Positions 1-52,567 of a DNA stretch of 52,567 nucleotides are shown here, one piece after another (within the stretch, counting starts at the first letter, position 1; every line of letters starts with the position of its first letter). The stretch is from the IMG/VR virus record IMGVR_UViG_3300044996_000405, positions 1 to 52,567 of that record. One strand, given 5' to 3'. Both the position numbers and the translations under genes were made by a program. The notes under the pieces were generated by a model that was not told the origin of the DNA, searched no databases, and saw only the letters and a list, made by a program, of their open reading frames with translations. The stretch comes from a virus.

Positions 1-1
1 C

Positions 2-403
2 TCTGCGGCGCAATTGCATATGCAGGCGTCGGATAACGGCGGAGTCGGCTATCTCAACGCAAGCAATGATTATGCGTGGCAGGTCATTCCGGCGACCTCC
101 ACGCCAACGCCATCCTATGCTGGTAGCCACTATGGCGATACGAAGATCATTCTCTCGGGAACGCAGAAAGCAGGGACGTCTTCGATGATAGGTGGTGTTA
201 TCAAAGTGCTTAATCCACTTGAAACGAATGCAAATAAAACTTTTCTTTTCTCGATCAGATATCGGCAGAATTCGGATGGCATTATCCAATATCTGCACGG
301 CGAGGCTGAAATTCCGACAATTAGTAGATTGACCCATCTTAGGTTGTTTTTTCCCGCTGTGAATATTGATACGGGACATGTGACCTTACGGTCGATTGTT
401 TGA
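2..403 (+). CDS. Partial virion/tail-fibre-type protein (5' end outside window)
   Basis: The frame is open to the window edge, and the internal starts (TTG 14, ATG 20) have no ribosome binding site, so the gene most likely begins upstream. The visible ~133 residues are rich in Gly, Ser and Thr with alternating short hydrophobic strands, as in beta-structured fibre or receptor-binding proteins; I recognise no domain. It ends 6 bases before the esterase gene and is co-directional with it, so the two are probably one surface-binding module. Function is inferred from context only. Confidence 0.55.
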   Translation, partial: SAAQLHMQASDNGGVGYLNASNDYAWQVIPATSTPTPSYAGSHYGDTKIILSGTQKAGTSSMIGGVIKVLNPLETNANKTFLFSIRYRQNSDGIIQYLHGEAEIPTISRLTHLRLFFPAVNIDTGHVTLRSIV

Positions 404-409
404 GAGGTA

Positions 410-1156
410 ATGATGCAGTATTACCCTGACATTTATGGGATTGCAGGTCAATCTAATCCATCCGGCCGTGGTCTACTCAGTGAAATGCCGGTTCTTACGA
501 ATTACATAAAAATTCTGAATTACAACAACGCCGGAAAATGGGTTTATGCGAGTGAGCCTATTGATTCTGAGATAGGTCAGGTTGACGCAGTTTCATCAGA
601 TGTTTCGCCCGGTGTTGGTTTCGGGCTAGCGTTTGGGGATGAGATGTTCAATCTGCGCCCAGGGAGACCTGTCGGCCTTGTCCCTGGCGCAAAGGGCGCC
701 AGCAGCATGGCCGATTGGGGGCGTAATCTTAGTCGATCAACTCTCTATGGATCGATGATTGCGAGATTACAGGAGGCTGCATCCTCTGGTTCACTCAAGG
801 GGCTAGTATTTGATCAGGGAGCGACTGAAACATCATCCCTGGCATTGGTAAATGCGTGGCCTGCGGCGTTCACGCAGTTTGTTGCCGATGTTCGAGGGGA
901 TCTGAGCGACCCTACTCTCCCGGTAGTGTTTCCTATTCTTGATCCTAACCCTAACGACCCAGGTTATCCGTATTGGGCGGAGATGGTGACAGCCCAAACT
1001 AACATGACGCTGCCTTCTAACGTTGGTCGCGTCACCGCGAATGATCTTACCATGAAACCCGGTGATCTGTTCCATCGAACGACAGCCTCGCAAATCATTC
1101 TAGGTCGGCGGTTTTCTACCAAGATGGCTGAGCTGTTGGCCGCGCTTGGTAGATAA
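410..1156 (+). CDS. SGNH/sialate O-acetylesterase-like (SASA family) carbohydrate esterase
   Basis: A 248-residue protein with the family's landmarks: an N-terminal block GIAGQSNPSGRG (about residues 10-21) holding the nucleophile Ser in GQSN, a central block PGAKGASSMADW, an FDQGATE block, and a C-terminal Asp/His pair in DLFHRTTASQIILGRRF. Members remove O-acetyl groups from surface sugars; in phages such domains usually sit on tail spikes or fibres and modify capsule or O-antigen. Start ATG 410 follows GAGAGGTA. It lies between two fibre-type genes and upstream of the capsid genes, an unusual place for a receptor-modifying enzyme. Substrate cannot be told from sequence. Confidence 0.75.
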   Translation: MMQYYPDIYGIAGQSNPSGRGLLSEMPVLTNYIKILNYNNAGKWVYASEPIDSEIGQVDAVSSDVSPGVGFGLAFGDEMFNLRPGRPVGLVPGAKGASSMADWGRNLSRSTLYGSMIARLQEAASSGSLKGLVFDQGATETSSLALVNAWPAAFTQFVADVRGDLSDPTLPVVFPILDPNPNDPGYPYWAEMVTAQTNMTLPSNVGRVTANDLTMKPGDLFHRTTASQIILGRRFSTKMAELLAALGR

Positions 1157-1171
1157 TGGAGTAGCGAGAAA

Positions 1172-2026
1172 ATGAGTGAAGCCACAATCGGCGGTGACGG
1201 ATGCTACGTCGCTCGAATGGATGGTCGGGTAGTTATACGGATCGGTGGTAGCCCCTACCGTAATTATTTTTTCGGCGAAGCTGGAAGAGATATGGTCGTT
1301 GGTGGGGGAAATATTGGAGCTGGTTTCAGTGCGTTGGGTGCGGTTGAGCAAGGAGGAGGCAATATTGCTTTTGGTGATTTTGCATTGTCTCAGCAACTTA
1401 ATTTATCGCATAGTATCGCCATTGGTTATCAGACATTAAGGTATGCTACGGCGGCGTCTGATTGTATCGGAATTGGCAGCGAATCTCTTAAAAATATGAT
1501 TACTGGCACCGGGACGACCGTAATTGGTCGTCTGGGCTGGTCAATGATTCCTGAAGGAGGCAATAATACAGGAGTCGGGGATAGTGTTGGGCGCTATAGT
1601 GTATCAGGCATAGGCAATTGCGCCATGGGATATCGCTCTTTTGAGAGCGGTAATGGTGATTATAACGTTATGCTTGGCTTTGCTGCAGCGCTGTCCCGTA
1701 GCATCGGAAATTCCAATGTTGGTTTGGGTTCAGGAGCTTTTGGAGGTTCTGGAGTCAGCGATCTAGGTGATCGCAATGTGGGCGTCGGATTTGACGTGGG
1801 ACAATCATTGCGTCTAGGTTATGACAATATATTTTTGGGGGCCAATTCCGGTAATAATATTAATCAAAAGTCTGATGTTGTAAATTCTATAGCTATTGGG
1901 GCTGATAGTTATACGACAGTAGACAATCAGATTGTCATCGGTGATAGTCATCATCAAGAGGTGATAATAGCAGGGGTGCTATTCACGCGCTCTGAACTGA
2001 TTGCACTGAAGGCTCTTATCAGTTGA
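1172..2026 (+). CDS. Repetitive beta-roll tail fibre / head-repeat protein
   Basis: The 284-residue protein is built of short repeats of the type (N/S)-x-(A/G)-(I/L)-G-x-x-(A/S)-(G/F), for example NIAFGDFAL, SIAIGYQTL, CIGIGSESL, NVGLGSGAF and SIAIGADSY, resembling the left-handed beta-roll of YadA-type adhesin heads and of many phage fibres. It ends in an IVIGD segment and a short helical tail (SELIALKALIS); no S74 chaperone peptidase domain is visible. GGAG at 1160 precedes ATG 1172. The gene is AT-richer than the capsid genes downstream. Likely a trimeric receptor-binding fibre; this rests on the repeat pattern. Confidence 0.65.
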   Translation: MSEATIGGDGCYVARMDGRVVIRIGGSPYRNYFFGEAGRDMVVGGGNIGAGFSALGAVEQGGGNIAFGDFALSQQLNLSHSIAIGYQTLRYATAASDCIGIGSESLKNMITGTGTTVIGRLGWSMIPEGGNNTGVGDSVGRYSVSGIGNCAMGYRSFESGNGDYNVMLGFAAALSRSIGNSNVGLGSGAFGGSGVSDLGDRNVGVGFDVGQSLRLGYDNIFLGANSGNNINQKSDVVNSIAIGADSYTTVDNQIVIGDSHHQEVIIAGVLFTRSELIALKALIS

Positions 2027-2168
2027 TGCTAATTATGTGATAGTTACAGTTCTATTAGTGTTGCGATTTTAATATTTCATCTTATCGTTGCGAGTTTACT
2101 TACTCGATTGAACCTCATCTAATCTCTTTCCACATTCGAAATTGATCCCCGCTACGGACCCTTTTCGA

Positions 2169-3242
2169 ATGAAGCGTGTTCCCCTGACTGATCTTCTCCG
2201 GCAGCGATTGCAAACTGCAGGTGCGGACCCGGAGAAGGTTGTCGTTTTCGAAGCCACGGCGCTCAACACGCTGCCTGTTCGTAAACGGCACCCACTCTAT
2301 AAGGATGCGGTTCATACCCTCGATTTCATGACGCAGATGCGGGATGCTCTCAATGCTGAGAGTCTTCCTCTGCAGACGATGCACAACGATCAAGTGCTCC
2401 CGCTCGGTCGAGCCTTTTTCGGCGATGTGGTCGGTTCCGAACTTCGTGTGTTGTTCTGGGTCGATTCGACTCATGCAGACATTATCAACCTGATTGAGAA
2501 CGGTACCATCGATCAGGTTTCTGTCGCAACACTCCCCAAGGCAGCGCTCTGCTCCACGTGTGGTTTCGATTTCTTCGGCCCCAACGCGTCCTTCGACAAT
2601 ATCTGGTCCGCTACTGACCCGGAAGGCCACACCATGGGTGAGAACGGTCACCATCTGGTGATCAGTCAACTCGACCGATGGTTTGAGCTTTCTCTGGTTG
2701 GTCAGGGCGGGATCAAAGGGGCTCGTATTCAGAAGTCTTCGGAGGCCCGCCTCGCGGCGGATGGATCAGCGGCCTCCATGCTCACTCTTTTGCTGTCGTC
2801 CGCTGATCTGACGTCGGAGAAAACTTCCATGGACCTGAAGGAACTTGTGCAGCAGTTGACCGATGAGAAGGCGAAGAACATCGCTCTGACGTCGGAACGC
2901 GACACTCTTATCACCGAACGTGATGCCGCCGTTGCGGCCCGCGACGAAGCGGTCTCCGCTCTCGCTGCGAAGGACACTGAGCTCATCACGTCCAAGGCCG
3001 AAGTGACGCGCCTGTCCGCGTTCAGCGGCGCGGTCGACGCGCTCAAAGACATCGCCAAGCACGTTCTGACGATCAGCGGCCGTGTCACGGATTCCGCGCC
3101 GGAGAAGATCGAGGACATCGTCACCTTGGTGAAGGGTGTGAAGCTCTCGCTCCCCACCTCTCACACGGATCCCGCGCATCGTTCTGAAGGGAACGAGAAG
3201 GTGGGGCAATTCTCCTCGGGTGCCTTCAAGAGCGCTCGCTAA
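2169..3242 (+). CDS. Prohead protease-like / scaffold fusion protein
   Basis: Residues ~1-195 resemble HK97-type prohead protease folds: LPLGRAFFG, a VDSTHADIINLI segment followed by GTIDQVSVATLP, then a CSTCGFDF cysteine pair and a FELSLVGQGG block. Residues ~210-300 are a Glu/Ala/Lys-rich coiled coil typical of internal scaffolds. It directly precedes the decoration and capsid genes. The likely role is shell assembly and maturation, with protease and scaffold on one chain. ATG 2169 is preferred because MKRVPLTDLL begins a coherent domain, but neither it nor TTG 2142 has a visible Shine-Dalgarno. Protease activity is inferred; I cannot assign catalytic residues with certainty. Confidence 0.6.
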   Translation: MKRVPLTDLLRQRLQTAGADPEKVVVFEATALNTLPVRKRHPLYKDAVHTLDFMTQMRDALNAESLPLQTMHNDQVLPLGRAFFGDVVGSELRVLFWVDSTHADIINLIENGTIDQVSVATLPKAALCSTCGFDFFGPNASFDNIWSATDPEGHTMGENGHHLVISQLDRWFELSLVGQGGIKGARIQKSSEARLAADGSAASMLTLLLSSADLTSEKTSMDLKELVQQLTDEKAKNIALTSERDTLITERDAAVAARDEAVSALAAKDTELITSKAEVTRLSAFSGAVDALKDIAKHVLTISGRVTDSAPEKIEDIVTLVKGVKLSLPTSHTDPAHRSEGNEKVGQFSSGAFKSAR

Positions 3243-3269
3243 TTCACTGGTTAAGAAGGATCGATCCAT

Positions 3270-3689
3270 ATGACCCCCTTCCATAACGTCGTTCGAAACT
3301 ACGACATCATCCCGTCCCATGCGTATATCGCGTTCAACTTGCCGACGACGCTCACTACGGCCGACATCGGCAAGGCTGTGACGCTCGACGCTACTGCGCC
3401 CAATAAGGTGAAGCTCGCTGGCGCGCAAGACCCGATCCTTGGCCGGCTTGAAACGGTTGAGGTGCGCTCGGCTTCGCAGGTGGTCGGCTCTGTTTCGGTC
3501 AGCGGCATTATGAAGCTACCGATCGGTGCGGGTGCGACCATCGTTGTCGGTGACACCGCTGTTGGTTCGGGCGCTGCTACGGGCGGCGTCACGCAGCGTT
3601 TGGTGACGGCGACCCCCACCCCTGACCCGACCGACAATCTTGTCATCGAAGTCATCGGCACGACGCATGTCGTTGTGCTGAAGAAGTAA
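3270..3689 (+). CDS. Head decoration protein
   Basis: A 139-residue, Val/Gly/Thr-rich all-beta protein between the scaffold/protease and major capsid genes, where lambda gpD or DUF2190-type decoration proteins sit. A DIGKAVTLDATAPNKVKLA segment (about residues 32-50) is like the small beta-barrel of such proteins, and the remainder has repeated V-x-V strands and a GAGATIVVGDTAVGSG stretch. AAGGA at 3256 is well spaced from ATG 3270. It would bind the outer capsid surface and stabilise the expanded shell. Position plus composition is the evidence; no catalytic motif is expected. Confidence 0.7.
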   Translation: MTPFHNVVRNYDIIPSHAYIAFNLPTTLTTADIGKAVTLDATAPNKVKLAGAQDPILGRLETVEVRSASQVVGSVSVSGIMKLPIGAGATIVVGDTAVGSGAATGGVTQRLVTATPTPDPTDNLVIEVIGTTHVVVLKK

Positions 3690-3731
3690 TCCTCGCTCTT
3701 CGGCCACCCCATCTCGTCTCAGGAGACGCAA

Positions 3732-4922
3732 ATGTTTCGATCGATTTCTACCATCCAGCGCGTCGCCCCCGAGACGCTGCTTGCGGGGCTCCGTAGCGAG
3801 TCCCCTTCTGCTTCGAAGGAAGCGGGCACGAAGCTTGTCGAGACCGCAAAGAGCTACGGCCTCGGCTTGCGCGATTATCTGCGCCTTGCCATTGACCCGA
3901 CGATGTCCAATCGCAAAGCGGATTTCACTGGCCTGAACGGCTACGAAGCCTCGCTGATGTATCTCGGCCTGCCGGTCAAGGATGATTTCGACGCCGGCAT
4001 CACTCTCGAGTTAGCCTCGGACACGTTCCAGACGTTCCCTGGCACCCGCGCACTTTTCCCGCCGGTCATCGATGATCTCGTCCAGTGGAAGTATCGTCAG
4101 GATCAGTTCGAGCGCATTGATGCTCTCGTTGCTTCCACGCGCACGATCAGCGGCGTTGAAATGATCACGACGCTCGTCGATGACGCCGCGGGTGACTACA
4201 AGGGCGCGTCGGTCATCCCCGAGCTGACGAACATTCCGGTCAAGTCGATCCGCACGACCGAGAAGAGCGTCAAGATTTGGAAGATCGGCGGTGGCTACAA
4301 GACCTCCTACGAGTTCTCGCGCCGCGCTCGCCTCGATCTGCTGACGCCCTACGCCAACCGCCTCAACCGCGAGCTCGAGCGCTCGAAGGTCGGCGCCGCG
4401 ACGGACCTGCTCATCAATGGCGACGGTGTGGCGGCAGCGGCCGGCGTGATCAATCAGTCGAGCTATAACGGTGGTGCAGTCGGCACGGCGACGAATGGCA
4501 CCCTGAGCTATAAGCATCTGCTGGCGTGGCTCGTGGCGCGTGCTCAGGCAGGAACCCCGGTAGATACTCTTGTTGGAAATTGGGACGCTTACCTGCAGTG
4601 GTTGCTCCTGTTCGCGCTGCCGATCGCCAATGGCGGCGACCGCACCGCGGCTGAGAACCTTGCGCGTTCGGGCTTCCAGATCGGCGGCGTGCCGATCCTT
4701 CAGGGTCAGGTGAACTTCGCCCTCTCCTCGACGGCTCCGGCGAACCAGCTCGTCGGCTTCATCAAGGGCGAGACGTTGGAGCAGCTCGTCGAGGCTGGGT
4801 CGCTGATCAATGAGTCCGAGCAGTCGGTGCTCAATCAGTCGGTGACCTATGTGCGGACGGAGACTTCGGGTCCTCGCCTCGTGTTCGACGACACGCGTTC
4901 GATCTTCAACTTTGGTGCGTAA
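3732..4922 (+). CDS. Major capsid protein (HK97-fold)
   Basis: A 396-residue, GC-rich, codon-biased gene. An alpha-helical N-terminal ~90 residues is followed by a beta/alpha body, including FPPVIDDLVQWKYRQDQFE, a GYKTSYEFSRRARLDLL segment like the spine helix, and a TLEQLVEAGS...FDDTRSIFNFGA end typical of capsid P and A domains. Length and position after the decoration gene match HK97-type major capsid proteins. SD AGGAG (3721) precedes ATG 3732. A strong RNA hairpin follows the stop. It should be the most abundant virion protein; N-terminal processing by the upstream protease is possible but not visible. Confidence 0.85.
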   Translation: MFRSISTIQRVAPETLLAGLRSESPSASKEAGTKLVETAKSYGLGLRDYLRLAIDPTMSNRKADFTGLNGYEASLMYLGLPVKDDFDAGITLELASDTFQTFPGTRALFPPVIDDLVQWKYRQDQFERIDALVASTRTISGVEMITTLVDDAAGDYKGASVIPELTNIPVKSIRTTEKSVKIWKIGGGYKTSYEFSRRARLDLLTPYANRLNRELERSKVGAATDLLINGDGVAAAAGVINQSSYNGGAVGTATNGTLSYKHLLAWLVARAQAGTPVDTLVGNWDAYLQWLLLFALPIANGGDRTAAENLARSGFQIGGVPILQGQVNFALSSTAPANQLVGFIKGETLEQLVEAGSLINESEQSVLNQSVTYVRTETSGPRLVFDDTRSIFNFGA

Positions 4923-4933
4923 TTTTACGATAT

Positions 4934-4965
4934 TCAGTCGGGTGGGGTTTACCTCACCTGACTGA
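4934..4965 (+). terminator. Terminator-like RNA hairpin after the capsid gene
   Basis: A 14-bp stem (4934-4947 with 4952-4965; two G-U pairs) closed by a TTTA loop starts 11 bases after the capsid stop. No U-run follows: the next bases are ACTCGAGG, the ribosome binding site of the HNH gene. It may act as a message-stabilising 3' hairpin or partial attenuator separating very high capsid expression from downstream genes, or be a terminator that lost its U-tract. Confidence 0.5.
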
Positions 4966-4979
4966 ACTCGAGGTTGTTA

Positions 4980-5540
4980 ATGAGAGAGTCTCATACTCCT
5001 GAAGAGCTTCGTGAATTTCTTCGATATGAAGAGGATACAGGAAAGCTGTTCTGGCGGCTGAGGAACGAGTCTCATTTTGCGGAAGGTAAGTATTCTCCCG
5101 CGCGACTAATGAAGCGATGGAACACTCTGTTTGCAGGGAAAGAAGCCGGTAGCGTTCATACCGATCCTAAGGATGGGTATCAGTTTCACTGTATTCGCTT
5201 AGGCAAGCGACTTTATAAGTCTAGCCGAGTCATTTGGGCCATGAAGAGGGGTGTATGGCCTGATAAAGACATCGACCATAGGGATACCGATTCTTTGAAT
5301 AATAGGTGGGGAAATCTACGGAAGGCAACCAAGTCCGAGAATGCATGGAACAGAAGAACCTTTCGAGGACGCCGCTATAAGGGTGTTCATTTCCATATAC
5401 AGAGACAGAAGTGGATCGCGAGAATTACGGTTCACAGTGTTCAATATCATCTAGGAGTTTTTGATACCCCTGAAGAGGCGTATGTCAAAGTCTGTGAGGC
5501 TCGTCTCAAATATCACGGCGAGTTCGCACGAGCTGCCTGA
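4980..5540 (+). CDS. HNH homing endonuclease with AP2 DNA-binding domain
   Basis: An N-terminal helical segment (ELREFLRYEEDTGKLFWRLR) leads to an HNH core, DKDIDHRDTDSLNNRWGNLR (about residues 95-115): the H, D and N residues of the beta-beta-alpha metal site. An AP2-like domain follows (YKGVHFHIQRQKWIARITV...YHLGVFDTPEEA), then the shared tail KYHGEFARAA. A free-standing selfish endonuclease inserted between capsid and connector genes. ATG 4980 with GAGG at 4970 is chosen over TTG 4974. The last ~75 bases closely match the HNH gene ending at 7841, including a shared 17-base run GCTCGTCTCAAATATCA, so these are recent relatives. Confidence 0.85.
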   Translation: MRESHTPEELREFLRYEEDTGKLFWRLRNESHFAEGKYSPARLMKRWNTLFAGKEAGSVHTDPKDGYQFHCIRLGKRLYKSSRVIWAMKRGVWPDKDIDHRDTDSLNNRWGNLRKATKSENAWNRRTFRGRRYKGVHFHIQRQKWIARITVHSVQYHLGVFDTPEEAYVKVCEARLKYHGEFARAA

Positions 5541-5564
5541 CCCTTGATGTGGAGGATTGGTCCA

Positions 5565-5912
5565 ATGCTTTTGGTCGAGACGCATGGAGCTTATCAGCTC
5601 GTCGATCATGATCGTCGCAACCCGACGATCCGTCATGAGGGTTATACGGTTGTCCATCGCACCAATTTCGTGGCGCATCGGATCGCGATCGGACAGGTTC
5701 GTATCGTTGCCGAGTTGAGCGACGAATCGACTGACGCTGAGTGGTTGAAGTATTACGCTGAGAGCGACTTCGATCTGGACCTCGCGCGCGAGTCGTTCCT
5801 GACAACGTTTGGGAAGAAAGCACCGCCCGCACCGCCCGCACCGCCCGCGCCGCCCGTGCCGCCCGCGCCCGTTGCTTCCAGAGGCACGCCAATCGTGAAG
5901 CCTGCCGCGTAA
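5565..5912 (+). CDS. Small head-associated protein with Ala-Pro-Pro tail
   Basis: 115 residues from ATG 5565 (GGAGG at 5551, good spacing); the upstream TTG 5544 is less likely. The first ~85 residues form a compact alpha/beta domain with no recognised family. The C-terminus is a proline-rich arm of about five Ala/Val-Pro-Pro units followed by a basic end (IVKPAA). It lies between capsid and connector genes, so a minor head protein, vertex protein or connector accessory is likely. The function is unknown. Confidence 0.6.
   Translation: MLLVETHGAYQLVDHDRRNPTIRHEGYTVVHRTNFVAHRIAIGQVRIVAELSDESTDAEWLKYYAESDFDLDLARESFLTTFGKKAPPAPPAPPAPPVPPAPVASRGTPIVKPAA
5820..5867 (+). repeat. 9-bp tandem repeat encoding Ala/Val-Pro-Pro
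   Basis: About five copies of a GCACCGCCC-type unit (third positions vary; one copy begins GTG). They stay in frame and encode the proline-rich tail of the small head protein. Such repeats readily change copy number by slippage without breaking the frame. Confidence 0.85.
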
Positions 5913-5922
5913 GAGGTCCTTT

Positions 5923-6639
5923 GTGGACACCTTCGTCAACACCGCAGTTTCGTTGAGGGTCGATTTTGTCGGCCCTCTCGGTTCTTTGGTTCCAGACGCA
6001 AATTCGGTCTACTGGTCGCTCTATGCCCATGATGGGACGTTGATCTCGGGACCAACGCTGATCACGACGGGGTCAATCGACACTGGCGTCACGATTCCAA
6101 TCTCCGCGGGTCAGCAAACGATCGGCGTTGGCAAGCGGTTCGAGAAGCGTCAGGTTATTGTGACGTGGACGACGGGTGGACAAGGCTATACTTGGCGCAC
6201 TTTCTACCGCGTACTGCCGATCTTGAACCATAATGTGTCGGCTGATGATGTGCGCAGCCTGCTTGGTCTTAACGCGGATGAGCTCCTCGACGACGAGATT
6301 GACCTTTTCGCTGCGTTTCTGCAGGTAGAGGATGAGATATCCCAGACAGCGCTAGCTGCTGCTCTTTCGTCCGGAACACTAACAGAGGCGTCAGCAAACC
6401 TGCTGATTGGGGTCACCGCAGCTATCGATGTGATTCCATCATTACGGTTGAGAACTCCGATGACGGTGGGCGACGGCGGCAAGACATGGCAGCGCTTCCG
6501 AACGAGTCCTGACTGGGATGCAATTGCCGAAGAGCTCGCATCACGTCGTGCTTCGTTGCTTGCGCAGACGACTGATACTCAGCTTGCTGACGTTCCTCTT
6601 GCGATCTTTACTTCACCCACTGACGTCATCACGGGGTAG
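5923..6639 (+). CDS. Probable head-tail connector (adaptor) protein
   Basis: 238 residues from GTG 5923. The first ~100 residues are beta-rich (VSLRVDFVGPLGSLV...VIVTWTTGGQGYTWRTFYRVLP). The C-terminal part is helical, beginning with SADDVRSLLGLNADELLDDEIDLFAAF, like the opening helix of head-completion adaptors of the gp6/gp15 type. Its position after capsid genes and before the head-closure candidate supports the adaptor role. The fused N-terminal beta domain is not part of minimal adaptors and may be an extra virion domain. The assignment rests on helix pattern and synteny. Confidence 0.5.
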   Translation: MDTFVNTAVSLRVDFVGPLGSLVPDANSVYWSLYAHDGTLISGPTLITTGSIDTGVTIPISAGQQTIGVGKRFEKRQVIVTWTTGGQGYTWRTFYRVLPILNHNVSADDVRSLLGLNADELLDDEIDLFAAFLQVEDEISQTALAAALSSGTLTEASANLLIGVTAAIDVIPSLRLRTPMTVGDGGKTWQRFRTSPDWDAIAEELASRRASLLAQTTDTQLADVPLAIFTSPTDVITG

Positions 6640-6641
6640 TC

Positions 6642-7172
6642 GTGAGGACTCTCCAGCGCTCATTTTCACGATTTGATGAGTGGCTCCAGGCTGAGAACGG
6701 CCCCCGTTTTCGTGGCTCTATCCAGCTCGCTAAGGAGGGTGTTGCAGCGCTCTCTAATTTCCTCGAGACTCGACTTGTCTTGCATGTTCGCACTGAAGAG
6801 TTGGCGCAGCCAGGAATGGTTGTTGTCGATGCTCAAGGGCGTCGTTTCTTGCTCGCGGAACATGATAGAAGCTTACATACGCGCGTGCTCAAAATGTTTC
6901 CTGTTACGACGCACGCTTCGTGGAAACGAGAGACACAGACAACCGATTTAGTAACGGGACTACCTAAAGGCAGTGGAATACAGGATCTAGGATTGATTTG
7001 GTGTGCGATCGAGATTTATGGGCGCGAGTCAGTTGATCGTCAGACTCATATTGGGACGGACAGGTCGCGGGTATTGACAGGTTCAGATGTTCAATTGAAT
7101 GATCTGATTGACGGTCGGATGGTTCGACGAAAATATATTGTCTATGGGATTTTAATGGTTGAAATAGAATAG
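6642..7172 (+). CDS. Probable head-closure / neck protein
   Basis: 176 residues from GTG 6642, two bases after the adaptor stop. No enzyme motif. A mid-region LAQPGMVVVDAQGRRFLLAEHD strand-turn-strand resembles the small barrel of head-closure (stopper) proteins that follow the adaptor. The C-terminal half (VDRQTHIGTDRSRVLTGSDV...RRKYIVYGILMVEIE) is beta-rich. Stop codon TAG overlaps the first base of a perfect 15-bp palindrome (7172-7186). Function inferred from gene order. Confidence 0.4.
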   Translation: MRTLQRSFSRFDEWLQAENGPRFRGSIQLAKEGVAALSNFLETRLVLHVRTEELAQPGMVVVDAQGRRFLLAEHDRSLHTRVLKMFPVTTHASWKRETQTTDLVTGLPKGSGIQDLGLIWCAIEIYGRESVDRQTHIGTDRSRVLTGSDVQLNDLIDGRMVRRKYIVYGILMVEIE

Positions 7173-7186
7173 TCTCTGATAGAGAC
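7172..7186. promoter_or_regulatory. Dispersed palindrome GTCTCT-GAT-AGAGAC (copy 1)
   Basis: Perfect 6-3-6 inverted repeat beginning on the last base of the head-closure stop codon and 58 bases before the next HNH start. Identical arms recur at 46978 and 50348, and 10/12 matches occur at 37290 and 41772. As RNA it would form a 6-bp, 3-nt-loop hairpin. Operator, stoperator or RNA element cannot be told apart from sequence. Confidence 0.55.
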
Positions 7187-7244
7187 TTGTTTGGGCATAA
7201 AACGTAGATTTGTTATTTTACAGCCTCTTAGACAGGAGGCATTG

Positions 7245-7841
7245 ATGGGTTTTGCACGGGTAAATAAAGCTGTTTCAGGTTGTGTAGTTTTTGAACTGAC
7301 AGTCGATATTGTTAGACGATTGCTGGATTATAATCCAGAAACTGGAGAGTTCTATTGGCGTGAGAGAACTCCTGACCTGATTTGGACTGATAAGGAGCGT
7401 GATAGAGAGTGGGAATGTAATCGTTGGAACTCCCGGTGGGCCGGAAAACGTGCGGGCTGTGTGAATAAACCTGACGGTTATAGGTATATTAAGATTTATG
7501 CTAAGAGATATAGCGAACACCGATTAGCGTATTTTATAATGGAAGGAGCATGGCCCCATGATGAGATAGATCATAAGGATGGAGATGTAGGTAATAGTAA
7601 ATGGGAAAATTTGCGACCAGCAACGCGCTTACAGAATGGGTATAATCTTAAACTATCTACATCTAGTACAACTGGTTTTAAGGGTGTTAGTCTTCATAAA
7701 TTATCTGGTAAATATCAGACGTATATTACTGTGAACAGGAAGAGAGTGTATCTTGGCTTATTTGATACGCCAGAAGAAGCTCATGTTAAGGTTTGTGAAG
7801 CTCGTCTCAAATATCATGGTGAATTTGCGCGGGTAGCCTAA
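7245..7841 (+). CDS. HNH homing endonuclease with AP2 domain
   Basis: 198 residues from ATG 7245 with AGGAGG just upstream, preferred over TTG 7191. Order: N-terminal NPETGEFYWRER block, HNH core HDEIDHKDGDVGNSKWENLR, AP2-type domain (FKGVSLHKLSGKYQTYITV...VYLGLFDTPEEA), and C-terminal KYHGEFARVA. The gene is visibly AT-richer than the head genes, a sign of separate origin. Its 3' end is nearly the same as that of the HNH gene at 4980-5540. Its stop codon abuts the next ATG (shared A at 7841), so insertion preserved translational coupling. Confidence 0.85.
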   Translation: MGFARVNKAVSGCVVFELTVDIVRRLLDYNPETGEFYWRERTPDLIWTDKERDREWECNRWNSRWAGKRAGCVNKPDGYRYIKIYAKRYSEHRLAYFIMEGAWPHDEIDHKDGDVGNSKWENLRPATRLQNGYNLKLSTSSTTGFKGVSLHKLSGKYQTYITVNRKRVYLGLFDTPEEAHVKVCEARLKYHGEFARVA

Positions 7842-8677
7842 TGAAGATTGTCATAAAAGTTGGTCCAACTGACCGTAGGGCAGGTCGTTTTGATAGCTCA
7901 TCAAACCCTGCCACAGTGGCTATTGCCGCTAAACAGCTAATTCTTGACGCTGTGCAAAATCGAGCGAATAAGATTGCTAAAGAGAAAACGGTCGAGCGAC
8001 TTGCTGCGGTTCAGGACCATGTCAGGAACGACATCGAGATTTATGCGCGTCAGATGCTCCAGTTTTTCTTCCATTTGAAATCCAATACTGACGGTAAGAC
8101 CCCTCTTCGCATTCAAATGCCTTCATATGAGAGTGGCGACGCCTTCAAATCGGCATTCTCACCTGTTGGCGTGTCGAACCCTGATCTGACCATGTCATGG
8201 CCTGCCCTCTCGACGCGTACGATCCGCAACAAGCAGGGACTGACGACCTACTTCGTACATACTGGTGAGTTGCTCGAGAAAATGCAGACGAGCTTTGCTC
8301 CCTTTCTGCAGAATGTGCTACGTCCCACGATCTCTTTCATACCAACAGACGAACCCGGAAAAGTGGGTAAGATTACAATCGCAATGCTGGGCTCCAAGAA
8401 GACGGGAATCAATCTGACGAGCTTTCCGTTTTTGAAAGATGAATCGGGTCTCTCGGCAAACAAACTAGTCGGGCTCGGAGCAAGAGATTCGGATAAAGGT
8501 CTTCTTGCTCGCCTCATGGAGGCAGAGGTCGCTGATAAACTGAAAAATTTCGGTCGGCCAGTGCAGAGACCACTTGTCGCGCCTCTAATAGCATATTATG
8601 TTCTTCAACGTTTTCCTGATGTGGTGGCTACGTCTCTCAAGACCCGCTTCAAACTAGGCAAGGTTGGTGATGAGTGA
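7841..8677 (+). CDS. Neck/tail-completion protein, unknown family
   Basis: 278 residues from ATG 7841, overlapping the HNH stop by one base. A helical N-terminal half (AIAAKQLILDAVQNRANKIA and on to VRNDIEIYARQML) precedes a region with LTMSWPALSTRTIRNKQG and a beta-rich centre. No enzyme motif. Size and place, between head closure and the tail terminator candidates, fit a tail-completion or minor neck protein of the gp10 type, but I do not recognise a family. Confidence 0.45.
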   Translation: MKIVIKVGPTDRRAGRFDSSSNPATVAIAAKQLILDAVQNRANKIAKEKTVERLAAVQDHVRNDIEIYARQMLQFFFHLKSNTDGKTPLRIQMPSYESGDAFKSAFSPVGVSNPDLTMSWPALSTRTIRNKQGLTTYFVHTGELLEKMQTSFAPFLQNVLRPTISFIPTDEPGKVGKITIAMLGSKKTGINLTSFPFLKDESGLSANKLVGLGARDSDKGLLARLMEAEVADKLKNFGRPVQRPLVAPLIAYYVLQRFPDVVATSLKTRFKLGKVGDE

Positions 8678-9125
8678 TATCACGGCTCTAGCAGCCTCTT
8701 ATGGGAGATTAATATCTGAAGCTGGGGTTGTTTTTATTGAGTATTTGAAAGCTCAACTCCCCGATCGAACTATTCTTCTGTCTCCAGAGTGTCATGAATG
8801 GACGAAGGATTTAGAGAAGACCAAGATTGGGCTCGAGGTTTCGACTCTTGAAGAGGGTTGGTCCCCTCATGACACTTGGGTCACTATTTATCAGCCTACA
8901 TTAGCATTTAAGCACCGGTATAACCGAAAATGGGTAAAGCGTAGTATCAAAGACCCCTCGTGGCTTGAGGACATGCGTCATTTCTCGCGTGAACACCGAC
9001 GAGGCACGGAACTTCATCTTCCTACTGGCATCCTTCGGATTGTGGATGTAACAAGAACCACATACGGTGGTCGTCGGGATGGGTATAATGACGAATATCT
9101 GGTGAGGTTTGAACCATGCGCTTGA
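8670..9125 (+). CDS. Small connector/tail-completion protein
   Basis: 151 residues from ATG 8670, overlapping the previous stop by 8 bases. N-terminal helix (ITALAASYGRLISEAGVVFIEYL) followed by a beta-rich, charged region with Trp/His residues. No known domain recognised. It lies in the neck-gene series, so a virion completion role is likely. It overlaps the lipoprotein start by 10 bases. Confidence 0.45.
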   Translation: MSDITALAASYGRLISEAGVVFIEYLKAQLPDRTILLSPECHEWTKDLEKTKIGLEVSTLEEGWSPHDTWVTIYQPTLAFKHRYNRKWVKRSIKDPSWLEDMRHFSREHRRGTELHLPTGILRIVDVTRTTYGGRRDGYNDEYLVRFEPCA

Positions 9126-9514
9126 TCCCCCTTGTTACTTTTTTGTTTCTTTCGGCGTGTTCGTCAACCCACCAAGCCCTGGTGACCTCACCTCCTACGA
9201 AATATCGAGCGGCGATAGTTCAAAATGTTCGTGAGAATTTCAAGGACCCAAGCTCGATTCTTGACCCGACGATCAGTGAGCCGTTTCGTGGAAACGATAG
9301 GGGCTTCGATCATTGGCTCGTATGTATTAGGGTGAATGCAAAAAATAGTTACGGCGGGTATGCTGGATTAAGTTATGTTGTATATGGGTTCTCAGGGGAG
9401 ACCATTGTTTCGAATATTGATCAGAATAGTTTGATTTCAGTTATCGGAACGTGTTCCGGACGCACTTACTCTCCCTTCAAAGAGCTTCTGCAACGCCCCA
9501 CATCCTCTTCATGA
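9116..9514 (+). CDS. Small phage-encoded lipoprotein
   Basis: Residues 1-15 form a lipoprotein signal: MRL, hydrophobic core PLVTFLFL, and lipobox LSAC with Cys15. The mature part (~117 residues) has a conserved-looking helical start (YRAAIVQNVRENFKDPSS) and a Cys-containing beta-rich core (WLVCIRVNAK...VIGTCSGR), as in small envelope lipoproteins. It is embedded in the neck operon, with overlaps at both ends (9116-9125 and ATGA at 9511-9514). It would act in the outer membrane or periplasm, perhaps in superinfection exclusion or adsorption; function unproven. Confidence 0.6.
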   Translation: MRLIPLVTFLFLSACSSTHQALVTSPPTKYRAAIVQNVRENFKDPSSILDPTISEPFRGNDRGFDHWLVCIRVNAKNSYGGYAGLSYVVYGFSGETIVSNIDQNSLISVIGTCSGRTYSPFKELLQRPTSSS

Positions 9515-9933
9515 CCCTACCCTTCTTCCGCGCCGCGCGTCTTTCCACGATCTCGTTCATTAACGAGAACAAGCCTGCAGGCACTGAGTATATTGATTGG
9601 GATGAAGGTTCAGACATACAGTCGCTTCCATCCACTGATTTAGTGGGTCTTTCAGCGTTCTCAATCAATAATGAAGGGAAGCTGCATCGAATCACCTTCG
9701 GTGTGATTGCAGGCACTCTCAATGATCCTAATCTATTTCGCATTAGTGAGTATACCGATTTTTTCTATCGACTTATGCAGCCTGAGCAAGAGTTTCCTAT
9801 CTATCATCCTGATACAGGGTTGGAGATTGGTAAGGCCATCTTTACTAACGGGGCTGCTGTACACCCATTAAATCGTTTTGAAACACGCGTTGCTCAAGCA
9901 GTTCAAGGGTCAGCTCTTATTACATTAACTTGA
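9511..9933 (+). CDS. Candidate tail terminator protein
   Basis: 140 residues from ATG 9511, which overlaps the lipoprotein stop as ATGA; upstream in-frame starts lie inside the lipoprotein gene. The N-terminal LPFFRAARLSTISFINENKP and a central DWDEGSDIQSLP/ITFGVIAG alpha-beta arrangement, plus its place directly before the major tail protein, fit a tail terminator (lambda gpU position). No diagnostic motif exists for this fold, so confidence is moderate. Confidence 0.45.
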   Translation: MTLPFFRAARLSTISFINENKPAGTEYIDWDEGSDIQSLPSTDLVGLSAFSINNEGKLHRITFGVIAGTLNDPNLFRISEYTDFFYRLMQPEQEFPIYHPDTGLEIGKAIFTNGAAVHPLNRFETRVAQAVQGSALITLT

Positions 9934-9994
9934 TCTATTCTTTGTCTCTCCCGATATCAGGGCCAGCGCTCGAGCCCTGTTTCAGGAGACCAAA

Positions 9995-10798
9995 ATGGCC
10001 GGCTACGCGAAGACCAACAAATTTCTGTTCTCGTCGGCTTCGGTGCTCGTCGCCAAGCAGGCTGATTTTCTGACGCTCAATGAAGCGGCTCACTCCCTTG
10101 GCCTTGTCAAGGATGTTGTGATCAATTCGGATCCCCAGATCGCCAGTTTGACCCAGGGCATTTTTAACGACGTCGTCGATCAGCAGGTCACGGCCAACAA
10201 CATTCAGGTGTCGTTGAACGTCTTCGAATACACGGCTCGCAATCTTGCGTATGGGCTCGCGCTGGACGGAACGCTTACGAATTTTGACGAGCTTGTCACC
10301 ACGCCGCATGCTCTTGTGGAAGCGGTGGCGCCGGCGGCTACGACTCTCAAGATCGCCACGGATGTGACGACGGAGTTCACGGTAGGCAAATACTTCTTCA
10401 TCCAGGAAGGTACCGATTCTGTCGTGCATATCGCCAAGGTGGTCTCGAGCGCTTACTCGGCGCCGGACACGACGGTCACCTTTACAGGCTACCCGGTCCC
10501 TACCGGCATGAACTTCTCGGCTGCGAACGGCCGCGTTGGTCTGCTCAGCAAGATCGACTATAACCCGGAGGCGATCTCGCAGTTCCACTGTGCTCGCATC
10601 GTCGGCACGGAGAAGGGGACGAAGCGCCCGTTCGTCCTGCATCTTCCGAAAATCCGTATTCTGAAGGGTTTCAACCTCCGGTTTTTGACCGAGAACTTCG
10701 GCAGCATGCCCTTCGAGTTCACTTGCTACACGCCCCTTGCGTCAGACGTCGGCTACCATGCCGATTTTTCGCAGAGGTTGCACATCACCAAGGGGTAA
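9995..10798 (+). CDS. Major tail tube protein
   Basis: 267 residues, GC-rich with strong codon bias like the capsid gene, CAGGAG at 9983 before ATG 9995, followed directly by a rho-independent terminator. The sequence is beta-rich with a central VTTEFTVGKYFFIQEG and a GRVGLLSKIDYNPEA region and a C-terminal PFEFTCYTPLASDVGYHADF. It is the expected gene between the tail terminator and the G/GT chaperones. It polymerises around the tape measure to form the tail tube. Confidence 0.75.
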   Translation: MAGYAKTNKFLFSSASVLVAKQADFLTLNEAAHSLGLVKDVVINSDPQIASLTQGIFNDVVDQQVTANNIQVSLNVFEYTARNLAYGLALDGTLTNFDELVTTPHALVEAVAPAATTLKIATDVTTEFTVGKYFFIQEGTDSVVHIAKVVSSAYSAPDTTVTFTGYPVPTGMNFSAANGRVGLLSKIDYNPEAISQFHCARIVGTEKGTKRPFVLHLPKIRILKGFNLRFLTENFGSMPFEFTCYTPLASDVGYHADFSQRLHITKG

Positions 10799-10817
10799 TT
10801 CCTCTTGGTTCGCGAGA

Positions 10818-10845
10818 AGAGCCGCCAGGAGGCGGCTCTTTTTAT
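10818..10845 (+). terminator. Rho-independent terminator after the major tail protein
   Basis: A perfect 9-bp stem AGAGCCGCC / GGCGGCTCT (10818-10826 and 10831-10839) with an AGGA loop, followed by a TTTTTATTT run. It lies 20 bases after the major tail gene stop and probably lowers transcription into the chaperone and tape-measure genes. Confidence 0.85.
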
Positions 10846-10894
10846 TTGTGCGCTGTTTTCCCATTTCTTCTTTAGGCCGCGCTGTGAGGGTTTC

Positions 10895-11266
10895 ATGTCT
10901 GATCCAAAAACACTCAATCCAAAAATTGCCGTCGAGGGCCGCGAAATCCTGATGTCCTATGGACTTCTCAACGAGCTCACCAAGCTTGTTGGAGACCCTA
11001 ACAAAGCTACGGTGCTGGACCTCGAACCGGAACTTGCAATGCAGGTTCTCGTGACAGTGTTGGCGCCGAGGAGTCAGTCTGGGCAGTGTGAAGATTTCGT
11101 CATGCCTGAACTTACTCCAGACGAGGCCTATCAGATTTTCGACTGGGTGAAGGCGCATCTTCTCGATTTTTTTATGAGGCGCCTTCAGTCGAGCCTGGGG
11201 GCGATCGAGGGTCGGAGGGGGGACCTGGAGAAACTCGGGTCGTTGTTGAGTGGATTAGCTCCCTAA
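10895..11266 (+). CDS. G: Tail assembly chaperone, short form (lambda G analogue)
   Basis: 123 residues from ATG 10895 (GAGGG at 10886). Mostly helical and acidic, with a TPDEAYQIFDWVKAHLLDFFMRR segment. It is the first of the two chaperone products made before the tape measure in long-tailed phages; it coats the tape measure during tube assembly and is absent from virions. The 0-frame product ends at TAA 11264-11266. A T TTT TTT slip site lies within codons 91-93 (11167-11173). Confidence 0.7.
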   Translation: MSDPKTLNPKIAVEGREILMSYGLLNELTKLVGDPNKATVLDLEPELAMQVLVTVLAPRSQSGQCEDFVMPELTPDEAYQIFDWVKAHLLDFFMRRLQSSLGAIEGRRGDLEKLGSLLSGLAP

Positions 11267-11523
11267 GTTTCGAGCAGTCTATCGTTCTTACGTTCAATAC
11301 TCGACCCTCCGCTCTCGATACCATCTATTGGTCTCACACCAAATATGATCTCGAGACTATGGTGCGGTTGAGGATGGAGCAGGAGATAGTGAGAGCGAAC
11401 TCTTTTACAGAATCTCTTATCCTCGTCGCATCACAAATCTTTGGGAATAATAAAACCGCTGAAGAACATTCTTCCATTGAGGATATGGAGTCCAGTATCC
11501 AGGAAATGATGCGAGGAGTGTAA
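10895..11523 (+). CDS. Tail assembly chaperone, frameshifted long form (lambda GT analogue)
   Basis: Joined reading: 10895-11173 in frame, then -1 from 11173 to the TAA at 11521-11523, giving about 209 residues. The -1 frame is open from 11110 to 11520 and has no start of its own near its beginning. After the slip it reads through a Gly/Pro/Glu linker (YEAPSVEPGGDRGSEG) into a well-formed domain with VVVEWISSLSFEQSIVL and HTKYDLETMVRLRMEQEI. This explains the otherwise empty 257 bases before the tape measure. Gene order and the -1 direction match lambda G-GT. The frameshift is inferred, not measured. Confidence 0.75.
11167..11173 (+). promoter_or_regulatory. -1 programmed frameshift slippery site T TTT TTT
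   Basis: A seven-T run whose first base is the third base of a GAT codon, so the 0-frame reads GAT TTT TTT ATG and both tRNAs can re-pair fully after slipping one base back. It is the only canonical X XXY YYZ heptamer I found in the overlap of the two frames (11110-11263); the GGGGGGA run at 11217 is out of register. No clear pseudoknot was worked out. Confidence 0.7.
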
Positions 11524-14500
11524 GTGGCAGACGGTAAACTCGAATTAGATGTTCAAGCTGAGGCCAAAGATATTGGTCAGGGTGTAGCGCAACTAACGAG
11601 TCAGTTAGAAGACGCCCTGACGAATGCGGCCCAACTTCGAGATCAATTCGTCAATGCCGCATCGGCTGCCAAGAAAACTGCTGCTGAAGCAAAAGCGCTC
11701 AAGCAAATCCTTGACGGTCTAAGGGCACAGTCCGCAGGCGATAATCGTGCCAAGCAATCGATTCTGGATAGTCCTTCCGTCAATAAGGGCACACTTCGTG
11801 ACGATCAGCTTGTCAACTTCCACGTAGGTGCCCTTAAGAACTCAATTAACACGACCACACAGCAGGTCCAGGCTAGGCTCATTGAAGAGTCCACGAAAGC
11901 CACCGAGCGGCTACTCAAGACAACTGCTGAGGCTATTCAAGCGCGTCTCACTAAGTCTGTTACCGACGTTGAGGCGTTGACTCGTGTCTTCAATGATCCG
12001 AGAGCGGTCAGCGGAGTTATCGGTCAGCGTATTGTGTCGGAAGGGAAGCGCACCGAGCGTTTTGCCGGCATCACGTCGTATGCGGAATTCAAGGCGAGGG
12101 AGGATGCTGATCGCGCGGCGCGTAAGGCTGAACGCGATGCGGAGCGGGCCGACGCGAAGACGCAACGTGAGGCTGATGCGGCCGCTCGGCGCGCTGACCG
12201 TTTAGCGCGCTCGGCGGACGAGCGTCGTCAGCGCGACGTGGATCGTCGGGCTTACCAGTCATCGCCGGAGGGAATCGCCTCCGGCTTCGAGAACCGCATC
12301 CGGATCTTTGCCGATTACGCGACAATCGGCGCCTCCATCCTCGCCATTCGTCAGCTCCTCGGCGCCGTCAATGAGCTGGATGACGGACTGATCCGCTTTC
12401 AGGCGATCACGCAGACGACCAATAAGGAGATGGGGACCTTCAAAGGTCAGCTTCTCGATCTGGGCGCTGCCTCGAGGTTCTCACTGAAGGATCTGACTGA
12501 GGTCGCAACCACCCTCGGCCAGACTGGTCTCTCTGCCGCGGAGGTCACGAAGACACTCCCAACGGTCATCAATTTGGCCACGGCATCAGGCGCGAGCTTG
12601 AAGGAGTCGACCGAGCTTCTGACAACTGCGCTTGGTGCTTACAATCTGGCGGCTGAGAAAACTCCCGACATTGCCAACACGATCACCACGGCGCTCAACA
12701 AGACGCGCCTGACGGTTACGCAGCTTGGACAAGGTCTATCCTACGCGGCGAACATCGCCAATGAGAGTGGTGTCTCGTTTACTGAACTCACATCTGTTCT
12801 TGCGGGACTTGCGCAGGGTGGCATCAAGAGCGGCTCGACCGCCGGCACCGGCACGCGGCAGCTCATTCAAGAGTTGATCTCTCCGACTGACAAACTGAAG
12901 GCCCTGCTAAAGGATCTCGGTATCGGACTGGATCAGATCGATATCCGAGCAAACGGTTTGGTCGGTGTTCTTGAGAATTTGACATCGAAAGGGTTTGGTT
13001 CCGCTGAAGCGCTGAAGTCGCTCGATCTTCGCGCCGCCTCGGCGTTCACGACACTAACGAGCCGTCTTGATCGTGTGAAGGCGCTCCAGGAGTCGATGCA
13101 GCTCTCTAACGCGGCAGTAGAGGGGGCCGCCAAAGCATCTGAGAGCTTAACGGCGATCTGGACGGCTCTAGGGAACAAGACTGTTGCTCTGACCGACCGC
13201 GGACTGGCGCCTATGGTCGAAGCGCTGAAGGCTCTCGGCGTCGGCCTCGGTGTCGTGGCTGACGCCGCCAACAAGCTTGGTCCTGTGCTGCCGATCCTGG
13301 GGACGCTCGGGATCGCGGGCGCGACGGGCGCCGCAGGGGCATGGGCGGTTCAGGTCGCTCGAGGAATCGGCAGCCTCGCGGCGGGCTTCATTTCCGCTAC
13401 GACAGCGGCAGGAGCGTTCAACGTTTCTTTGGCGGCGCTCGCCGCCAATCCGGTTGCTATTGCCCTGGGGATCGCTACGGCGACCGCTGGAGCCATCGCC
13501 GGCGTTGCTGCCTTCTCTGGCCCTTCCCCACTCCAGAAACGCATCGATGACGCCCAGACGTCGCTTAACGACCTCATGTCGCAGCAACAACAGACTGAGA
13601 CGACGCTGAGCACGCTGGACAAGACGATCGGCGATCTCATCGATAAGCAGGACAAGCTGAACAAAGATGGTTTCGCACGTCGAGAAGCGATTCTGCAGGC
13701 GCAGAAAGACTTCTCGAATTTCGGGCTGAACGTACAGCTCAGCACCACAACGGTCTCTGAACTGATTTCGGCGTTGCGCACCCTCCGCGGTGAGCTCTCG
13801 CAGGCTCTCCCCCAGAATTTTGCCATTCAGCGTGAGACGCTGAGAACCAAGTTGGGGCTCGATGTTCAGGCCGCTGATCTGCAGGATGCTGGTGCTGCGG
13901 GGCGTATTTTCAGCGGTATTGGAGAGAGCGGTTTTGCTTTCCGTGGGGACAATGAGAGAGCACTACGTTCCCGACTTGGAAGCGAGTTCGGTCCCCTGCT
14001 CTCCTTCCTCTTCGCAAACTCATCGACGCTGAACTTATCGGATGTTCGCGGCTCTTATGGTTCTTTGGCTGGATCGCTCACATCAGGTTTGAGTGCCCTC
14101 CGAACCTCTGGAGGAGATACGAAGCTTCTCGAGGCGCTTCTTACTGAGTTCAATGCGAAGATCAATCGTCTTTCCGGCTTGCAGGGCACGCAGGTAGACA
14201 TCAATCAAGCGGAACGTAACGGTCGTATTGCGGAGTTGCAGAGCGATCCACGTTTCGGTGGCCTGCAGTCTCGGCTCGAGGGTTCTTTGGGAGTTGCTCA
14301 GAGAGGACTGTCAGAACTTCAGGGCTCAAAGGACTCTCCTGTCGCCAAGCTTGCTCAGTTCGCTCGGCTGCGCGCTGATCTTATTTCTCGTGTTAATGAA
14401 GACGCATATCAGGTCGCTGTTGTCAGTCAGGATTTACAGCGGGAAGGCAAGAACCCTGAGGACGTAAAGATCGCTTTTCAGAAGCTCAAGGATGATTTGG

Positions 14501-16956
14501 CGAAGATCAGGACGTTTGCTCTTGATCAAGCAGGGGACCTGGAAAAGGCTGCACGTCCGCTCCAGGAGCTTGTCAATTCACAGAGTCAACGAGCCAACAG
14601 CGCTGCCCTCTCACTCGCAAATAAGAGGGCAAGAAATGCGGTCAATGTAGGAGATCTTGATCAGATTGAGACGGAGGTCATCTCCCTCATCCAGAAAGGT
14701 CGTGACCTTGAGATCGAGAAGGTTGAGATCCAAGCCGGGTTCAATAAGGAGTTGAACGACTCGCAGCGCGAAGCTGTTGTTCAGATCAAGGAAAAGGCTG
14801 AGGAGAACGTTAAGAGCGCGGAGGAGACGATGAGTCAGCTCCGCAAAAGCATCATCGATCGCTTGCTTGCTCGTGAAGGTGAAACGATCAAGGCTGAGCA
14901 GGACGCTCTGCAAAAGCACATCACCGAAATCACACGGGAATTGAACCGGCCGGGCACGACGGCGGATCGTGCTCGCATTCTCGTCGAGGAATTGAACAAG
15001 CTCTTCGATCAACTCACCGGCATTGTCCGCTCCGGCTCTACTGTGCAGTCCTCTAGAGATCTGCTGCAGGCTGGTGGCGCCCCTGCTCAGCAGCTCGCCC
15101 ACTTCGCTCCGCAGAACCGACTTGGTTACCTCCTTGCGCTCGCGAATGCCGAGAGTGGCTTCAATCCGAATGCGCAGAACGGAAAACACAGTGGCCTCTT
15201 CCAGTTCAGGTCCGACACTTTTGCTGAGAACGGCGGCGGCAACATTTTCTCGGTCGAGGATCAGGTTCGGAACGTTCTCGCGAAGATTGCCAAGGACGAG
15301 GGGGCTTTCCAAGCTCGTTTCGGCCGCGCGGCGAGCGACCGCGATCTCTACTTGCTTCATCAGCAGGGGCAGCGCGGAGGGTTGGATCTCCTCGATCCGG
15401 CGAACGCTGGGCGCCGCGCCGCGGATATTGTTGGGCAAGGCGCCGTCTTCAACAGCGGAAACAAGAACCCTGACATTCTGGCGCGTGACTTCGTGCAACT
15501 GGTCGCGGACTTCTTCGATAAGAAGACGCCGAAATTGGCGGCCGAGATCGAGGGACAGGGAGCGATCACACGATCGGCGCGAGAGGCCACCGCAGCGGTC
15601 GTCGAGCGTAAGGATTTTCTCGAGAGACTGGTTCGGGGCCGCGCGGCCAATAAGGCTGATGAGCAGTCACTGCAGACGGCCCAGGGGGTGCTCAAACAGA
15701 CCGTCGACTCACAACAGGTGCAGAACCTCGTCGCGGGGATGATCGGTTCTTTGAAGGGGTTGATGGACCGCGAAATCGCCGATTACCGCGCCAACCCCGC
15801 GAACAAGGACAAAGAGGCTGGTCAGCAGACTGCTGATATTGAGGAGATTCGTCGTAAGTTCGGTGAGCGAGCGCAAGACACGATTATTAAGAACGCCGAC
15901 TTGATTTCACAACGGATCGTGGAGGAACAGAAGCGCATTGTTGATAATCTGCAACTGCAGGTGCGTGAACAGGAGCGATTCCCTGGTCGTTATTCTGGTG
16001 AACAGATTCGATCAACGCAGCAGCAGCTTTTTGATGCGGAACGGAAGCTGGAAGTTGAAACTCAGCTCGAAGCGCGGCGTCGTGAACAGCGATTGCTTGA
16101 GCAGCAGATCGCCGCGGCGCGTTCGGTTGGGTTGATCGACGAGGATAAGATCACGTCGCTTAAGGAGAAGCAGGCTGCGCTCGAGAAAGAGATTGGGGTT
16201 CTTGAGGGGAGAAAGAACACACAGGATCAGTCGGCGGGTTCGGGCTCCATTGGTAATGCGTTCTCTAGCGGAACTCAATTGTTCTTTAGTCAGAATGGTT
16301 ACTTTAATGCCCAAGGAAAGTTTAAGAATTTTGCAGAGGAGATCCAGGGGATTTGGGCTCAGTCACTTGGAGTGATGGACTCCTCGTCTCAACAGTTCTT
16401 TGTTAACCTAGTGTCGGGAACTGTTAAAGGGAAGGATGCGTTTCGCACATTTGCACAATCTATTATCGCGTCACTCTTACAGATTGCCAGCACGACACTG
16501 ACGCATCAAGTCTTGAGAAGTCTTTTCGGTGGAGGCGCTATTGCTGGGGGGAAAGTAACTGACAGTGGAGGTCTCATCGGCGATGCCATCGGCGGGCTTA
16601 AAGGCATTCTTGGCTTTAACTCGGGGGGACTTGTCCCGGTTCAATACTTTGCCGGTGGTGGAGACGTTGTACCGGCGATGCTCACCCCTGGTGAATATGT
16701 TCTGCGCAAGAGCGCGGTCGATGCAATCGGTCGTGAGAGACTGGCGCAGTTGAACGCGATGGGGCCGAATCGTATCTCTCAATCGGACAACAACACCTCC
16801 TCCGCGCAACCGTCCATCACAAACGTTTGGGTCGTTTCGCCTGATCAGGTTCCTCCGCCGAGCGAGCGGGATATTGTGGTGACCATTGCTCGCGATATTC
16901 AGAACAAAGGCGCCTTGAGAACGCTTATTCGCTCTGTTGCTTCAGGAGCTGCGTGA
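11524..16956 (+). CDS. Tape measure protein with lytic transglycosylase domain
   Basis: 1810 residues from GTG 11524, directly after the chaperone stop, with GAGGAG at 11513. An Arg/Ala-rich coiled-coil N-terminus; a TP901-type tape-measure core at about 282-489 (LDDGLIRFQAITQTT...TQLGQGLSYAANIANESG); a hydrophobic stretch ~574-670 that could insert in the host membrane; long coiled coils; a goose-lysozyme/SLT-like domain ~1190-1310 with ANAESGFNPNA (candidate catalytic Glu 1210) and HSGLFQF; and the C-terminal FAGGGDVVPAMLTPGEYVLRK block seen in tape measures. It sets tail length, forms a DNA conduit and probably opens peptidoglycan. By the usual ~0.15 nm per residue the tail would be roughly 250-270 nm. 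Confidence 0.9.
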   Translation: MADGKLELDVQAEAKDIGQGVAQLTSQLEDALTNAAQLRDQFVNAASAAKKTAAEAKALKQILDGLRAQSAGDNRAKQSILDSPSVNKGTLRDDQLVNFHVGALKNSINTTTQQVQARLIEESTKATERLLKTTAEAIQARLTKSVTDVEALTRVFNDPRAVSGVIGQRIVSEGKRTERFAGITSYAEFKAREDADRAARKAERDAERADAKTQREADAAARRADRLARSADERRQRDVDRRAYQSSPEGIASGFENRIRIFADYATIGASILAIRQLLGAVNELDDGLIRFQAITQTTNKEMGTFKGQLLDLGAASRFSLKDLTEVATTLGQTGLSAAEVTKTLPTVINLATASGASLKESTELLTTALGAYNLAAEKTPDIANTITTALNKTRLTVTQLGQGLSYAANIANESGVSFTELTSVLAGLAQGGIKSGSTAGTGTRQLIQELISPTDKLKALLKDLGIGLDQIDIRANGLVGVLENLTSKGFGSAEALKSLDLRAASAFTTLTSRLDRVKALQESMQLSNAAVEGAAKASESLTAIWTALGNKTVALTDRGLAPMVEALKALGVGLGVVADAANKLGPVLPILGTLGIAGATGAAGAWAVQVARGIGSLAAGFISATTAAGAFNVSLAALAANPVAIALGIATATAGAIAGVAAFSGPSPLQKRIDDAQTSLNDLMSQQQQTETTLSTLDKTIGDLIDKQDKLNKDGFARREAILQAQKDFSNFGLNVQLSTTTVSELISALRTLRGELSQALPQNFAIQRETLRTKLGLDVQAADLQDAGAAGRIFSGIGESGFAFRGDNERALRSRLGSEFGPLLSFLFANSSTLNLSDVRGSYGSLAGSLTSGLSALRTSGGDTKLLEALLTEFNAKINRLSGLQGTQVDINQAERNGRIAELQSDPRFGGLQSRLEGSLGVAQRGLSELQGSKDSPVAKLAQFARLRADLISRVNEDAYQVAVVSQDLQREGKNPEDVKIAFQKLKDDLAKIRTFALDQAGDLEKAARPLQELVNSQSQRANSAALSLANKRARNAVNVGDLDQIETEVISLIQKGRDLEIEKVEIQAGFNKELNDSQREAVVQIKEKAEENVKSAEETMSQLRKSIIDRLLAREGETIKAEQDALQKHITEITRELNRPGTTADRARILVEELNKLFDQLTGIVRSGSTVQSSRDLLQAGGAPAQQLAHFAPQNRLGYLLALANAESGFNPNAQNGKHSGLFQFRSDTFAENGGGNIFSVEDQVRNVLAKIAKDEGAFQARFGRAASDRDLYLLHQQGQRGGLDLLDPANAGRRAADIVGQGAVFNSGNKNPDILARDFVQLVADFFDKKTPKLAAEIEGQGAITRSAREATAAVVERKDFLERLVRGRAANKADEQSLQTAQGVLKQTVDSQQVQNLVAGMIGSLKGLMDREIADYRANPANKDKEAGQQTADIEEIRRKFGERAQDTIIKNADLISQRIVEEQKRIVDNLQLQVREQERFPGRYSGEQIRSTQQQLFDAERKLEVETQLEARRREQRLLEQQIAAARSVGLIDEDKITSLKEKQAALEKEIGVLEGRKNTQDQSAGSGSIGNAFSSGTQLFFSQNGYFNAQGKFKNFAEEIQGIWAQSLGVMDSSSQQFFVNLVSGTVKGKDAFRTFAQSIIASLLQIASTTLTHQVLRSLFGGGAIAGGKVTDSGGLIGDAIGGLKGILGFNSGGLVPVQYFAGGGDVVPAMLTPGEYVLRKSAVDAIGRERLAQLNAMGPNRISQSDNNTSSAQPSITNVWVVSPDQVPPPSERDIVVTIARDIQNKGALRTLIRSVASGAA

Positions 16957-17369
16957 TGAAACGGTTTGGTTATCGTTACCATACTGTCGGTGACGAGTAT
17001 CCCGAGAGCAGTCAGGTCATCAAGTTCGGCAAGGGCTATTCATTTGCATCGAAACCGCGAGGACCGGATCAGATCATTTTCCATCTGGAAGTCCAAGGTC
17101 TTTGTTGGTGGACGAACGTGTTGAACGTAATTGATCGCACGACGTTCCCCAATACGAACGCGGCCCATTTACAAGACTTCTATGAGTTCCATCGGCTCTA
17201 TGAACCTTTCGAGTATGTGCATCCTTCTCGAGGTCTTGTGACTGTTCGGTTCTCGAAGCCACTTCCAGCATTTCGGGGGATTAAGGCTGCGATTGTTGAG
17301 AGGCCGGACCTCGGGCGCCGCGGGCATGCGATTGAGCCTGTTCAAATCGACTTGGTACTGTTGCCATGA
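16956..17369 (+). CDS. M: Minor tail protein (lambda gpM-like)
   Basis: 137 residues from ATG 16956, overlapping the tape-measure stop (TGATGA), with AGGAG at 16944. Hallmarks of the M family: an N-terminal VIKFGKGYSF (compare FGDGY), a WWTNVLNVIDR helix where M proteins have a filament-binding segment, and a C-terminal FSKPLPAFRGIKAAIVE strand region. It joins the tail tube to the tip complex. Overlap with the next gene (ATGA at 17366) implies coupled translation. Confidence 0.7.
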   Translation: MKRFGYRYHTVGDEYPESSQVIKFGKGYSFASKPRGPDQIIFHLEVQGLCWWTNVLNVIDRTTFPNTNAAHLQDFYEFHRLYEPFEYVHPSRGLVTVRFSKPLPAFRGIKAAIVERPDLGRRGHAIEPVQIDLVLLP

Positions 17370-17863
17370 CCACTGGAGCTCCTGCGTCTCACGTCGAAGA
17401 AGCACAGAAACTTACTGCTGATGCGCTTGTTGATCTGTTTGAGATTACGCCCGTAGGGACGTCATCTCCTACGGTCGTGCGTTTCAGAGATGGCCCACAA
17501 GTTACGTGGCAAGCTAATGTCTATGAGAGCATGGCTGTTAGGTTGATGGGATATCAGGTAAGTGCGGACGGGGGTAAGTCGCGCCCGACGTTGACGATCG
17601 CCAACCCAGCAGGACTTTTTAACTCGTTCGTCTTTGCAGGGTATCTTGATGGTGCTCAGGTGGTTCGTCGACGAGTGTTGCGTCAACATCTAGAGACAAA
17701 CGTGAATCTTTCCGATCCAAATTTTTGGTATGTGGCTAGGATCAAAGAGGTAGTAGCGGGTCAAGGTATCACGATGGAACTGAGGAGTCTGAGTGACGGT
17801 CCTGATCTAGTGATACCTGCTCGAAAGTTCATGTCTCCTGAATTTCCGTTCGTGACGCTGTGA
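17366..17863 (+). CDS. L: Minor tail protein (lambda gpL-like), lacking the Fe-S domain
   Basis: 165 residues, ATG 17366. It shares the N-terminal and barrel layout of L: LTADALVDLFEITP, VRFRDGPQVTWQANVYE, and SRPTLTIANPAGLFNSF. It ends shortly after the LVIPARKFMSPEFPF segment, where lambda L continues into a cysteine-rich domain of about 60 residues that binds a 4Fe-4S cluster; there is no cysteine in the C-terminal part here. This is an adaptor between the M and I/J tip proteins. Confidence 0.65.
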   Translation: MTTGAPASHVEEAQKLTADALVDLFEITPVGTSSPTVVRFRDGPQVTWQANVYESMAVRLMGYQVSADGGKSRPTLTIANPAGLFNSFVFAGYLDGAQVVRRRVLRQHLETNVNLSDPNFWYVARIKEVVAGQGITMELRSLSDGPDLVIPARKFMSPEFPFVTL

Positions 17864-18348
17864 CAATGAGCATTCGATACGATCACCTCCTTGGTCGACC
17901 TTTCCATTACGGTTCGACCGATTGCTATGGCCTCGTTCGTTCTTTCTACCATGACAATTTCAATATCACGCTCCCGAATTATGCTCGTGTTGAGGACTTT
18001 TGGAATCACGGACTCAATTTCTATATGGATTACTTTCACGAGAACAATTTTCGTCCTCTCGATGATCACCCTTCAGAGTGGAAGCCCGGCGATCTTATCC
18101 TGATGGCGATCCGAGCAAAGGTCGCCAATCATTGTGCGGTTCTTATAGAACGTGGAAAAATCATTCACCACGTTGTCGGTCAGCTTTCGCGCGTTGACGA
18201 CTACCGCGGTCTCTATCGCAATACCACTCTTGCGGTGCTTCGACATAAGGACGTCAAGCTCACCAATGAGCAGAACACTCTCGAACTCATGGAGCTACTC
18301 CCCGATGGATTTCGACGCAAACTCCCTGCTGCTCCTCAACAAGGGTGA
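17860..18348 (+). CDS. NlpC/P60 cysteine peptidase tail-tip protein (C-terminal domain of lambda K)
   Basis: 162 residues from GTG 17860 (overlaps the L stop as GTGA; ATG 17866 also possible). NlpC/P60 motifs: catalytic Cys in GSTDCYGLVR near residue 23, then WKPGDLILM, and the catalytic His in NHCAVLIE. It cleaves stem-peptide bonds in peptidoglycan during DNA entry, or acts in tail-tip maturation. In lambda K this domain follows a JAMM domain in one chain; here the JAMM partner is a separate, downstream gene overlapping by 44 bases. Confidence 0.8.
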   Translation: MTMSIRYDHLLGRPFHYGSTDCYGLVRSFYHDNFNITLPNYARVEDFWNHGLNFYMDYFHENNFRPLDDHPSEWKPGDLILMAIRAKVANHCAVLIERGKIIHHVVGQLSRVDDYRGLYRNTTLAVLRHKDVKLTNEQNTLELMELLPDGFRRKLPAAPQQG

Positions 18349-18643
18349 GAATGAACGAGTTGGTTTCGTTCTTGACGATAACTCGATCGTCGAGCTCGAA
18401 AACATTTGTTCAGACCCCATCAATGGGTTCGAGGTCAAGGGTGATGATCTACTGGCGTATGAGGATCGTGTTGTAGCTACGTGGCATACTCATCCGAGCG
18501 CGAGTTCCAACCCATCAATCGGCGATTTTCAATCATTTATGGCGTATCCGGATTGGCGTCACTATATTTTAGGCCATGATGGGATTTCCGTTTACCGGGT
18601 AGTTAAAGGAAGACTTATCTCGGATGAAGTCGGAACGATTTAG
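18305..18643 (+). CDS. JAMM/MPN+ metallopeptidase tail-tip protein (N-terminal domain of lambda K)
   Basis: 112 residues from ATG 18305. It has a full JAMM signature: WHTHPSASSNPSIGD matches H-x-H-P-x6-S-x-x-D, with an upstream Glu in NERVGF as the likely general base. In lambda-like tails this zinc isopeptidase-type domain is fused in front of NlpC/P60 in gpK. The open frame extends upstream to 18152 but that part lies wholly inside the NlpC gene and does not look like protein. The gene overlaps the next HNH gene by 20 bases. Confidence 0.75.
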   Translation: MDFDANSLLLLNKGENERVGFVLDDNSIVELENICSDPINGFEVKGDDLLAYEDRVVATWHTHPSASSNPSIGDFQSFMAYPDWRHYILGHDGISVYRVVKGRLISDEVGTI

Positions 18644-19136
18644 GCCGCTGCCTCCAAGAGACTGTCTCCTTGCAGTTTTTCATTATGATCCGGAAAGTGG
18701 AAAGTTATTTTGGAAACACAGAATAGATGCTTCTAAATCATGGAACTCTAAGTGGACTGGGAAAGAGGCTGGAAATCTTAATAAGCTAGGATATAGATAC
18801 GTCGCGATAAATAATGTGTTGTGGGCCTCACACCGTATCATTTGGAAGATGGTCTATGGGGATGAACCAGAATTGATAGACCATAAAAATCGAGTAACTG
18901 ATGATAATAGGCTTCATAATTTGAGGAGCTGCTCACGCGCCCAGAATGGAGCTAATCGTATCGCTAATAGTAATAAAGTTGAGAGGTTGCCATTAGGAGT
19001 CACCAGACACTATAGGAAATTTCAAGCTAAATATGGTAGGAAATATATAGGTCTATTTGATACAGTAGTTGAAGCGCAAGAGGCTGTTTATAGAGCTAGG
19101 TATGAACAACATGGTGAGTTCGCGAGGTATGGATGA
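18624..19136 (+). CDS. HNH homing endonuclease with AP2-like C-terminus
   Basis: 170 residues from ATG 18624. N-terminal YDPESGKLFWKHR block, an ASHRIIWKMVYGDEPELIDHKNRVTD region, and the HNH core with DHKNRVTDDNRLHNLR (about residues 90-106). C-terminal AP2-like segment KYIGLFDTVVEAQEAVYRAR ending HGEFARYG. AT-rich compared with flanking tail genes. It is inserted between the JAMM gene and I with overlaps at both ends (20 and 4 bases), so it does not interrupt coupled translation. Confidence 0.8.
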   Translation: MKSERFRPLPPRDCLLAVFHYDPESGKLFWKHRIDASKSWNSKWTGKEAGNLNKLGYRYVAINNVLWASHRIIWKMVYGDEPELIDHKNRVTDDNRLHNLRSCSRAQNGANRIANSNKVERLPLGVTRHYRKFQAKYGRKYIGLFDTVVEAQEAVYRARYEQHGEFARYG

Positions 19137-19681
19137 CTCTTCGTAGAGTCCATCTCCACGGTCCTCTGAAAAAACTCCATGATGGCCCGATTGAGGTCAA
19201 CGCCGACACTGTCGCTGAGGCGATCCGTCTCGTAAGTCTCCAGCTCCCAGGATTTCGGCCGAACGCGAAGACGGGCTACCAAAAAATCCAGGTAGCCGGC
19301 TGTAACACGGTCGAAGATCTATTCGCTGGGAACGATCAGACTGACATCCATTTATTCCCGCAGTTCTGTGGTGGTAAGCGCGGTGGTTTCCTGCAAATCC
19401 TGATAGGGAGCGCTCTCGTCGTTGCGTCATTCATCCCCTTTTTCGCTCCGCTTTCTCCCCTTCTACTGAAGGTCGGCACCCTGGTGATTCTTGGCGGTGT
19501 CCTGCAGATGTTTGCTGCGCCTCAGCGTGACAGCAGCAACGCCGCGACGAATGCTCAACAGACCAATCACTACCTCGGACCTCCACAGAATACTGTGGGG
19601 ATCGGAACGCGTATTCCGATCCTTTACGGGCGACGGAAAGTCGGAGGACATATTCTCTCAATAAACGTGAATGCGGTGTGA
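19133..19681 (+). CDS. I: Tail assembly protein I (lambda gpI-like)
   Basis: 182 residues from ATG 19133 (ATGA overlap with the HNH stop). N-terminal ubiquitin-like start LRRVHLHGPLKKLHDGPIEV with AEAIRLVSLQLPGF; then FLQILIGSALVVASFIPFF and a second hydrophobic stretch LLLKVGTLVILGGVLQMF (about residues 83-126); then a C-terminal IPILYGRRKVGGHILSINV as found in I-type proteins and related J-proximal modules. It is needed for tail-tip assembly and usually lies directly before J; here a phosphoesterase gene intervenes. Confidence 0.8.
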   Translation: MTLRRVHLHGPLKKLHDGPIEVNADTVAEAIRLVSLQLPGFRPNAKTGYQKIQVAGCNTVEDLFAGNDQTDIHLFPQFCGGKRGGFLQILIGSALVVASFIPFFAPLSPLLLKVGTLVILGGVLQMFAAPQRDSSNAATNAQQTNHYLGPPQNTVGIGTRIPILYGRRKVGGHILSINVNAV

Positions 19682-20754
19682 TGACAAAGATATCCTCAGA
19701 CAAGATCCTCATTCGTCGTCTTAAAGACGACGCGGCGCGTCATTTTTCCGCTCGCAAAGACGCGGAACGACGCGCTGTACGCGCCGAGGCTCTTCGAGAG
19801 TCCGTCTTCTCTCTCACAGCTCAACCTTTAAAACCTCCATCGTGGGCTCCGAAATCAGCAAAGCGACGCGCACACGGGGAAGCAGTCGTCCTGTTCCTGA
19901 GCGACCTTCATATGGGTGAGGTTATCGATCTCGCACAAATGAATGGGCGAAACTCCTTCAATAGAAAGATTGCTCGCGCCCGACTTCAACGGCTGTTCCA
20001 GAGAGTTGTGAAGCTAGGCACCGACCATTGGTCGGGCCCTGCCCCCGAAGTGATCTATCTCGTGCTTGGTGGAGATTTGATCAGCGGTGAGATTCACGAT
20101 GAGCTCGCTAAGACGAATGATCTCTTGGCGCTTCCTGCAGTGCGTGAACTGACCGAGTGGCTGATCTCTGGTATACGACTTCTGCTTGAGACGTTCGATT
20201 GCCCGATCAAGATTATTTCGGTTCCAGGCAACCACGGGCGCCTGACGCGGAAGCCAGAAGCCAAGGGCGTTGCGCTTCATTCTTACGACACGCTTGTCTT
20301 CTGGATGCTCGAGAGCTGGTTCTCCGCGACCGGTGAACAGCGCTTATCTTTTTCAGCGCCTATGAGCGGCGATGCGCTCATCAATATCATGGGTTGGAAC
20401 GTGCTCTTTACACACGGCGACCGCATCGGCTCGCGCGGCGGCACGGGCTTCGTTGGCCCCGCGGCGACAGCCGCGCGCGGGATGAAGCGTCTTGTCCGCG
20501 ACTATGCGGCCGAAGGAGTCATTCTCGACACGATTGTCATTGGCCATTTCCACACCGCGGTTGAGCTTGAAGAGGGTTTCGTCAATGGATCTCTTTCAGG
20601 GCCGTCTGAATATTCTCTCGCAGGTCGCATGGGATCGGCGCCAGCATCTCAATGGATGCTGACGATGCACCCCGTTCATGGGGTCACTCGGCGTTGGAAA
20701 GTTCAGGTTGGGGATCCGTCTGAAGGCTCGATCTATAAGGGTCGCTTGCCGTGA
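19681..20754 (+). CDS. Calcineurin-like metallophosphoesterase
   Basis: 357 residues from ATG 19681 (TGATGA overlap with I). Two-metal phosphoesterase motifs in order: LFLSDLHMGE (D-x-H), YLVLGGDLISGEIHDE (GD), SVPGNHGR (GNH), a FTHGDRIG block, and VIGHFHTAV (GH-x-H). The first ~60 residues are basic and helical. The partner of such enzymes ranges from nucleases (Mre11/SbcD) to phosphodiesterases; no nuclease-specific capping domain is obvious. It is placed between I and J with four-base overlaps on both sides. Role in tail assembly or infection unknown. Confidence 0.85.
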   Translation: MTKISSDKILIRRLKDDAARHFSARKDAERRAVRAEALRESVFSLTAQPLKPPSWAPKSAKRRAHGEAVVLFLSDLHMGEVIDLAQMNGRNSFNRKIARARLQRLFQRVVKLGTDHWSGPAPEVIYLVLGGDLISGEIHDELAKTNDLLALPAVRELTEWLISGIRLLLETFDCPIKIISVPGNHGRLTRKPEAKGVALHSYDTLVFWMLESWFSATGEQRLSFSAPMSGDALINIMGWNVLFTHGDRIGSRGGTGFVGPAATAARGMKRLVRDYAAEGVILDTIVIGHFHTAVELEEGFVNGSLSGPSEYSLAGRMGSAPASQWMLTMHPVHGVTRRWKVQVGDPSEGSIYKGRLP

Positions 20755-23700
20755 CGTTTCAAGGACGCAAATTTGGCGTCTCTCCTCCCATTCCACAGAT
20801 CCATTTTCCTGACACGCTGTTCTCCAATGATGTGTTGGAGACCATTATGGCTGTGTCGGAAGGGCCAATTAAAGGACCTGTCGATGGGGTTGAATCGATA
20901 TTTCTGAATGATACACCTTTAGCGAACTCGGCTGGAATACCAAATATCGGGCCCTTTGATATCAAGTTCTATACGGGGGAGAGCCCCGCATCCCCTGTTG
21001 TGCCAAAACTCGGAGGTTTTGGGAATTCGACTACGGTAGGGGTTAATTTAGACCTTAATCTTCCTGTTGTGAGAAGCGGAACTCAAATAAATATCGACTA
21101 TATTGATGTCCGTGTCGTCATTCAGCGGTTGATCATTACAAATCAGTGGGGTGAGTTTCCTGCTCCGGCAACCTGGGTCATCGATATTAAGCCACACTCT
21201 TCAGCGGTGTGGAATAATATAGGAGCGATTACTCCCCCTCCCCCAATTACCACTACTGGTGATATTACCCACTATTTTGGGATGCTGGCCCCTAATAATT
21301 CGGTTACTAACCCAATCCAACATGAAGTTTATACTCAGGCTATAGCTCCTACGGCTTTGGCTATTGGCGCTATGTGGTTTGAGTCTGACACAAACTTTAC
21401 TCCCAGAACCTGGAACGGTTCTGCATGGGTAGTCTTCCCGGATGCGGTTTTTCATCCGGTATCTGGGTCTGCATATGCTTACTGGACCTGGACAGACAAC
21501 GGGATGACTCGCCGTGCTTATTTAGGGTGGTCGGAGACATCCCCTGCTGGCATGGACCCCCGTGATTATTGGGTTGTCCCTCCTGGGGTCCATGGTTCCA
21601 TTGATCATATAGCATATGTGTGGAACGGGTCATCATGGGTAAATTCTCTCGACTGGGGAGTTCTTCAGTTTAGCCCCCCTGGTGCGTTTCAAGTCTATGG
21701 GAAGACAACTTCTCCTTATATTAAGGAGTTAAGAATTCCAGTTGCTCGCATCAATGAACCCTATGATGTGAGAGTGACGAAGCTTGGTATCCCCAACACC
21801 GCTGAGTACTTTTGTGATCTATCGTGGGAGAGCTTCCAGGAAGTTGCTCAAACCCCTTTAACATTTAATGATCTATCCATATTACAGGGGGTTTTCCGCG
21901 CATCGGAGCAATTCTCAAGCATCCCCACCTTCACAAGCGAGTGTGAGGGTAGAATTATTCGCGTGCCGACGAATTATGATCCTATCACCAAGACTTATAC
22001 AGGTGTTTGGGACGGTTTGTTTAAGCTGGAATATTCAAATAACATTGCTTGGATTGTATATGATCTCGTGACCAATGATCGTTACGGGATCTCTGCCTAT
22101 CAACCAATCCTACTGGACAAGTTCGCAACTTACGCGTTCGGGCAACACTGTGATGCACACGGGTTCACGTATAATGATCTTATTCAAGATCCAAGATCGA
22201 TCCAGGACTCAATCGACTACATCTGCGGTTTAGCGGGCGGGCGATATGTTGATCTGGGGAACGGCTATGCCACGATCCTGTTTGACGCCGACGATCAGCC
22301 GGCTGTGCTTCTTTTTACGCCCGAGAATGTCGAAGAGGGGATCTTCACCTACTCCTTCACGGACATAACGACGCGAAAGAACGACATCACGGTCTCGTTT
22401 CTCAATCCGCAACTCAATTGGCGAGAAGATCGTCGTAGGATCGTTGATGACGACGCCATTTCTCGCTTCGGACGTGTTCCTGAAGAGTTCATTGCAGTTG
22501 GCTGCATCGATGAGACGGAAGCTATCAAGCGCGCACGGTTACGTCTGATCACTGCACAGACTGAGAAGGCCATCGTCAGCTTCAAGACAAACCGTCAGGG
22601 GTTTTATGCGTCTCCCTTTGACATCATTCTGATCGCTGATGAAACTTCTGGGTTTGGTATATCTGGTCGTATTAAACAGGTCATAGACAGCTCGACACTA
22701 AGGCTTCGCGATGCAGTCGCGTTTGAGGCCGGGTTCAATTACGTTCTATCAATTACGACCAAGTCGGGAGTGCCTGTCTCTGTTCCATTGATTACAGGGT
22801 CGGGCAGCACCACCGTGCTGAACCTTCAAACACCGCTCACCGGGGTTGATCTACCTGACCAAGCCGTATTCTCGATCGAGTGTCTGGATACAGTCGGAGT
22901 TCCAAAAGCTTACCGCATCACAGCCATTGATGAAGCGGACGGCGATCCTGACAATATCCTTGTGTCAGCTCTCGAGGTCAATCGAAACAAATGGGCTTTT
23001 GTAGATGGCGTATATATTCCTCCACCGACGTCAAGTTCGGGGAATGTAACGCAGCAGATCAATCCCATATCTGGTCTTACAGTTCGAGCTCGCACCCCTG
23101 CACCTGGGCAACACTCTTTGGAGTTGTCGTGGGTAGCAACCACGACGCCATTATTTCGTTTCTATCGGATTTATTCGCAACTCAACGGGGGAGCTCCGAT
23201 CAATGTAGGAGAAGTTCGTGACACCTTCTTCCGCATCGATAATGTGCAGCTTGGTGAATACATTCTAACCGTTGTGGCGGTTTCACTTACTGGTCGAGAG
23301 AGTTTACCTGTTTCTATTGAGCATATGGTGAGTGGGGATATACGAGAGGTTCAACCTGCAACGAACCTTCACCTCATTGACGGGGCTTCGCCGACTGAAT
23401 TTGACACGTTGTCCCCCCATTTCGCGTGGGACGCTTCCCTAGACACATACTTTGATCATTATCACGTCAGAGTTGTCGATCAGGGCACGGGTGATATTAA
23501 GCGCCAGTTTGATACTAAGGAACTTCAATTTACTTACGATTTTGAATCGAACAAGTTTGATTTTGGGGGAGCAGCTTCACGAGCGTTTAGAGTGGAAATT
23601 CGGGCTGTTGACGCAACCGACAGTATGTCTGATCCGGTTGCTCTCATCGTATCGAATCCACCCCCCTCCCCCCCTGGGACTCTTTCTCTTGATGCTCATC

Positions 23701-24638
23701 TATTTCTTCTCGATATTACCTGGATTAAACCTACGCTCGTTAGAGACTGGGCCGGGGCTAAAGTGCATGCATCACCCGCGAGTGGGTTCACGCCCGATAG
23801 CGCTAACCTGATTTATGACGGGCCTAATGTAACGTGCCGGACTCCTATTAAGGATGGCGAGACACTTTATGTAAGAGTAGGCTTCTACGACACTTTTGAT
23901 AAAACTATCAGCTACTCTAGTGAGTTCAGTGGCAAGGGTTTTGGGCTAGACCCTCACACTATCTCGTTTGACAATCTTTCTCAGGATCTTTCGACTCCAA
24001 TTTTCCGAGATGAGACTGAGCTTACCGACCTCATCAATCGAATTGATACTGCCGGTGCTGTGAAGAAAGCAGAACAGGCTCTAGCTGGTGTTGTGGAAAC
24101 TCAAAAGAGTATCCTCGATTCAAGTCGAGCGTTTGCTGAGTATAAGACTTACGTCACTGCGCAGATGGGGCAACTAGCCGGTATTATCACTCAAACAATC
24201 TCCGTCGACATTGACGCCATTAAGCAGACTATCGAGGGAACATGGTATGTTCAGATTCAGACCCAGCAGGCTCCTGGAGTTGACCCACCCTATCAAGTGA
24301 TCGCGGGCTTCGGGCTTAATCAGTTCAGCTCTCCGGGCGGAGTTACGTCCGATTTTGTTGTGCAGGCTAATACATTCTCCGTGATCCCGGCCTATGACTC
24401 TCTAAATCCGGTTGCTCGTAAACCTGTTTTTGCGGTCGGGACTCATGGGGGTCTTGCTTCAGTAGGCATCCATGGTGATCTTGTTCTTGACGGTTCGATC
24501 ACAGCTCAAGCATTAGATGTCAATGAGCTGTCGGCGATCGTTGCTGACCTGGGAACGGTCACTGCCGGCATCGCGAAATCGGCCGATAATAAGTTCGTGA
24601 TCAATTTCACGAACGCAACTCTCACAATCTCGGATTAA
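20751..24638 (+). CDS. J: Tail tip / host specificity protein (lambda gpJ-like)
   Basis: 1295 residues from GTG 20751. The N-terminus has AVSEGPIKGPVDGVESIFLN, the J-type hub start. A region at ~145-310 rich in Trp/Thr/Pro (WNGSAWVVF, WNGSSWVNS) looks like an inserted beta domain. The hub continues with FTSECEGRIIRVPTNYDP and LVTNDRYGISAY. Fibronectin III-like domains occupy about 772-860 and 865-965. The C-terminal third has coiled coil and NLVLDGSITAQAL-type segments common in J. It forms the central tail-tip hub and contacts the receptor. The C-terminal part is AT-richer and likely host-range determining. Confidence 0.85.
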   Translation: MTFQGRKFGVSPPIPQIHFPDTLFSNDVLETIMAVSEGPIKGPVDGVESIFLNDTPLANSAGIPNIGPFDIKFYTGESPASPVVPKLGGFGNSTTVGVNLDLNLPVVRSGTQINIDYIDVRVVIQRLIITNQWGEFPAPATWVIDIKPHSSAVWNNIGAITPPPPITTTGDITHYFGMLAPNNSVTNPIQHEVYTQAIAPTALAIGAMWFESDTNFTPRTWNGSAWVVFPDAVFHPVSGSAYAYWTWTDNGMTRRAYLGWSETSPAGMDPRDYWVVPPGVHGSIDHIAYVWNGSSWVNSLDWGVLQFSPPGAFQVYGKTTSPYIKELRIPVARINEPYDVRVTKLGIPNTAEYFCDLSWESFQEVAQTPLTFNDLSILQGVFRASEQFSSIPTFTSECEGRIIRVPTNYDPITKTYTGVWDGLFKLEYSNNIAWIVYDLVTNDRYGISAYQPILLDKFATYAFGQHCDAHGFTYNDLIQDPRSIQDSIDYICGLAGGRYVDLGNGYATILFDADDQPAVLLFTPENVEEGIFTYSFTDITTRKNDITVSFLNPQLNWREDRRRIVDDDAISRFGRVPEEFIAVGCIDETEAIKRARLRLITAQTEKAIVSFKTNRQGFYASPFDIILIADETSGFGISGRIKQVIDSSTLRLRDAVAFEAGFNYVLSITTKSGVPVSVPLITGSGSTTVLNLQTPLTGVDLPDQAVFSIECLDTVGVPKAYRITAIDEADGDPDNILVSALEVNRNKWAFVDGVYIPPPTSSSGNVTQQINPISGLTVRARTPAPGQHSLELSWVATTTPLFRFYRIYSQLNGGAPINVGEVRDTFFRIDNVQLGEYILTVVAVSLTGRESLPVSIEHMVSGDIREVQPATNLHLIDGASPTEFDTLSPHFAWDASLDTYFDHYHVRVVDQGTGDIKRQFDTKELQFTYDFESNKFDFGGAASRAFRVEIRAVDATDSMSDPVALIVSNPPPSPPGTLSLDAHLFLLDITWIKPTLVRDWAGAKVHASPASGFTPDSANLIYDGPNVTCRTPIKDGETLYVRVGFYDTFDKTISYSSEFSGKGFGLDPHTISFDNLSQDLSTPIFRDETELTDLINRIDTAGAVKKAEQALAGVVETQKSILDSSRAFAEYKTYVTAQMGQLAGIITQTISVDIDAIKQTIEGTWYVQIQTQQAPGVDPPYQVIAGFGLNQFSSPGGVTSDFVVQANTFSVIPAYDSLNPVARKPVFAVGTHGGLASVGIHGDLVLDGSITAQALDVNELSAIVADLGTVTAGIAKSADNKFVINFTNATLTISD

Positions 24639-24641
24639 GTG

Positions 24642-25241
24642 ATGCAGAGGGTTCTACTCGGCAAGTTTCCTGATGGACATTACGGGCTTCGTGTGAGTGA
24701 GCCGGGATATGATGTTGCGTCAAATCCTGTCGATAATGAGAGGATGGTGTTTAATTCAGATTGGCCCTCCATGCTCCCTCTTTATTTAACTGGCGTGGTT
24801 AATCTATCCGGTAGTTCCGTAACGATACCTTTTGCTGCTCTTGGCTCTGGGTATATTCCTTTTGTTGAAATTTTCATTTTACGTAACGGAGAATCGAGGT
24901 GGGAGCTGTATCAGACAAGCTCCGCTATCGCTGCTATGGGATTTGGTACAACGAGTATTTCTACATATGGGGGGTCTCCTGGGACCTTTTATAGAATTGC
25001 GGGGGTTCTTGATGATCTGTTGTACGAGGGAGGAATGACCCCTCTTGGGTATTTTTATCGTTATCGGGCAAGGACTCCACCTAATGGAGCTAGCTATACT
25101 GATTATATAAATTTTGCGTATGTTCAGACGGAAGCTACAATGCCCCTATTTCAAGTCAATATCGCAACAACCTCTCTATACCTCTATACACAACTGACAG
25201 CAACTGTAAGATACATCGTGTATGGCGTGAGGGCATTCTAA
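24642..25241 (+). CDS. J-distal tail-surface protein, paralogue 1
   Basis: 199 residues from ATG 24642 (GTG 24639 also possible). Begins QRVLLGKFPDGHYGLRVSEPGYDV, a signature shared with the next two genes, followed by an all-beta body rich in Tyr, Ser and Gly. No enzymatic motif. With its two neighbours it forms a tandem family between J and the long fibre, suggesting interchangeable tip-decorating or receptor-binding proteins. Low GC relative to structural genes. Confidence 0.55.
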   Translation: MQRVLLGKFPDGHYGLRVSEPGYDVASNPVDNERMVFNSDWPSMLPLYLTGVVNLSGSSVTIPFAALGSGYIPFVEIFILRNGESRWELYQTSSAIAAMGFGTTSISTYGGSPGTFYRIAGVLDDLLYEGGMTPLGYFYRYRARTPPNGASYTDYINFAYVQTEATMPLFQVNIATTSLYLYTQLTATVRYIVYGVRAF

Positions 25242-25801
25242 TGGTCGCTCGGGTAATTCTTGGAAAGAAGGGTTCCAGCACAGGGTTATGGGTGACAAAG
25301 GCGACAAAAGATGTTTCATCGTCAATGAATTTTGATGACTATTTAGTTGATACTGATAGGATTAATACCCAACCCATCCTGCAAGGAAGTATGACCCCAG
25401 TTCTTTTGAGCTTAATAAGTTATGCTGAACCAGGGGCTGTAGTGAAGGTTCTCAATTGGACAAACGGAGTTCCGAGCTATCGTTATACAGATGAGATCTA
25501 TGGAGCTTCATTATATGTAAATGGGTGGGCACTGTATCAAACCACTATCGCACATGGGTTAGGATTTGTTCCGCTCGCTAATATTAGTGTGTTAAAAAAT
25601 GCCGCGGGTGTCCCAGTTCCTCGTATACTTATTGATGCGACTTATATCTATATAACATTTCGAATAGAGTGGGCAGGACCAACTCCTGATCTTGATACTC
25701 GATATCCGAATGGAACTGTTGGTTTGCAATATCCAACCTCAACGTTAACAATGGGTAATATTACAATTCATTATAGTTTATTTCGTCAGTCTTTAGTCTA
25801 G
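25241..25801 (+). CDS. J-distal tail-surface protein, paralogue 2
   Basis: 186 residues from ATG 25241, sharing one base with the upstream stop. N-terminus ARVILGKKGSSTGLWVTKATKDV aligns with paralogue 1; the remainder diverges but keeps a WALYQT motif (WELYQT in paralogue 1) and a GLGFVPLANISVLKN strand pair like YIPFVEIFILRN there. Beta-rich and AT-rich. Likely a tail-tip surface protein diverged by duplication. Confidence 0.55.
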   Translation: MVARVILGKKGSSTGLWVTKATKDVSSSMNFDDYLVDTDRINTQPILQGSMTPVLLSLISYAEPGAVVKVLNWTNGVPSYRYTDEIYGASLYVNGWALYQTTIAHGLGFVPLANISVLKNAAGVPVPRILIDATYIYITFRIEWAGPTPDLDTRYPNGTVGLQYPTSTLTMGNITIHYSLFRQSLV

Positions 25802-25814
25802 GGGATCCGAAAAA

Positions 25815-26333
25815 ATGGTTCAACGTGTAGCTGTATCTTCTACGACCTTTAAGGTCTCTCGACCTGGATACGATATAACATCTGCTCCTCTTACGGGTAT
25901 AGCTTTTGATGGATTTTCTGATAAGTATAATGGAGTTTATATGACTGGGGTGGCCTCTCTTGACGGGAGTTGGGCATTTGAGGGTGTCGGTGCAGCTACT
26001 GTAGTTGCTACGTATAATGTATTTTCCGGTTGGAGCGGTTGGAGCGTTAGGATATTCGGTTCAACCGCCTATTATCGTTACGTAAAGTACATTCCATTTG
26101 GTAAAACGTTTACGAGACCCCCTCAAGTCCTTTATTGTGTGCGACCCACGGCAGGAGGGGATGCTCGCGCAAAATACTCTTATTTGGCAGGGGATACTAT
26201 CAATCCTGTTGGAGTATGTTTTTCCGTTGGAACTACAACCACTCACGTTATTCTTGCAGTAGAATACCCAAGCGCAGGAACGGGAGGTGCTACACTAAAT
26301 TGGGATATTGCATATGCAGTTCTTCAACGATAA
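25815..26333 (+). CDS. J-distal tail-surface protein, paralogue 3
   Basis: 172 residues from ATG 25815 with GGGGA upstream. N-terminus QRVAVSSTTFKVSRPGYDIT matches the VSEPGYDV signature of paralogue 1, and LPLYLTGV there corresponds to NGVYMTGVASL here. The rest is beta-rich with many Tyr, Trp and Gly. Together the three genes look like a locus of repeated duplication and divergence for host recognition. Confidence 0.55.
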   Translation: MVQRVAVSSTTFKVSRPGYDITSAPLTGIAFDGFSDKYNGVYMTGVASLDGSWAFEGVGAATVVATYNVFSGWSGWSVRIFGSTAYYRYVKYIPFGKTFTRPPQVLYCVRPTAGGDARAKYSYLAGDTINPVGVCFSVGTTTTHVILAVEYPSAGTGGATLNWDIAYAVLQR

Positions 26334-26344
26334 AGGGGAAGATA

Positions 26345-26749
26345 ATGTTCGTGTTTTATGATCCGGCAACGTATCAGGTACAGCATATTATCAATGTTGC
26401 TCCCCCAACGTATCAAGAGTTTCTCGAACAAGAGGGTATCACCAACTTTATTCTAACTAATGAGACCATTCCTATTAATGAGATTGAGGTTCTTCCTGAT
26501 CTGACTATTCGTCAGCGTGTCCCTATGGGCCTTGTTATTCCTCCTGCGCTTACAGTTAACGTCGAGTCCATTATTGCCGGCGTGCCTGATGGGAGTCTTA
26601 TCTCAATCAACGGCGTGGCACAGGGCACTATGGATGCCTCCACAACACTAGAGTTCACTCCGCAGACCGAGGGGTCGTATCGGTTCGAGATCGAGTGCTC
26701 GGGCTACATCAAGAAGGATTTCACTCTTGAAGCTATCATCCAAAATTGA
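26345..26749 (+). CDS. Small tail protein with Ig/PEGA-like domain
   Basis: 134 residues from ATG 26345 (GGGGAAG upstream). The N-terminal half begins MFVFYDPATYQVQHIINVAPPTY, as in small fibre-associated proteins that refer to sugar or surface binding. Residues ~75-130 form a probable Ig-like sandwich (IIAGVPDGSLISINGVAQG...YRFEIECSGYIKKDFTLEA). Position just before a possible fibre chaperone and the long fibre suggests a fibre accessory protein. Family not recognised with certainty. Confidence 0.5.
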   Translation: MFVFYDPATYQVQHIINVAPPTYQEFLEQEGITNFILTNETIPINEIEVLPDLTIRQRVPMGLVIPPALTVNVESIIAGVPDGSLISINGVAQGTMDASTTLEFTPQTEGSYRFEIECSGYIKKDFTLEAIIQN

Positions 26750-27032
26750 TCTCGAGCCATTGCGGCAGAATGCGCTTACTCAGCTCGATGCGCAATATGC
26801 CCCGTTGTTGCAGGTGCTTTATAGCGAGAAGCTAAAGTGGGCGAAGCGCAAAGGCAATCACCCTACTCTTGTTGCTGAGGCTGCAATGCGCGGGATCACC
26901 GTGGGTGAACTGAAGGCGCTGATTATTCAGAACGCGGCTCGCGCCAACGCGGTGCTTGCGCAGATCGAGGTTGATCGTCAAGCGAGCAAGCACCATATCC
27001 GCAATGCAACTTCCGAGAAAGCATTGAGGTAG
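26727..27032 (+). CDS. Small helical protein, possible tail-fibre assembly protein
   Basis: 101 residues from TTG 26727 with AAGGA eight bases upstream, overlapping the previous gene by 23 bases. Almost wholly helical: EPLRQNALTQLDAQYAPLLQ, then a NHPTLVAEAAMRGITVGELK segment and a basic end. Tail-fibre assembly chaperones often sit just upstream of the fibre and have this size, but no defining motif is present. The TTG start makes weak expression likely. Confidence 0.5.
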   Translation: MKLSSKIDLEPLRQNALTQLDAQYAPLLQVLYSEKLKWAKRKGNHPTLVAEAAMRGITVGELKALIIQNAARANAVLAQIEVDRQASKHHIRNATSEKALR

Positions 27033-27036
27033 AGAA

Positions 27037-28497
27037 ATGCCGATCGTTTCAGGCCGCGGTCTCCCAGATTGGACACAAGGCGCGGCGACGATCGCCAATG
27101 GTTCTCGCGACGTTACAGTCGCCGGGACGCAGCTCGTCACCACAAACCCCAACACACTCGTTTCAGAATACGTCGCCGGCCGTGGCGACCTTTTTATCGT
27201 CGACGGCATCGACGCGATTCCGATCGTCGAAGTGACGGATGCCACGCATCTGAAACTGGCGCGGCCATGGACGGCAACAGCTCAAACCGGCGTCGCCTAC
27301 GCGATCATCCGCATGTCGATCCCTGCTCAGGGCTCGGTGGCGAAGGCGATCCAGGACTTGCTTAATCAGGGAACAGACACAGATCCGGATCTTAGTCGCA
27401 CGATCGACGACTCAACGGCCCGTCTGAAGATCAAAATATCTGGAGGCGTTCCTTCGATCGCTGTCGGCGCCTCGGGCGCCGTTGATGGGTCTCTGCTGGA
27501 CACAATCCAGATCGACAAGACGACCGGCGTCGTTGATCATCCATTCGGCCTTAGCTCTCCTGGTTACTCAGGAAGGAACCTCTTCATCAACGGTTCTCTC
27601 GATGTGTGGCAACGAGGAACAGCGACGACCGTAGTGGCAGGGACACCTAAATATCTTACGGATCGATGGAGACTGTCGACAAGCGTCGCTTCGATGTCAG
27701 TTTCTCAAGTAGCATCGCCGATAGGGTTTCGTTCCCCAAAAGCGATCCAACTTCAGGCGACGGCTGTAGCTGTAAATGGTAATCTTATTTTAGAGCAACG
27801 GCTTTCCAGTAATGCGGTTCGACATGCTGCAGGACAATCTATCGCCGTCTCGTTTGATCTTGAGGCAGTGCCTAGTGCCGGAACCATATCTGGGCAGCTA
27901 ATTCTACTGACTAATTCTGGGGTAGATTCAAATGATTATACCACAACGGCCGCGACAATTGCATTCACTCCTCCCAGTAGTGCCGGGAAAGTAACGGTTA
28001 TAATCCCATCAGCGAATACAGCCAACCTCATTAATGGGTGTTCGTTCCAGTTATATCTAATGAAAGTTGGTGCTCCGGGTAATATCACCGCCAAGTTCAG
28101 CAGTCTGCAGTGTGAGATCGGTTCGATTGCAACACCCTTTGAATATTGTAGCTACTCCCATATCCTTGCTGATTGTCTGCACTATTATGAGAGGGTCCCT
28201 CTGCAAGGCCTGTCTGGCATTGTCACATCAACCACCCAAGTGAGAGTTGCCGGGCGACTAAGCGTCAAAAGAGCCTCCCCTACTTTGGCGCTAATCGTTA
28301 CATCCTTAAATGGGACGAACGAGTTTTTGATCGGAACATCATTCCCTGCTGCTGCTGCACTGAGTAAAACGGGAGACACTACGACGGTCAATAGTTTTCA
28401 AACATCGCTGGGGGGATTCTCCGGTCTGATTGCAGGTCAACCTGCGTTGGGCGGTTTGACGTCCACGACATTGCTTGAAGCGAGCTCAGAGTTGTAG
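27037..28497 (+). CDS. Long tail fibre protein
   Basis: 486 residues from ATG 27037 (GAGG at 27028). The N-terminal ~100 residues (GLPDWTQGAATIANGSRDVTV...AYAIIRMSIP) resemble attachment domains that dock fibres to the tail. The middle has GRNLFINGSLDVWQRGT, a signature common in phage fibre and tail proteins, followed by a beta-sandwich resembling carbohydrate-binding modules (FSLQCEIGS-type end near residue 365). The C-terminal ~115 residues are variable and likely form the receptor-binding tip. Confidence 0.75.
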   Translation: MPIVSGRGLPDWTQGAATIANGSRDVTVAGTQLVTTNPNTLVSEYVAGRGDLFIVDGIDAIPIVEVTDATHLKLARPWTATAQTGVAYAIIRMSIPAQGSVAKAIQDLLNQGTDTDPDLSRTIDDSTARLKIKISGGVPSIAVGASGAVDGSLLDTIQIDKTTGVVDHPFGLSSPGYSGRNLFINGSLDVWQRGTATTVVAGTPKYLTDRWRLSTSVASMSVSQVASPIGFRSPKAIQLQATAVAVNGNLILEQRLSSNAVRHAAGQSIAVSFDLEAVPSAGTISGQLILLTNSGVDSNDYTTTAATIAFTPPSSAGKVTVIIPSANTANLINGCSFQLYLMKVGAPGNITAKFSSLQCEIGSIATPFEYCSYSHILADCLHYYERVPLQGLSGIVTSTTQVRVAGRLSVKRASPTLALIVTSLNGTNEFLIGTSFPAAAALSKTGDTTTVNSFQTSLGGFSGLIAGQPALGGLTSTTLLEASSEL

Positions 28498-28519
28498 CCC
28501 TACTAAACCTTACTAGCAC

Positions 28520-28539
28520 GCCAAACCATATGGTTTGGC
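28520..28539. promoter_or_regulatory. Perfect 20-bp palindrome (candidate autoregulatory operator)
   Basis: GCCAAACCAT directly followed by its reverse complement ATGGTTTGGC, ending one base before the ATG at 28540. It replaces the place where a ribosome binding site would be. It may bind the product of the next gene as DNA, or fold in the message to block its translation. Confidence 0.6.
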
Positions 28540-28719
28540 ATGGCTCGCAGCGTTTTGATCGCATCTTACGGGACCTTGGAAGACCGCCTGAAGCTGGCGG
28601 CTCTTGCGCGTCTGAAGAAGACGTCGTCCAGCGATTGGCTGTTGCAGCAAATCCGAGCGGCCTACGTCGAAATTTATGGAGACGCGCCCCCTGCACAGGT
28701 TGTGGGGGAACGCAAATGA
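28540..28719 (+). CDS. 59-residue protein, possible ribbon-helix-helix regulator
   Basis: ATG 28540 to TGA 28717-28719, overlapping the next ATG as ATGA. The sequence has one beta-like start (RSVLIASYG), a helix LEDRLKLAALARLKKT, a Ser turn, then helix DWLLQQIRAAYVEIYG: the strand-helix-turn-helix order and length of Arc/MetJ-type DNA-binding proteins. The perfect palindrome immediately upstream fits an autoregulated repressor. No ribosome binding site is visible. It lies between the fibre and lysis genes, so a role in late or lysis timing is possible. Fold assignment is from pattern only. Confidence 0.5.
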   Translation: MARSVLIASYGTLEDRLKLAALARLKKTSSSDWLLQQIRAAYVEIYGDAPPAQVVGERK

Positions 28720-29264
28720 AGCGCGAACTCACCCAAGAGCTTCTCAAACGGCTGCTGGATTACGACCCTGAAACAGGTGTGTTCACTTGGCGTGTTCGGA
28801 CACCTGACCTTTTCCGTAATACGGAAAAACGTCCTGCTGAACGAACCTGTCGGCAATGGAACTTTTGCTGGGCTGGAACCCAAGCAGGTTCGCTTAACAA
28901 TGAAGGGTATGTCCAGATAGAAATTTTTGAACGTTCTTATAAAGCCCACATACTCGCATGGTTCTGGATGACAGGGTTATGGCCCTCAGACAAAATTGAT
29001 CATCGAGACCTTACCCGGAACAATAATAAGTGGGACAATATTCGCAAGGCTACTCATTCCCAAAACAAGGCGAATATGACCGCCCGTTGCGATAATGAGC
29101 TCGGGGTCAAGGGTGTCCGACAGGTAACATCTGGGAACTACATCGCCCGCATTACCGTTCTGGGTAAGCCTATCTATCTTGGCACGTTTACTTCTGCAGA
29201 ACTTGCCTCAGCAAAATACGCCGAGGCAGCGCAGAGGCATTTCGGCGAGTTCGCACGGAGTTAA
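28716..29264 (+). CDS. HNH homing endonuclease with AP2 domain
   Basis: 182 residues from ATG 28716 (GGGGGAA upstream). N-terminal LLDYDPETGVFTWRVRTPDLF; HNH core SDKIDHRDLTRNNNKWDNIR (about residues 90-108); AP2-like GVKGVRQVTSGNYIARITV...IYLGTFTSAELA; ending FGEFARS. The TPDLF/TCRQWNFCWAGTQAGS region resembles the endonuclease at 7245-7841. Unlike the others it is of normal phage GC. It lies between the RHH-like gene and the endolysin. Confidence 0.85.
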   Translation: MKRELTQELLKRLLDYDPETGVFTWRVRTPDLFRNTEKRPAERTCRQWNFCWAGTQAGSLNNEGYVQIEIFERSYKAHILAWFWMTGLWPSDKIDHRDLTRNNNKWDNIRKATHSQNKANMTARCDNELGVKGVRQVTSGNYIARITVLGKPIYLGTFTSAELASAKYAEAAQRHFGEFARS

Positions 29265-29266
29265 TT

Positions 29267-30298
29267 ATGACCTTCTCGATCAAGAACCATCTCCTGTATC
29301 ACAATGGTGAGAAGGTCGACCAACGGCCGACGAAAAAGTTGTCTTCAGGGCGTGTTCTCAAAACACCTATAGGCCTCACCATCCATTATACAGCCTCTCT
29401 AAACGCCGAGAGCGCTATCTCCACTCTGACAACCGGCTCCGCAAAGGCCTCCGCGCATCTTGTCATCGATCGGGACGGGACCGTCTACCAGCTCGCGCCC
29501 CTGAGCGCCGTGTGTTGGCACGCCGGACCATCATCCTGGCGCGGGCGCCAAATGTGCAACGGCTTCATGATCGGCATCGAGCTTGTCAACGCCGGACCGC
29601 TCGTCAAGAAGGGAGATGGCAAGTTCTATTTCGAGGTCGCGAAGTCGCGTGAGTGTCCAAAGAAGGAAGCCGTCGAAGGTCGGCAGAAGCTGTGGCCGTC
29701 AACGACGCACTGGCAGGAGTATCCGCAGGAGCAGCTCGATGCTCTGATCGAGGTCTCTCGCGCGATCCAGCACACCTATAACATCGCCGAGGAGAATATC
29801 GTCGGGCACGAGGACATTGCGCCGACGCGCAAGAGCGACCCCGGTCCCGCATTCCCGATGGCGCACTTCAAATCCGCCGTCATGCACGACCGTTCCGCCG
29901 AGGCGAAACCCCTCGAGGAGCTGACCAATAAAGATCTGCTCGCCATGGGCTCGAAGACGGCGGAAGCGGCGTCAATGCTCAAGAAGGTCGTTGTCACTGG
30001 CGCCGTCACCGGCGCCGGCACGGCTGGCACGGTAGTGTCCGATCCGCAAGGCACGCTGGATCAGGTTCAGACTACCGCGCAAAGCATCTCAGAAACGGCT
30101 GACGCCGTCTCACAGGCTAAGGACAGCGTCTCGGCCCTATCAGACATCGCCGAGTGGTTTGCGTCGCACTGGATCATCATCCTCGGCGCGCTCGCCGCCG
30201 TCGTGTTCCTCGTGACCCTCTACTACGGCTGGAACGCGATCCACACGATCATCGATGAACGCGTCAAGAAGGCGCAAAATGGGGATCTGCCACAGTGA
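29267..30298 (+). CDS. Endolysin: N-acetylmuramoyl-L-alanine amidase with C-terminal membrane segment
   Basis: 343 residues from ATG 29267. An Amidase_2 domain fills residues ~35-200: zinc ligands His in LTIHYTAS and in the VGHEDIAPTRKSDPGPAF block (His and Asp), and a Glu in MIGIELVN. An Ala/Thr-rich linker leads to a strongly hydrophobic segment at ~298-322 (HWIIILGALAAVVFLVTLYYGW) and a basic tail. It cleaves the amide between muramic acid and the stem peptide. A C-terminal transmembrane anchor is unusual for a soluble endolysin and suggests membrane tethering before holin triggering. It overlaps the Rz gene by GTGA. Confidence 0.85.
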   Translation: MTFSIKNHLLYHNGEKVDQRPTKKLSSGRVLKTPIGLTIHYTASLNAESAISTLTTGSAKASAHLVIDRDGTVYQLAPLSAVCWHAGPSSWRGRQMCNGFMIGIELVNAGPLVKKGDGKFYFEVAKSRECPKKEAVEGRQKLWPSTTHWQEYPQEQLDALIEVSRAIQHTYNIAEENIVGHEDIAPTRKSDPGPAFPMAHFKSAVMHDRSAEAKPLEELTNKDLLAMGSKTAEAASMLKKVVVTGAVTGAGTAGTVVSDPQGTLDQVQTTAQSISETADAVSQAKDSVSALSDIAEWFASHWIIILGALAAVVFLVTLYYGWNAIHTIIDERVKKAQNGDLPQ

Positions 30299-30666
30299 GC
30301 TATGTCCTGATCCTGAAGACGATCGCGTCCAAGGTCTTCGAGTTTGCCACCACCTGGATTGGCGCCCTCATCATCGGCCTCAGCATCGGGGCTCTTTGGG
30401 CGCACCTCTCGACCTCCGCCAAATGGCGCGAGACTTACAACGCGCGTGAGCAGCAGATCACTGCCGCCGCGGCGGCGGAACAGGAACGGCAGCTCGACGC
30501 GCTCGAGGCTGCTCGTATTCAGGCGGATCGCACCATCAAGACGCTGCGCGCCGAGAAGACTGACGTTGAGAAGAGGCTTGCCGAAAATGACGCTGACTCG
30601 CACCGCAACGATGCTCGCGCTTGTTTTGACGCTGACGGGATGCGCCGGCTCAACAAAGTACGTTAG
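30295..30666 (+). CDS. Rz: i-spanin (Rz-like)
   Basis: 123 residues from GTG 30295, overlapping the endolysin stop; GGGGA lies upstream. One N-terminal membrane segment (TTWIGALIIGLSIGALWAHL, residues ~19-38), a long Ala/Gln/Glu coiled coil (REQQITAAAAAEQERQLD and onward), and an ACFDADGMRRLNKVR end typical of Rz. It sits in the inner membrane and, with Rz1, fuses inner and outer membranes at lysis. The o-spanin gene begins inside it in another frame, the classic embedded arrangement. Confidence 0.8.
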   Translation: MSYVLILKTIASKVFEFATTWIGALIIGLSIGALWAHLSTSAKWRETYNAREQQITAAAAAEQERQLDALEAARIQADRTIKTLRAEKTDVEKRLAENDADSHRNDARACFDADGMRRLNKVR

Positions 30667-30904
30667 CGCCCCACCCACGCTCTCGCCCCCGCCGGCTCCT
30701 CTGGAGGAGCCGTGTCGTCGTCCAGGCGTGCTTCCGGGCCGCGCCGTGAGCGCGGGCGAGGCGGAGAGGCTCTGGAGCCGCGATCGGGCATACCTTGTCG
30801 ACTGCGCCGGTCGTCAGAAGGCTCTTGTCGACTGGCGTCAGGATCGTGACGAGCGGCTTGCGGCGCCTGAGCCCAAAACCAAAGCGTGGTGGGAGATATT
30901 CTAA
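30587..30904 (+). CDS. Rz1: o-spanin lipoprotein (Rz1-like), partly embedded in Rz
   Basis: 105 residues from ATG 30587, starting within Rz in the +1 frame and extending past its end. Lipoprotein signal MTLTRTATMLALVLTLTGC with lipobox LTGC (Cys19), then a Pro-rich stretch (SAPPTLSPPPAPLEEP) characteristic of Rz1, and a C-terminal helical region. Anchored in the outer membrane facing Rz. Longer than lambda Rz1 because of the C-terminal extension. Stop TAA overlaps the holin ATG (TAATG). Confidence 0.8.
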   Translation: MTLTRTATMLALVLTLTGCAGSTKYVSAPPTLSPPPAPLEEPCRRPGVLPGRAVSAGEAERLWSRDRAYLVDCAGRQKALVDWRQDRDERLAAPEPKTKAWWEIF

Positions 30905-31149
30905 TGTCGACTCCGCAGCATCATTTGCAGGCCCTGAACGACCTGTTTCCAACGATCAGCGACAAGATCGCGCTCGCCGCGGCTGGGGCTGTCGGCTCAG
31001 CTCCGTGGTGGGTCAAATGGTTACAGGAAACGCACGACATCCCCGTGCTGCTCGGCCCGTGGCTGGCGGGGGTCTTCGTGATGTCCAAGACCATCCAGGT
31101 TTGGATTGAGATCTGGAGAAAAGCCCGTGAGCGACGAGACGGAGAGTGA
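30904..31149 (+). CDS. Putative holin
   Basis: 81 residues from ATG 30904 with GGGAG upstream. Two hydrophobic segments, KIALAAAGAVGSAPWWVKWL (~20-39) and IPVLLGPWLAGVFVMSKTIQVW (~46-67), and a basic tail KARERRDGE: the size and layout of a class II holin. It is last in the lysis block (amidase, Rz, Rz1, holin). It would permeabilise the inner membrane at a set time. No dual-start motif is seen. Confidence 0.65.
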   Translation: MSTPQHHLQALNDLFPTISDKIALAAAGAVGSAPWWVKWLQETHDIPVLLGPWLAGVFVMSKTIQVWIEIWRKARERRDGE

Positions 31150-31342
31150 AGGTCTCGACCCTCTAGCGATCGAGGATCAGGTAGCCGCGCGCGCAATGGC
31201 CTACGCGTCATTGGTTAAGACGCTGGACACAGTTCAGAATGAGGACTTGAAAAAGGAGGGTCTGCGTATGCTGCAGGCCATCCGATGTAGCTTTAAGGCA
31301 CCTCGGGGAGAGGTTGTGCCCTTGGAGAGTGTTTCACGCTAA
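31127..31342 (+). CDS. Small acidic protein of unknown function
   Basis: 71 residues from GTG 31127 (GGAGAA at 31115), overlapping the holin end by 23 bases. Acidic N-terminus (SDETESEGLDPLAIEDQ), then a helical part (AARAMAYASLVKTLDTVQ). No domain recognised. It is the last rightward gene; its 3' end overlaps the tail-to-tail neighbour on the other strand by 50 bases. Confidence 0.5.
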   Translation: MSDETESEGLDPLAIEDQVAARAMAYASLVKTLDTVQNEDLKKEGLRMLQAIRCSFKAPRGEVVPLESVSR

Positions 31343-31502
31343 CTGTAGCGCTTGTTCCCATCTTCTCCAGTATCTCTCGCTCGATAATAGGGCGAGCAAC
31401 ATCAACGGCGGCGCGCGCCTTCCGCAGTGATGCAGGAGACACGACGCCCGATCCGCTTATCGCAAGTGCAACCTTCGTGATGAGTTCTTCCTCAGCGGTC
31501 AT
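31293..31502 (-). CDS. Small conserved-type phage protein, unknown
   Basis: 69 residues from ATG 31502. A helical pattern (EEELITKVALAISGSG, ASLRKARAAVDVARPIIEREI) like the many small phage proteins of this kind that consist of a short helical domain with regularly spaced Ala and Arg. Last gene of the leftward block, overlapping the diphosphohydrolase-like gene by 11 bases and, convergently, the last rightward gene by 50 bases. No function assigned. Confidence 0.5.
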   Translation of the reverse strand: MTAEEELITKVALAISGSGVVSPASLRKARAAVDVARPIIEREILEKMGTSATVSVKHSPRAQPLPEVP

Positions 31503-31905
31503 GGACGACGGTCCCCTCTTCCAACAGCTTCTGAAGCTCTTCCGCCGTTAGATCTTTCGAGTCCAACTTCGGCGTTTTGAACTCCAGGACTCTCCCCTCT
31601 CCGACGATCACTCGATCATCATTCCCCAGCCCCTTGTCCCAATGTTCGATCAGAAACGCAAGGTTGGTGGCGATCAGCGCCAGTGAAGGAAGGCCGCTCT
31701 CCTCGTCGAAGTCCTTGCCGTCTTCGAAGTCCGAAAGGTGGCGCTTGAGAGAGTCGAGCAAGGATCGATATTCGAACCCCGTGCGCCAATTGTCTTTGTT
31801 ATACTTGATGGCGCCGTAGGTCAGTCCTGCAGCAGTGTAGCGGAGCAGCGACGTCGGCACGAGCGACATCAAGAACTTTCCCTTGTTGAAACGAAGAGCG
31901 CTCAT
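31492..31905 (-). CDS. dATP/dGTP diphosphohydrolase-like protein (DUF5664 type)
   Basis: 137 residues from ATG 31905; the open frame further upstream belongs to other genes. The helical core matches the all-alpha NTP diphosphohydrolase-like phage family: LTYGAIKYNKDNWRTG, then YRSLLDSLKRHLSDFEDG, DEESGLPSLALIATNLAFLIEHW, with conserved Glu/Asp positions. Such enzymes clear unwanted deoxynucleotides or shift the dNTP pool. The C-terminal ~40 residues are acidic and variable. Exact substrate is not determinable; dATP or dGTP is the usual annotation of the family. Confidence 0.65.
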   Translation of the reverse strand: MSALRFNKGKFLMSLVPTSLLRYTAAGLTYGAIKYNKDNWRTGFEYRSLLDSLKRHLSDFEDGKDFDEESGLPSLALIATNLAFLIEHWDKGLGNDDRVIVGEGRVLEFKTPKLDSKDLTAEELQKLLEEGTVVHDR

Positions 31906-32126
31906 GACAACCTCCCCGTCACATGCAGCCAGTTGAACAGGCGGCGCCAGAAGTATGACCTCACGATCGAAACAACGGTGAAGATCATAGTGATGCTGAA
32001 AGCTTGTCCAGCCGACGCAGGGAACCCGAACAGCGGAAGCACAGCAAGCGATAGGAAGAACGAGACCAAAAACCCCGATATTGTGTTCAGCAGGGCTTCC
32101 CAAATAGAGTGACGTCTCTTCTGCAT
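31902..32126 (-). CDS. Small two-helix membrane protein (DUF7220-like)
   Basis: 74 residues from ATG 32126 with a G-rich SD just upstream. Two hydrophobic helices, NTISGFLVSFFLSLAVLPLFGF and AFSITMIFTVVSIVRSYFWRRLF, with the MQKRRHSIWEAL start and the FTVVSIVRSYFWRRLFNW block that recur in a small phage membrane family I know from many genomes. Function unknown. ATGA overlap with the next gene. Confidence 0.7.
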   Translation of the reverse strand: MQKRRHSIWEALLNTISGFLVSFFLSLAVLPLFGFPASAGQAFSITMIFTVVSIVRSYFWRRLFNWLHVTGRLS

Positions 32127-32527
32127 CACACCCCCCGCCTGAAGAAGTAGGGTTGACGGTTCTTGTCGGGGTGCTTGCGCGGGATGAGATACAGAACGAT
32201 CCACCCATCAGAACGAGTTTCTTGACACATCTCATGAGTGCCGTCGTCGTATTTTCGACGAGCGTTATGGATCGCATTCATGAACTGGACGGGCCAATTG
32301 TAGGTGATCTTCTTCACCGCGATGACATAACTTTCCATCCCAGGCTTCCCAAGCGTCGTGATGTCCTCGGGATACCCTCCTTTCGGAATGGTGAGTTGGC
32401 GCATCGACTCGTTCGATGGGTGAAGTCGTTTCACTAGATCAAAGTAATCGATCCCAAGAACCCTGGCTGTTTTTGAAACGTTATAACTATGCCTCTTCAG
32501 CTCCTGCCGCAGTAGCTCGTCATTCAC
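32126..32527 (-). CDS. Fis-type helix-turn-helix protein of unknown role
   Basis: 133 residues from GTG 32527 with GGAGGA six bases upstream. Residues ~5-36 form a Fis/HTH_8-type motif (RQELKRHSYNVSKTARVLGIDYFDLVKRL), in which helix 2 is VSKTARVLG. The remainder (TYNWPVQFMNAIHNARRKYDDG and an aromatic end) is unassigned. It could be a regulator or a DNA-binding accessory of the SbcCD-like pair, since it is separated from the SbcC-like gene by only 3 bases. Confidence 0.55.
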   Translation of the reverse strand: MNDELLRQELKRHSYNVSKTARVLGIDYFDLVKRLHPSNESMRQLTIPKGGYPEDITTLGKPGMESYVIAVKKITYNWPVQFMNAIHNARRKYDDGTHEMCQETRSDGWIVLYLIPRKHPDKNRQPYFFRRGV

Positions 32528-32530
32528 AAC

Positions 32531-34525
32531 TTATCCTCCAGCCATCAGGCGAATTACCTTGTCGGCTTGAGGAATCTTATGAGTAACCAGAATGATTTGG
32601 GAGATCGATTGCGTCAGACTCCCTAGAGAGTCTTGTGTCGATGCCGCACGATCTTCATCCATTGACGCGTCAATCTCGTCGCCGATGAAGAGCGACAAGA
32701 CGTTGTTCGTCAGCACCTGCCCGAGCCCAATGCGCAGCGCTAGATTGGCGCACGCTTTCCCAGATCCAGACAGTGTGTCGAGCCGCTGCCCGTCGACCAT
32801 GATCTCGAAGTTCTCATCGACCATGATCGATGATCGCTGACCCCCCGTCATCTGCGAAAGCAGATGGCTCGCCACTTTGGAGAGGCTGGGAACGAGATAG
32901 GTTTTCACACGCGTCCGCACCTCGGCGAGGACGGCGCCGGCGGTCTTCCAAGCTTCGACCTCAGTCTTCTTGCCGGCGACCTCCGCGGTGCGCGCGTCAT
33001 AGTCCGCTTTTGCTTTATGGATGGCGAGGAGCTGCTGCTCGTAGATCCGGGCCTCGTTCAGGCGGCGCTCGATGTCCGGCAGCGTCCCGATAAGGGGGGC
33101 GAGCTCCGCGGCACGGACCCCCTTAATGTTGTGTTCCAATTTCCATGCCTGAAATTGCTCTAGGTCCGTCACGTATCGATCGCAGCGGACGCGCCACTCG
33201 CGCAGGCTCTGGAGCTCGCCCGCGACAATGCCCCTATCGCGGCCCTGCGGGAGCTCGCTGAGTCGTCGCTCGCGTTCGGCGGGCGTAATGCCCTCCACGG
33301 CGTCCTTGAGACGCTCACGGGCCACGGGCGGGCGTTCAGCGGGCGGGGTGTCCTTGACGCGCTCCCAATCAGTAAGCGTCGCGGGATTGTTCCAATCTTC
33401 AAGCTCACGCGCTGCAGCTTGCCGTTCAAGATATGTTGACGCGGGTTCGAACACGGCGCCAATCTCGGCGATCATCGCCTCCAGTTCAGCAATCTTGGCA
33501 TGATCAAGGTGGAAATGGTGGCCGCAGCTCGGGCAATCGACTTCAAGAGATTCGAGCGCGCGCGTGTGTTGCTCGCGCAGGTCCTGCAATCGGCTCCATT
33601 GCTCGGCCTGCTGCTCCTGAGCAAGGAGCTCTTCGCGTGTCAGTGACGGTAGCGGATGGGTCCTCTCGAACCGCTCACGTTCCAAATAGCGGTCGTATGC
33701 CTCCCAATCAGCACGCACCGCAGCGACGTCGAAGTCGACAATCGGTAGACGCTCGATGTGCCGGCGCTCGGCCGCCGCGGCGTCGATCGCCGCCAGTTCG
33801 GCCTCGAGCTGCTCCTCGGTCATCTCGACCGCAGGCGCCGCCGGTTCGATCGGCGCCACGCGGTCATGCACCAACCACCCGACGAGCCGGTCAAACTCTG
33901 ACTTCTGCTCACGAAGCGAGACGACGTGTCGCTGCAAATCGTCAGCCGGTGCATAGTTGTCGAGTTTCGTCGGCACGATCGGCTCGACTAGCCCGCGCTC
34001 GAGCACCTCGACCTCCCGGCCGAGGAGCAGTCGCTGCTCCGACGCCCATTTGACGATCGTGTCAATTTTGCTGAGCCCGATCACATCATCGACGAGGCGC
34101 TTACGTTCCGCCGAACCAAGGTCCCCGAACCGTGTAATGTCAGCTTGGTTAGCGCAGCACGCGACATCGAAAACGTTGAGATCAAAACCCAAGATCGAGA
34201 GGATTTTTGAATTTGTGGGCCTCACACCCACCGCGAGCGTGGCGCCCTCACTCTCAATCTTAGCTGACGTGAGGGTGCGTGTGATTGTGTAATCGGTGTT
34301 TTTGAGCGCGAGGCTAAGGGTCGCTGTGAGGCCTTTATAATCGTCGGCCTTCCCTCGAAGCGCCGCCGAGCCAAAAAGGCAGAACCTGATCATCTCGATG
34401 CAGAATGACTTGCCTGACTCATTGACTCCGGTGATAGCGTAAGTGCCCTTCTCAAACTCAAACGCTCCCGTTAGGGAGCGTCCAGTAGCCGGAAAAGTGA
34501 CACTATACAACAGGCTCTTCAGCAT
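32531..34525 (-). CDS. SbcC/Rad50/gp46-like ATPase, recombination nuclease subunit
   Basis: 664 residues from ATG 34525. Walker A GVNESGKS at residues 33-40; a CPSCGHHFH zinc-hook-like CxxC near residue 330 between two long coiled coils; C-terminal LSGSGKACANLALRIGLG signature motif and Walker B LFIGDEID, then an ILVTHK switch. With the SbcD-like phosphoesterase it would process DNA ends for recombination-dependent replication or host DNA breakdown. Shorter than cellular SbcC (~1000 residues) because the coiled coils are short, as in T4 gp46. It overlaps the 86-residue gene by 23 bases. Confidence 0.85.
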   Translation of the reverse strand: MLKSLLYSVTFPATGRSLTGAFEFEKGTYAITGVNESGKSFCIEMIRFCLFGSAALRGKADDYKGLTATLSLALKNTDYTITRTLTSAKIESEGATLAVGVRPTNSKILSILGFDLNVFDVACCANQADITRFGDLGSAERKRLVDDVIGLSKIDTIVKWASEQRLLLGREVEVLERGLVEPIVPTKLDNYAPADDLQRHVVSLREQKSEFDRLVGWLVHDRVAPIEPAAPAVEMTEEQLEAELAAIDAAAAERRHIERLPIVDFDVAAVRADWEAYDRYLERERFERTHPLPSLTREELLAQEQQAEQWSRLQDLREQHTRALESLEVDCPSCGHHFHLDHAKIAELEAMIAEIGAVFEPASTYLERQAAARELEDWNNPATLTDWERVKDTPPAERPPVARERLKDAVEGITPAERERRLSELPQGRDRGIVAGELQSLREWRVRCDRYVTDLEQFQAWKLEHNIKGVRAAELAPLIGTLPDIERRLNEARIYEQQLLAIHKAKADYDARTAEVAGKKTEVEAWKTAGAVLAEVRTRVKTYLVPSLSKVASHLLSQMTGGQRSSIMVDENFEIMVDGQRLDTLSGSGKACANLALRIGLGQVLTNNVLSLFIGDEIDASMDEDRAASTQDSLGSLTQSISQIILVTHKIPQADKVIRLMAGG

Positions 34526-34763
34526 CGACCTCTTCCTTCAACCTCTTCAGTGCTTCCTCAAGCCCCGCCCATCGCGTCTTCATGATGATGTTCTGAAGCA
34601 TCAGATCAACGTGATCATGCGCTCGGGCCCGTAGTAGCGAATCCCAATAATTCCTCTGCTCCGCACGTTCGATAAGGTATTCCAGAAGTTGGAACTCGGC
34701 GTAGTCTAGGACTACTTTAGAACGGATCAGTCTCAACCCTCGGAGCGGAAAGTCGTTGCCCAT
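34503..34763 (-). CDS. Small helical protein between SbcD- and SbcC-like genes
   Basis: 86 residues from ATG 34763. Helical and charged (LDYAEFQLLEYLIERAEQ, LEEALKRLKEEVDAEE). No domain recognised. It overlaps both neighbours (31 and 23 bases), as does the small gp46.1/46.2-type ORF found between nuclease genes in other phages, so it may be an accessory of the SbcCD-like complex. Function unknown. Confidence 0.5.
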   Translation of the reverse strand: MGNDFPLRGLRLIRSKVVLDYAEFQLLEYLIERAEQRNYWDSLLRARAHDHVDLMLQNIIMKTRWAGLEEALKRLKEEVDAEEPVV

Positions 34764-35680
34764 TTCTCTCTCAAAGGCTCGGCAACAGTCGCAGGGAGTG
34801 AAAACTCCTCGACGACATCATCAAAAATCTTCTGGAGATTAAAATCGCCGAGCGACACATCAAGATCTTCGCTCTGATCTGTTTGCTCAGCCCGTTCGAC
34901 CTGAAGCTGCAGACAATCAAGCTGCAGATCGAAGATCTCCCCTGGCTTCAGCCGGATTCGAACGCATTTGTCTTTGAAGAGTTCAGGGGTTTGCGTGACC
35001 TCGTCGAGCGAAACGGTGACGTAGAAATAGCCGCAGGGGTCTTCCCCGTGCGAATACGGCTGCAGAGACCCCGGCAGAATGACTTCGACGCCATCTCTGG
35101 AGAACTGCCGCGGTGTGTGATCGTGCCCTGTGTAGGCGTGAGTGACGCCCAGCGCCGCCAACTCCTTGGTGGGGATCAGGTTGAATGGGTCTGACCGTGC
35201 GTCGACGTCATTGTGACCGAAGTAATATGTCAGGCTGGTTTGCGTGACCGACGAAACCAGCTCTGCTGCAGACTTCGTCGGGTGCCATCCAACGAGCAGC
35301 ATGTCATCGACGACGAGAGGTTCCCTCACAACCACGATGTTCTTCATCGAAGCAACAAGCAGCTCAAAAACTTCGAACGCCGAGACCGCTTCAAGATCGC
35401 GAGACAGGTCGTGGTTACCAGCTAGAATAAAGAATCGACAGTCTGGACTTGCGGAAGCTGTTTGTCGGTAGATACGGGCCGCGCGCACGATGGTTTCAAA
35501 TGATACTCGGGAATGATCGAAGAGATCTCCGAGCATGATGTGCTGAGAATAACCTGAAGGATCGAGTTGGGCTTTGAAATCGGCCCAGACAAGCCGCTCG
35601 CGCTCTCCGCGACGGGACAGGGGGACATTCCGGATAAATTCTCGACCAAGATGTGTGTCTCCAAGCAATTTGAAGGTCAA
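34733..35680 (-). CDS. SbcD/Mre11/gp47-like nuclease, metallophosphoesterase subunit
   Basis: 315 residues from TTG 35680, supported by GGAGG seven bases upstream and a TTGA overlap with the preceding stop. Metal motifs in order: LLGDTHLG, IMLGDLFDHSRVS, ILAGNHDLSRD, YFGHNDVDA, YTGHDHTP. The C-terminal ~90 residues lack a known cap. Partner of the SbcC-like ATPase two genes downstream. It is a Mn-dependent nuclease family; direct activity is inferred. Confidence 0.8.
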   Translation of the reverse strand: MTFKLLGDTHLGREFIRNVPLSRRGERERLVWADFKAQLDPSGYSQHIMLGDLFDHSRVSFETIVRAARIYRQTASASPDCRFFILAGNHDLSRDLEAVSAFEVFELLVASMKNIVVVREPLVVDDMLLVGWHPTKSAAELVSSVTQTSLTYYFGHNDVDARSDPFNLIPTKELAALGVTHAYTGHDHTPRQFSRDGVEVILPGSLQPYSHGEDPCGYFYVTVSLDEVTQTPELFKDKCVRIRLKPGEIFDLQLDCLQLQVERAEQTDQSEDLDVSLGDFNLQKIFDDVVEEFSLPATVAEPLREKWATTFRSEG

Positions 35681-36114
35681 CGAAGCACCTCCATCTGCAC
35701 CACGCCTACGCCGGCGCCGATCAGACCGATCTGCGCCGCGGCGCGGCGAGATAGATCCAACGACCGTCCAGTACGTTTTGCGGGGCCGCGATCCGTGACA
35801 CGCACGACGACTGATCGTCCGTTGTAGGAGACACGAAGTCGCGTTCCGAAAGGCAGGCTGCGATGTGCAGCCGTCAGTCCATTCGGACTGAAGCGCTCGC
35901 CGTTGGCGCTATGTCGGCTCAGGCGTTCGCCTCCGCCATACCAGGACGCCCGCGTGATCGTAACAGCGGTCTTATAAGGCTGTCTCGCTTCAGGGCCGCG
36001 GAACATCCACTGCCAATTAAAAGGGTGCAAGTTGGCTGAAGCAGGTGACGTCGCGACAAAAAGAGCGACGAGTGCAGTGCTAAGTCGTAACTTGATCAAG
36101 AATCCACTCCGCAT
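35677..36114 (-). CDS. Secreted RlpA-like double-psi beta-barrel protein
   Basis: 145 residues from ATG 36114. Signal peptide (residues 1-27: KLRLSTALVALFVATSPASA, cut after Ala-Ser-Ala). The mature part carries an RlpA/DPBB domain: ASWYGGGERLSRHSANGERFSP, LTAAHRSLPFGTRLRV, VVVRVTDRGP, RSLDLSRRAAAQIGL. RlpA binds or cleaves glycan strands lacking stem peptides at division sites. It is placed inside the recombination operon, overlapping both neighbours (TTGA and 35 bases). Possible lysis aid, superinfection or envelope-remodelling factor. Confidence 0.8.
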   Translation of the reverse strand: MRSGFLIKLRLSTALVALFVATSPASANLHPFNWQWMFRGPEARQPYKTAVTITRASWYGGGERLSRHSANGERFSPNGLTAAHRSLPFGTRLRVSYNGRSVVVRVTDRGPAKRTGRSLDLSRRAAAQIGLIGAGVGVVQMEVLR

Positions 36115-36295
36115 ATTCTCGCGTCATTTCTGGGTGCTCGAGGAGCATCTCCCCAATCACCCATGAGCGACGTTGAGCTTGAATGAGCTCGGCCTTCTCT
36201 GGGGCGCTGAGCGTGCCCCAGAGTTGCTTGGTGCGCTCGATAAGTGCTGCGAGCTCAGGCCGTTCGGGGCAAGGAACGGACATGCGCGCCGTCAC
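36080..36295 (-). CDS. Small protein of unknown function
   Basis: 71 residues from GTG 36295 (GTGA overlap with the exonuclease stop); ATG 36283 is an alternative. Helical, with a LIERTKQLWGTLSAPEKAEL and a Trp-containing segment RRSWVIGEMLLEHPEM. No domain recognised. It overlaps the RlpA-like start by 35 bases. Confidence 0.5.
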   Translation of the reverse strand: MTARMSVPCPERPELAALIERTKQLWGTLSAPEKAELIQAQRRSWVIGEMLLEHPEMTREYAEWILDQVTT

Positions 36296-36819
36296 GCCGC
36301 AAACGCTCCCTTAATTTGGTGGATGCAATCATGAAGGGCGTTATGCTGATCACCCTCGAATGGAATGTCAGCCCAAAAGTCCTTTCGGCTGCGATAGACG
36401 CGACTGCGTCCATCGATAAAGCTGTTGAGGTCTTCACAATTCCAATATGGGATTGGCATCTCGACACCGTATTCGCGCATGTAACTCTGCAGGAACGGCC
36501 ATTCGAAACTGATCGGCTTCGCCCACAACCTCACCGGCCTGGGCGAGCGTGTGCGAGCTAGGAAGTTCGTGAAGGCGAGCAGCACCGTTTTCGGATCTTC
36601 TCCACGGAAAAGGATGTCGTCTAGAACGCCAGCCTTCTGCTGACTCCACCATGTTCTCGTGGATTCATCCCAAAAACGGGAACTGCCAACGGGTAGGAGA
36701 CAACGATCGAACATCTCCTTCGCATCGATCTCCTTCGTTTCAATATTGAAACGAACAGCGGCGAGCTGAACAATATGGTTGTGAGAGGGGTCCGTTCCCG
36801 TCGTCTCAAGATCAACCAT
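36292..36819 (-). CDS. DnaQ-like 3'-5' exonuclease
   Basis: 175 residues from ATG 36819, which overlaps the preceding stop as TGATG; the longer frame reading from 36930 is inside the resolvase gene. Exo I MVDLETTGTDPSHNHIVQL near the start, an Exo II region LWAKPISFEWPFLQSYM, and an Exo III block DQHNALHDCIHQIKG near the end, i.e. a complete DEDDh-type active site. The absence of polymerase domains suggests a stand-alone proofreading, repair or RNase T-like enzyme. A 7-bp hairpin lies just upstream of its start codon. Confidence 0.75.
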   Translation of the reverse strand: MVDLETTGTDPSHNHIVQLAAVRFNIETKEIDAKEMFDRCLLPVGSSRFWDESTRTWWSQQKAGVLDDILFRGEDPKTVLLAFTNFLARTRSPRPVRLWAKPISFEWPFLQSYMREYGVEMPIPYWNCEDLNSFIDGRSRVYRSRKDFWADIPFEGDQHNALHDCIHQIKGAFAA

Positions 36820-37250
36820 CACGTCGGTAAAATACCGACCTTCGTCTGCGACCAACTGAGGTCGCACCACTTGATCGATGAAGCCTCCGGCTGCAACGAC
36901 TTCAAGCTCTTGTATGGCACCCTGAACCATTCGTTCCTCACTATGGAGTGTATGTAGACAAAGTAATCTCCCCCAGCCGCGAGCACTTGTTTTGCCGCAG
37001 CCGTTTGTGAGGTTCGTAAGAGGGAGAAGGCGAAGCGCGTCTTGTGAATGGTCGACTTCACTTCCGCATAGAAGGTCTGACCATCACACGTAACGATGTA
37101 GTCCGCAGGCGCCGAGCGCACCTGCCCAATCTTTCCAGTGCGGCCCCTAACCTCTGCGGCGTCGACAAGGCGATGCAGATAGGCTCGCTTGCCGAGCGAC
37201 GCAAAATAGTCCTCAAATATTTGCTCTGAGGGCTTGCCCGAATTTTTCAT
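36819..37250 (-). CDS. PD-(D/E)XK Holliday junction resolvase-like nuclease
   Basis: 143 residues from ATG 37250. The active-site pattern is in APADYIVTCDGQTFYAEVKST: Asp at ~49 and E-x-K at ~61-63, then TRFAFSLLRTSQ with a Gln as in archaeal Hjc and phage RecU-like resolvases, followed by a GGDYFVYIH strand. It probably resolves branched DNA before packaging. Its start codon lies in the loop/stem of an 8-bp hairpin (37236-37256). Confidence 0.65.
   Translation of the reverse strand: MKNSGKPSEQIFEDYFASLGKRAYLHRLVDAAEVRGRTGKIGQVRSAPADYIVTCDGQTFYAEVKSTIHKTRFAFSLLRTSQTAAAKQVLAAGGDYFVYIHSIVRNEWFRVPYKSLKSLQPEASSIKWCDLSWSQTKVGILPT
36823..36839. promoter_or_regulatory. Hairpin upstream of the exonuclease start
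   Basis: GTCGGTA-AAA-TACCGAC, a perfect 7-bp stem with a 3-base loop, ends 4 bases before the exonuclease start (minus strand). It may modulate translation initiation of the downstream gene or stabilise the message. It is still within the end of the resolvase coding region. Confidence 0.4.
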
Positions 37251-37256
37251 TCGGGC
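37236..37256. promoter_or_regulatory. Hairpin enclosing the resolvase start codon
   Basis: GCCCGAAT (37236-37243) and ATTCGGGC (37249-37256) form a perfect 8-bp stem with a five-base loop on either strand. On the minus-strand message the ATG of the resolvase (37250-37248) lies at the stem-loop border, so folding would hide the start. There is no U-run, so it is unlikely to be a terminator. Confidence 0.5.
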
Positions 37257-37268
37257 ACGATGACACAG

Positions 37269-37727
37269 CTACGCACTCATCTGAATCAAATCTCTGATAG
37301 AGTCGGCGTCATAGAGGATCAGCTCGACGTCGGTTTCAACGAACATCCGCCGCGTCAGCTTAAAGCTCTCCTGCCACCGCGGGTTATCGTTCATGATCGA
37401 CACGACGCGCTTGACGCCGGCCTGGATCAGGAGTCCGGCGCAATTCGAACACGGCATGAACGGATAGATGTAAGCGACCGAGTCACGCAGAGAGCACGAT
37501 GCATTCAAGAGCGCATTGGCTTCCGCATGAACAACCATCTTGAGTTTCGTGTCCCGATCGTTGAGACGATCATCGTCATTGACCCCCCTCGGGAACCCGT
37601 TGAAACCGAGTGAGAGGATTTGGTTCCGGTTGTTCGTGATGACGGCGCCAACTCGCGTTGATGGGTCTTTCGACCACGTCGAAATCTCTTTGGCGAGCCG
37701 GAGGAAGCGGAGGTCCCAAGAGTTCAC
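37269..37727 (-). CDS. Deoxycytidylate (dCMP) deaminase
   Basis: 152 residues from GTG 37727. The zinc cytidine-deaminase motifs are complete: HAEANAL (His, catalytic Glu) and PCSNCAGLL (two Cys), preceded by STRVGAVI and LSLGFNGFPRGV. It converts dCMP to dUMP, the substrate of the ThyX encoded 270 bases upstream. The neighbours form a coherent pyrimidine deoxynucleotide block. The site 37290-37304 near its 3' end is a 10/12 match to the dispersed palindrome. Confidence 0.85.
   Translation of the reverse strand: MNSWDLRFLRLAKEISTWSKDPSTRVGAVITNNRNQILSLGFNGFPRGVNDDDRLNDRDTKLKMVVHAEANALLNASCSLRDSVAYIYPFMPCSNCAGLLIQAGVKRVVSIMNDNPRWQESFKLTRRMFVETDVELILYDADSIRDLIQMSA
37290..37304. promoter_or_regulatory. 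Dispersed palindrome, 10/12 match (copy 4)
   Basis: ATCTCT-GAT-AGAGTC, matching GTCTCT-N3-AGAGAC in 10 of 12 arm positions, inside the deaminase gene about 20 bases before its stop. Centre GAT is the same as in the perfect copy at 7172. Possibly a weaker site of the same element. Confidence 0.35.
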
Positions 37728-37730
37728 TGG

Positions 37731-37832
37731 TCACTGCTTTCGAAGAGGTTGAGCCATGGGTGCGTTAGGATCAACATGCGGAACCGGCCCATAGCCGTGA
37801 TCCGCGAGCCACTTCTTGCTCTCTTTGATCAT
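37731..37832 (-). CDS. 33-residue open frame between small gene and deaminase
   Basis: ATG 37832 to TGA 37731-37733. It fills nearly all of the gap between the upstream stop (37842) and the deaminase start (37727), with a weak GAAG SD. It encodes a short basic helix (KESKKWLADHGYGPVP) and a Pro/Ala end, found by reading the minus strand. Too small to classify; could be a real phage microprotein, since every other gap in this block is filled by genes. Confidence 0.4.
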   Translation of the reverse strand: MIKESKKWLADHGYGPVPHVDPNAPMAQPLRKQ

Positions 37833-37841
37833 TTGCTTCGT

Positions 37842-38000
37842 TTAACCCTTCCACTGCAGGCGTGCCTTATACAGACCCGCAAGCGCAGTCTCTTGCTCAA
37901 CAGGGTTTCCGAGCAGTTGACGGTTCCAGAACTTCATCGCACCTTCGATTGTAGGATTGCGAAGAAGCGCAGCGCGGTCTGCGGGGATGCCATGAATCAT
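37842..38000 (-). CDS. 52-residue helical protein
   Basis: ATG 38000, overlapping the ThyX stop as ATGA. Sequence IHGIPADRAALLRNPTIEG and WNRQLLGNPVEQETALAGL is helical with no known domain. Small and translationally coupled to thyX. The longer frame upstream lies inside ThyX and is not real. Confidence 0.5.
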   Translation of the reverse strand: MIHGIPADRAALLRNPTIEGAMKFWNRQLLGNPVEQETALAGLYKARLQWKG

Positions 38001-38929
38001 CGGCACTCTCCCGGAAGCATCTTTCGATACTGACGGAAGCCGGTGAAGTTGCCGTGCTGCTCGGGATGCACGTAACACCCCCAACCCTCATCTCCGAGGA
38101 CTTCGTCCGCCTGAACCTGATGCTCGAACGGCGAGGCGTGCATCGGGTTACTGTTGAGCAGCTTGTCGTGAAGCTCGATAGCACGCTCCAACGTCATGTC
38201 GAAGCCATCGACGGTTCGATACGAGGTACTGGCGCAGCGAGCAACAGAGAGCTTGATCAGGCTCTGTCTCACCTCCTCCGACTTCCTCCCTTCGGGAGGA
38301 ACTCCACTCTGGTAGGTGTGCTTCCACGCCCTCCCGCGGTCTTCGTCAATCACAAACGGCAAATGCCACTCACCCGGCGCCAATAGCCGCACCTCAGCGC
38401 CCTCAAGCGCCTTTCGAACCTCGCGCGCAAGCATCTGAATGTGCGGCTCGGCGTCGGGATGATCGCGCAGCGCCAGGAAGTTCGACCAATTAGTCGAGGT
38501 GCAGACGACGGTGATGTGCATCCACGGCTCAAGCAGCCGGTTCACGATCTGCTTGTGATAGCCGGCCTCGGCAAAAGCCCGCGCCACTTCAACTGCTTGA
38601 TCACGAGCAAGCAGCCAAGCTAGCTGACGCGGAAGTGGCTCATAACCTGGACGGTCATCGACTCGAACCTCCTCATTGCACTCCTCGTTCGCCTGCATCC
38701 CCTTCTGGTTCTTGCCCCAATGCAGCGGCACGAACGGGTCGTCGAGCACATCTTGTATCAGCTTCTCGACAGGAATCGCGCGCGACGACGCTGCGTTCCG
38801 ACTGAACATGCGATGCGTCATAAACTCGGAGTGAATGCAGCGCGGATAGCGCAACAGCAGCGTGTCGATCCGGTCGCCGGTGATCGCGTGCTTGGACGCG
38901 AGAACACTTTGTGCAGAGATAGTGGTCAT
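37997..38929 (-). CDS. thyX: Flavin-dependent thymidylate synthase
   Basis: 310 residues from ATG 38929. The ThyX signature is present: FMTHRMFSRNAASSRAIP matches the R/T-H-R-x3-S-x-N-x2-S-x-R loop, with LRYPRCIHSEFMTHR before it. It makes dTMP from dUMP using FAD and methylenetetrahydrofolate, working with the phage dCMP deaminase. At 310 residues it is longer than the usual ~220-250; the additional ~50-60 residues lie in the middle and C-terminus. This supports host-independent thymidylate supply during replication. Confidence 0.85.
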   Translation of the reverse strand: MTTISAQSVLASKHAITGDRIDTLLLRYPRCIHSEFMTHRMFSRNAASSRAIPVEKLIQDVLDDPFVPLHWGKNQKGMQANEECNEEVRVDDRPGYEPLPRQLAWLLARDQAVEVARAFAEAGYHKQIVNRLLEPWMHITVVCTSTNWSNFLALRDHPDAEPHIQMLAREVRKALEGAEVRLLAPGEWHLPFVIDEDRGRAWKHTYQSGVPPEGRKSEEVRQSLIKLSVARCASTSYRTVDGFDMTLERAIELHDKLLNSNPMHASPFEHQVQADEVLGDEGWGCYVHPEQHGNFTGFRQYRKMLPGECR

Positions 38930-39162
38930 CCTAGAGCCTCATTCCCCTTCTCAGTAAAAGCTAGCTGTTTGTTGCGCCACCGAACGTAGCCCTGCTTCAT
39001 CAACGCTCGGACTTGATGTGTGAGATCCGTATCGTCGAGGTGAAAACGGTGAGCCTTCACCGCTCCGAAATACTGACCTTGGATCGTGAGCGGTCGATAA
39101 CCGTTGATGTGGTCATCGACCGCTTTAAGCGCGAGTTTCTGCTTGGTGGTTAAATTCCACAT
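38926..39162 (-). CDS. Small winged-helix-like protein
   Basis: 78 residues from ATG 39162 with GGAGG about 10 bases upstream; it overlaps the kinase by 38 bases and ThyX by ATGA. The pattern is helix-helix-wing: TTKQKLALKAVDDHINGYRP, DLTHQVRALMKQGYVRW, then RNKQLAFTEKGNEAL as a beta wing. It may be a DNA-binding regulator; family not assigned. The upstream extension to 39264 lies inside the kinase. Confidence 0.5.
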   Translation of the reverse strand: MWNLTTKQKLALKAVDDHINGYRPLTIQGQYFGAVKAHRFHLDDTDLTHQVRALMKQGYVRWRNKQLAFTEKGNEALG

Positions 39163-39625
39163 TCGGCATTGACCTCCACCACGCATTGGGTGCCCATTGT
39201 TGCTCATATGATTGTCGAAGGAACGTTTGGCCGACCGCATCTTCCGCGGTGCGCACTTGTTCACGAGCTACGAGTGTTTCCCAAGGAACATCAAAGACGA
39301 CAATCTTGGGCTCGATCCTGTGAGTGACGAGTATGTCTATGACGTCATGGCATGACTCAGGATTGGTGTGAGTGTTCGCAAGCACGACGTTCTTTTCGAG
39401 TTTGAGCGCCGATCTCAGCATCCCTCTCTGAACTGTGTGAATCAGATCACGCATCCAGGGATTTTCCCCAACGTGTTTCCAGTAAACTTGCTTGGACCCA
39501 AAGAGCGACGCTCGAATATCGTCGAGCGAAATGATGACCCATTCGGTTGGATCTAGCGATCGAGCATAGGTCGTTTTGCCGGAGCCTGGAGCTCCGACAG
39601 TCATGGTGATTTGAGGATTCGCCAT
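39125..39625 (-). CDS. P-loop kinase (polynucleotide kinase-type)
   Basis: 166 residues from ATG 39625 (TGATG overlap). Walker A GAPGSGKTTYAR at ~11-22, a SLDDIRASLFG segment as in T4 Pnk and related AAA_33 kinases, and an RSALKLEKNVVLANTHTNPE motif B region, a VAREQVRTAEDAVG lid. Only the kinase domain is present; the C-terminal phosphatase of T4 Pnk is absent. It phosphorylates 5'-OH DNA/RNA or a modified base in related families. The substrate is not given by sequence. Confidence 0.7.
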   Translation of the reverse strand: MANPQITMTVGAPGSGKTTYARSLDPTEWVIISLDDIRASLFGSKQVYWKHVGENPWMRDLIHTVQRGMLRSALKLEKNVVLANTHTNPESCHDVIDILVTHRIEPKIVVFDVPWETLVAREQVRTAEDAVGQTFLRQSYEQQWAPNAWWRSMPNVEFNHQAETRA

Positions 39626-39858
39626 CACATTATGAACCCTGCAACAACCACCTTATCGAACGGACCCTCGATCGGCTCGTCGATGCCGAACGAGGGATGA
39701 CCACCAATCGCCTCGCTCAACTGCTCAATCTCGTCGGTCTCCTCGACCGTGTTGACATACTGGCCTGCGCATTTAAGAGCGAGATCAGCAATCTCGCCTT
39801 CAAGCACATAAAATTTGGTGTTCTCGGGAACTTCTTCCCAAACCAGTAGGACTTTCAT
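39625..39858 (-). CDS. Small acidic protein, unknown function
   Basis: 77 residues from ATG 39858, overlapping neighbours by ATGA and TGATG. Begins KVLLVWEEVPENTKFYVLEG and is strongly acidic (EETDEIEQLSEAIG). Not assigned to a family that I know. Coupled to the kinase and deoxyribosyltransferase-like genes, so possibly an accessory of nucleotide metabolism. Confidence 0.5.
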   Translation of the reverse strand: MKVLLVWEEVPENTKFYVLEGEIADLALKCAGQYVNTVEETDEIEQLSEAIGGHPSFGIDEPIEGPFDKVVVAGFIM

Positions 39859-40214
39859 AGTTTCTCTCCTTCACATATTTTGAGAGCTTCCTGCATCGAT
39901 GCAGCGTGTTGAACCTGTTTGTGATGTGTGAATGTGAAACCCTCACACCCAACCGCAATCACCTGACGTCCTGATGCAAGCGCTGCTCCAACCTCGATCA
40001 GCGCCCCCTTCAAAACATCCCCAGAAGCACGATACACAATCGTGAACTGCGCGCTGGACGCCTCATCAATGCACCGACGCCAAAGGTCCTCAAATGAGGA
40101 CGATTCCTCATCTCCAGCTTCGTCGATCCAAGTTGAAATGATGGGGATGCCTTGTGTTCTCAGATCTCTCCACAGTGGAGCGTGATAGGTCTTGCTCGCG
40201 ATGTAGATCGTCAC
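39855..40214 (-). CDS. Nucleoside 2-deoxyribosyltransferase-like protein
   Basis: 119 residues from GTG 40214 (GTGA overlap with the ligase stop). The fold is TIR/deoxyribosyltransferase-like: TIYIASKTYHAPLWRDLRT, IISTWIDEA, LWRRCIDEASSAQFTIVYR, and KGALIEVGAALASGRQVIAVG, the last block holding the family's G-x-x-x-E-x-G motif with candidate catalytic Glu. It would exchange or hydrolyse the base of a deoxynucleoside. Related proteins also act as nucleotide hydrolases in defence, so the exact role is uncertain. Confidence 0.65.
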   Translation of the reverse strand: MTIYIASKTYHAPLWRDLRTQGIPIISTWIDEAGDEESSSFEDLWRRCIDEASSAQFTIVYRASGDVLKGALIEVGAALASGRQVIAVGCEGFTFTHHKQVQHAASMQEALKICEGEKL

Positions 40215-41290
40215 AACCTCGTCCCTTCATGAAACGCTGTGACGACTGGAAATCGCGGCATGCCATCAGGCGTGAGCGCGAAGTAGCGCACGGTGGCGCT
40301 CGACGGCGTCGGGCTGTGCAGGAGCTGCAAGCAGAAACCCTGGGTCCCACGAATGCCGGCGCCGAACTCGCGGCCATCCTTCAAACGCAGCACGGCGCGC
40401 TTGGCGTATCCCGCCCAGTTGCCCTGCCCCTCCTCGACGCGGATCACGTCAAATTCCTCGTCGAGGAACTCTTTCCTCTTCAACAGCAGCTTCGATCGCT
40501 TCTGTTCGTAGGCGCCGTTCAGGCGAATGATCTGACCCTCGAATCCATCCTGCAGACACCACTCGTAATGATCGTTGAGCAGCCGCTCAGTCGCGCAATG
40601 GAGTGTATGCACCTCTCTGAGGGGACTATTGGGGTCAAGATTGAACGACCTAATCTGTTCGAGACGCTCGCCGAACATGCCATCGCGCGATGGCATGTCA
40701 TAGACATGATACTGGATCAGTGATCGAGCCTTTTCGAAGTCCTCCTCAGACGGCTTCAATTTCTTCACGACTGAGGTAATCGTGTTGAAGTCGTCCTTGA
40801 GCTCGTGGTTATAGAGCTCGCCATCGAGGATCAGCGTCGGGCACCGCTGGAACAGCGGCGCCAACGACTGCTCAATATGGCGACAGGAGACGATCGGCTT
40901 CCCTTGCCGGCTCCACAGCCCGTTCGCCGTTGCGATACAGCGAATGCCATCGAGTTTGGGCTGGCAGTAGATATTCTTCCACCCAGCAACCCACCCTTCG
41001 AACTTGTGCGCGAGCATCGGCTTGACGACACTGTCGCGAGGCCGATCGACGTCGTCGATCGTCGATCGGTAATCGCGATCGAGCTTCTTCTTCTCCTCGG
41101 CCTGCGCCTCGAAAAGGGCCTGCTCTTCGGCAGTGTCCTGGGATTTCGGCTTGCAGGTCGTCCAGCCAGTGGTAAGAAGTTCACCCCCTGGGAGGCCTGA
41201 CAGCGTGCGCCAGCATGGGCCTTGGACTTCATACTGCCAAATGCGCACACGGCCGCTCGCATCTCGTTTATAGATAGGGTTGCTGAGCAT
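40211..41290 (-). CDS. ATP-dependent DNA ligase with N-terminal WGR-like domain
   Basis: 359 residues from ATG 41290. Residues ~1-75 form a WGR-type module (NPIYKRDASGRVRIWQYEV...GLPGGELLTTGWTTC). The adenylyltransferase core follows: motif I YCQPKLDGIRC (adenylated Lys), motif III LILDGELYN, motif IV DGFEGQIIRL, motif V LLLKRKEFLDEE, then an OB-type C-terminus. This seals nicks in DNA. The WGR fusion is found in several phage ligases and is a possible DNA- or NAD-binding module. TGATG overlap with MazG-like gene. Confidence 0.85.
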   Translation of the reverse strand: MLSNPIYKRDASGRVRIWQYEVQGPCWRTLSGLPGGELLTTGWTTCKPKSQDTAEEQALFEAQAEEKKKLDRDYRSTIDDVDRPRDSVVKPMLAHKFEGWVAGWKNIYCQPKLDGIRCIATANGLWSRQGKPIVSCRHIEQSLAPLFQRCPTLILDGELYNHELKDDFNTITSVVKKLKPSEEDFEKARSLIQYHVYDMPSRDGMFGERLEQIRSFNLDPNSPLREVHTLHCATERLLNDHYEWCLQDGFEGQIIRLNGAYEQKRSKLLLKRKEFLDEEFDVIRVEEGQGNWAGYAKRAVLRLKDGREFGAGIRGTQGFCLQLLHSPTPSSATVRYFALTPDGMPRFPVVTAFHEGTRL

Positions 41291-41694
41291 CAGAACTGCT
41301 TGCCCCCATCGGCAAGGCGAGCCTCGCGCTTGTGGTCCAGTCGCTGATCGTTGTAGAGCAGCTTCTCTGCGAGCGCCGAGCCGACATCCAATCCAAGAGC
41401 AGCGCCGAGGTCAGCGATACGAATAATCGCATCAGCGAGCTCGACCTCCATTGATTTTCGATGCGGAAGATGGTCATCCATTTTGTTCTTGCGGTGCCCC
41501 TCGAGAGCTTCGCTGACCTCGCTGTGAATCAAGCACAGCATCTCACCGACGTTGCGCTTACCGATCAGAGACTCACCCGTCTTGAGATCGGTCCACCACC
41601 CATTACGAGCAGCGGCGCCGTGACAGACGTGTTCAATCAGCGCCCACGCCATACCCGCGCGGTCATACTCAGATGCGTTTGGAACTTCATTCAA
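41290..41694 (-). CDS. MazG-like nucleotide pyrophosphohydrolase
   Basis: 134 residues from TTG 41694, in a TTGA overlap with the preceding stop. The helical MazG core is clear: EMLCLIHSEVSEALEGHR (E-x-x-E) followed by VELADAIIRIADLGAALG (E-x-x-D). It hydrolyses NTPs or dNTPs to monophosphates; in phages it may lower (p)ppGpp-type signals or the host nucleotide pool. Position between ligase and a small protein keeps it in the replication operon. Confidence 0.75.
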   Translation of the reverse strand: MNEVPNASEYDRAGMAWALIEHVCHGAAARNGWWTDLKTGESLIGKRNVGEMLCLIHSEVSEALEGHRKNKMDDHLPHRKSMEVELADAIIRIADLGAALGLDVGSALAEKLLYNDQRLDHKREARLADGGKQF

Positions 41695-42101
41695 TGTCGG
41701 ATCTCCTCTGGACTCGGTGTCGGAAATAAAATCTCCGCCAATTCCTCTTCAATGTCCCCGGCCAGATCATCGTCTCTGGTAGAGTTAAGAAGACCGCGGA
41801 GGAGATGCGCGAGCGTTCGAAGAGCAACGGTTTCCGGAATATGAGCTAGCTTGTCGATAAGAGTGTCGACGATCTCATTCCCATCTGTGCAAGAGGAGCA
41901 ACAGTTCGGATCGAAAACTGGCTTCGTGTTCAGGTTGCGATTAATCGATATGATGAACGCTGTCTGACGATCTGGGGGAAGTGAGTTCAGAAACGTCATC
42001 AGTGTAGATGTGAGAAGGAGAATGACGTTCGCGTCAGTTGCGGTCGGGCCTAGAATAGAAATTACGGTATTCGCTAAATGAGCAACCTGTTCTTGAGTCA
42101 A
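41691..42101 (-). CDS. Protein of unknown function with CxxC-type motif
   Basis: 136 residues from TTG 42101, which overlaps the polymerase stop as TTGA and has GAGGAAG about 8 bases upstream; the frame to 42131 lies inside the polymerase gene. Helical N-terminus (VAHLANTVISILGPTATD), then CCSSCTDG near residue 70-77 (possible metal site), and an acidic C-terminus (DDLAGDIEEELAEI). No known domain. A 10/12 copy of the dispersed palindrome lies within it at 41772. Confidence 0.5.
   Translation of the reverse strand: MTQEQVAHLANTVISILGPTATDANVILLLTSTLMTFLNSLPPDRQTAFIISINRNLNTKPVFDPNCCSSCTDGNEIVDTLIDKLAHIPETVALRTLAHLLRGLLNSTRDDDLAGDIEEELAEILFPTPSPEEIRH
41772..41786. promoter_or_regulatory. Dispersed palindrome, 10/12 match (copy 5)
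   Basis: GTCTCT-GGT-AGAGTT, mismatching the consensus only at the last two arm positions. Its 13-base start is identical to the minus-strand reading of the perfect copy at 50348-50362. It lies inside a gene about 80 bases from its 3' end. Confidence 0.35.
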
Positions 42102-44749
42102 GCTGCTTTCTTCCTCTGCTCGAAGAGCCAATCGATCACCTCTCGGGTCTTGTTAGAATCAGCACGCTTGTCGGCCCACTCCTCGCCAACAATCTGTTTC
42201 GGCAACTCGAACAGTTCGACTTGACCTGTCGGCGCCTTGTTCTCATTCCACGGTTCGAACGTGAGTCCAACCGAAGGAGACGCGTCGAGTTTGCATTTCT
42301 GGAAGATGTCTGGGTGATCAATCATGACGCCACGAGCCATCGGAATGAAGTCCGCGACTTCCTTACGATGAACAGACCAGATCAATTCGTCATGGACCGG
42401 GATCATGAAACGTGCTTGGAACCCGTCTTGCTTGATCTTCGTATCGACTCGTCGAATAGACCGTTTCGCGATCGTCGCGCAGGTTCCTTGAATGAAGGCA
42501 TTCACCGTCTGATTGCCGGCGCGGCGAGCGATACGCTGACCAATCTTGCGAATGATCGAGTGATAGTTTCTCAACTGATCATTGGGAGTGTCGGCGCCGA
42601 ATTTAGCAAGCCACTCGAGGAACCACTGCTCAGTCGCTTCATACTTGGTATAGCAATGGCCATCAGGCAGACGGATAAATCCGTCTTGTTTAATTCGTGC
42701 GATCGTATCGCGACGCCACTGCTCAGCAGCAGCAAAGTGGTTGGCGTATTTCTCTGTTGCGGCCTGGGTAGTCTCCGACCCCCAGCCTAGTCGCTCACCA
42801 ATCGTCGTAAGAAATCCACTATACCAATAATTGAAGTTCGCTCCCTTCCCAACCTCTGTGCGCCAATACTTATAGGCCTTGTCGATTGAGAGAGCTTCAC
42901 CCTTCAAGTTCGTTGCCAGTCGGTTGACATCATTCAACCCATATTGGTTTGCGAATTCGTCCCACACCTTCACCTGTCTCAAGCCCTTAAAGGCCTCAAC
43001 CGTCAGACCAGGGCATTCGACTTCCAAGATCGACGCCGCAGCGCCCGAATGAAGGTCCTGATGGGGGATTTGACTAAAGGCTTCAATGAATTTCGGATCG
43101 CCCGAAAACTCGCCTATCTCCACGAGCTCAATCGCCGACCAGTCGATCGACACCATCACATGATCTTCTTCATCCGGAAGAAAAAAGCCCCGGACATAAG
43201 TCGACTCGCCACGCTTAGCGAGCTGCATTGGGTTGGGGTCTCTCGCAGCCATACGGCGCGTAGCCAACATGGAGGTGACCACCGGATAGAGCCGATTTGT
43301 TTCCGGATCAGTAAGCAGACGATAGGGCGCGATGAATAGTTTCATCCGCTGATCAACGCCCGAAAGGGCGTTAATGCAATCAATGATCTCAATCGCATTC
43401 TTGTCAGTCAGCTTGTCACGCAACTGACCGCGCGTCTCGCCGTCGCTCTGGGTCTTACCTTGATAGATGATCGGCTTGGCGCCGATCAGGTCATACATCA
43501 GCGTTCTGATCGGCATGTAATGAGAGAAGTTCGGCCCCATCGATTTGACCTTGCCCTCCTCCTTCATCCAGTTGTGTGACACAGATCCGGCAGCTCGAGA
43601 TAGCTCCTCGAACGGTGTCGAAGCGTCATCGAGCTCGGCCCACTTCGTGATGTTGGTCCGATATTTGGCGTGGTTCTTCTGATACCACTCATCCCGCTTC
43701 CCGAGCGCTTCGTTGGGCGCCACGGGGAACGGCAGCAGCGCCCGCACGGCGGCGCGAAGCCGCTGCAGGATCTTCGCCGCCTCTTCCCGCTCGACGACAA
43801 CACGTCGCTCGATCGCGTCGAAGTCGACACGCATGCCGCCGGCCCAGATGTCGGCGTAGGTGCCGATCATTGGATTCTCTTGCTCAAAGAAACACTTGAG
43901 CGTCTCCGCATCCATCATCGTGAGCAGATGGCGGAACAATCTTAGCGCCCAGAACGCGTCATCACCGCCGTAAGCGGCGGTCTCGGCGCCGGTGAGCTGG
44001 CCCATATGGGCCTTGCCACCCAGGCACTCCTCGAACGTCGTCATATGGACGCCAAAATGCGACTTCACGGCCTGCTTCAAGCCATATCCATAAGAGATCG
44101 CGTTGATTAGCCCGTTGTAGGAGTGTGCGGCGTCGCTCTCTTTCGAGGTAATCTTCCCGATGAACTCTTCGAGCTTGTTCGACATCTTCCCGGTTTCGGG
44201 ATCGAACTCAGTCAGCGACAGATCGACGAGCTGGGGGATCAGTGTCTCGATCGCACCCACACCGCACGTCACCCACTTTGTGTGATCGTACTGCTGAGGT
44301 CCATAAGCAGATACACACATCTGCATCGTGCAGATGATACCGTCCTTGACGAGATCGTGACCAAGGGTTGATCGAAATACTGTAGTCTCGAACGGAGCGT
44401 TGTGCGCCACCCAATAGGCACCCTGTCGTTTGACCGGCAGAAGGGCTCGAAACTGGTCATGCGTGACTCTGTTCTCAACATCGGCGTGACCGACGTTGAT
44501 ATAGACGGGCTCCGACATGCTCTCCGTGTAGAGTGAGACTCCGCATAATTCGGTTCGACGCATGTCGAAAACGAGCTTTTTAGTTTTGCTCTTTTTCCTC
44601 GTCTTCGCATCATAACCGCAAAGCTGATTGAGACCTTCGTGCCGATTGTCGTCGTGAGTCTCACAATCCAGACCGATGAAATCGGCTTTTGCGATATGCT
44701 CATTCAGCAGGGAAGCCTGTTCGTCCCAATTACGGGCATCGATCAGCAT
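42098..44749 (-). CDS. Family A DNA polymerase with 3'-5' exonuclease domain
   Basis: 883 residues from ATG 44749. Exo I FIGLDCETHDDN (Asp28/Glu30), Exo II YWVAHNAPFETTVF, Exo III YGGDDAFWALRLF; polymerase motif A VSIDWSAIELVEIGEF (~535), motif B KGANFNYWYSGF, and motif C IPVHDELIWS (~785). It lacks a 5'-nuclease domain, which is supplied by the adjacent 5'-3' exonuclease gene. This is the phage replicative polymerase. It overlaps the NUMOD4/HNH gene by 20 bases. Phe in motif B favours discrimination against dideoxy nucleotides. Confidence 0.9.
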   Translation of the reverse strand: MLIDARNWDEQASLLNEHIAKADFIGLDCETHDDNRHEGLNQLCGYDAKTRKKSKTKKLVFDMRRTELCGVSLYTESMSEPVYINVGHADVENRVTHDQFRALLPVKRQGAYWVAHNAPFETTVFRSTLGHDLVKDGIICTMQMCVSAYGPQQYDHTKWVTCGVGAIETLIPQLVDLSLTEFDPETGKMSNKLEEFIGKITSKESDAAHSYNGLINAISYGYGLKQAVKSHFGVHMTTFEECLGGKAHMGQLTGAETAAYGGDDAFWALRLFRHLLTMMDAETLKCFFEQENPMIGTYADIWAGGMRVDFDAIERRVVVEREEAAKILQRLRAAVRALLPFPVAPNEALGKRDEWYQKNHAKYRTNITKWAELDDASTPFEELSRAAGSVSHNWMKEEGKVKSMGPNFSHYMPIRTLMYDLIGAKPIIYQGKTQSDGETRGQLRDKLTDKNAIEIIDCINALSGVDQRMKLFIAPYRLLTDPETNRLYPVVTSMLATRRMAARDPNPMQLAKRGESTYVRGFFLPDEEDHVMVSIDWSAIELVEIGEFSGDPKFIEAFSQIPHQDLHSGAAASILEVECPGLTVEAFKGLRQVKVWDEFANQYGLNDVNRLATNLKGEALSIDKAYKYWRTEVGKGANFNYWYSGFLTTIGERLGWGSETTQAATEKYANHFAAAEQWRRDTIARIKQDGFIRLPDGHCYTKYEATEQWFLEWLAKFGADTPNDQLRNYHSIIRKIGQRIARRAGNQTVNAFIQGTCATIAKRSIRRVDTKIKQDGFQARFMIPVHDELIWSVHRKEVADFIPMARGVMIDHPDIFQKCKLDASPSVGLTFEPWNENKAPTGQVELFELPKQIVGEEWADKRADSNKTREVIDWLFEQRKKAA

Positions 44750-45047
44750 GCCCCCTCCTTCCCCAATACAAATTCCGAAAATTCAAATTGTCACCGTCCC
44801 CGTCTCGATAACGCACGATCGCATTCTTATGCGGTTTTGGCCGATGAAAAGTAGCACAGATGATAGGAGCGAGAACGAAGGTCTTAGGAAACCCACACAA
44901 CGAAAAAGTCATGTTCAATAGGCCAGAAATAGTCCGACCCGGCTTCCGGATACGCTGATGTTTAACGTGACGCACACGTCCATGTGAGGACACTTCATAG
45001 TTTGGAATATCCTCCAGAACACGCCACTCTTCTTCGTTCGAACTCAT
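44730..45047 (-). CDS. NUMOD4-type HNH endonuclease with degenerate active site
   Basis: 105 residues from ATG 45047 (ATGA overlap with the exonuclease stop). N-terminal NUMOD4 motif EEEWRVLEDIPNYEVSSHGRVR, typical of mobile HNH proteins; then a shortened HNH part reading IVRYRDGDGDNLNFRNLYWG, where the first His expected before DG is replaced (YRDGDGD). It may be inactive. It is inserted between the 5'-3' exonuclease and polymerase genes and overlaps both by 4 and 20 bases. Confidence 0.75.
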   Translation of the reverse strand: MSSNEEEWRVLEDIPNYEVSSHGRVRHVKHQRIRKPGRTISGLLNMTFSLCGFPKTFVLAPIICATFHRPKPHKNAIVRYRDGDGDNLNFRNLYWGRRGHADRCP

Positions 45048-45805
45048 AAGTAGTAAGGCTCCAGTAGCTGTTGGACCTTCAGAGGGTCTCGTTTGCCCAC
45101 GATCGTGTGTCGATTGATCAAGTCGTGTGGGACATCCCATAGACCAACAACTGTCCACACCTCGCGCAGTGCAGTGCGATTGTCCTTGATCCAGTTGATG
45201 CAGCGCTTCGGAATGCCGAGTTGCTCCCATTGCGGATCGTTTCCCGCAAAGAAGTCGTCGAGCATTTTGGCTAAGAGCACTTTGTTAACGTCAGTCCACG
45301 TCTTCCTTCCAAACCCCGGCACGCCGCCAATGTTGTCCGATGGATCGCCAACGCACGTCTTGAACAAACGAATGTGCTGAGGCTGCACCGCGAATGCGGG
45401 CTCCTTCGCTTCGATCTCGGTATTAGGCACGACGAGGAGCTGACGTAGGTCAGCGTCATTCGACACGATGAACTTCTTCTCGTGCGGAAACTTACGAACG
45501 AGGGTCGCAATAACGTCGTCGGCTTCGAAGCGTGGCACCTCAATCTGCAACACAGGTGTGTGCTGCAGAGACTCTTTGATCAGAGAGATGATCGGCCAAA
45601 TATTTTCAGGAGGCGGTAGTCGCTTCGACTTGTAGCAAGGCAGGATGCGTTGCCGAGTTGCCTTCGCGCCAGGAGAGTCCCAGACCCAAATGACAGGCTC
45701 TCCGCGATGGGTGAGCATGTCATTGATGATGTTGCGAGGAGCGCGTCCTGATAGATCTTTTTCGAAAACGCGGCTTATATAATTGTGCGCGTCGACAATC
45801 CTCAC
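45044..45805 (-). CDS. 5'-3' exonuclease (FEN-type)
   Basis: 253 residues from GTG 45805 (GTGA overlap); GTG 45814 is an alternative. Motifs: VRIVDAHNYI, a VIWVWDSPGAKATRQRILPCYKSKR basic arch, the metal-binding acids FEADDVIATL and IVSNDADLRQLL, and helix-hairpin GDPSDNIGGVPGFGRKT (H3TH). It removes RNA primers and flaps, completing the missing 5'-nuclease of the polymerase. Together with ligase it forms a self-contained repair and replication set. Confidence 0.85.
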   Translation of the reverse strand: MRIVDAHNYISRVFEKDLSGRAPRNIINDMLTHRGEPVIWVWDSPGAKATRQRILPCYKSKRLPPPENIWPIISLIKESLQHTPVLQIEVPRFEADDVIATLVRKFPHEKKFIVSNDADLRQLLVVPNTEIEAKEPAFAVQPQHIRLFKTCVGDPSDNIGGVPGFGRKTWTDVNKVLLAKMLDDFFAGNDPQWEQLGIPKRCINWIKDNRTALREVWTVVGLWDVPHDLINRHTIVGKRDPLKVQQLLEPYYL

Positions 45806-46011
45806 TGAGCCCACCTATGGAGGGACGCCGCTCCAATGAAGATCGAGACCGCGACGTAGCCCAGGATCACGTAAGGCAGCTCTTTCCCCTTCTCACGCTC
45901 CGGAAGTCCAATGTCCGAAATCACCCACCAGATCAGGATTGCGAGCGCCGCCTCGAGTGGCAAGATCGGCAGAGCCGCGTCGGGAATATGGATATGAACA
46001 GGAAACCACAT
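45802..46011 (-). CDS. Two-helix membrane protein, unknown
   Basis: 69 residues from ATG 46011 with GAGGAC upstream. Two hydrophobic segments (LPLEAALAILIWWVISDIGL and LPYVILGYVAVSIFIGAASL) with a charged turn REKGKE. Small membrane protein in the replication operon; function unknown. Confidence 0.5.
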   Translation of the reverse strand: MWFPVHIHIPDAALPILPLEAALAILIWWVISDIGLPEREKGKELPYVILGYVAVSIFIGAASLHRWAQ

Positions 46012-46013
46012 GT

Positions 46014-46175
46014 TCAGTCCTCCGAGTCGTCGAGCACATGCTTCTCAGCTCGACCCGACCGACCGTCACGGTTGACAAAGAACATCCAGCGAAGGGGTTC
46101 TCTGATCCACAGAGCGGACTGGACGGCGCCGATAGCAGCGAAGGTGTAGACAAAGGCGAAAAGAACGTCGGGCAT
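46014..46175 (-). CDS. 53-residue membrane protein, not long enough for usual gene callers
   Basis: ATG 46175 to TGA 46014-46016. Reads MPDVLFAFVYTFAAIGAVQS ALWIREPLRW, then a charged end RAEKHVLDDSED. One predicted membrane helix (~5-24) and a polar tail. It fits exactly between the terminator at 46198-46226 and the next gene (2 bases apart), and its stop lies within the SD region of that gene. It is a likely real small gene, function unknown. Confidence 0.55.
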   Translation of the reverse strand: MPDVLFAFVYTFAAIGAVQSALWIREPLRWMFFVNRDGRSGRAEKHVLDDSED

Positions 46176-46197
46176 TTACGGGCTCCGTAAAACGGAA

Positions 46198-46226
46198 GAA
46201 GGCTCTGTCCGTTGGACAGAGCCTTC
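46198..46226 (-). terminator. Rho-independent terminator of the 46232-46897 gene
   Basis: A perfect 13-bp stem (46198-46210 with 46214-46226) and a three-base loop, immediately after the stop of the leftward gene, followed on the minus strand by a short T-rich TTCCGTTTT stretch. It is among the strongest hairpins in the window and isolates that gene from the exonuclease/polymerase operon. Confidence 0.75.
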
Positions 46227-46231
46227 ATCAA

Positions 46232-46897
46232 TTACGCAGCCACGACAGGGCCGAGGACCTCGAGCTTGATGACGCCCCAATTGTTGGAGCCCTTCTTACG
46301 CGGTTCATGGATCAACTTTACGTTCACGACAGCGTCGACGCCGTAAAGCTTGGCCGCTTCCTTCACAGCCTTCATCACCGGGTCGAAGCCGGTGCGGGAG
46401 GTCGTGTTGCCCACACGCTGGCCGATCGCGACCTCAGCCGTCTTGTTCATCCCGTTCACGATCGGTTTGGTCACGACGATCATGTATTCGACGGCCGGGT
46501 AAGTGTCGGCCTTCGGATCGATCCGCTTCGCCTCGTCCAGCGCGATAGACCACGCCTTGCCGGTGCGAACCTCGCGAACGCCGTCGTAAGTGCGCAGGTA
46601 AGTGTGCTGACCCGCGGTCGTGTAACGGCAGACGTCGGGAAACTTCAGATCGGCGAGATTGAGGACGCCCTCGATTTCGCCGATCAGCTTCGTCTCGCCG
46701 ACCTCCATCCCGTATTCATCGACTTTGATGAACAGGTCCGGACGTTCGACGTAGGTCTCGACCGCGTCGGCGAGCGACTTCACGCGGCCGGAGCCGACGA
46801 TGACGGGCGCCGGAGGGGCGTGAGCGACGATGGGCGCGGGAACATTGGCAGCTTGCGCGCGAGCGGCTTCGATCGCGGCGGTCACAGCATCAACCAT
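46232..46897 (-). CDS. Conserved phage protein, candidate ssDNA-binding protein
   Basis: 221 residues from ATG 46897 (GGAG, 8-base spacing). Ala-rich N-terminus (residues 1-35) with a Pro/Ala linker, then a mixed alpha/beta body: YVERPDLFIKVDEYG, NLADLKFPDVCRYT, AYPAVEYMIVVTKPIVNG, VIKLEVLGPVV. No enzyme motif. Codon use is the GC-biased type of highly expressed genes, and it is bounded by two terminators. Located between helicase and nuclease/polymerase genes, a ssDNA-binding or recombination mediator role is plausible but not shown by motifs. Confidence 0.5.
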   Translation of the reverse strand: MVDAVTAAIEAARAQAANVPAPIVAHAPPAPVIVGSGRVKSLADAVETYVERPDLFIKVDEYGMEVGETKLIGEIEGVLNLADLKFPDVCRYTTAGQHTYLRTYDGVREVRTGKAWSIALDEAKRIDPKADTYPAVEYMIVVTKPIVNGMNKTAEVAIGQRVGNTTSRTGFDPVMKAVKEAAKLYGVDAVVNVKLIHEPRKKGSNNWGVIKLEVLGPVVAA

Positions 46898-46937
46898 TGA
46901 TAGTCTCCAGTTTTGTCAGAAGTAGACGCAATTCAAT

Positions 46938-46968
46938 ATAAAAAGGGCCGAGGTGTTGCCCCAGCCCT
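46938..46968 (-). terminator. Rho-independent terminator after the helicase gene
   Basis: On the minus strand a 10-bp stem (46959-46968 with 46944-46953, two G-U pairs) and a five-base loop are followed by TTTTTATAT (46943-46936). It lies between the helicase stop and the next start, so the helicase operon ends here. The promoter for the next gene must be within ~40 bases or upstream of the hairpin. Confidence 0.75.
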
Positions 46969-46977
46969 CTTGAAGTA

Positions 46978-46992
46978 GTCTCTAGTAGAGAC
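46978..46992. promoter_or_regulatory. Dispersed palindrome GTCTCT-AGT-AGAGAC (copy 2)
   Basis: Perfect 6-3-6 palindrome starting 2 bases after the helicase stop codon (TAG at 46995-46997 on the minus strand), 10 bases before the terminator stem. It lies in the only real intergenic space (97 bases) of the leftward block, where a promoter for the next gene would have to be. Confidence 0.55.
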
Positions 46993-46994
46993 GA

Positions 46995-48371
46995 CTACAA
47001 ATCCAGAATTTTACGTGTCGGATCAACCTTGTTAGCGTCGCGAGACTTCTTATTGATGAGAGTAGCGATCCGAAAGTCGAGCGAATCCCGGTATTTCATA
47101 ACAGTGAGTCTGAGAGCACTTCTGCGCTTCTCGCGCATGAAGCGCATATACGACTGCACAAATGAACTGTCACGGAAATCTAACGAAGCGTATATTGCGT
47201 GCGAGACCTCTTTATTTGCCGAGAACTGCCAGTTGTGGCCCATATCAGCCACGATAGGGCTCGCAATTATTCCATCGAGATCACCTCTCTCAAATGCCTT
47301 GCTCATCGCATAGGCATCCTTATGGTTCACCTCACCGTTGAGGATATCGAACCTCAAGTTATAGGTTTTGGTTAGTTCAAGTAGCTGGTCCTGCTGCTTC
47401 AGCAGTGACGCGAAGATGACCAACGGGGCTTTATTGACCGCATGATCTTCCAAGTGAAGATCGATCAAGTCGAGCTTCCCAGGACGCTTTCCTGGAATAA
47501 GATCGACCGTCTGTTTAGGGTTGGTAAGATCCGGAAAGGAGTTCGGGTGTTCCATAATCTGCCGACAGCGCGTAAACGCTACCCCAGGTAGGGTTCCATC
47601 GACAAAGAATTTCTCTAACTCTAGAATAGCCTCGTCTTTCAACGTGTCGTAGAGCTCGCGCTGTTGCGGCTCCATATCAACCACTTCCTTGTGGATAACG
47701 ATCTCAGCCTCACCATGAACATCCGCCCAGAGCCGACGTCGTGAGTGGCGATCGAGAAGTTTGCGCAGGTGATCAAGGTTGTCGTAATCGATAACCTTCC
47801 CGGTCCACATATCGATCACATGATGAAATGCCTTGAATTGATCATAGTTCCCGTAATAGCGAGGTTCGATAATCGCGAGCGCCGAATAGCAAGTGTCCGG
47901 TTTGCCGTTGTAAAGCGTGCCAGTCATCGGCAGAAAATACTTGCCGTGAGTCCACATAAACTGATTCATGGCAGCAGTCTGAGCTGACGTCACCCCCCCA
48001 AACAGTTTATGATACTCATCAATATGAAGAGCGGTGACATAATCCGGCAGCTTCTGCCACGACAGCCGAAACCGCGCGGCGGTCATAAGAAAAAGCCTCG
48101 CCGGGGGGCGTATATCGGCCTCTTTCTCAACGATAATCACATCGCCTTTATCCCAAAGGCCAAACTTTAGCGCCTCATCCCGGTTCTTCCCCAGCAGCTT
48201 GTCTGGCATCACCCAAACAGTGCCAGTCTGATACTCATTCCAAAGATGGCGCTGAAGAACGCACACCGGCGGGGTCTTTCCAGTTCCGGGTTCCGATAGA
48301 AAAAGCGCTCTGGGGTTCTGCAGGAAGTAAGCGAGGTCCTCGATCTGATCCTGTCGAAGTTGAAATGTCAT
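46995..48371 (-). CDS. SNF2/SF2 family helicase
   Basis: 458 residues from ATG 48371 (ATGA overlap). Motif I FLSEPGTGKTPP, motif II ALHIDEYHKLFGG (DEYH in place of DEAD/DEAH), motif III PMTGTLYNG, a C-terminal half with LVIFASLLKQQDQLLEL, FDILNGEVNHKDA, and a motif VI-like FVQSYMRFMREKRRS. This is a DNA-dependent ATPase of the phage SNF2-like type, probably for branch migration or replication restart. I see no DnaB-type or DnaA-type loader in the window. Confidence 0.8.
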   Translation of the reverse strand: MTFQLRQDQIEDLAYFLQNPRALFLSEPGTGKTPPVCVLQRHLWNEYQTGTVWVMPDKLLGKNRDEALKFGLWDKGDVIIVEKEADIRPPARLFLMTAARFRLSWQKLPDYVTALHIDEYHKLFGGVTSAQTAAMNQFMWTHGKYFLPMTGTLYNGKPDTCYSALAIIEPRYYGNYDQFKAFHHVIDMWTGKVIDYDNLDHLRKLLDRHSRRRLWADVHGEAEIVIHKEVVDMEPQQRELYDTLKDEAILELEKFFVDGTLPGVAFTRCRQIMEHPNSFPDLTNPKQTVDLIPGKRPGKLDLIDLHLEDHAVNKAPLVIFASLLKQQDQLLELTKTYNLRFDILNGEVNHKDAYAMSKAFERGDLDGIIASPIVADMGHNWQFSANKEVSHAIYASLDFRDSSFVQSYMRFMREKRRSALRLTVMKYRDSLDFRIATLINKKSRDANKVDPTRKILDL

Positions 48372-48886
48372 TTCAGCAATCCAAGACTACGATTAGTTAT
48401 AGCAGATGACCCCAAATATTTAATCGCAAGCTCGTCATAAACCTGTGCGGCTTTCTCTGCTATCGAATAACAACCCCCATAAATAAGTTTTGACCCTTTG
48501 CAAACATATACACGATACTTTCCGTTAGGTTGTTTAGTGACCCCCCTGTATCCACTTTTACCTACAGGACGTCTCTGCCGCGCCTCCCAATCCCGAACTG
48601 TCTCCTCCATAAGATTTATAATCTTAAAATTACAAGGATCGCCATCCTTTTGAATTACACGTCTACACGGCCATTTACCGTAAAATACAGCAAAACATAA
48701 CTCCTTACCCAGAATCGTAGTATCATTTATATTAAAAACATACTGATTATCTCGTTTTCTTAAATACCCATTAGCGACAGATCCTGCTGGGTATTTAGGA
48801 CTGCGGTAAATCTTCCACCTCAATACCCCTGTTTCAGGATCATAATCTAGGCGTTCCCGAAGATGTTCGATTGATATACGGTTCAC
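48368..48886 (-). CDS. AP2/HNH family endonuclease with altered active site
   Basis: 172 residues from GTG 48886, which overlaps the upstream stop as GTGA and has GAGG 7 bases before. N-terminal LDYDPETGVLRWKIYRS block; core VIQKDGDPCNFKIINLMEET where the HNH is reduced to Q-K-D-G-D, so the catalytic His is missing. C-terminal AP2 domain: GYRGVTKQPNGKYRVYV...IYGGCYSIAEKAAQVYDELA. AT-rich relative to neighbours. Probably a decayed or divergent homing endonuclease, inserted before the helicase. Confidence 0.75.
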   Translation of the reverse strand: MNRISIEHLRERLDYDPETGVLRWKIYRSPKYPAGSVANGYLRKRDNQYVFNINDTTILGKELCFAVFYGKWPCRRVIQKDGDPCNFKIINLMEETVRDWEARQRRPVGKSGYRGVTKQPNGKYRVYVCKGSKLIYGGCYSIAEKAAQVYDELAIKYLGSSAITNRSLGLLK

Positions 48887-49437
48887 TTCCGAGCCTCTTC
48901 GACTGTGCGTTGCACGAAATCCCACAACACCGCGGCGCCCGCCGCACGGGGATCTCCCTCAATCTCAGGGATAGACGCAGCCTCGGCCCCCGCCGGCTGC
49001 AGGTCCCCACAGAAAATGAGCGTTCGAACACGGGGGAGCTCGAGCAGCCGCGCGATCGAGCGCAGATGCGACCCCTCATAAGCGGTGAGGATCAGCGGTG
49101 CGATATTGGTTAGATGGAGCTCCGATAGCAGATCTTTGACACTCCAAGCCCAAAGCGGGCGAATGACTCCGGTCCCCTGCGTCGGGGCACAGAGCTGCGC
49201 CGCTCGGCGCACGTCGCCCCTTACCCAATAGGCACCCCCATCAGGAACAGGGTCGAAGGGACTGGGGGCGTGGCCCACCTCCCCAGCCTTGGGCTCGATC
49301 CGGTGCGGACATCGAGCGCGTTTCGGGCTCGAGTAGGGGCTGGGGAGCCCGGCGAGGCCCGGTGTCAAACACCGAGCCTCATCCTGCTGATGCAGGAACA
49401 GAAGATCCCCATCAATGTGCAGGCCAAAGCGTTCCAT
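48883..49437 (-). CDS. Protein of unknown function, possible TOPRIM-type fragment
   Basis: 184 residues from ATG 49437. N-terminal HIDGDLLFLHQQDEA; a Pro/Gly/Arg-rich middle; C-terminal LILTAYEGSHLRSIARLLE and VRTLIFCGDLQPAGAEAA, which loosely resemble the E-G and D-x-D/G-x-x-A motifs of phage TOPRIM primase domains. The full set of acidic residues is not clear, so this is a weak suggestion. It precedes the helicase block, where a primase or replication initiator would make sense. Otherwise unassigned. Confidence 0.4.
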   Translation of the reverse strand: MERFGLHIDGDLLFLHQQDEARCLTPGLAGLPSPYSSPKRARCPHRIEPKAGEVGHAPSPFDPVPDGGAYWVRGDVRRAAQLCAPTQGTGVIRPLWAWSVKDLLSELHLTNIAPLILTAYEGSHLRSIARLLELPRVRTLIFCGDLQPAGAEAASIPEIEGDPRAAGAAVLWDFVQRTVEEARK

Positions 49438-49441
49438 TTAT

Positions 49442-49654
49442 TCAGCGATCGTTTGCAAGTCGTTTGGCGCGCTCATAGCGTTGAGTCTCCTTCTCGATAA
49501 ATAGCTTCAACCCCTTACGAACGACAGGGGGGAGCGACTTCATGTCTGACATAATAAAAAGGCGGCCCCGAAGGTCCGCCATCTTTTGATCTGTTTCTGT
49601 CAGAGATGAATATATCTTCAGAGCTTTCCACAGCTCTCGAAGATCAACAAGCAT
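49442..49654 (-). CDS. Small basic helical protein
   Basis: 70 residues from ATG 49654. LVDLRELWKALKIYSSLTETDQ and VRKGLKLFIEKETQRYERAKR are strongly helical and basic near the C-terminus. No domain recognised. It overlaps the repressor candidate by 11 bases and is followed by the next gene after 4 bases. Its function is unknown. Confidence 0.5.
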   Translation of the reverse strand: MLVDLRELWKALKIYSSLTETDQKMADLRGRLFIMSDMKSLPPVVRKGLKLFIEKETQRYERAKRLANDR

Positions 49655-50093
49655 ATGCGTTTCTGATAAATGGTGTCACCAGCTCCTCCATTGGAATGCC
49701 AACAATTTCCGAGATCCGTTGCATCTCAGATAAGGAGAAATCGTATTGCCCAGTCTCCATTTTTCTCAACCTAATATGGTTGGAAAAATTAAACTTTGAG
49801 CAATACTCCATCGGCTGCATATCCATCTCAACTCGCCGATGATTGTTGAGCCTAACACCTATAGCTAGGTGCATCTGACTCAACGTTTTCGTAGCACCCA
49901 GGGGTTTGAAACCGCTGGGGGCGCGACGCATCTGAAACTCAGGACGCGTCTTTTTGACGTCCTCATACGCTTCTTGAATAAGCCGCTTTACCTGCCATGC
50001 CGACAGCGTGTGAGAGTAGCGTTTTACGATCTCAGATTGAGATAGACTCTCCTCAATGAGGAGACGTTTAATTTCATCGAAGTGAAGCGACAT
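49644..50093 (-). CDS. Candidate phage repressor/regulator with two helix-turn-helix regions
   Basis: 149 residues from ATG 50093; the open frame further upstream (to 50156) has no start context. Residues ~13-48 give one helix-turn-helix (ESLSQSEIVKRYSHTLSAWQVKRLI). Residues ~80-140 look like an XRE-type HTH_3 (GVRLNNHRRVEMDMQPMEYCSKFNFS...IRLRKMETGQYDFSLSEMQRISEIVGIPMEEL). No peptidase domain, so it would not be RecA-cleaved. Next to the integrase and att site, it is the best candidate for lysogeny control. A 26-base inverted repeat lies upstream at 50122. Confidence 0.6.
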   Translation of the reverse strand: MSLHFDEIKRLLIEESLSQSEIVKRYSHTLSAWQVKRLIQEAYEDVKKTRPEFQMRRAPSGFKPLGATKTLSQMHLAIGVRLNNHRRVEMDMQPMEYCSKFNFSNHIRLRKMETGQYDFSLSEMQRISEIVGIPMEELVTPFIRNAYAC

Positions 50094-50121
50094 CGACTGG
50101 CCCGCGGCGTGTGTGCAGGAA

Positions 50122-50147
50122 CTGTGTGGAACAAAACACCCACACAG
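50122..50147. promoter_or_regulatory. Inverted repeat upstream of the repressor candidate
   Basis: CTGTGTGG (50122-50129) and CCACACAG (50140-50147), perfect 8-bp arms with a 10-base spacer, 29-54 bases upstream of the repressor ATG on the minus strand. The spacing suits a dimeric DNA-binding protein. The surrounding 200 bases (50094-50295) contain no gene. Could be the repressor's own operator. Confidence 0.45.
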
Positions 50148-50215
50148 GACCCACAAAGTCCAAGATGCCGATGAGGTTGGAAGTGAGATTTCAGGAGGTT
50201 AGAGTTGCAGGTTCA

Positions 50216-50259
50216 GAAAAACCCAAAACTTCCGCGCTACCAGACTGCGCCATACCCCG
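50216..50259 (-). other. Attachment site: 5' half of a tRNA-Pro(TGG)-like sequence
   Basis: On the minus strand 50259-50221 reads as tRNA-Pro positions 1-38: acceptor CGGGGTA, D-arm GCGCAGTCTGGTAGCGC, anticodon stem GAAGT, T33, anticodon TGG (50225-50223), G37. After the anticodon loop the match fades; the T-arm and 3' acceptor strand are missing, so it is not a working tRNA. It lies 37 bases beyond the integrase stop, which is the standard attP layout. Site-specific recombination in the anticodon loop of host tRNA-Pro is inferred. Confidence 0.65.
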
Positions 50260-50295
50260 TCTTTGAATTCCCTCACTCTTCATCGGTGAGCTACC

Positions 50296-51360
50296 TTACA
50301 ACTCCTGCTCCTGTGAGAGCAATGTGCTTGGGCTGTGCTTGTTCACAGTCTCTACCAGAGACTCGATTGACGCATTGGCGTATCCTCCGTGGGTCGTGTC
50401 ATCAAGGTGCCCGAGGACGTCTTTTCGATCCTCGCGCGACATTCCGGACTGACGGGTCCAGGACGCAAACGTATGACGCAAATCATGAATTCTCGCATGA
50501 GGAACCCCAGCCTTAATACGCAATTGAACCCATCCCTTCCCGATCGAGTTATAGCGGGTCCGCGTCTTCGGATTAACGAAGACGTAATTGATGCGCGGGT
50601 CTCGAGGAACGTGCAAGAGTGTGTCCATCGCTGTGTCGGAGAGAGGCACGATCCGACCGCGGCCAGCCTTCTCACGATCAGCCGGCAGGAAGATCACCCG
50701 CCGGCTGAGATCGACTTCATCCCACAGCAGCCCAAGCGCCTCCTCATGGCGAAGGCCGGTCTCGAGGACAAGCGTGATGAAAGCGACCCAAAACCGCCGT
50801 GAGATAATCGATGGCAGCCTCGCTGCCGCATGGAGCAGCGCCCGAACCTGTGCGACCGTCAACCACCGCGGTTTCTTGACGGGCTTCTTCAACCCTTTCT
50901 TCCGGAACAGCCGGCAAGGGTTCACCTCCGGCGCCCCCTCCAATTCCCGATCAATCGCATATTCCATGAGCGAAGACAGGGCTGTGATCTCGCGCCGGAT
51001 CTGGATGTCCGACGTCTGCCGGCGTCGTTCACGCACAAACCCCTTCAACCACTCGAGATTGATCTCGGCGATCGTCGGCGAATTCATCACATCAATGATG
51101 ACCGCCAATTTCTTCGCGTAATGGTGTAGCGTCGACGCTTTGAGCGTATCTGCCGAGTCGCGAAGAAATAACGTAGTCGCCTGTTTGAGCGTCAGGCTCC
51201 TAGCCGCCTGTATCAGCTCTTGCAGCTCTCGTTCTTTTTCTGCTGCAGCCTGCAGAGCTCTTTCTCGAAGAGATCGACTGCAGGGGATGCCGGTCGAGAC
51301 CCGCTTTCCGTTCGAGAGTTTCGTATGCCAGAATGGGCTGTCCTTACGTTGAAAGAGCAT
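50296..51360 (-). CDS. int: Tyrosine recombinase integrase
   Basis: 354 residues from ATG 51360. N-terminal arm-binding and SAM-like core: KQATTLFLRDSADTLKASTLHHYAKKL. Catalytic domain with ETGLRHEEALGL (first Arg), DREKAGRGRIVPL (Lys region), HDLRHTFASW (HxxR), LGHLDDTTHGGY (His) and nucleophile Tyr in GGYANAS. It integrates and excises the phage at the tRNA-Pro-like attP found just downstream. The start is supported by MLFQRKDSPFWHTKLSNGKRV, a common integrase start. A 148-base overlap with the excisionase-like gene is notable. Confidence 0.9.
   Translation of the reverse strand: MLFQRKDSPFWHTKLSNGKRVSTGIPCSRSLRERALQAAAEKERELQELIQAARSLTLKQATTLFLRDSADTLKASTLHHYAKKLAVIIDVMNSPTIAEINLEWLKGFVRERRRQTSDIQIRREITALSSLMEYAIDRELEGAPEVNPCRLFRKKGLKKPVKKPRWLTVAQVRALLHAAARLPSIISRRFWVAFITLVLETGLRHEEALGLLWDEVDLSRRVIFLPADREKAGRGRIVPLSDTAMDTLLHVPRDPRINYVFVNPKTRTRYNSIGKGWVQLRIKAGVPHARIHDLRHTFASWTRQSGMSREDRKDVLGHLDDTTHGGYANASIESLVETVNKHSPSTLLSQEQEL
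50348..50362. promoter_or_regulatory. Dispersed palindrome GTCTCT-ACC-AGAGAC (copy 3)
   Basis: Perfect 6-3-6 palindrome, inside the last ~65 bases of the integrase coding region (it encodes SLVET), 89 bases from the att site. Coding constraints do not demand this symmetry. Same arms as copies at 7172 and 46978. Confidence 0.5.
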
Positions 51361-51551
51361 GGGGTTACCTCAATAGGTTGAGTCTGCTGTGAGACCCAGT
51401 CATTAAACACATCGAGATTCATCAACCAAACCCCGTTGTGATTAATGGCCCCAGGCAACAACCCATGTCTGGCCCAATAATATACTACCTTTCTACTAAC
51501 CCCCAGCTTATGATATATTTTCGACAGTCTAACTAATCTTATACTCGTCAT
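51213..51551 (-). CDS. Excisionase/MerR-like helix-turn-helix protein overlapping int
   Basis: 112 residues from ATG 51551. Residues 1-55 form an HTH_17-type domain: RLVRLSKIYHKLGVSRKVVYYWARHGLLPGA, then NGVWLMNLDVFNDWV as wing, typical of excisionases (Xis). The C-terminal ~60 residues, in the 148-base overlap with the integrase, are low-complexity (GIRNSRTESGSRPASPA) and may be a by-product of the overlap. A Xis bends attR for excision and counters re-integration. Position directly upstream of int supports the role. Confidence 0.65.
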   Translation of the reverse strand: MTSIRLVRLSKIYHKLGVSRKVVYYWARHGLLPGAINHNGVWLMNLDVFNDWVSQQTQPIEVTPCSFNVRTAHSGIRNSRTESGSRPASPAVDLFEKELCRLQQKKNESCKS

Positions 51552-51619
51552 ACCTATCACCCAATCAATCAGCATTGATCAGAATGAGCTAATCAAGTGC
51601 GTATGACGGAGTCAATGAC

Positions 51620-51829
51620 TTAGTTTGCCGCCTTTCGAAAGAGCCTTAATACCTCCAGGACAGTGAACGGCACGTCAAACGTTTCACGCGTCAGTAAGTC
51701 TGCCGCCCGCCCAAGCCTGTCACATGATTTTCGTAAATGTCGATAATCGTCCTCCGTAAACTCCGAGAGGATTTCTATTGCAAGATCCTCACTGACGTCG
51801 GCGAGGATCTCAAGAAACTCCTTGTCCAT
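51620..51829 (-). CDS. Small acidic protein, unknown
   Basis: 69 residues from ATG 51829. Helical (FLEILADVSEDLAIEILSEF and YRHLRKSCDRLGRAADLLT), acidic N-terminal half. No domain recognised. It overlaps the upstream gene by 55 bases, and 68 bases separate its stop from the Xis-like start, a stretch in which I see nothing clear. Confidence 0.45.
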   Translation of the reverse strand: MDKEFLEILADVSEDLAIEILSEFTEDDYRHLRKSCDRLGRAADLLTRETFDVPFTVLEVLRLFRKAAN

Positions 51830-52341
51830 ATATAACTCCCTACCACACTATCCATGCTTCGTTTACGCGAGCCATGTGCAGGGAACCCTATTATAGTGCC
51901 CCCTACCCTTGGTGAAGCGCAAACTTGGCAAGTTGCACAATTGGTATCTAAGTATTGTGATCCGTATTGCTGCCGCAGGTGCTCGATACTCGCCGCACGC
52001 TCCTTAACGCAATAAGCTTCAGCATCGGTCGGATCTTCAAAAACGGCATCGGGATAGTCGTTGCCCATAACTACACAGACAATCTTCTTACGCAGCCGCC
52101 GCATCAACTCGTCACGAATCTTTCCGTGAGCGATCTCCCACACATTGCGCTCGTCAATATGAAAACAACCTACCCCATTTGTCGCACGAACGAACAGCTC
52201 GAGCAGGTCTTCGTCGCTCTCCTTCGAAAAATCCTTCTCATCCGTCTGTCTTCGAAATGCATAGACGCGCTTGCGGCGCTCAGCCTCATTCTTTGCAGAA
52301 ATCTGCTCAATCACGTTGGTCCAGTCTGATAGTGTGCTCAT
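51775..52341 (-). CDS. Protein of unknown function
   Basis: 188 residues from ATG 52341, in a TGATG overlap with the preceding gene; the upstream frame to 52392 is in that gene. Helical N-terminal part (LSDWTNVIEQISAKNEAERR), then ELFVRATNGVGCFHIDERN, IVCVVMGNDYPDAV and a CxxCxxC-like NCATCQVC segment near residue 140. The last ~18 residues overlap the next gene. No family recognised. Possible zinc-binding early protein. Confidence 0.4.
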   Translation of the reverse strand: MSTLSDWTNVIEQISAKNEAERRKRVYAFRRQTDEKDFSKESDEDLLELFVRATNGVGCFHIDERNVWEIAHGKIRDELMRRLRKKIVCVVMGNDYPDAVFEDPTDAEAYCVKERAASIEHLRQQYGSQYLDTNCATCQVCASPRVGGTIIGFPAHGSRKRSMDSVVGSYIWTRSFLRSSPTSVRILQ

Positions 52342-52547
52342 CAAAAGTTCCCCGGGGCCACCTGCAAACATCGAATGCCTTCCGATCGCCACATGGTAAC
52401 CGACCGGTCGCGGTCGTCGAACACCACGGCGGGTTGAAGCAACAGTTCTGATCTTAGTGACCGTTTGAGAATGGTTGCGACGGAGTGAGGGTCGTGATTC
52501 AAGCTCGGGATGTGGACCCGAGCGAATCGCGCCAAGATGGCCGCCAT
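52341..52547 (-). CDS. Small protein at window edge, possibly 5'-incomplete
   Basis: 68 residues from ATG 52547; the frame continues upstream to TTG 52562 and nearly to the edge, so an earlier start outside the window cannot be excluded. Basic N-terminal part (AAILARFARVHIPSLNHDP) and a beta-like middle (LLLQPAVVFDDRDRSVTMW). No domain recognised. It is coupled to the next gene by TGATG. Confidence 0.35.
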   Translation of the reverse strand: MAAILARFARVHIPSLNHDPHSVATILKRSLRSELLLQPAVVFDDRDRSVTMWRSEGIRCLQVAPGNF

Positions 52548-52567
52548 TGAGAAGAAAACCAAACGTT

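Follow-up and report, generated by a model that had tools for sequence, protein, structure and literature searches.

In phage T4, hairpins at the starts of genes e, soc, 49, and I-TevI hold back translation on mRNA initiated upstream, with a reduction of about 100-fold in the case of gene e, and the genes held in this way are freed when late promoters start transcription inside the structure (PMC3014915). Homing endonuclease genes of T4-type phages have starts that are either masked by a hairpin or overlap the upstream gene (PMC2988022), and in Bacillus the sigG gene is damped by a hairpin at its start (PMC5942855). The locus described here lies in a viral contig of 52,567 nucleotides (IMG/VR record IMGVR_UViG_3300044996_000405), the whole of which we call the window. 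It resembles the T4 genes e, soc, 49, and I-TevI in that a predicted hairpin sits at a gene start on phage mRNA, in that the gene lies near or within the late/lysis programme, and in that read-through transcripts would be expected to carry the hairpin. It differs from them in that the gene is of the ribbon-helix-helix (RHH) type, in that the Shine-Dalgarno sequence is absent so that none is masked, in that the stem abuts the ATG, and in that no releasing late promoter is known. With the free-standing T4-type homing endonuclease genes mobE, segB, segF, mobA, and mobC, it shares the division between hairpin-masked and overlapping starts, although the family divided in this way here is of the RHH type and not an endonuclease, and the HNH endonuclease gene that lies downstream is not the hairpin's neighbour.

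A second comparison is with small DNA-binding repressors. Arc and the RHH antitoxins repress in an operator-bound, autoregulatory fashion. Like Arc and Mnt of phage P22, the protein considered here is a phage RHH-type protein of 50 to 60 amino acids, and its predicted helices superpose on those of Arc at about 1.2 Å. Unlike in Arc and Mnt, the DNA-reading residues are replaced, a conserved operator is absent, and the gene lies at the tail/lysis junction instead of in an immunity region. A literature search found no paper on a phage whose lysis cassette contains an RHH or Arc-like gene.

Gene order and palindrome at the tail/lysis junction

A preliminary description of this stretch reported a perfect 20-bp palindrome beside the ATG of a 59-residue gene, and both elements are present between the tail fibre and lysis genes (Table 1). 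The tail fibre stop lies 42 nt ahead of the RHH ATG, and the palindrome, GCCAAACCATATGGTTTGGC, begins 22 nt past that stop and ends with its final base adjoining the ATG at 28540. If one mismatch is allowed, the symmetry extends over 28517-28542 and spans the ATG. The absence of a Shine-Dalgarno sequence and the ATGA overlap between the RHH stop and the HNH start at 28716, both remarked on in the same description, were likewise found. The gene is easily missed, as that description also supposed: the HNH frame is open upstream to 28530, giving a 244-aa open reading frame (ORF) that covers the 59-aa gene, so a gene caller could pick that ORF and hide the shorter one. Judged by conservation, the 59-aa frame is the real one.

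Table 1. Features of the tail/lysis junction in the window
Feature	Coordinates	Strand	Basis or remark
Tail fibre gene	27037..28497	+	ORF; PHROG tail fibre 5.5e-25
Perfect palindrome	28520..28539	.	As RNA, predicted stem of 8 bp (AUAU loop; -13.5 kcal/mol) directly before the start codon
59-aa RHH-type gene	28540..28719	+	Without Shine-Dalgarno; dN/dS, 19-member family, fold and profile matches
HNH endonuclease gene	28716..29264	+	Pfam HNH_3 3.7e-9; PHROG 99 1.5e-57
Endolysin (amidase), C-terminal hydrophobic segment	29267..30298	+	Pfam Amidase_2 1.3e-28
Probable Rz-like spanin	30295..30666	+	Weak PHROG Rz-like matches

The most likely reading of the HNH gene is that it was inserted between its RHH and endolysin neighbours and lies outside the ancestral arrangement, because it is absent at this point in the relatives L007, L125, and Caulobacter phage Seuss and because four homologues of it lie elsewhere in the window. 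The five mutually similar HNH endonuclease genes (4974-5540, 7191-7841, 18624-19136, 28716-29264, and 48368-48925; 25-47% identity) are scattered across the one phage and appear to reflect proliferation of a single mobile family. Within the HNH gene of the present locus, a 9-bp inverted repeat (TTTTCCGTA/TACGGAAAA) occurs at 28810-28828, with its arms one base apart.

The preliminary description had proposed a search for the palindrome elsewhere in the genome; GCCAAACCATATGGTTTGGC occurs once in the window, even when 3 mismatches are tolerated, and once in a 78.7-kb sister contig. Simulation with the window's dinucleotide content gave an expectation of about 0.017 perfect 20-bp palindromes per window. 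The window has three perfect palindromes of at least 20 bp, and the one at the RHH gene is rare, yet not unique as a class. The other two, of 22 bp (36734-36755) and 24 bp (40675-40698), each lie within a minus-strand gene, their simulated expectation also being far below 1, and suggest that long palindromes can appear in this DNA with no evident function. To that extent they favour regarding the palindrome beside the RHH gene as a functionless accident, an explanation that we nevertheless consider highly improbable, given that unrelated hairpins recur at the same start codon in those relatives whose RHH gene is detached from the gene upstream (see below).

A conserved small protein with a predicted RHH fold

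The 59-codon gene is real, judging from its comparison with the L007 orthologue (63% identical), in which substitutions fall mostly in third positions and dN (0.34) is well below dS (1.86), giving a dN/dS of about 0.18. Searches with the protein alone reached only the L007 contig and gp41 of Seuss (46%, tblastn), genome contigs yielded no further close relatives, and DNA similarity to phage records was nil. Because direct protein searches had stalled, the family was opened by synteny: alignment of the tail J protein of this phage and of Seuss gave 80 loci, and the sequence that follows J was then scanned with a profile built from the three proteins already known. Most of the loci that matched J strongly and had sufficient sequence beyond it carry a relative downstream of that gene in the same orientation. 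The aligned family comprises 19 distinct, divergent members at the tail/lysis junction, Seuss among them, in which M1, I7, G11, D15, R16, L19, S31, and R39 are invariant. The virus Rctr16k also gave a family match, and no member was found in the stretch searched in the more distant J-containing phages L338C, Achromobacter 2-1, and Lumi. No Pfam or PHROG family specific to these proteins was found. In the members whose neighbours were inspected, the genes that come next resemble those for holin, hemolysin/XhlA, endolysin, or spanin or are without a clear match, and the position between tail and lysis genes is conserved across the family.

Seuss gp41 (AKU43567) is an orthologue in the same place, flanked by tail and holin genes, but differs from the gene in the window in having neither a perfect palindrome nor the HNH insertion and in being annotated as a hypothetical protein 10 codons longer. 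Its annotated GTG start (KT001914, 35401-35613) is probably placed 10 codons early, the ATG at 35431 being where the family alignment begins.

Structure prediction and profile matches make an RHH-type fold for the 59-aa protein very probable. The AlphaFold2 monomer has helices at residues 13-25 and 30-46, predicted with moderate confidence, whereas the N-terminus is uncertain and a strand is not resolved, as expected if the strand forms only in the dimer. Among many unrelated matches, this model also fits AtaR and Arc at about 1 Å, and the PDB matches of the L007 orthologue model are mostly to RHH proteins (Arc, PutA, AtaR, ParD, VapB12, and KacTA), no Foldseek E-value being significant in either case. 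Among family members, one matches the RHH_1 profile (4.1e-5), one an Arc-like PHROG (0.0011), and 10 of the 19 a NikA-like profile, the last of these weakly. Two modelled helices together with the PDB and profile matches fit the strand-helix-helix plan of the RHH superfamily, and the suggestion that the gene encodes a possible RHH protein, which a prediction without such a fold was to have refuted, is supported. Pairwise profile comparison with Arc and Mnt detected no sequence relation and was set aside as too weak to serve as evidence of kinship.

The palindrome as a candidate operator

The preliminary description suggested, by analogy with Arc and MetJ, that the palindrome is the protein's own operator. 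If so, RHH dimers would bind it and repress a promoter in the 42-nt gap, thereby repressing the RHH gene together with the HNH and lysis genes that follow. The RHH-type fold and the perfect dyad adjoining the gene both accord with such a role, as does the confinement of inverted repeats to members with a gap able to hold a promoter. In L125, the 347 nt upstream contain no called gene on the same strand, and a transcription unit may therefore begin with the RHH gene there. Moreover, the strand residues of L007 differ from those of the window protein at several positions, and operators could therefore have diverged along with the protein.

The distribution and sequence of the repeats argue the other way. 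Most family members lack a palindrome, and where inverted repeats do occur, in the window, L007, and L125, their sequences are unrelated and have no common core. The spacer is 0 in the window, 6 nt in L007, whose repeat is perfect (11+11 bp), and 9 nt in L125, whose repeat is long and imperfect. The protein itself also departs from Arc and MetJ, which carry polar residues at alternate strand positions. The Arc DNA-reading residues Q9, N11, and R13 align with G6, I8, and Y10 in the family and with L6, A8, and Y10 in the window, in a register inferred from helix alignment and helix start, so that most members have non-polar residues there; the neighbouring register is largely non-polar too. A second site is absent from the window (up to 3 mismatches) and from the sister contig, and the gap contains no detectable sigma-70-like promoter. 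The preliminary description had named retention of the palindrome in relatives that lack the gene as the result that would count against it; what is seen is the reverse, relatives that keep the gene and not the palindrome. We regard an operator as unlikely, though it remains a substantial alternative to a role in the RNA.

Predicted hairpins in the start region of detached family members

The distance from the RHH start to the upstream gene splits the 19 members into 14 at -8 to +3 and 5 at 42 nt or more. A start-region hairpin with a z-score near or below -2 was found in all five detached members (window, -2.1; L007, -5.5; Seuss, -2.0; L128, -2.1; L125, -5.4) and in 1 of the 14 coupled ones. 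As a control, 76 other detached gene starts were called by a simple ORF rule in the same phages; 7 of these reach -2 and none reaches -4. The difference holds by the Mann-Whitney test at three window sizes (p, 0.0006 to 0.0025), values that serve only as guides since the members share ancestry and were sorted into groups post hoc. The signal is uneven: at some window sizes it is weaker for Seuss (-0.5 to -2.1) and for the locus studied here, where the z-score at 50 nt is no stronger than about -2 and the ATG is for the most part left unpaired. Although sequence and loop vary from one stem to another, the stems are anchored to the start codon, the 3' arm ending at -1 in the window, +5 in L007, and +12 in L125. 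The ATG lies within the stem in both L007 and L125, and the L125 stem contains G-U pairs. The strongest case in the family is that of L125, where a 15-bp RNA stem with a 9-nt loop (13982-14016) lies over the RHH start codon and first codons. In the window, as in T4 gene e, a stable stem would occlude the start region. An Rfam search returned nothing relevant, and comparing how the two strands fold does not tell an RNA hairpin apart from a DNA palindrome.

Hairpins between operons often end, process, or stabilise mRNA. The present hairpin, lying so soon after the tail fibre stop (22 nt), might act on the tail mRNA in one of these ways, as a terminator, an RNase III site, or a 3'-end shield, and be unrelated to the RHH start. 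An intrinsic terminator was rejected, as the T-run is missing after the hairpin, which the terminator scan does not list. More generally, the stem in the relatives is anchored to the RHH start and not to the upstream stop, and it covers the start codon in L007 and L125, which makes a role confined to the tail mRNA improbable. Control of the HNH gene was rejected as the main role of the hairpin, since L007 and L125 have a hairpin without that gene.

Overall, we hold with about even confidence that the palindrome is more plausibly a cis-acting RNA hairpin, limiting or timing translation of the RHH gene, than a DNA site bound by the protein. Most relatives have a start codon that overlaps the gene upstream or adjoins it, an arrangement that would provide translational coupling; in the detached members, this phage included, a cis RNA hairpin is predicted to abut or cover the start region instead. 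On transcripts reading through from the tail genes, the palindrome would fold into a hairpin whose stem (-13.5 kcal/mol, positions -20 to -1) would fill most of the ribosome landing site and keep ribosomes off an ATG that lacks a Shine-Dalgarno sequence. Release might come from a transcript that starts inside or after the hairpin, from processing, or only rarely; the scan of the 42-nt gap for sigma-70-like sites, which may not be the phage's late promoter type, found no promoter that would provide it. The gene, its family, the fold match, and the coupled/hairpin split are computed results. From the precedents of the T4 hairpins, the hairpin/overlap split of the homing endonucleases, and Bacillus sigG, we infer that the RHH gene is translated less when the hairpin is present. 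Against this reading, a perfect palindrome exceeds what a hairpin needs, and the Seuss case is weak, with an annotated GTG start that lies 30 nt upstream.

Two further suggestions of the preliminary description, that the palindrome may act on translation and that the locus may hold a timing switch for lysis, stand in part. The start-anchored hairpins of the detached members support the former and make such action plausible; as to the latter, the tail/lysis position is conserved, and a role in lysis timing is suggested by position only. A bolder proposal, which we think quite improbable, is that the proteins of the RHH family no longer read DNA in the canonical way and work at the level of RNA near lysis, that coupling or a start hairpin always gates their synthesis at the step of translation, and that the protein perhaps binds the hairpin itself.

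A palindrome beside an RHH gene is thus insufficient for calling an autorepressor. The analysis defines an unnamed family of small proteins at a fixed place beside the lysis genes of Seuss-like phages, and its coupled and putatively hairpin-gated relatives form a natural set for testing the control of what may be a late regulator.
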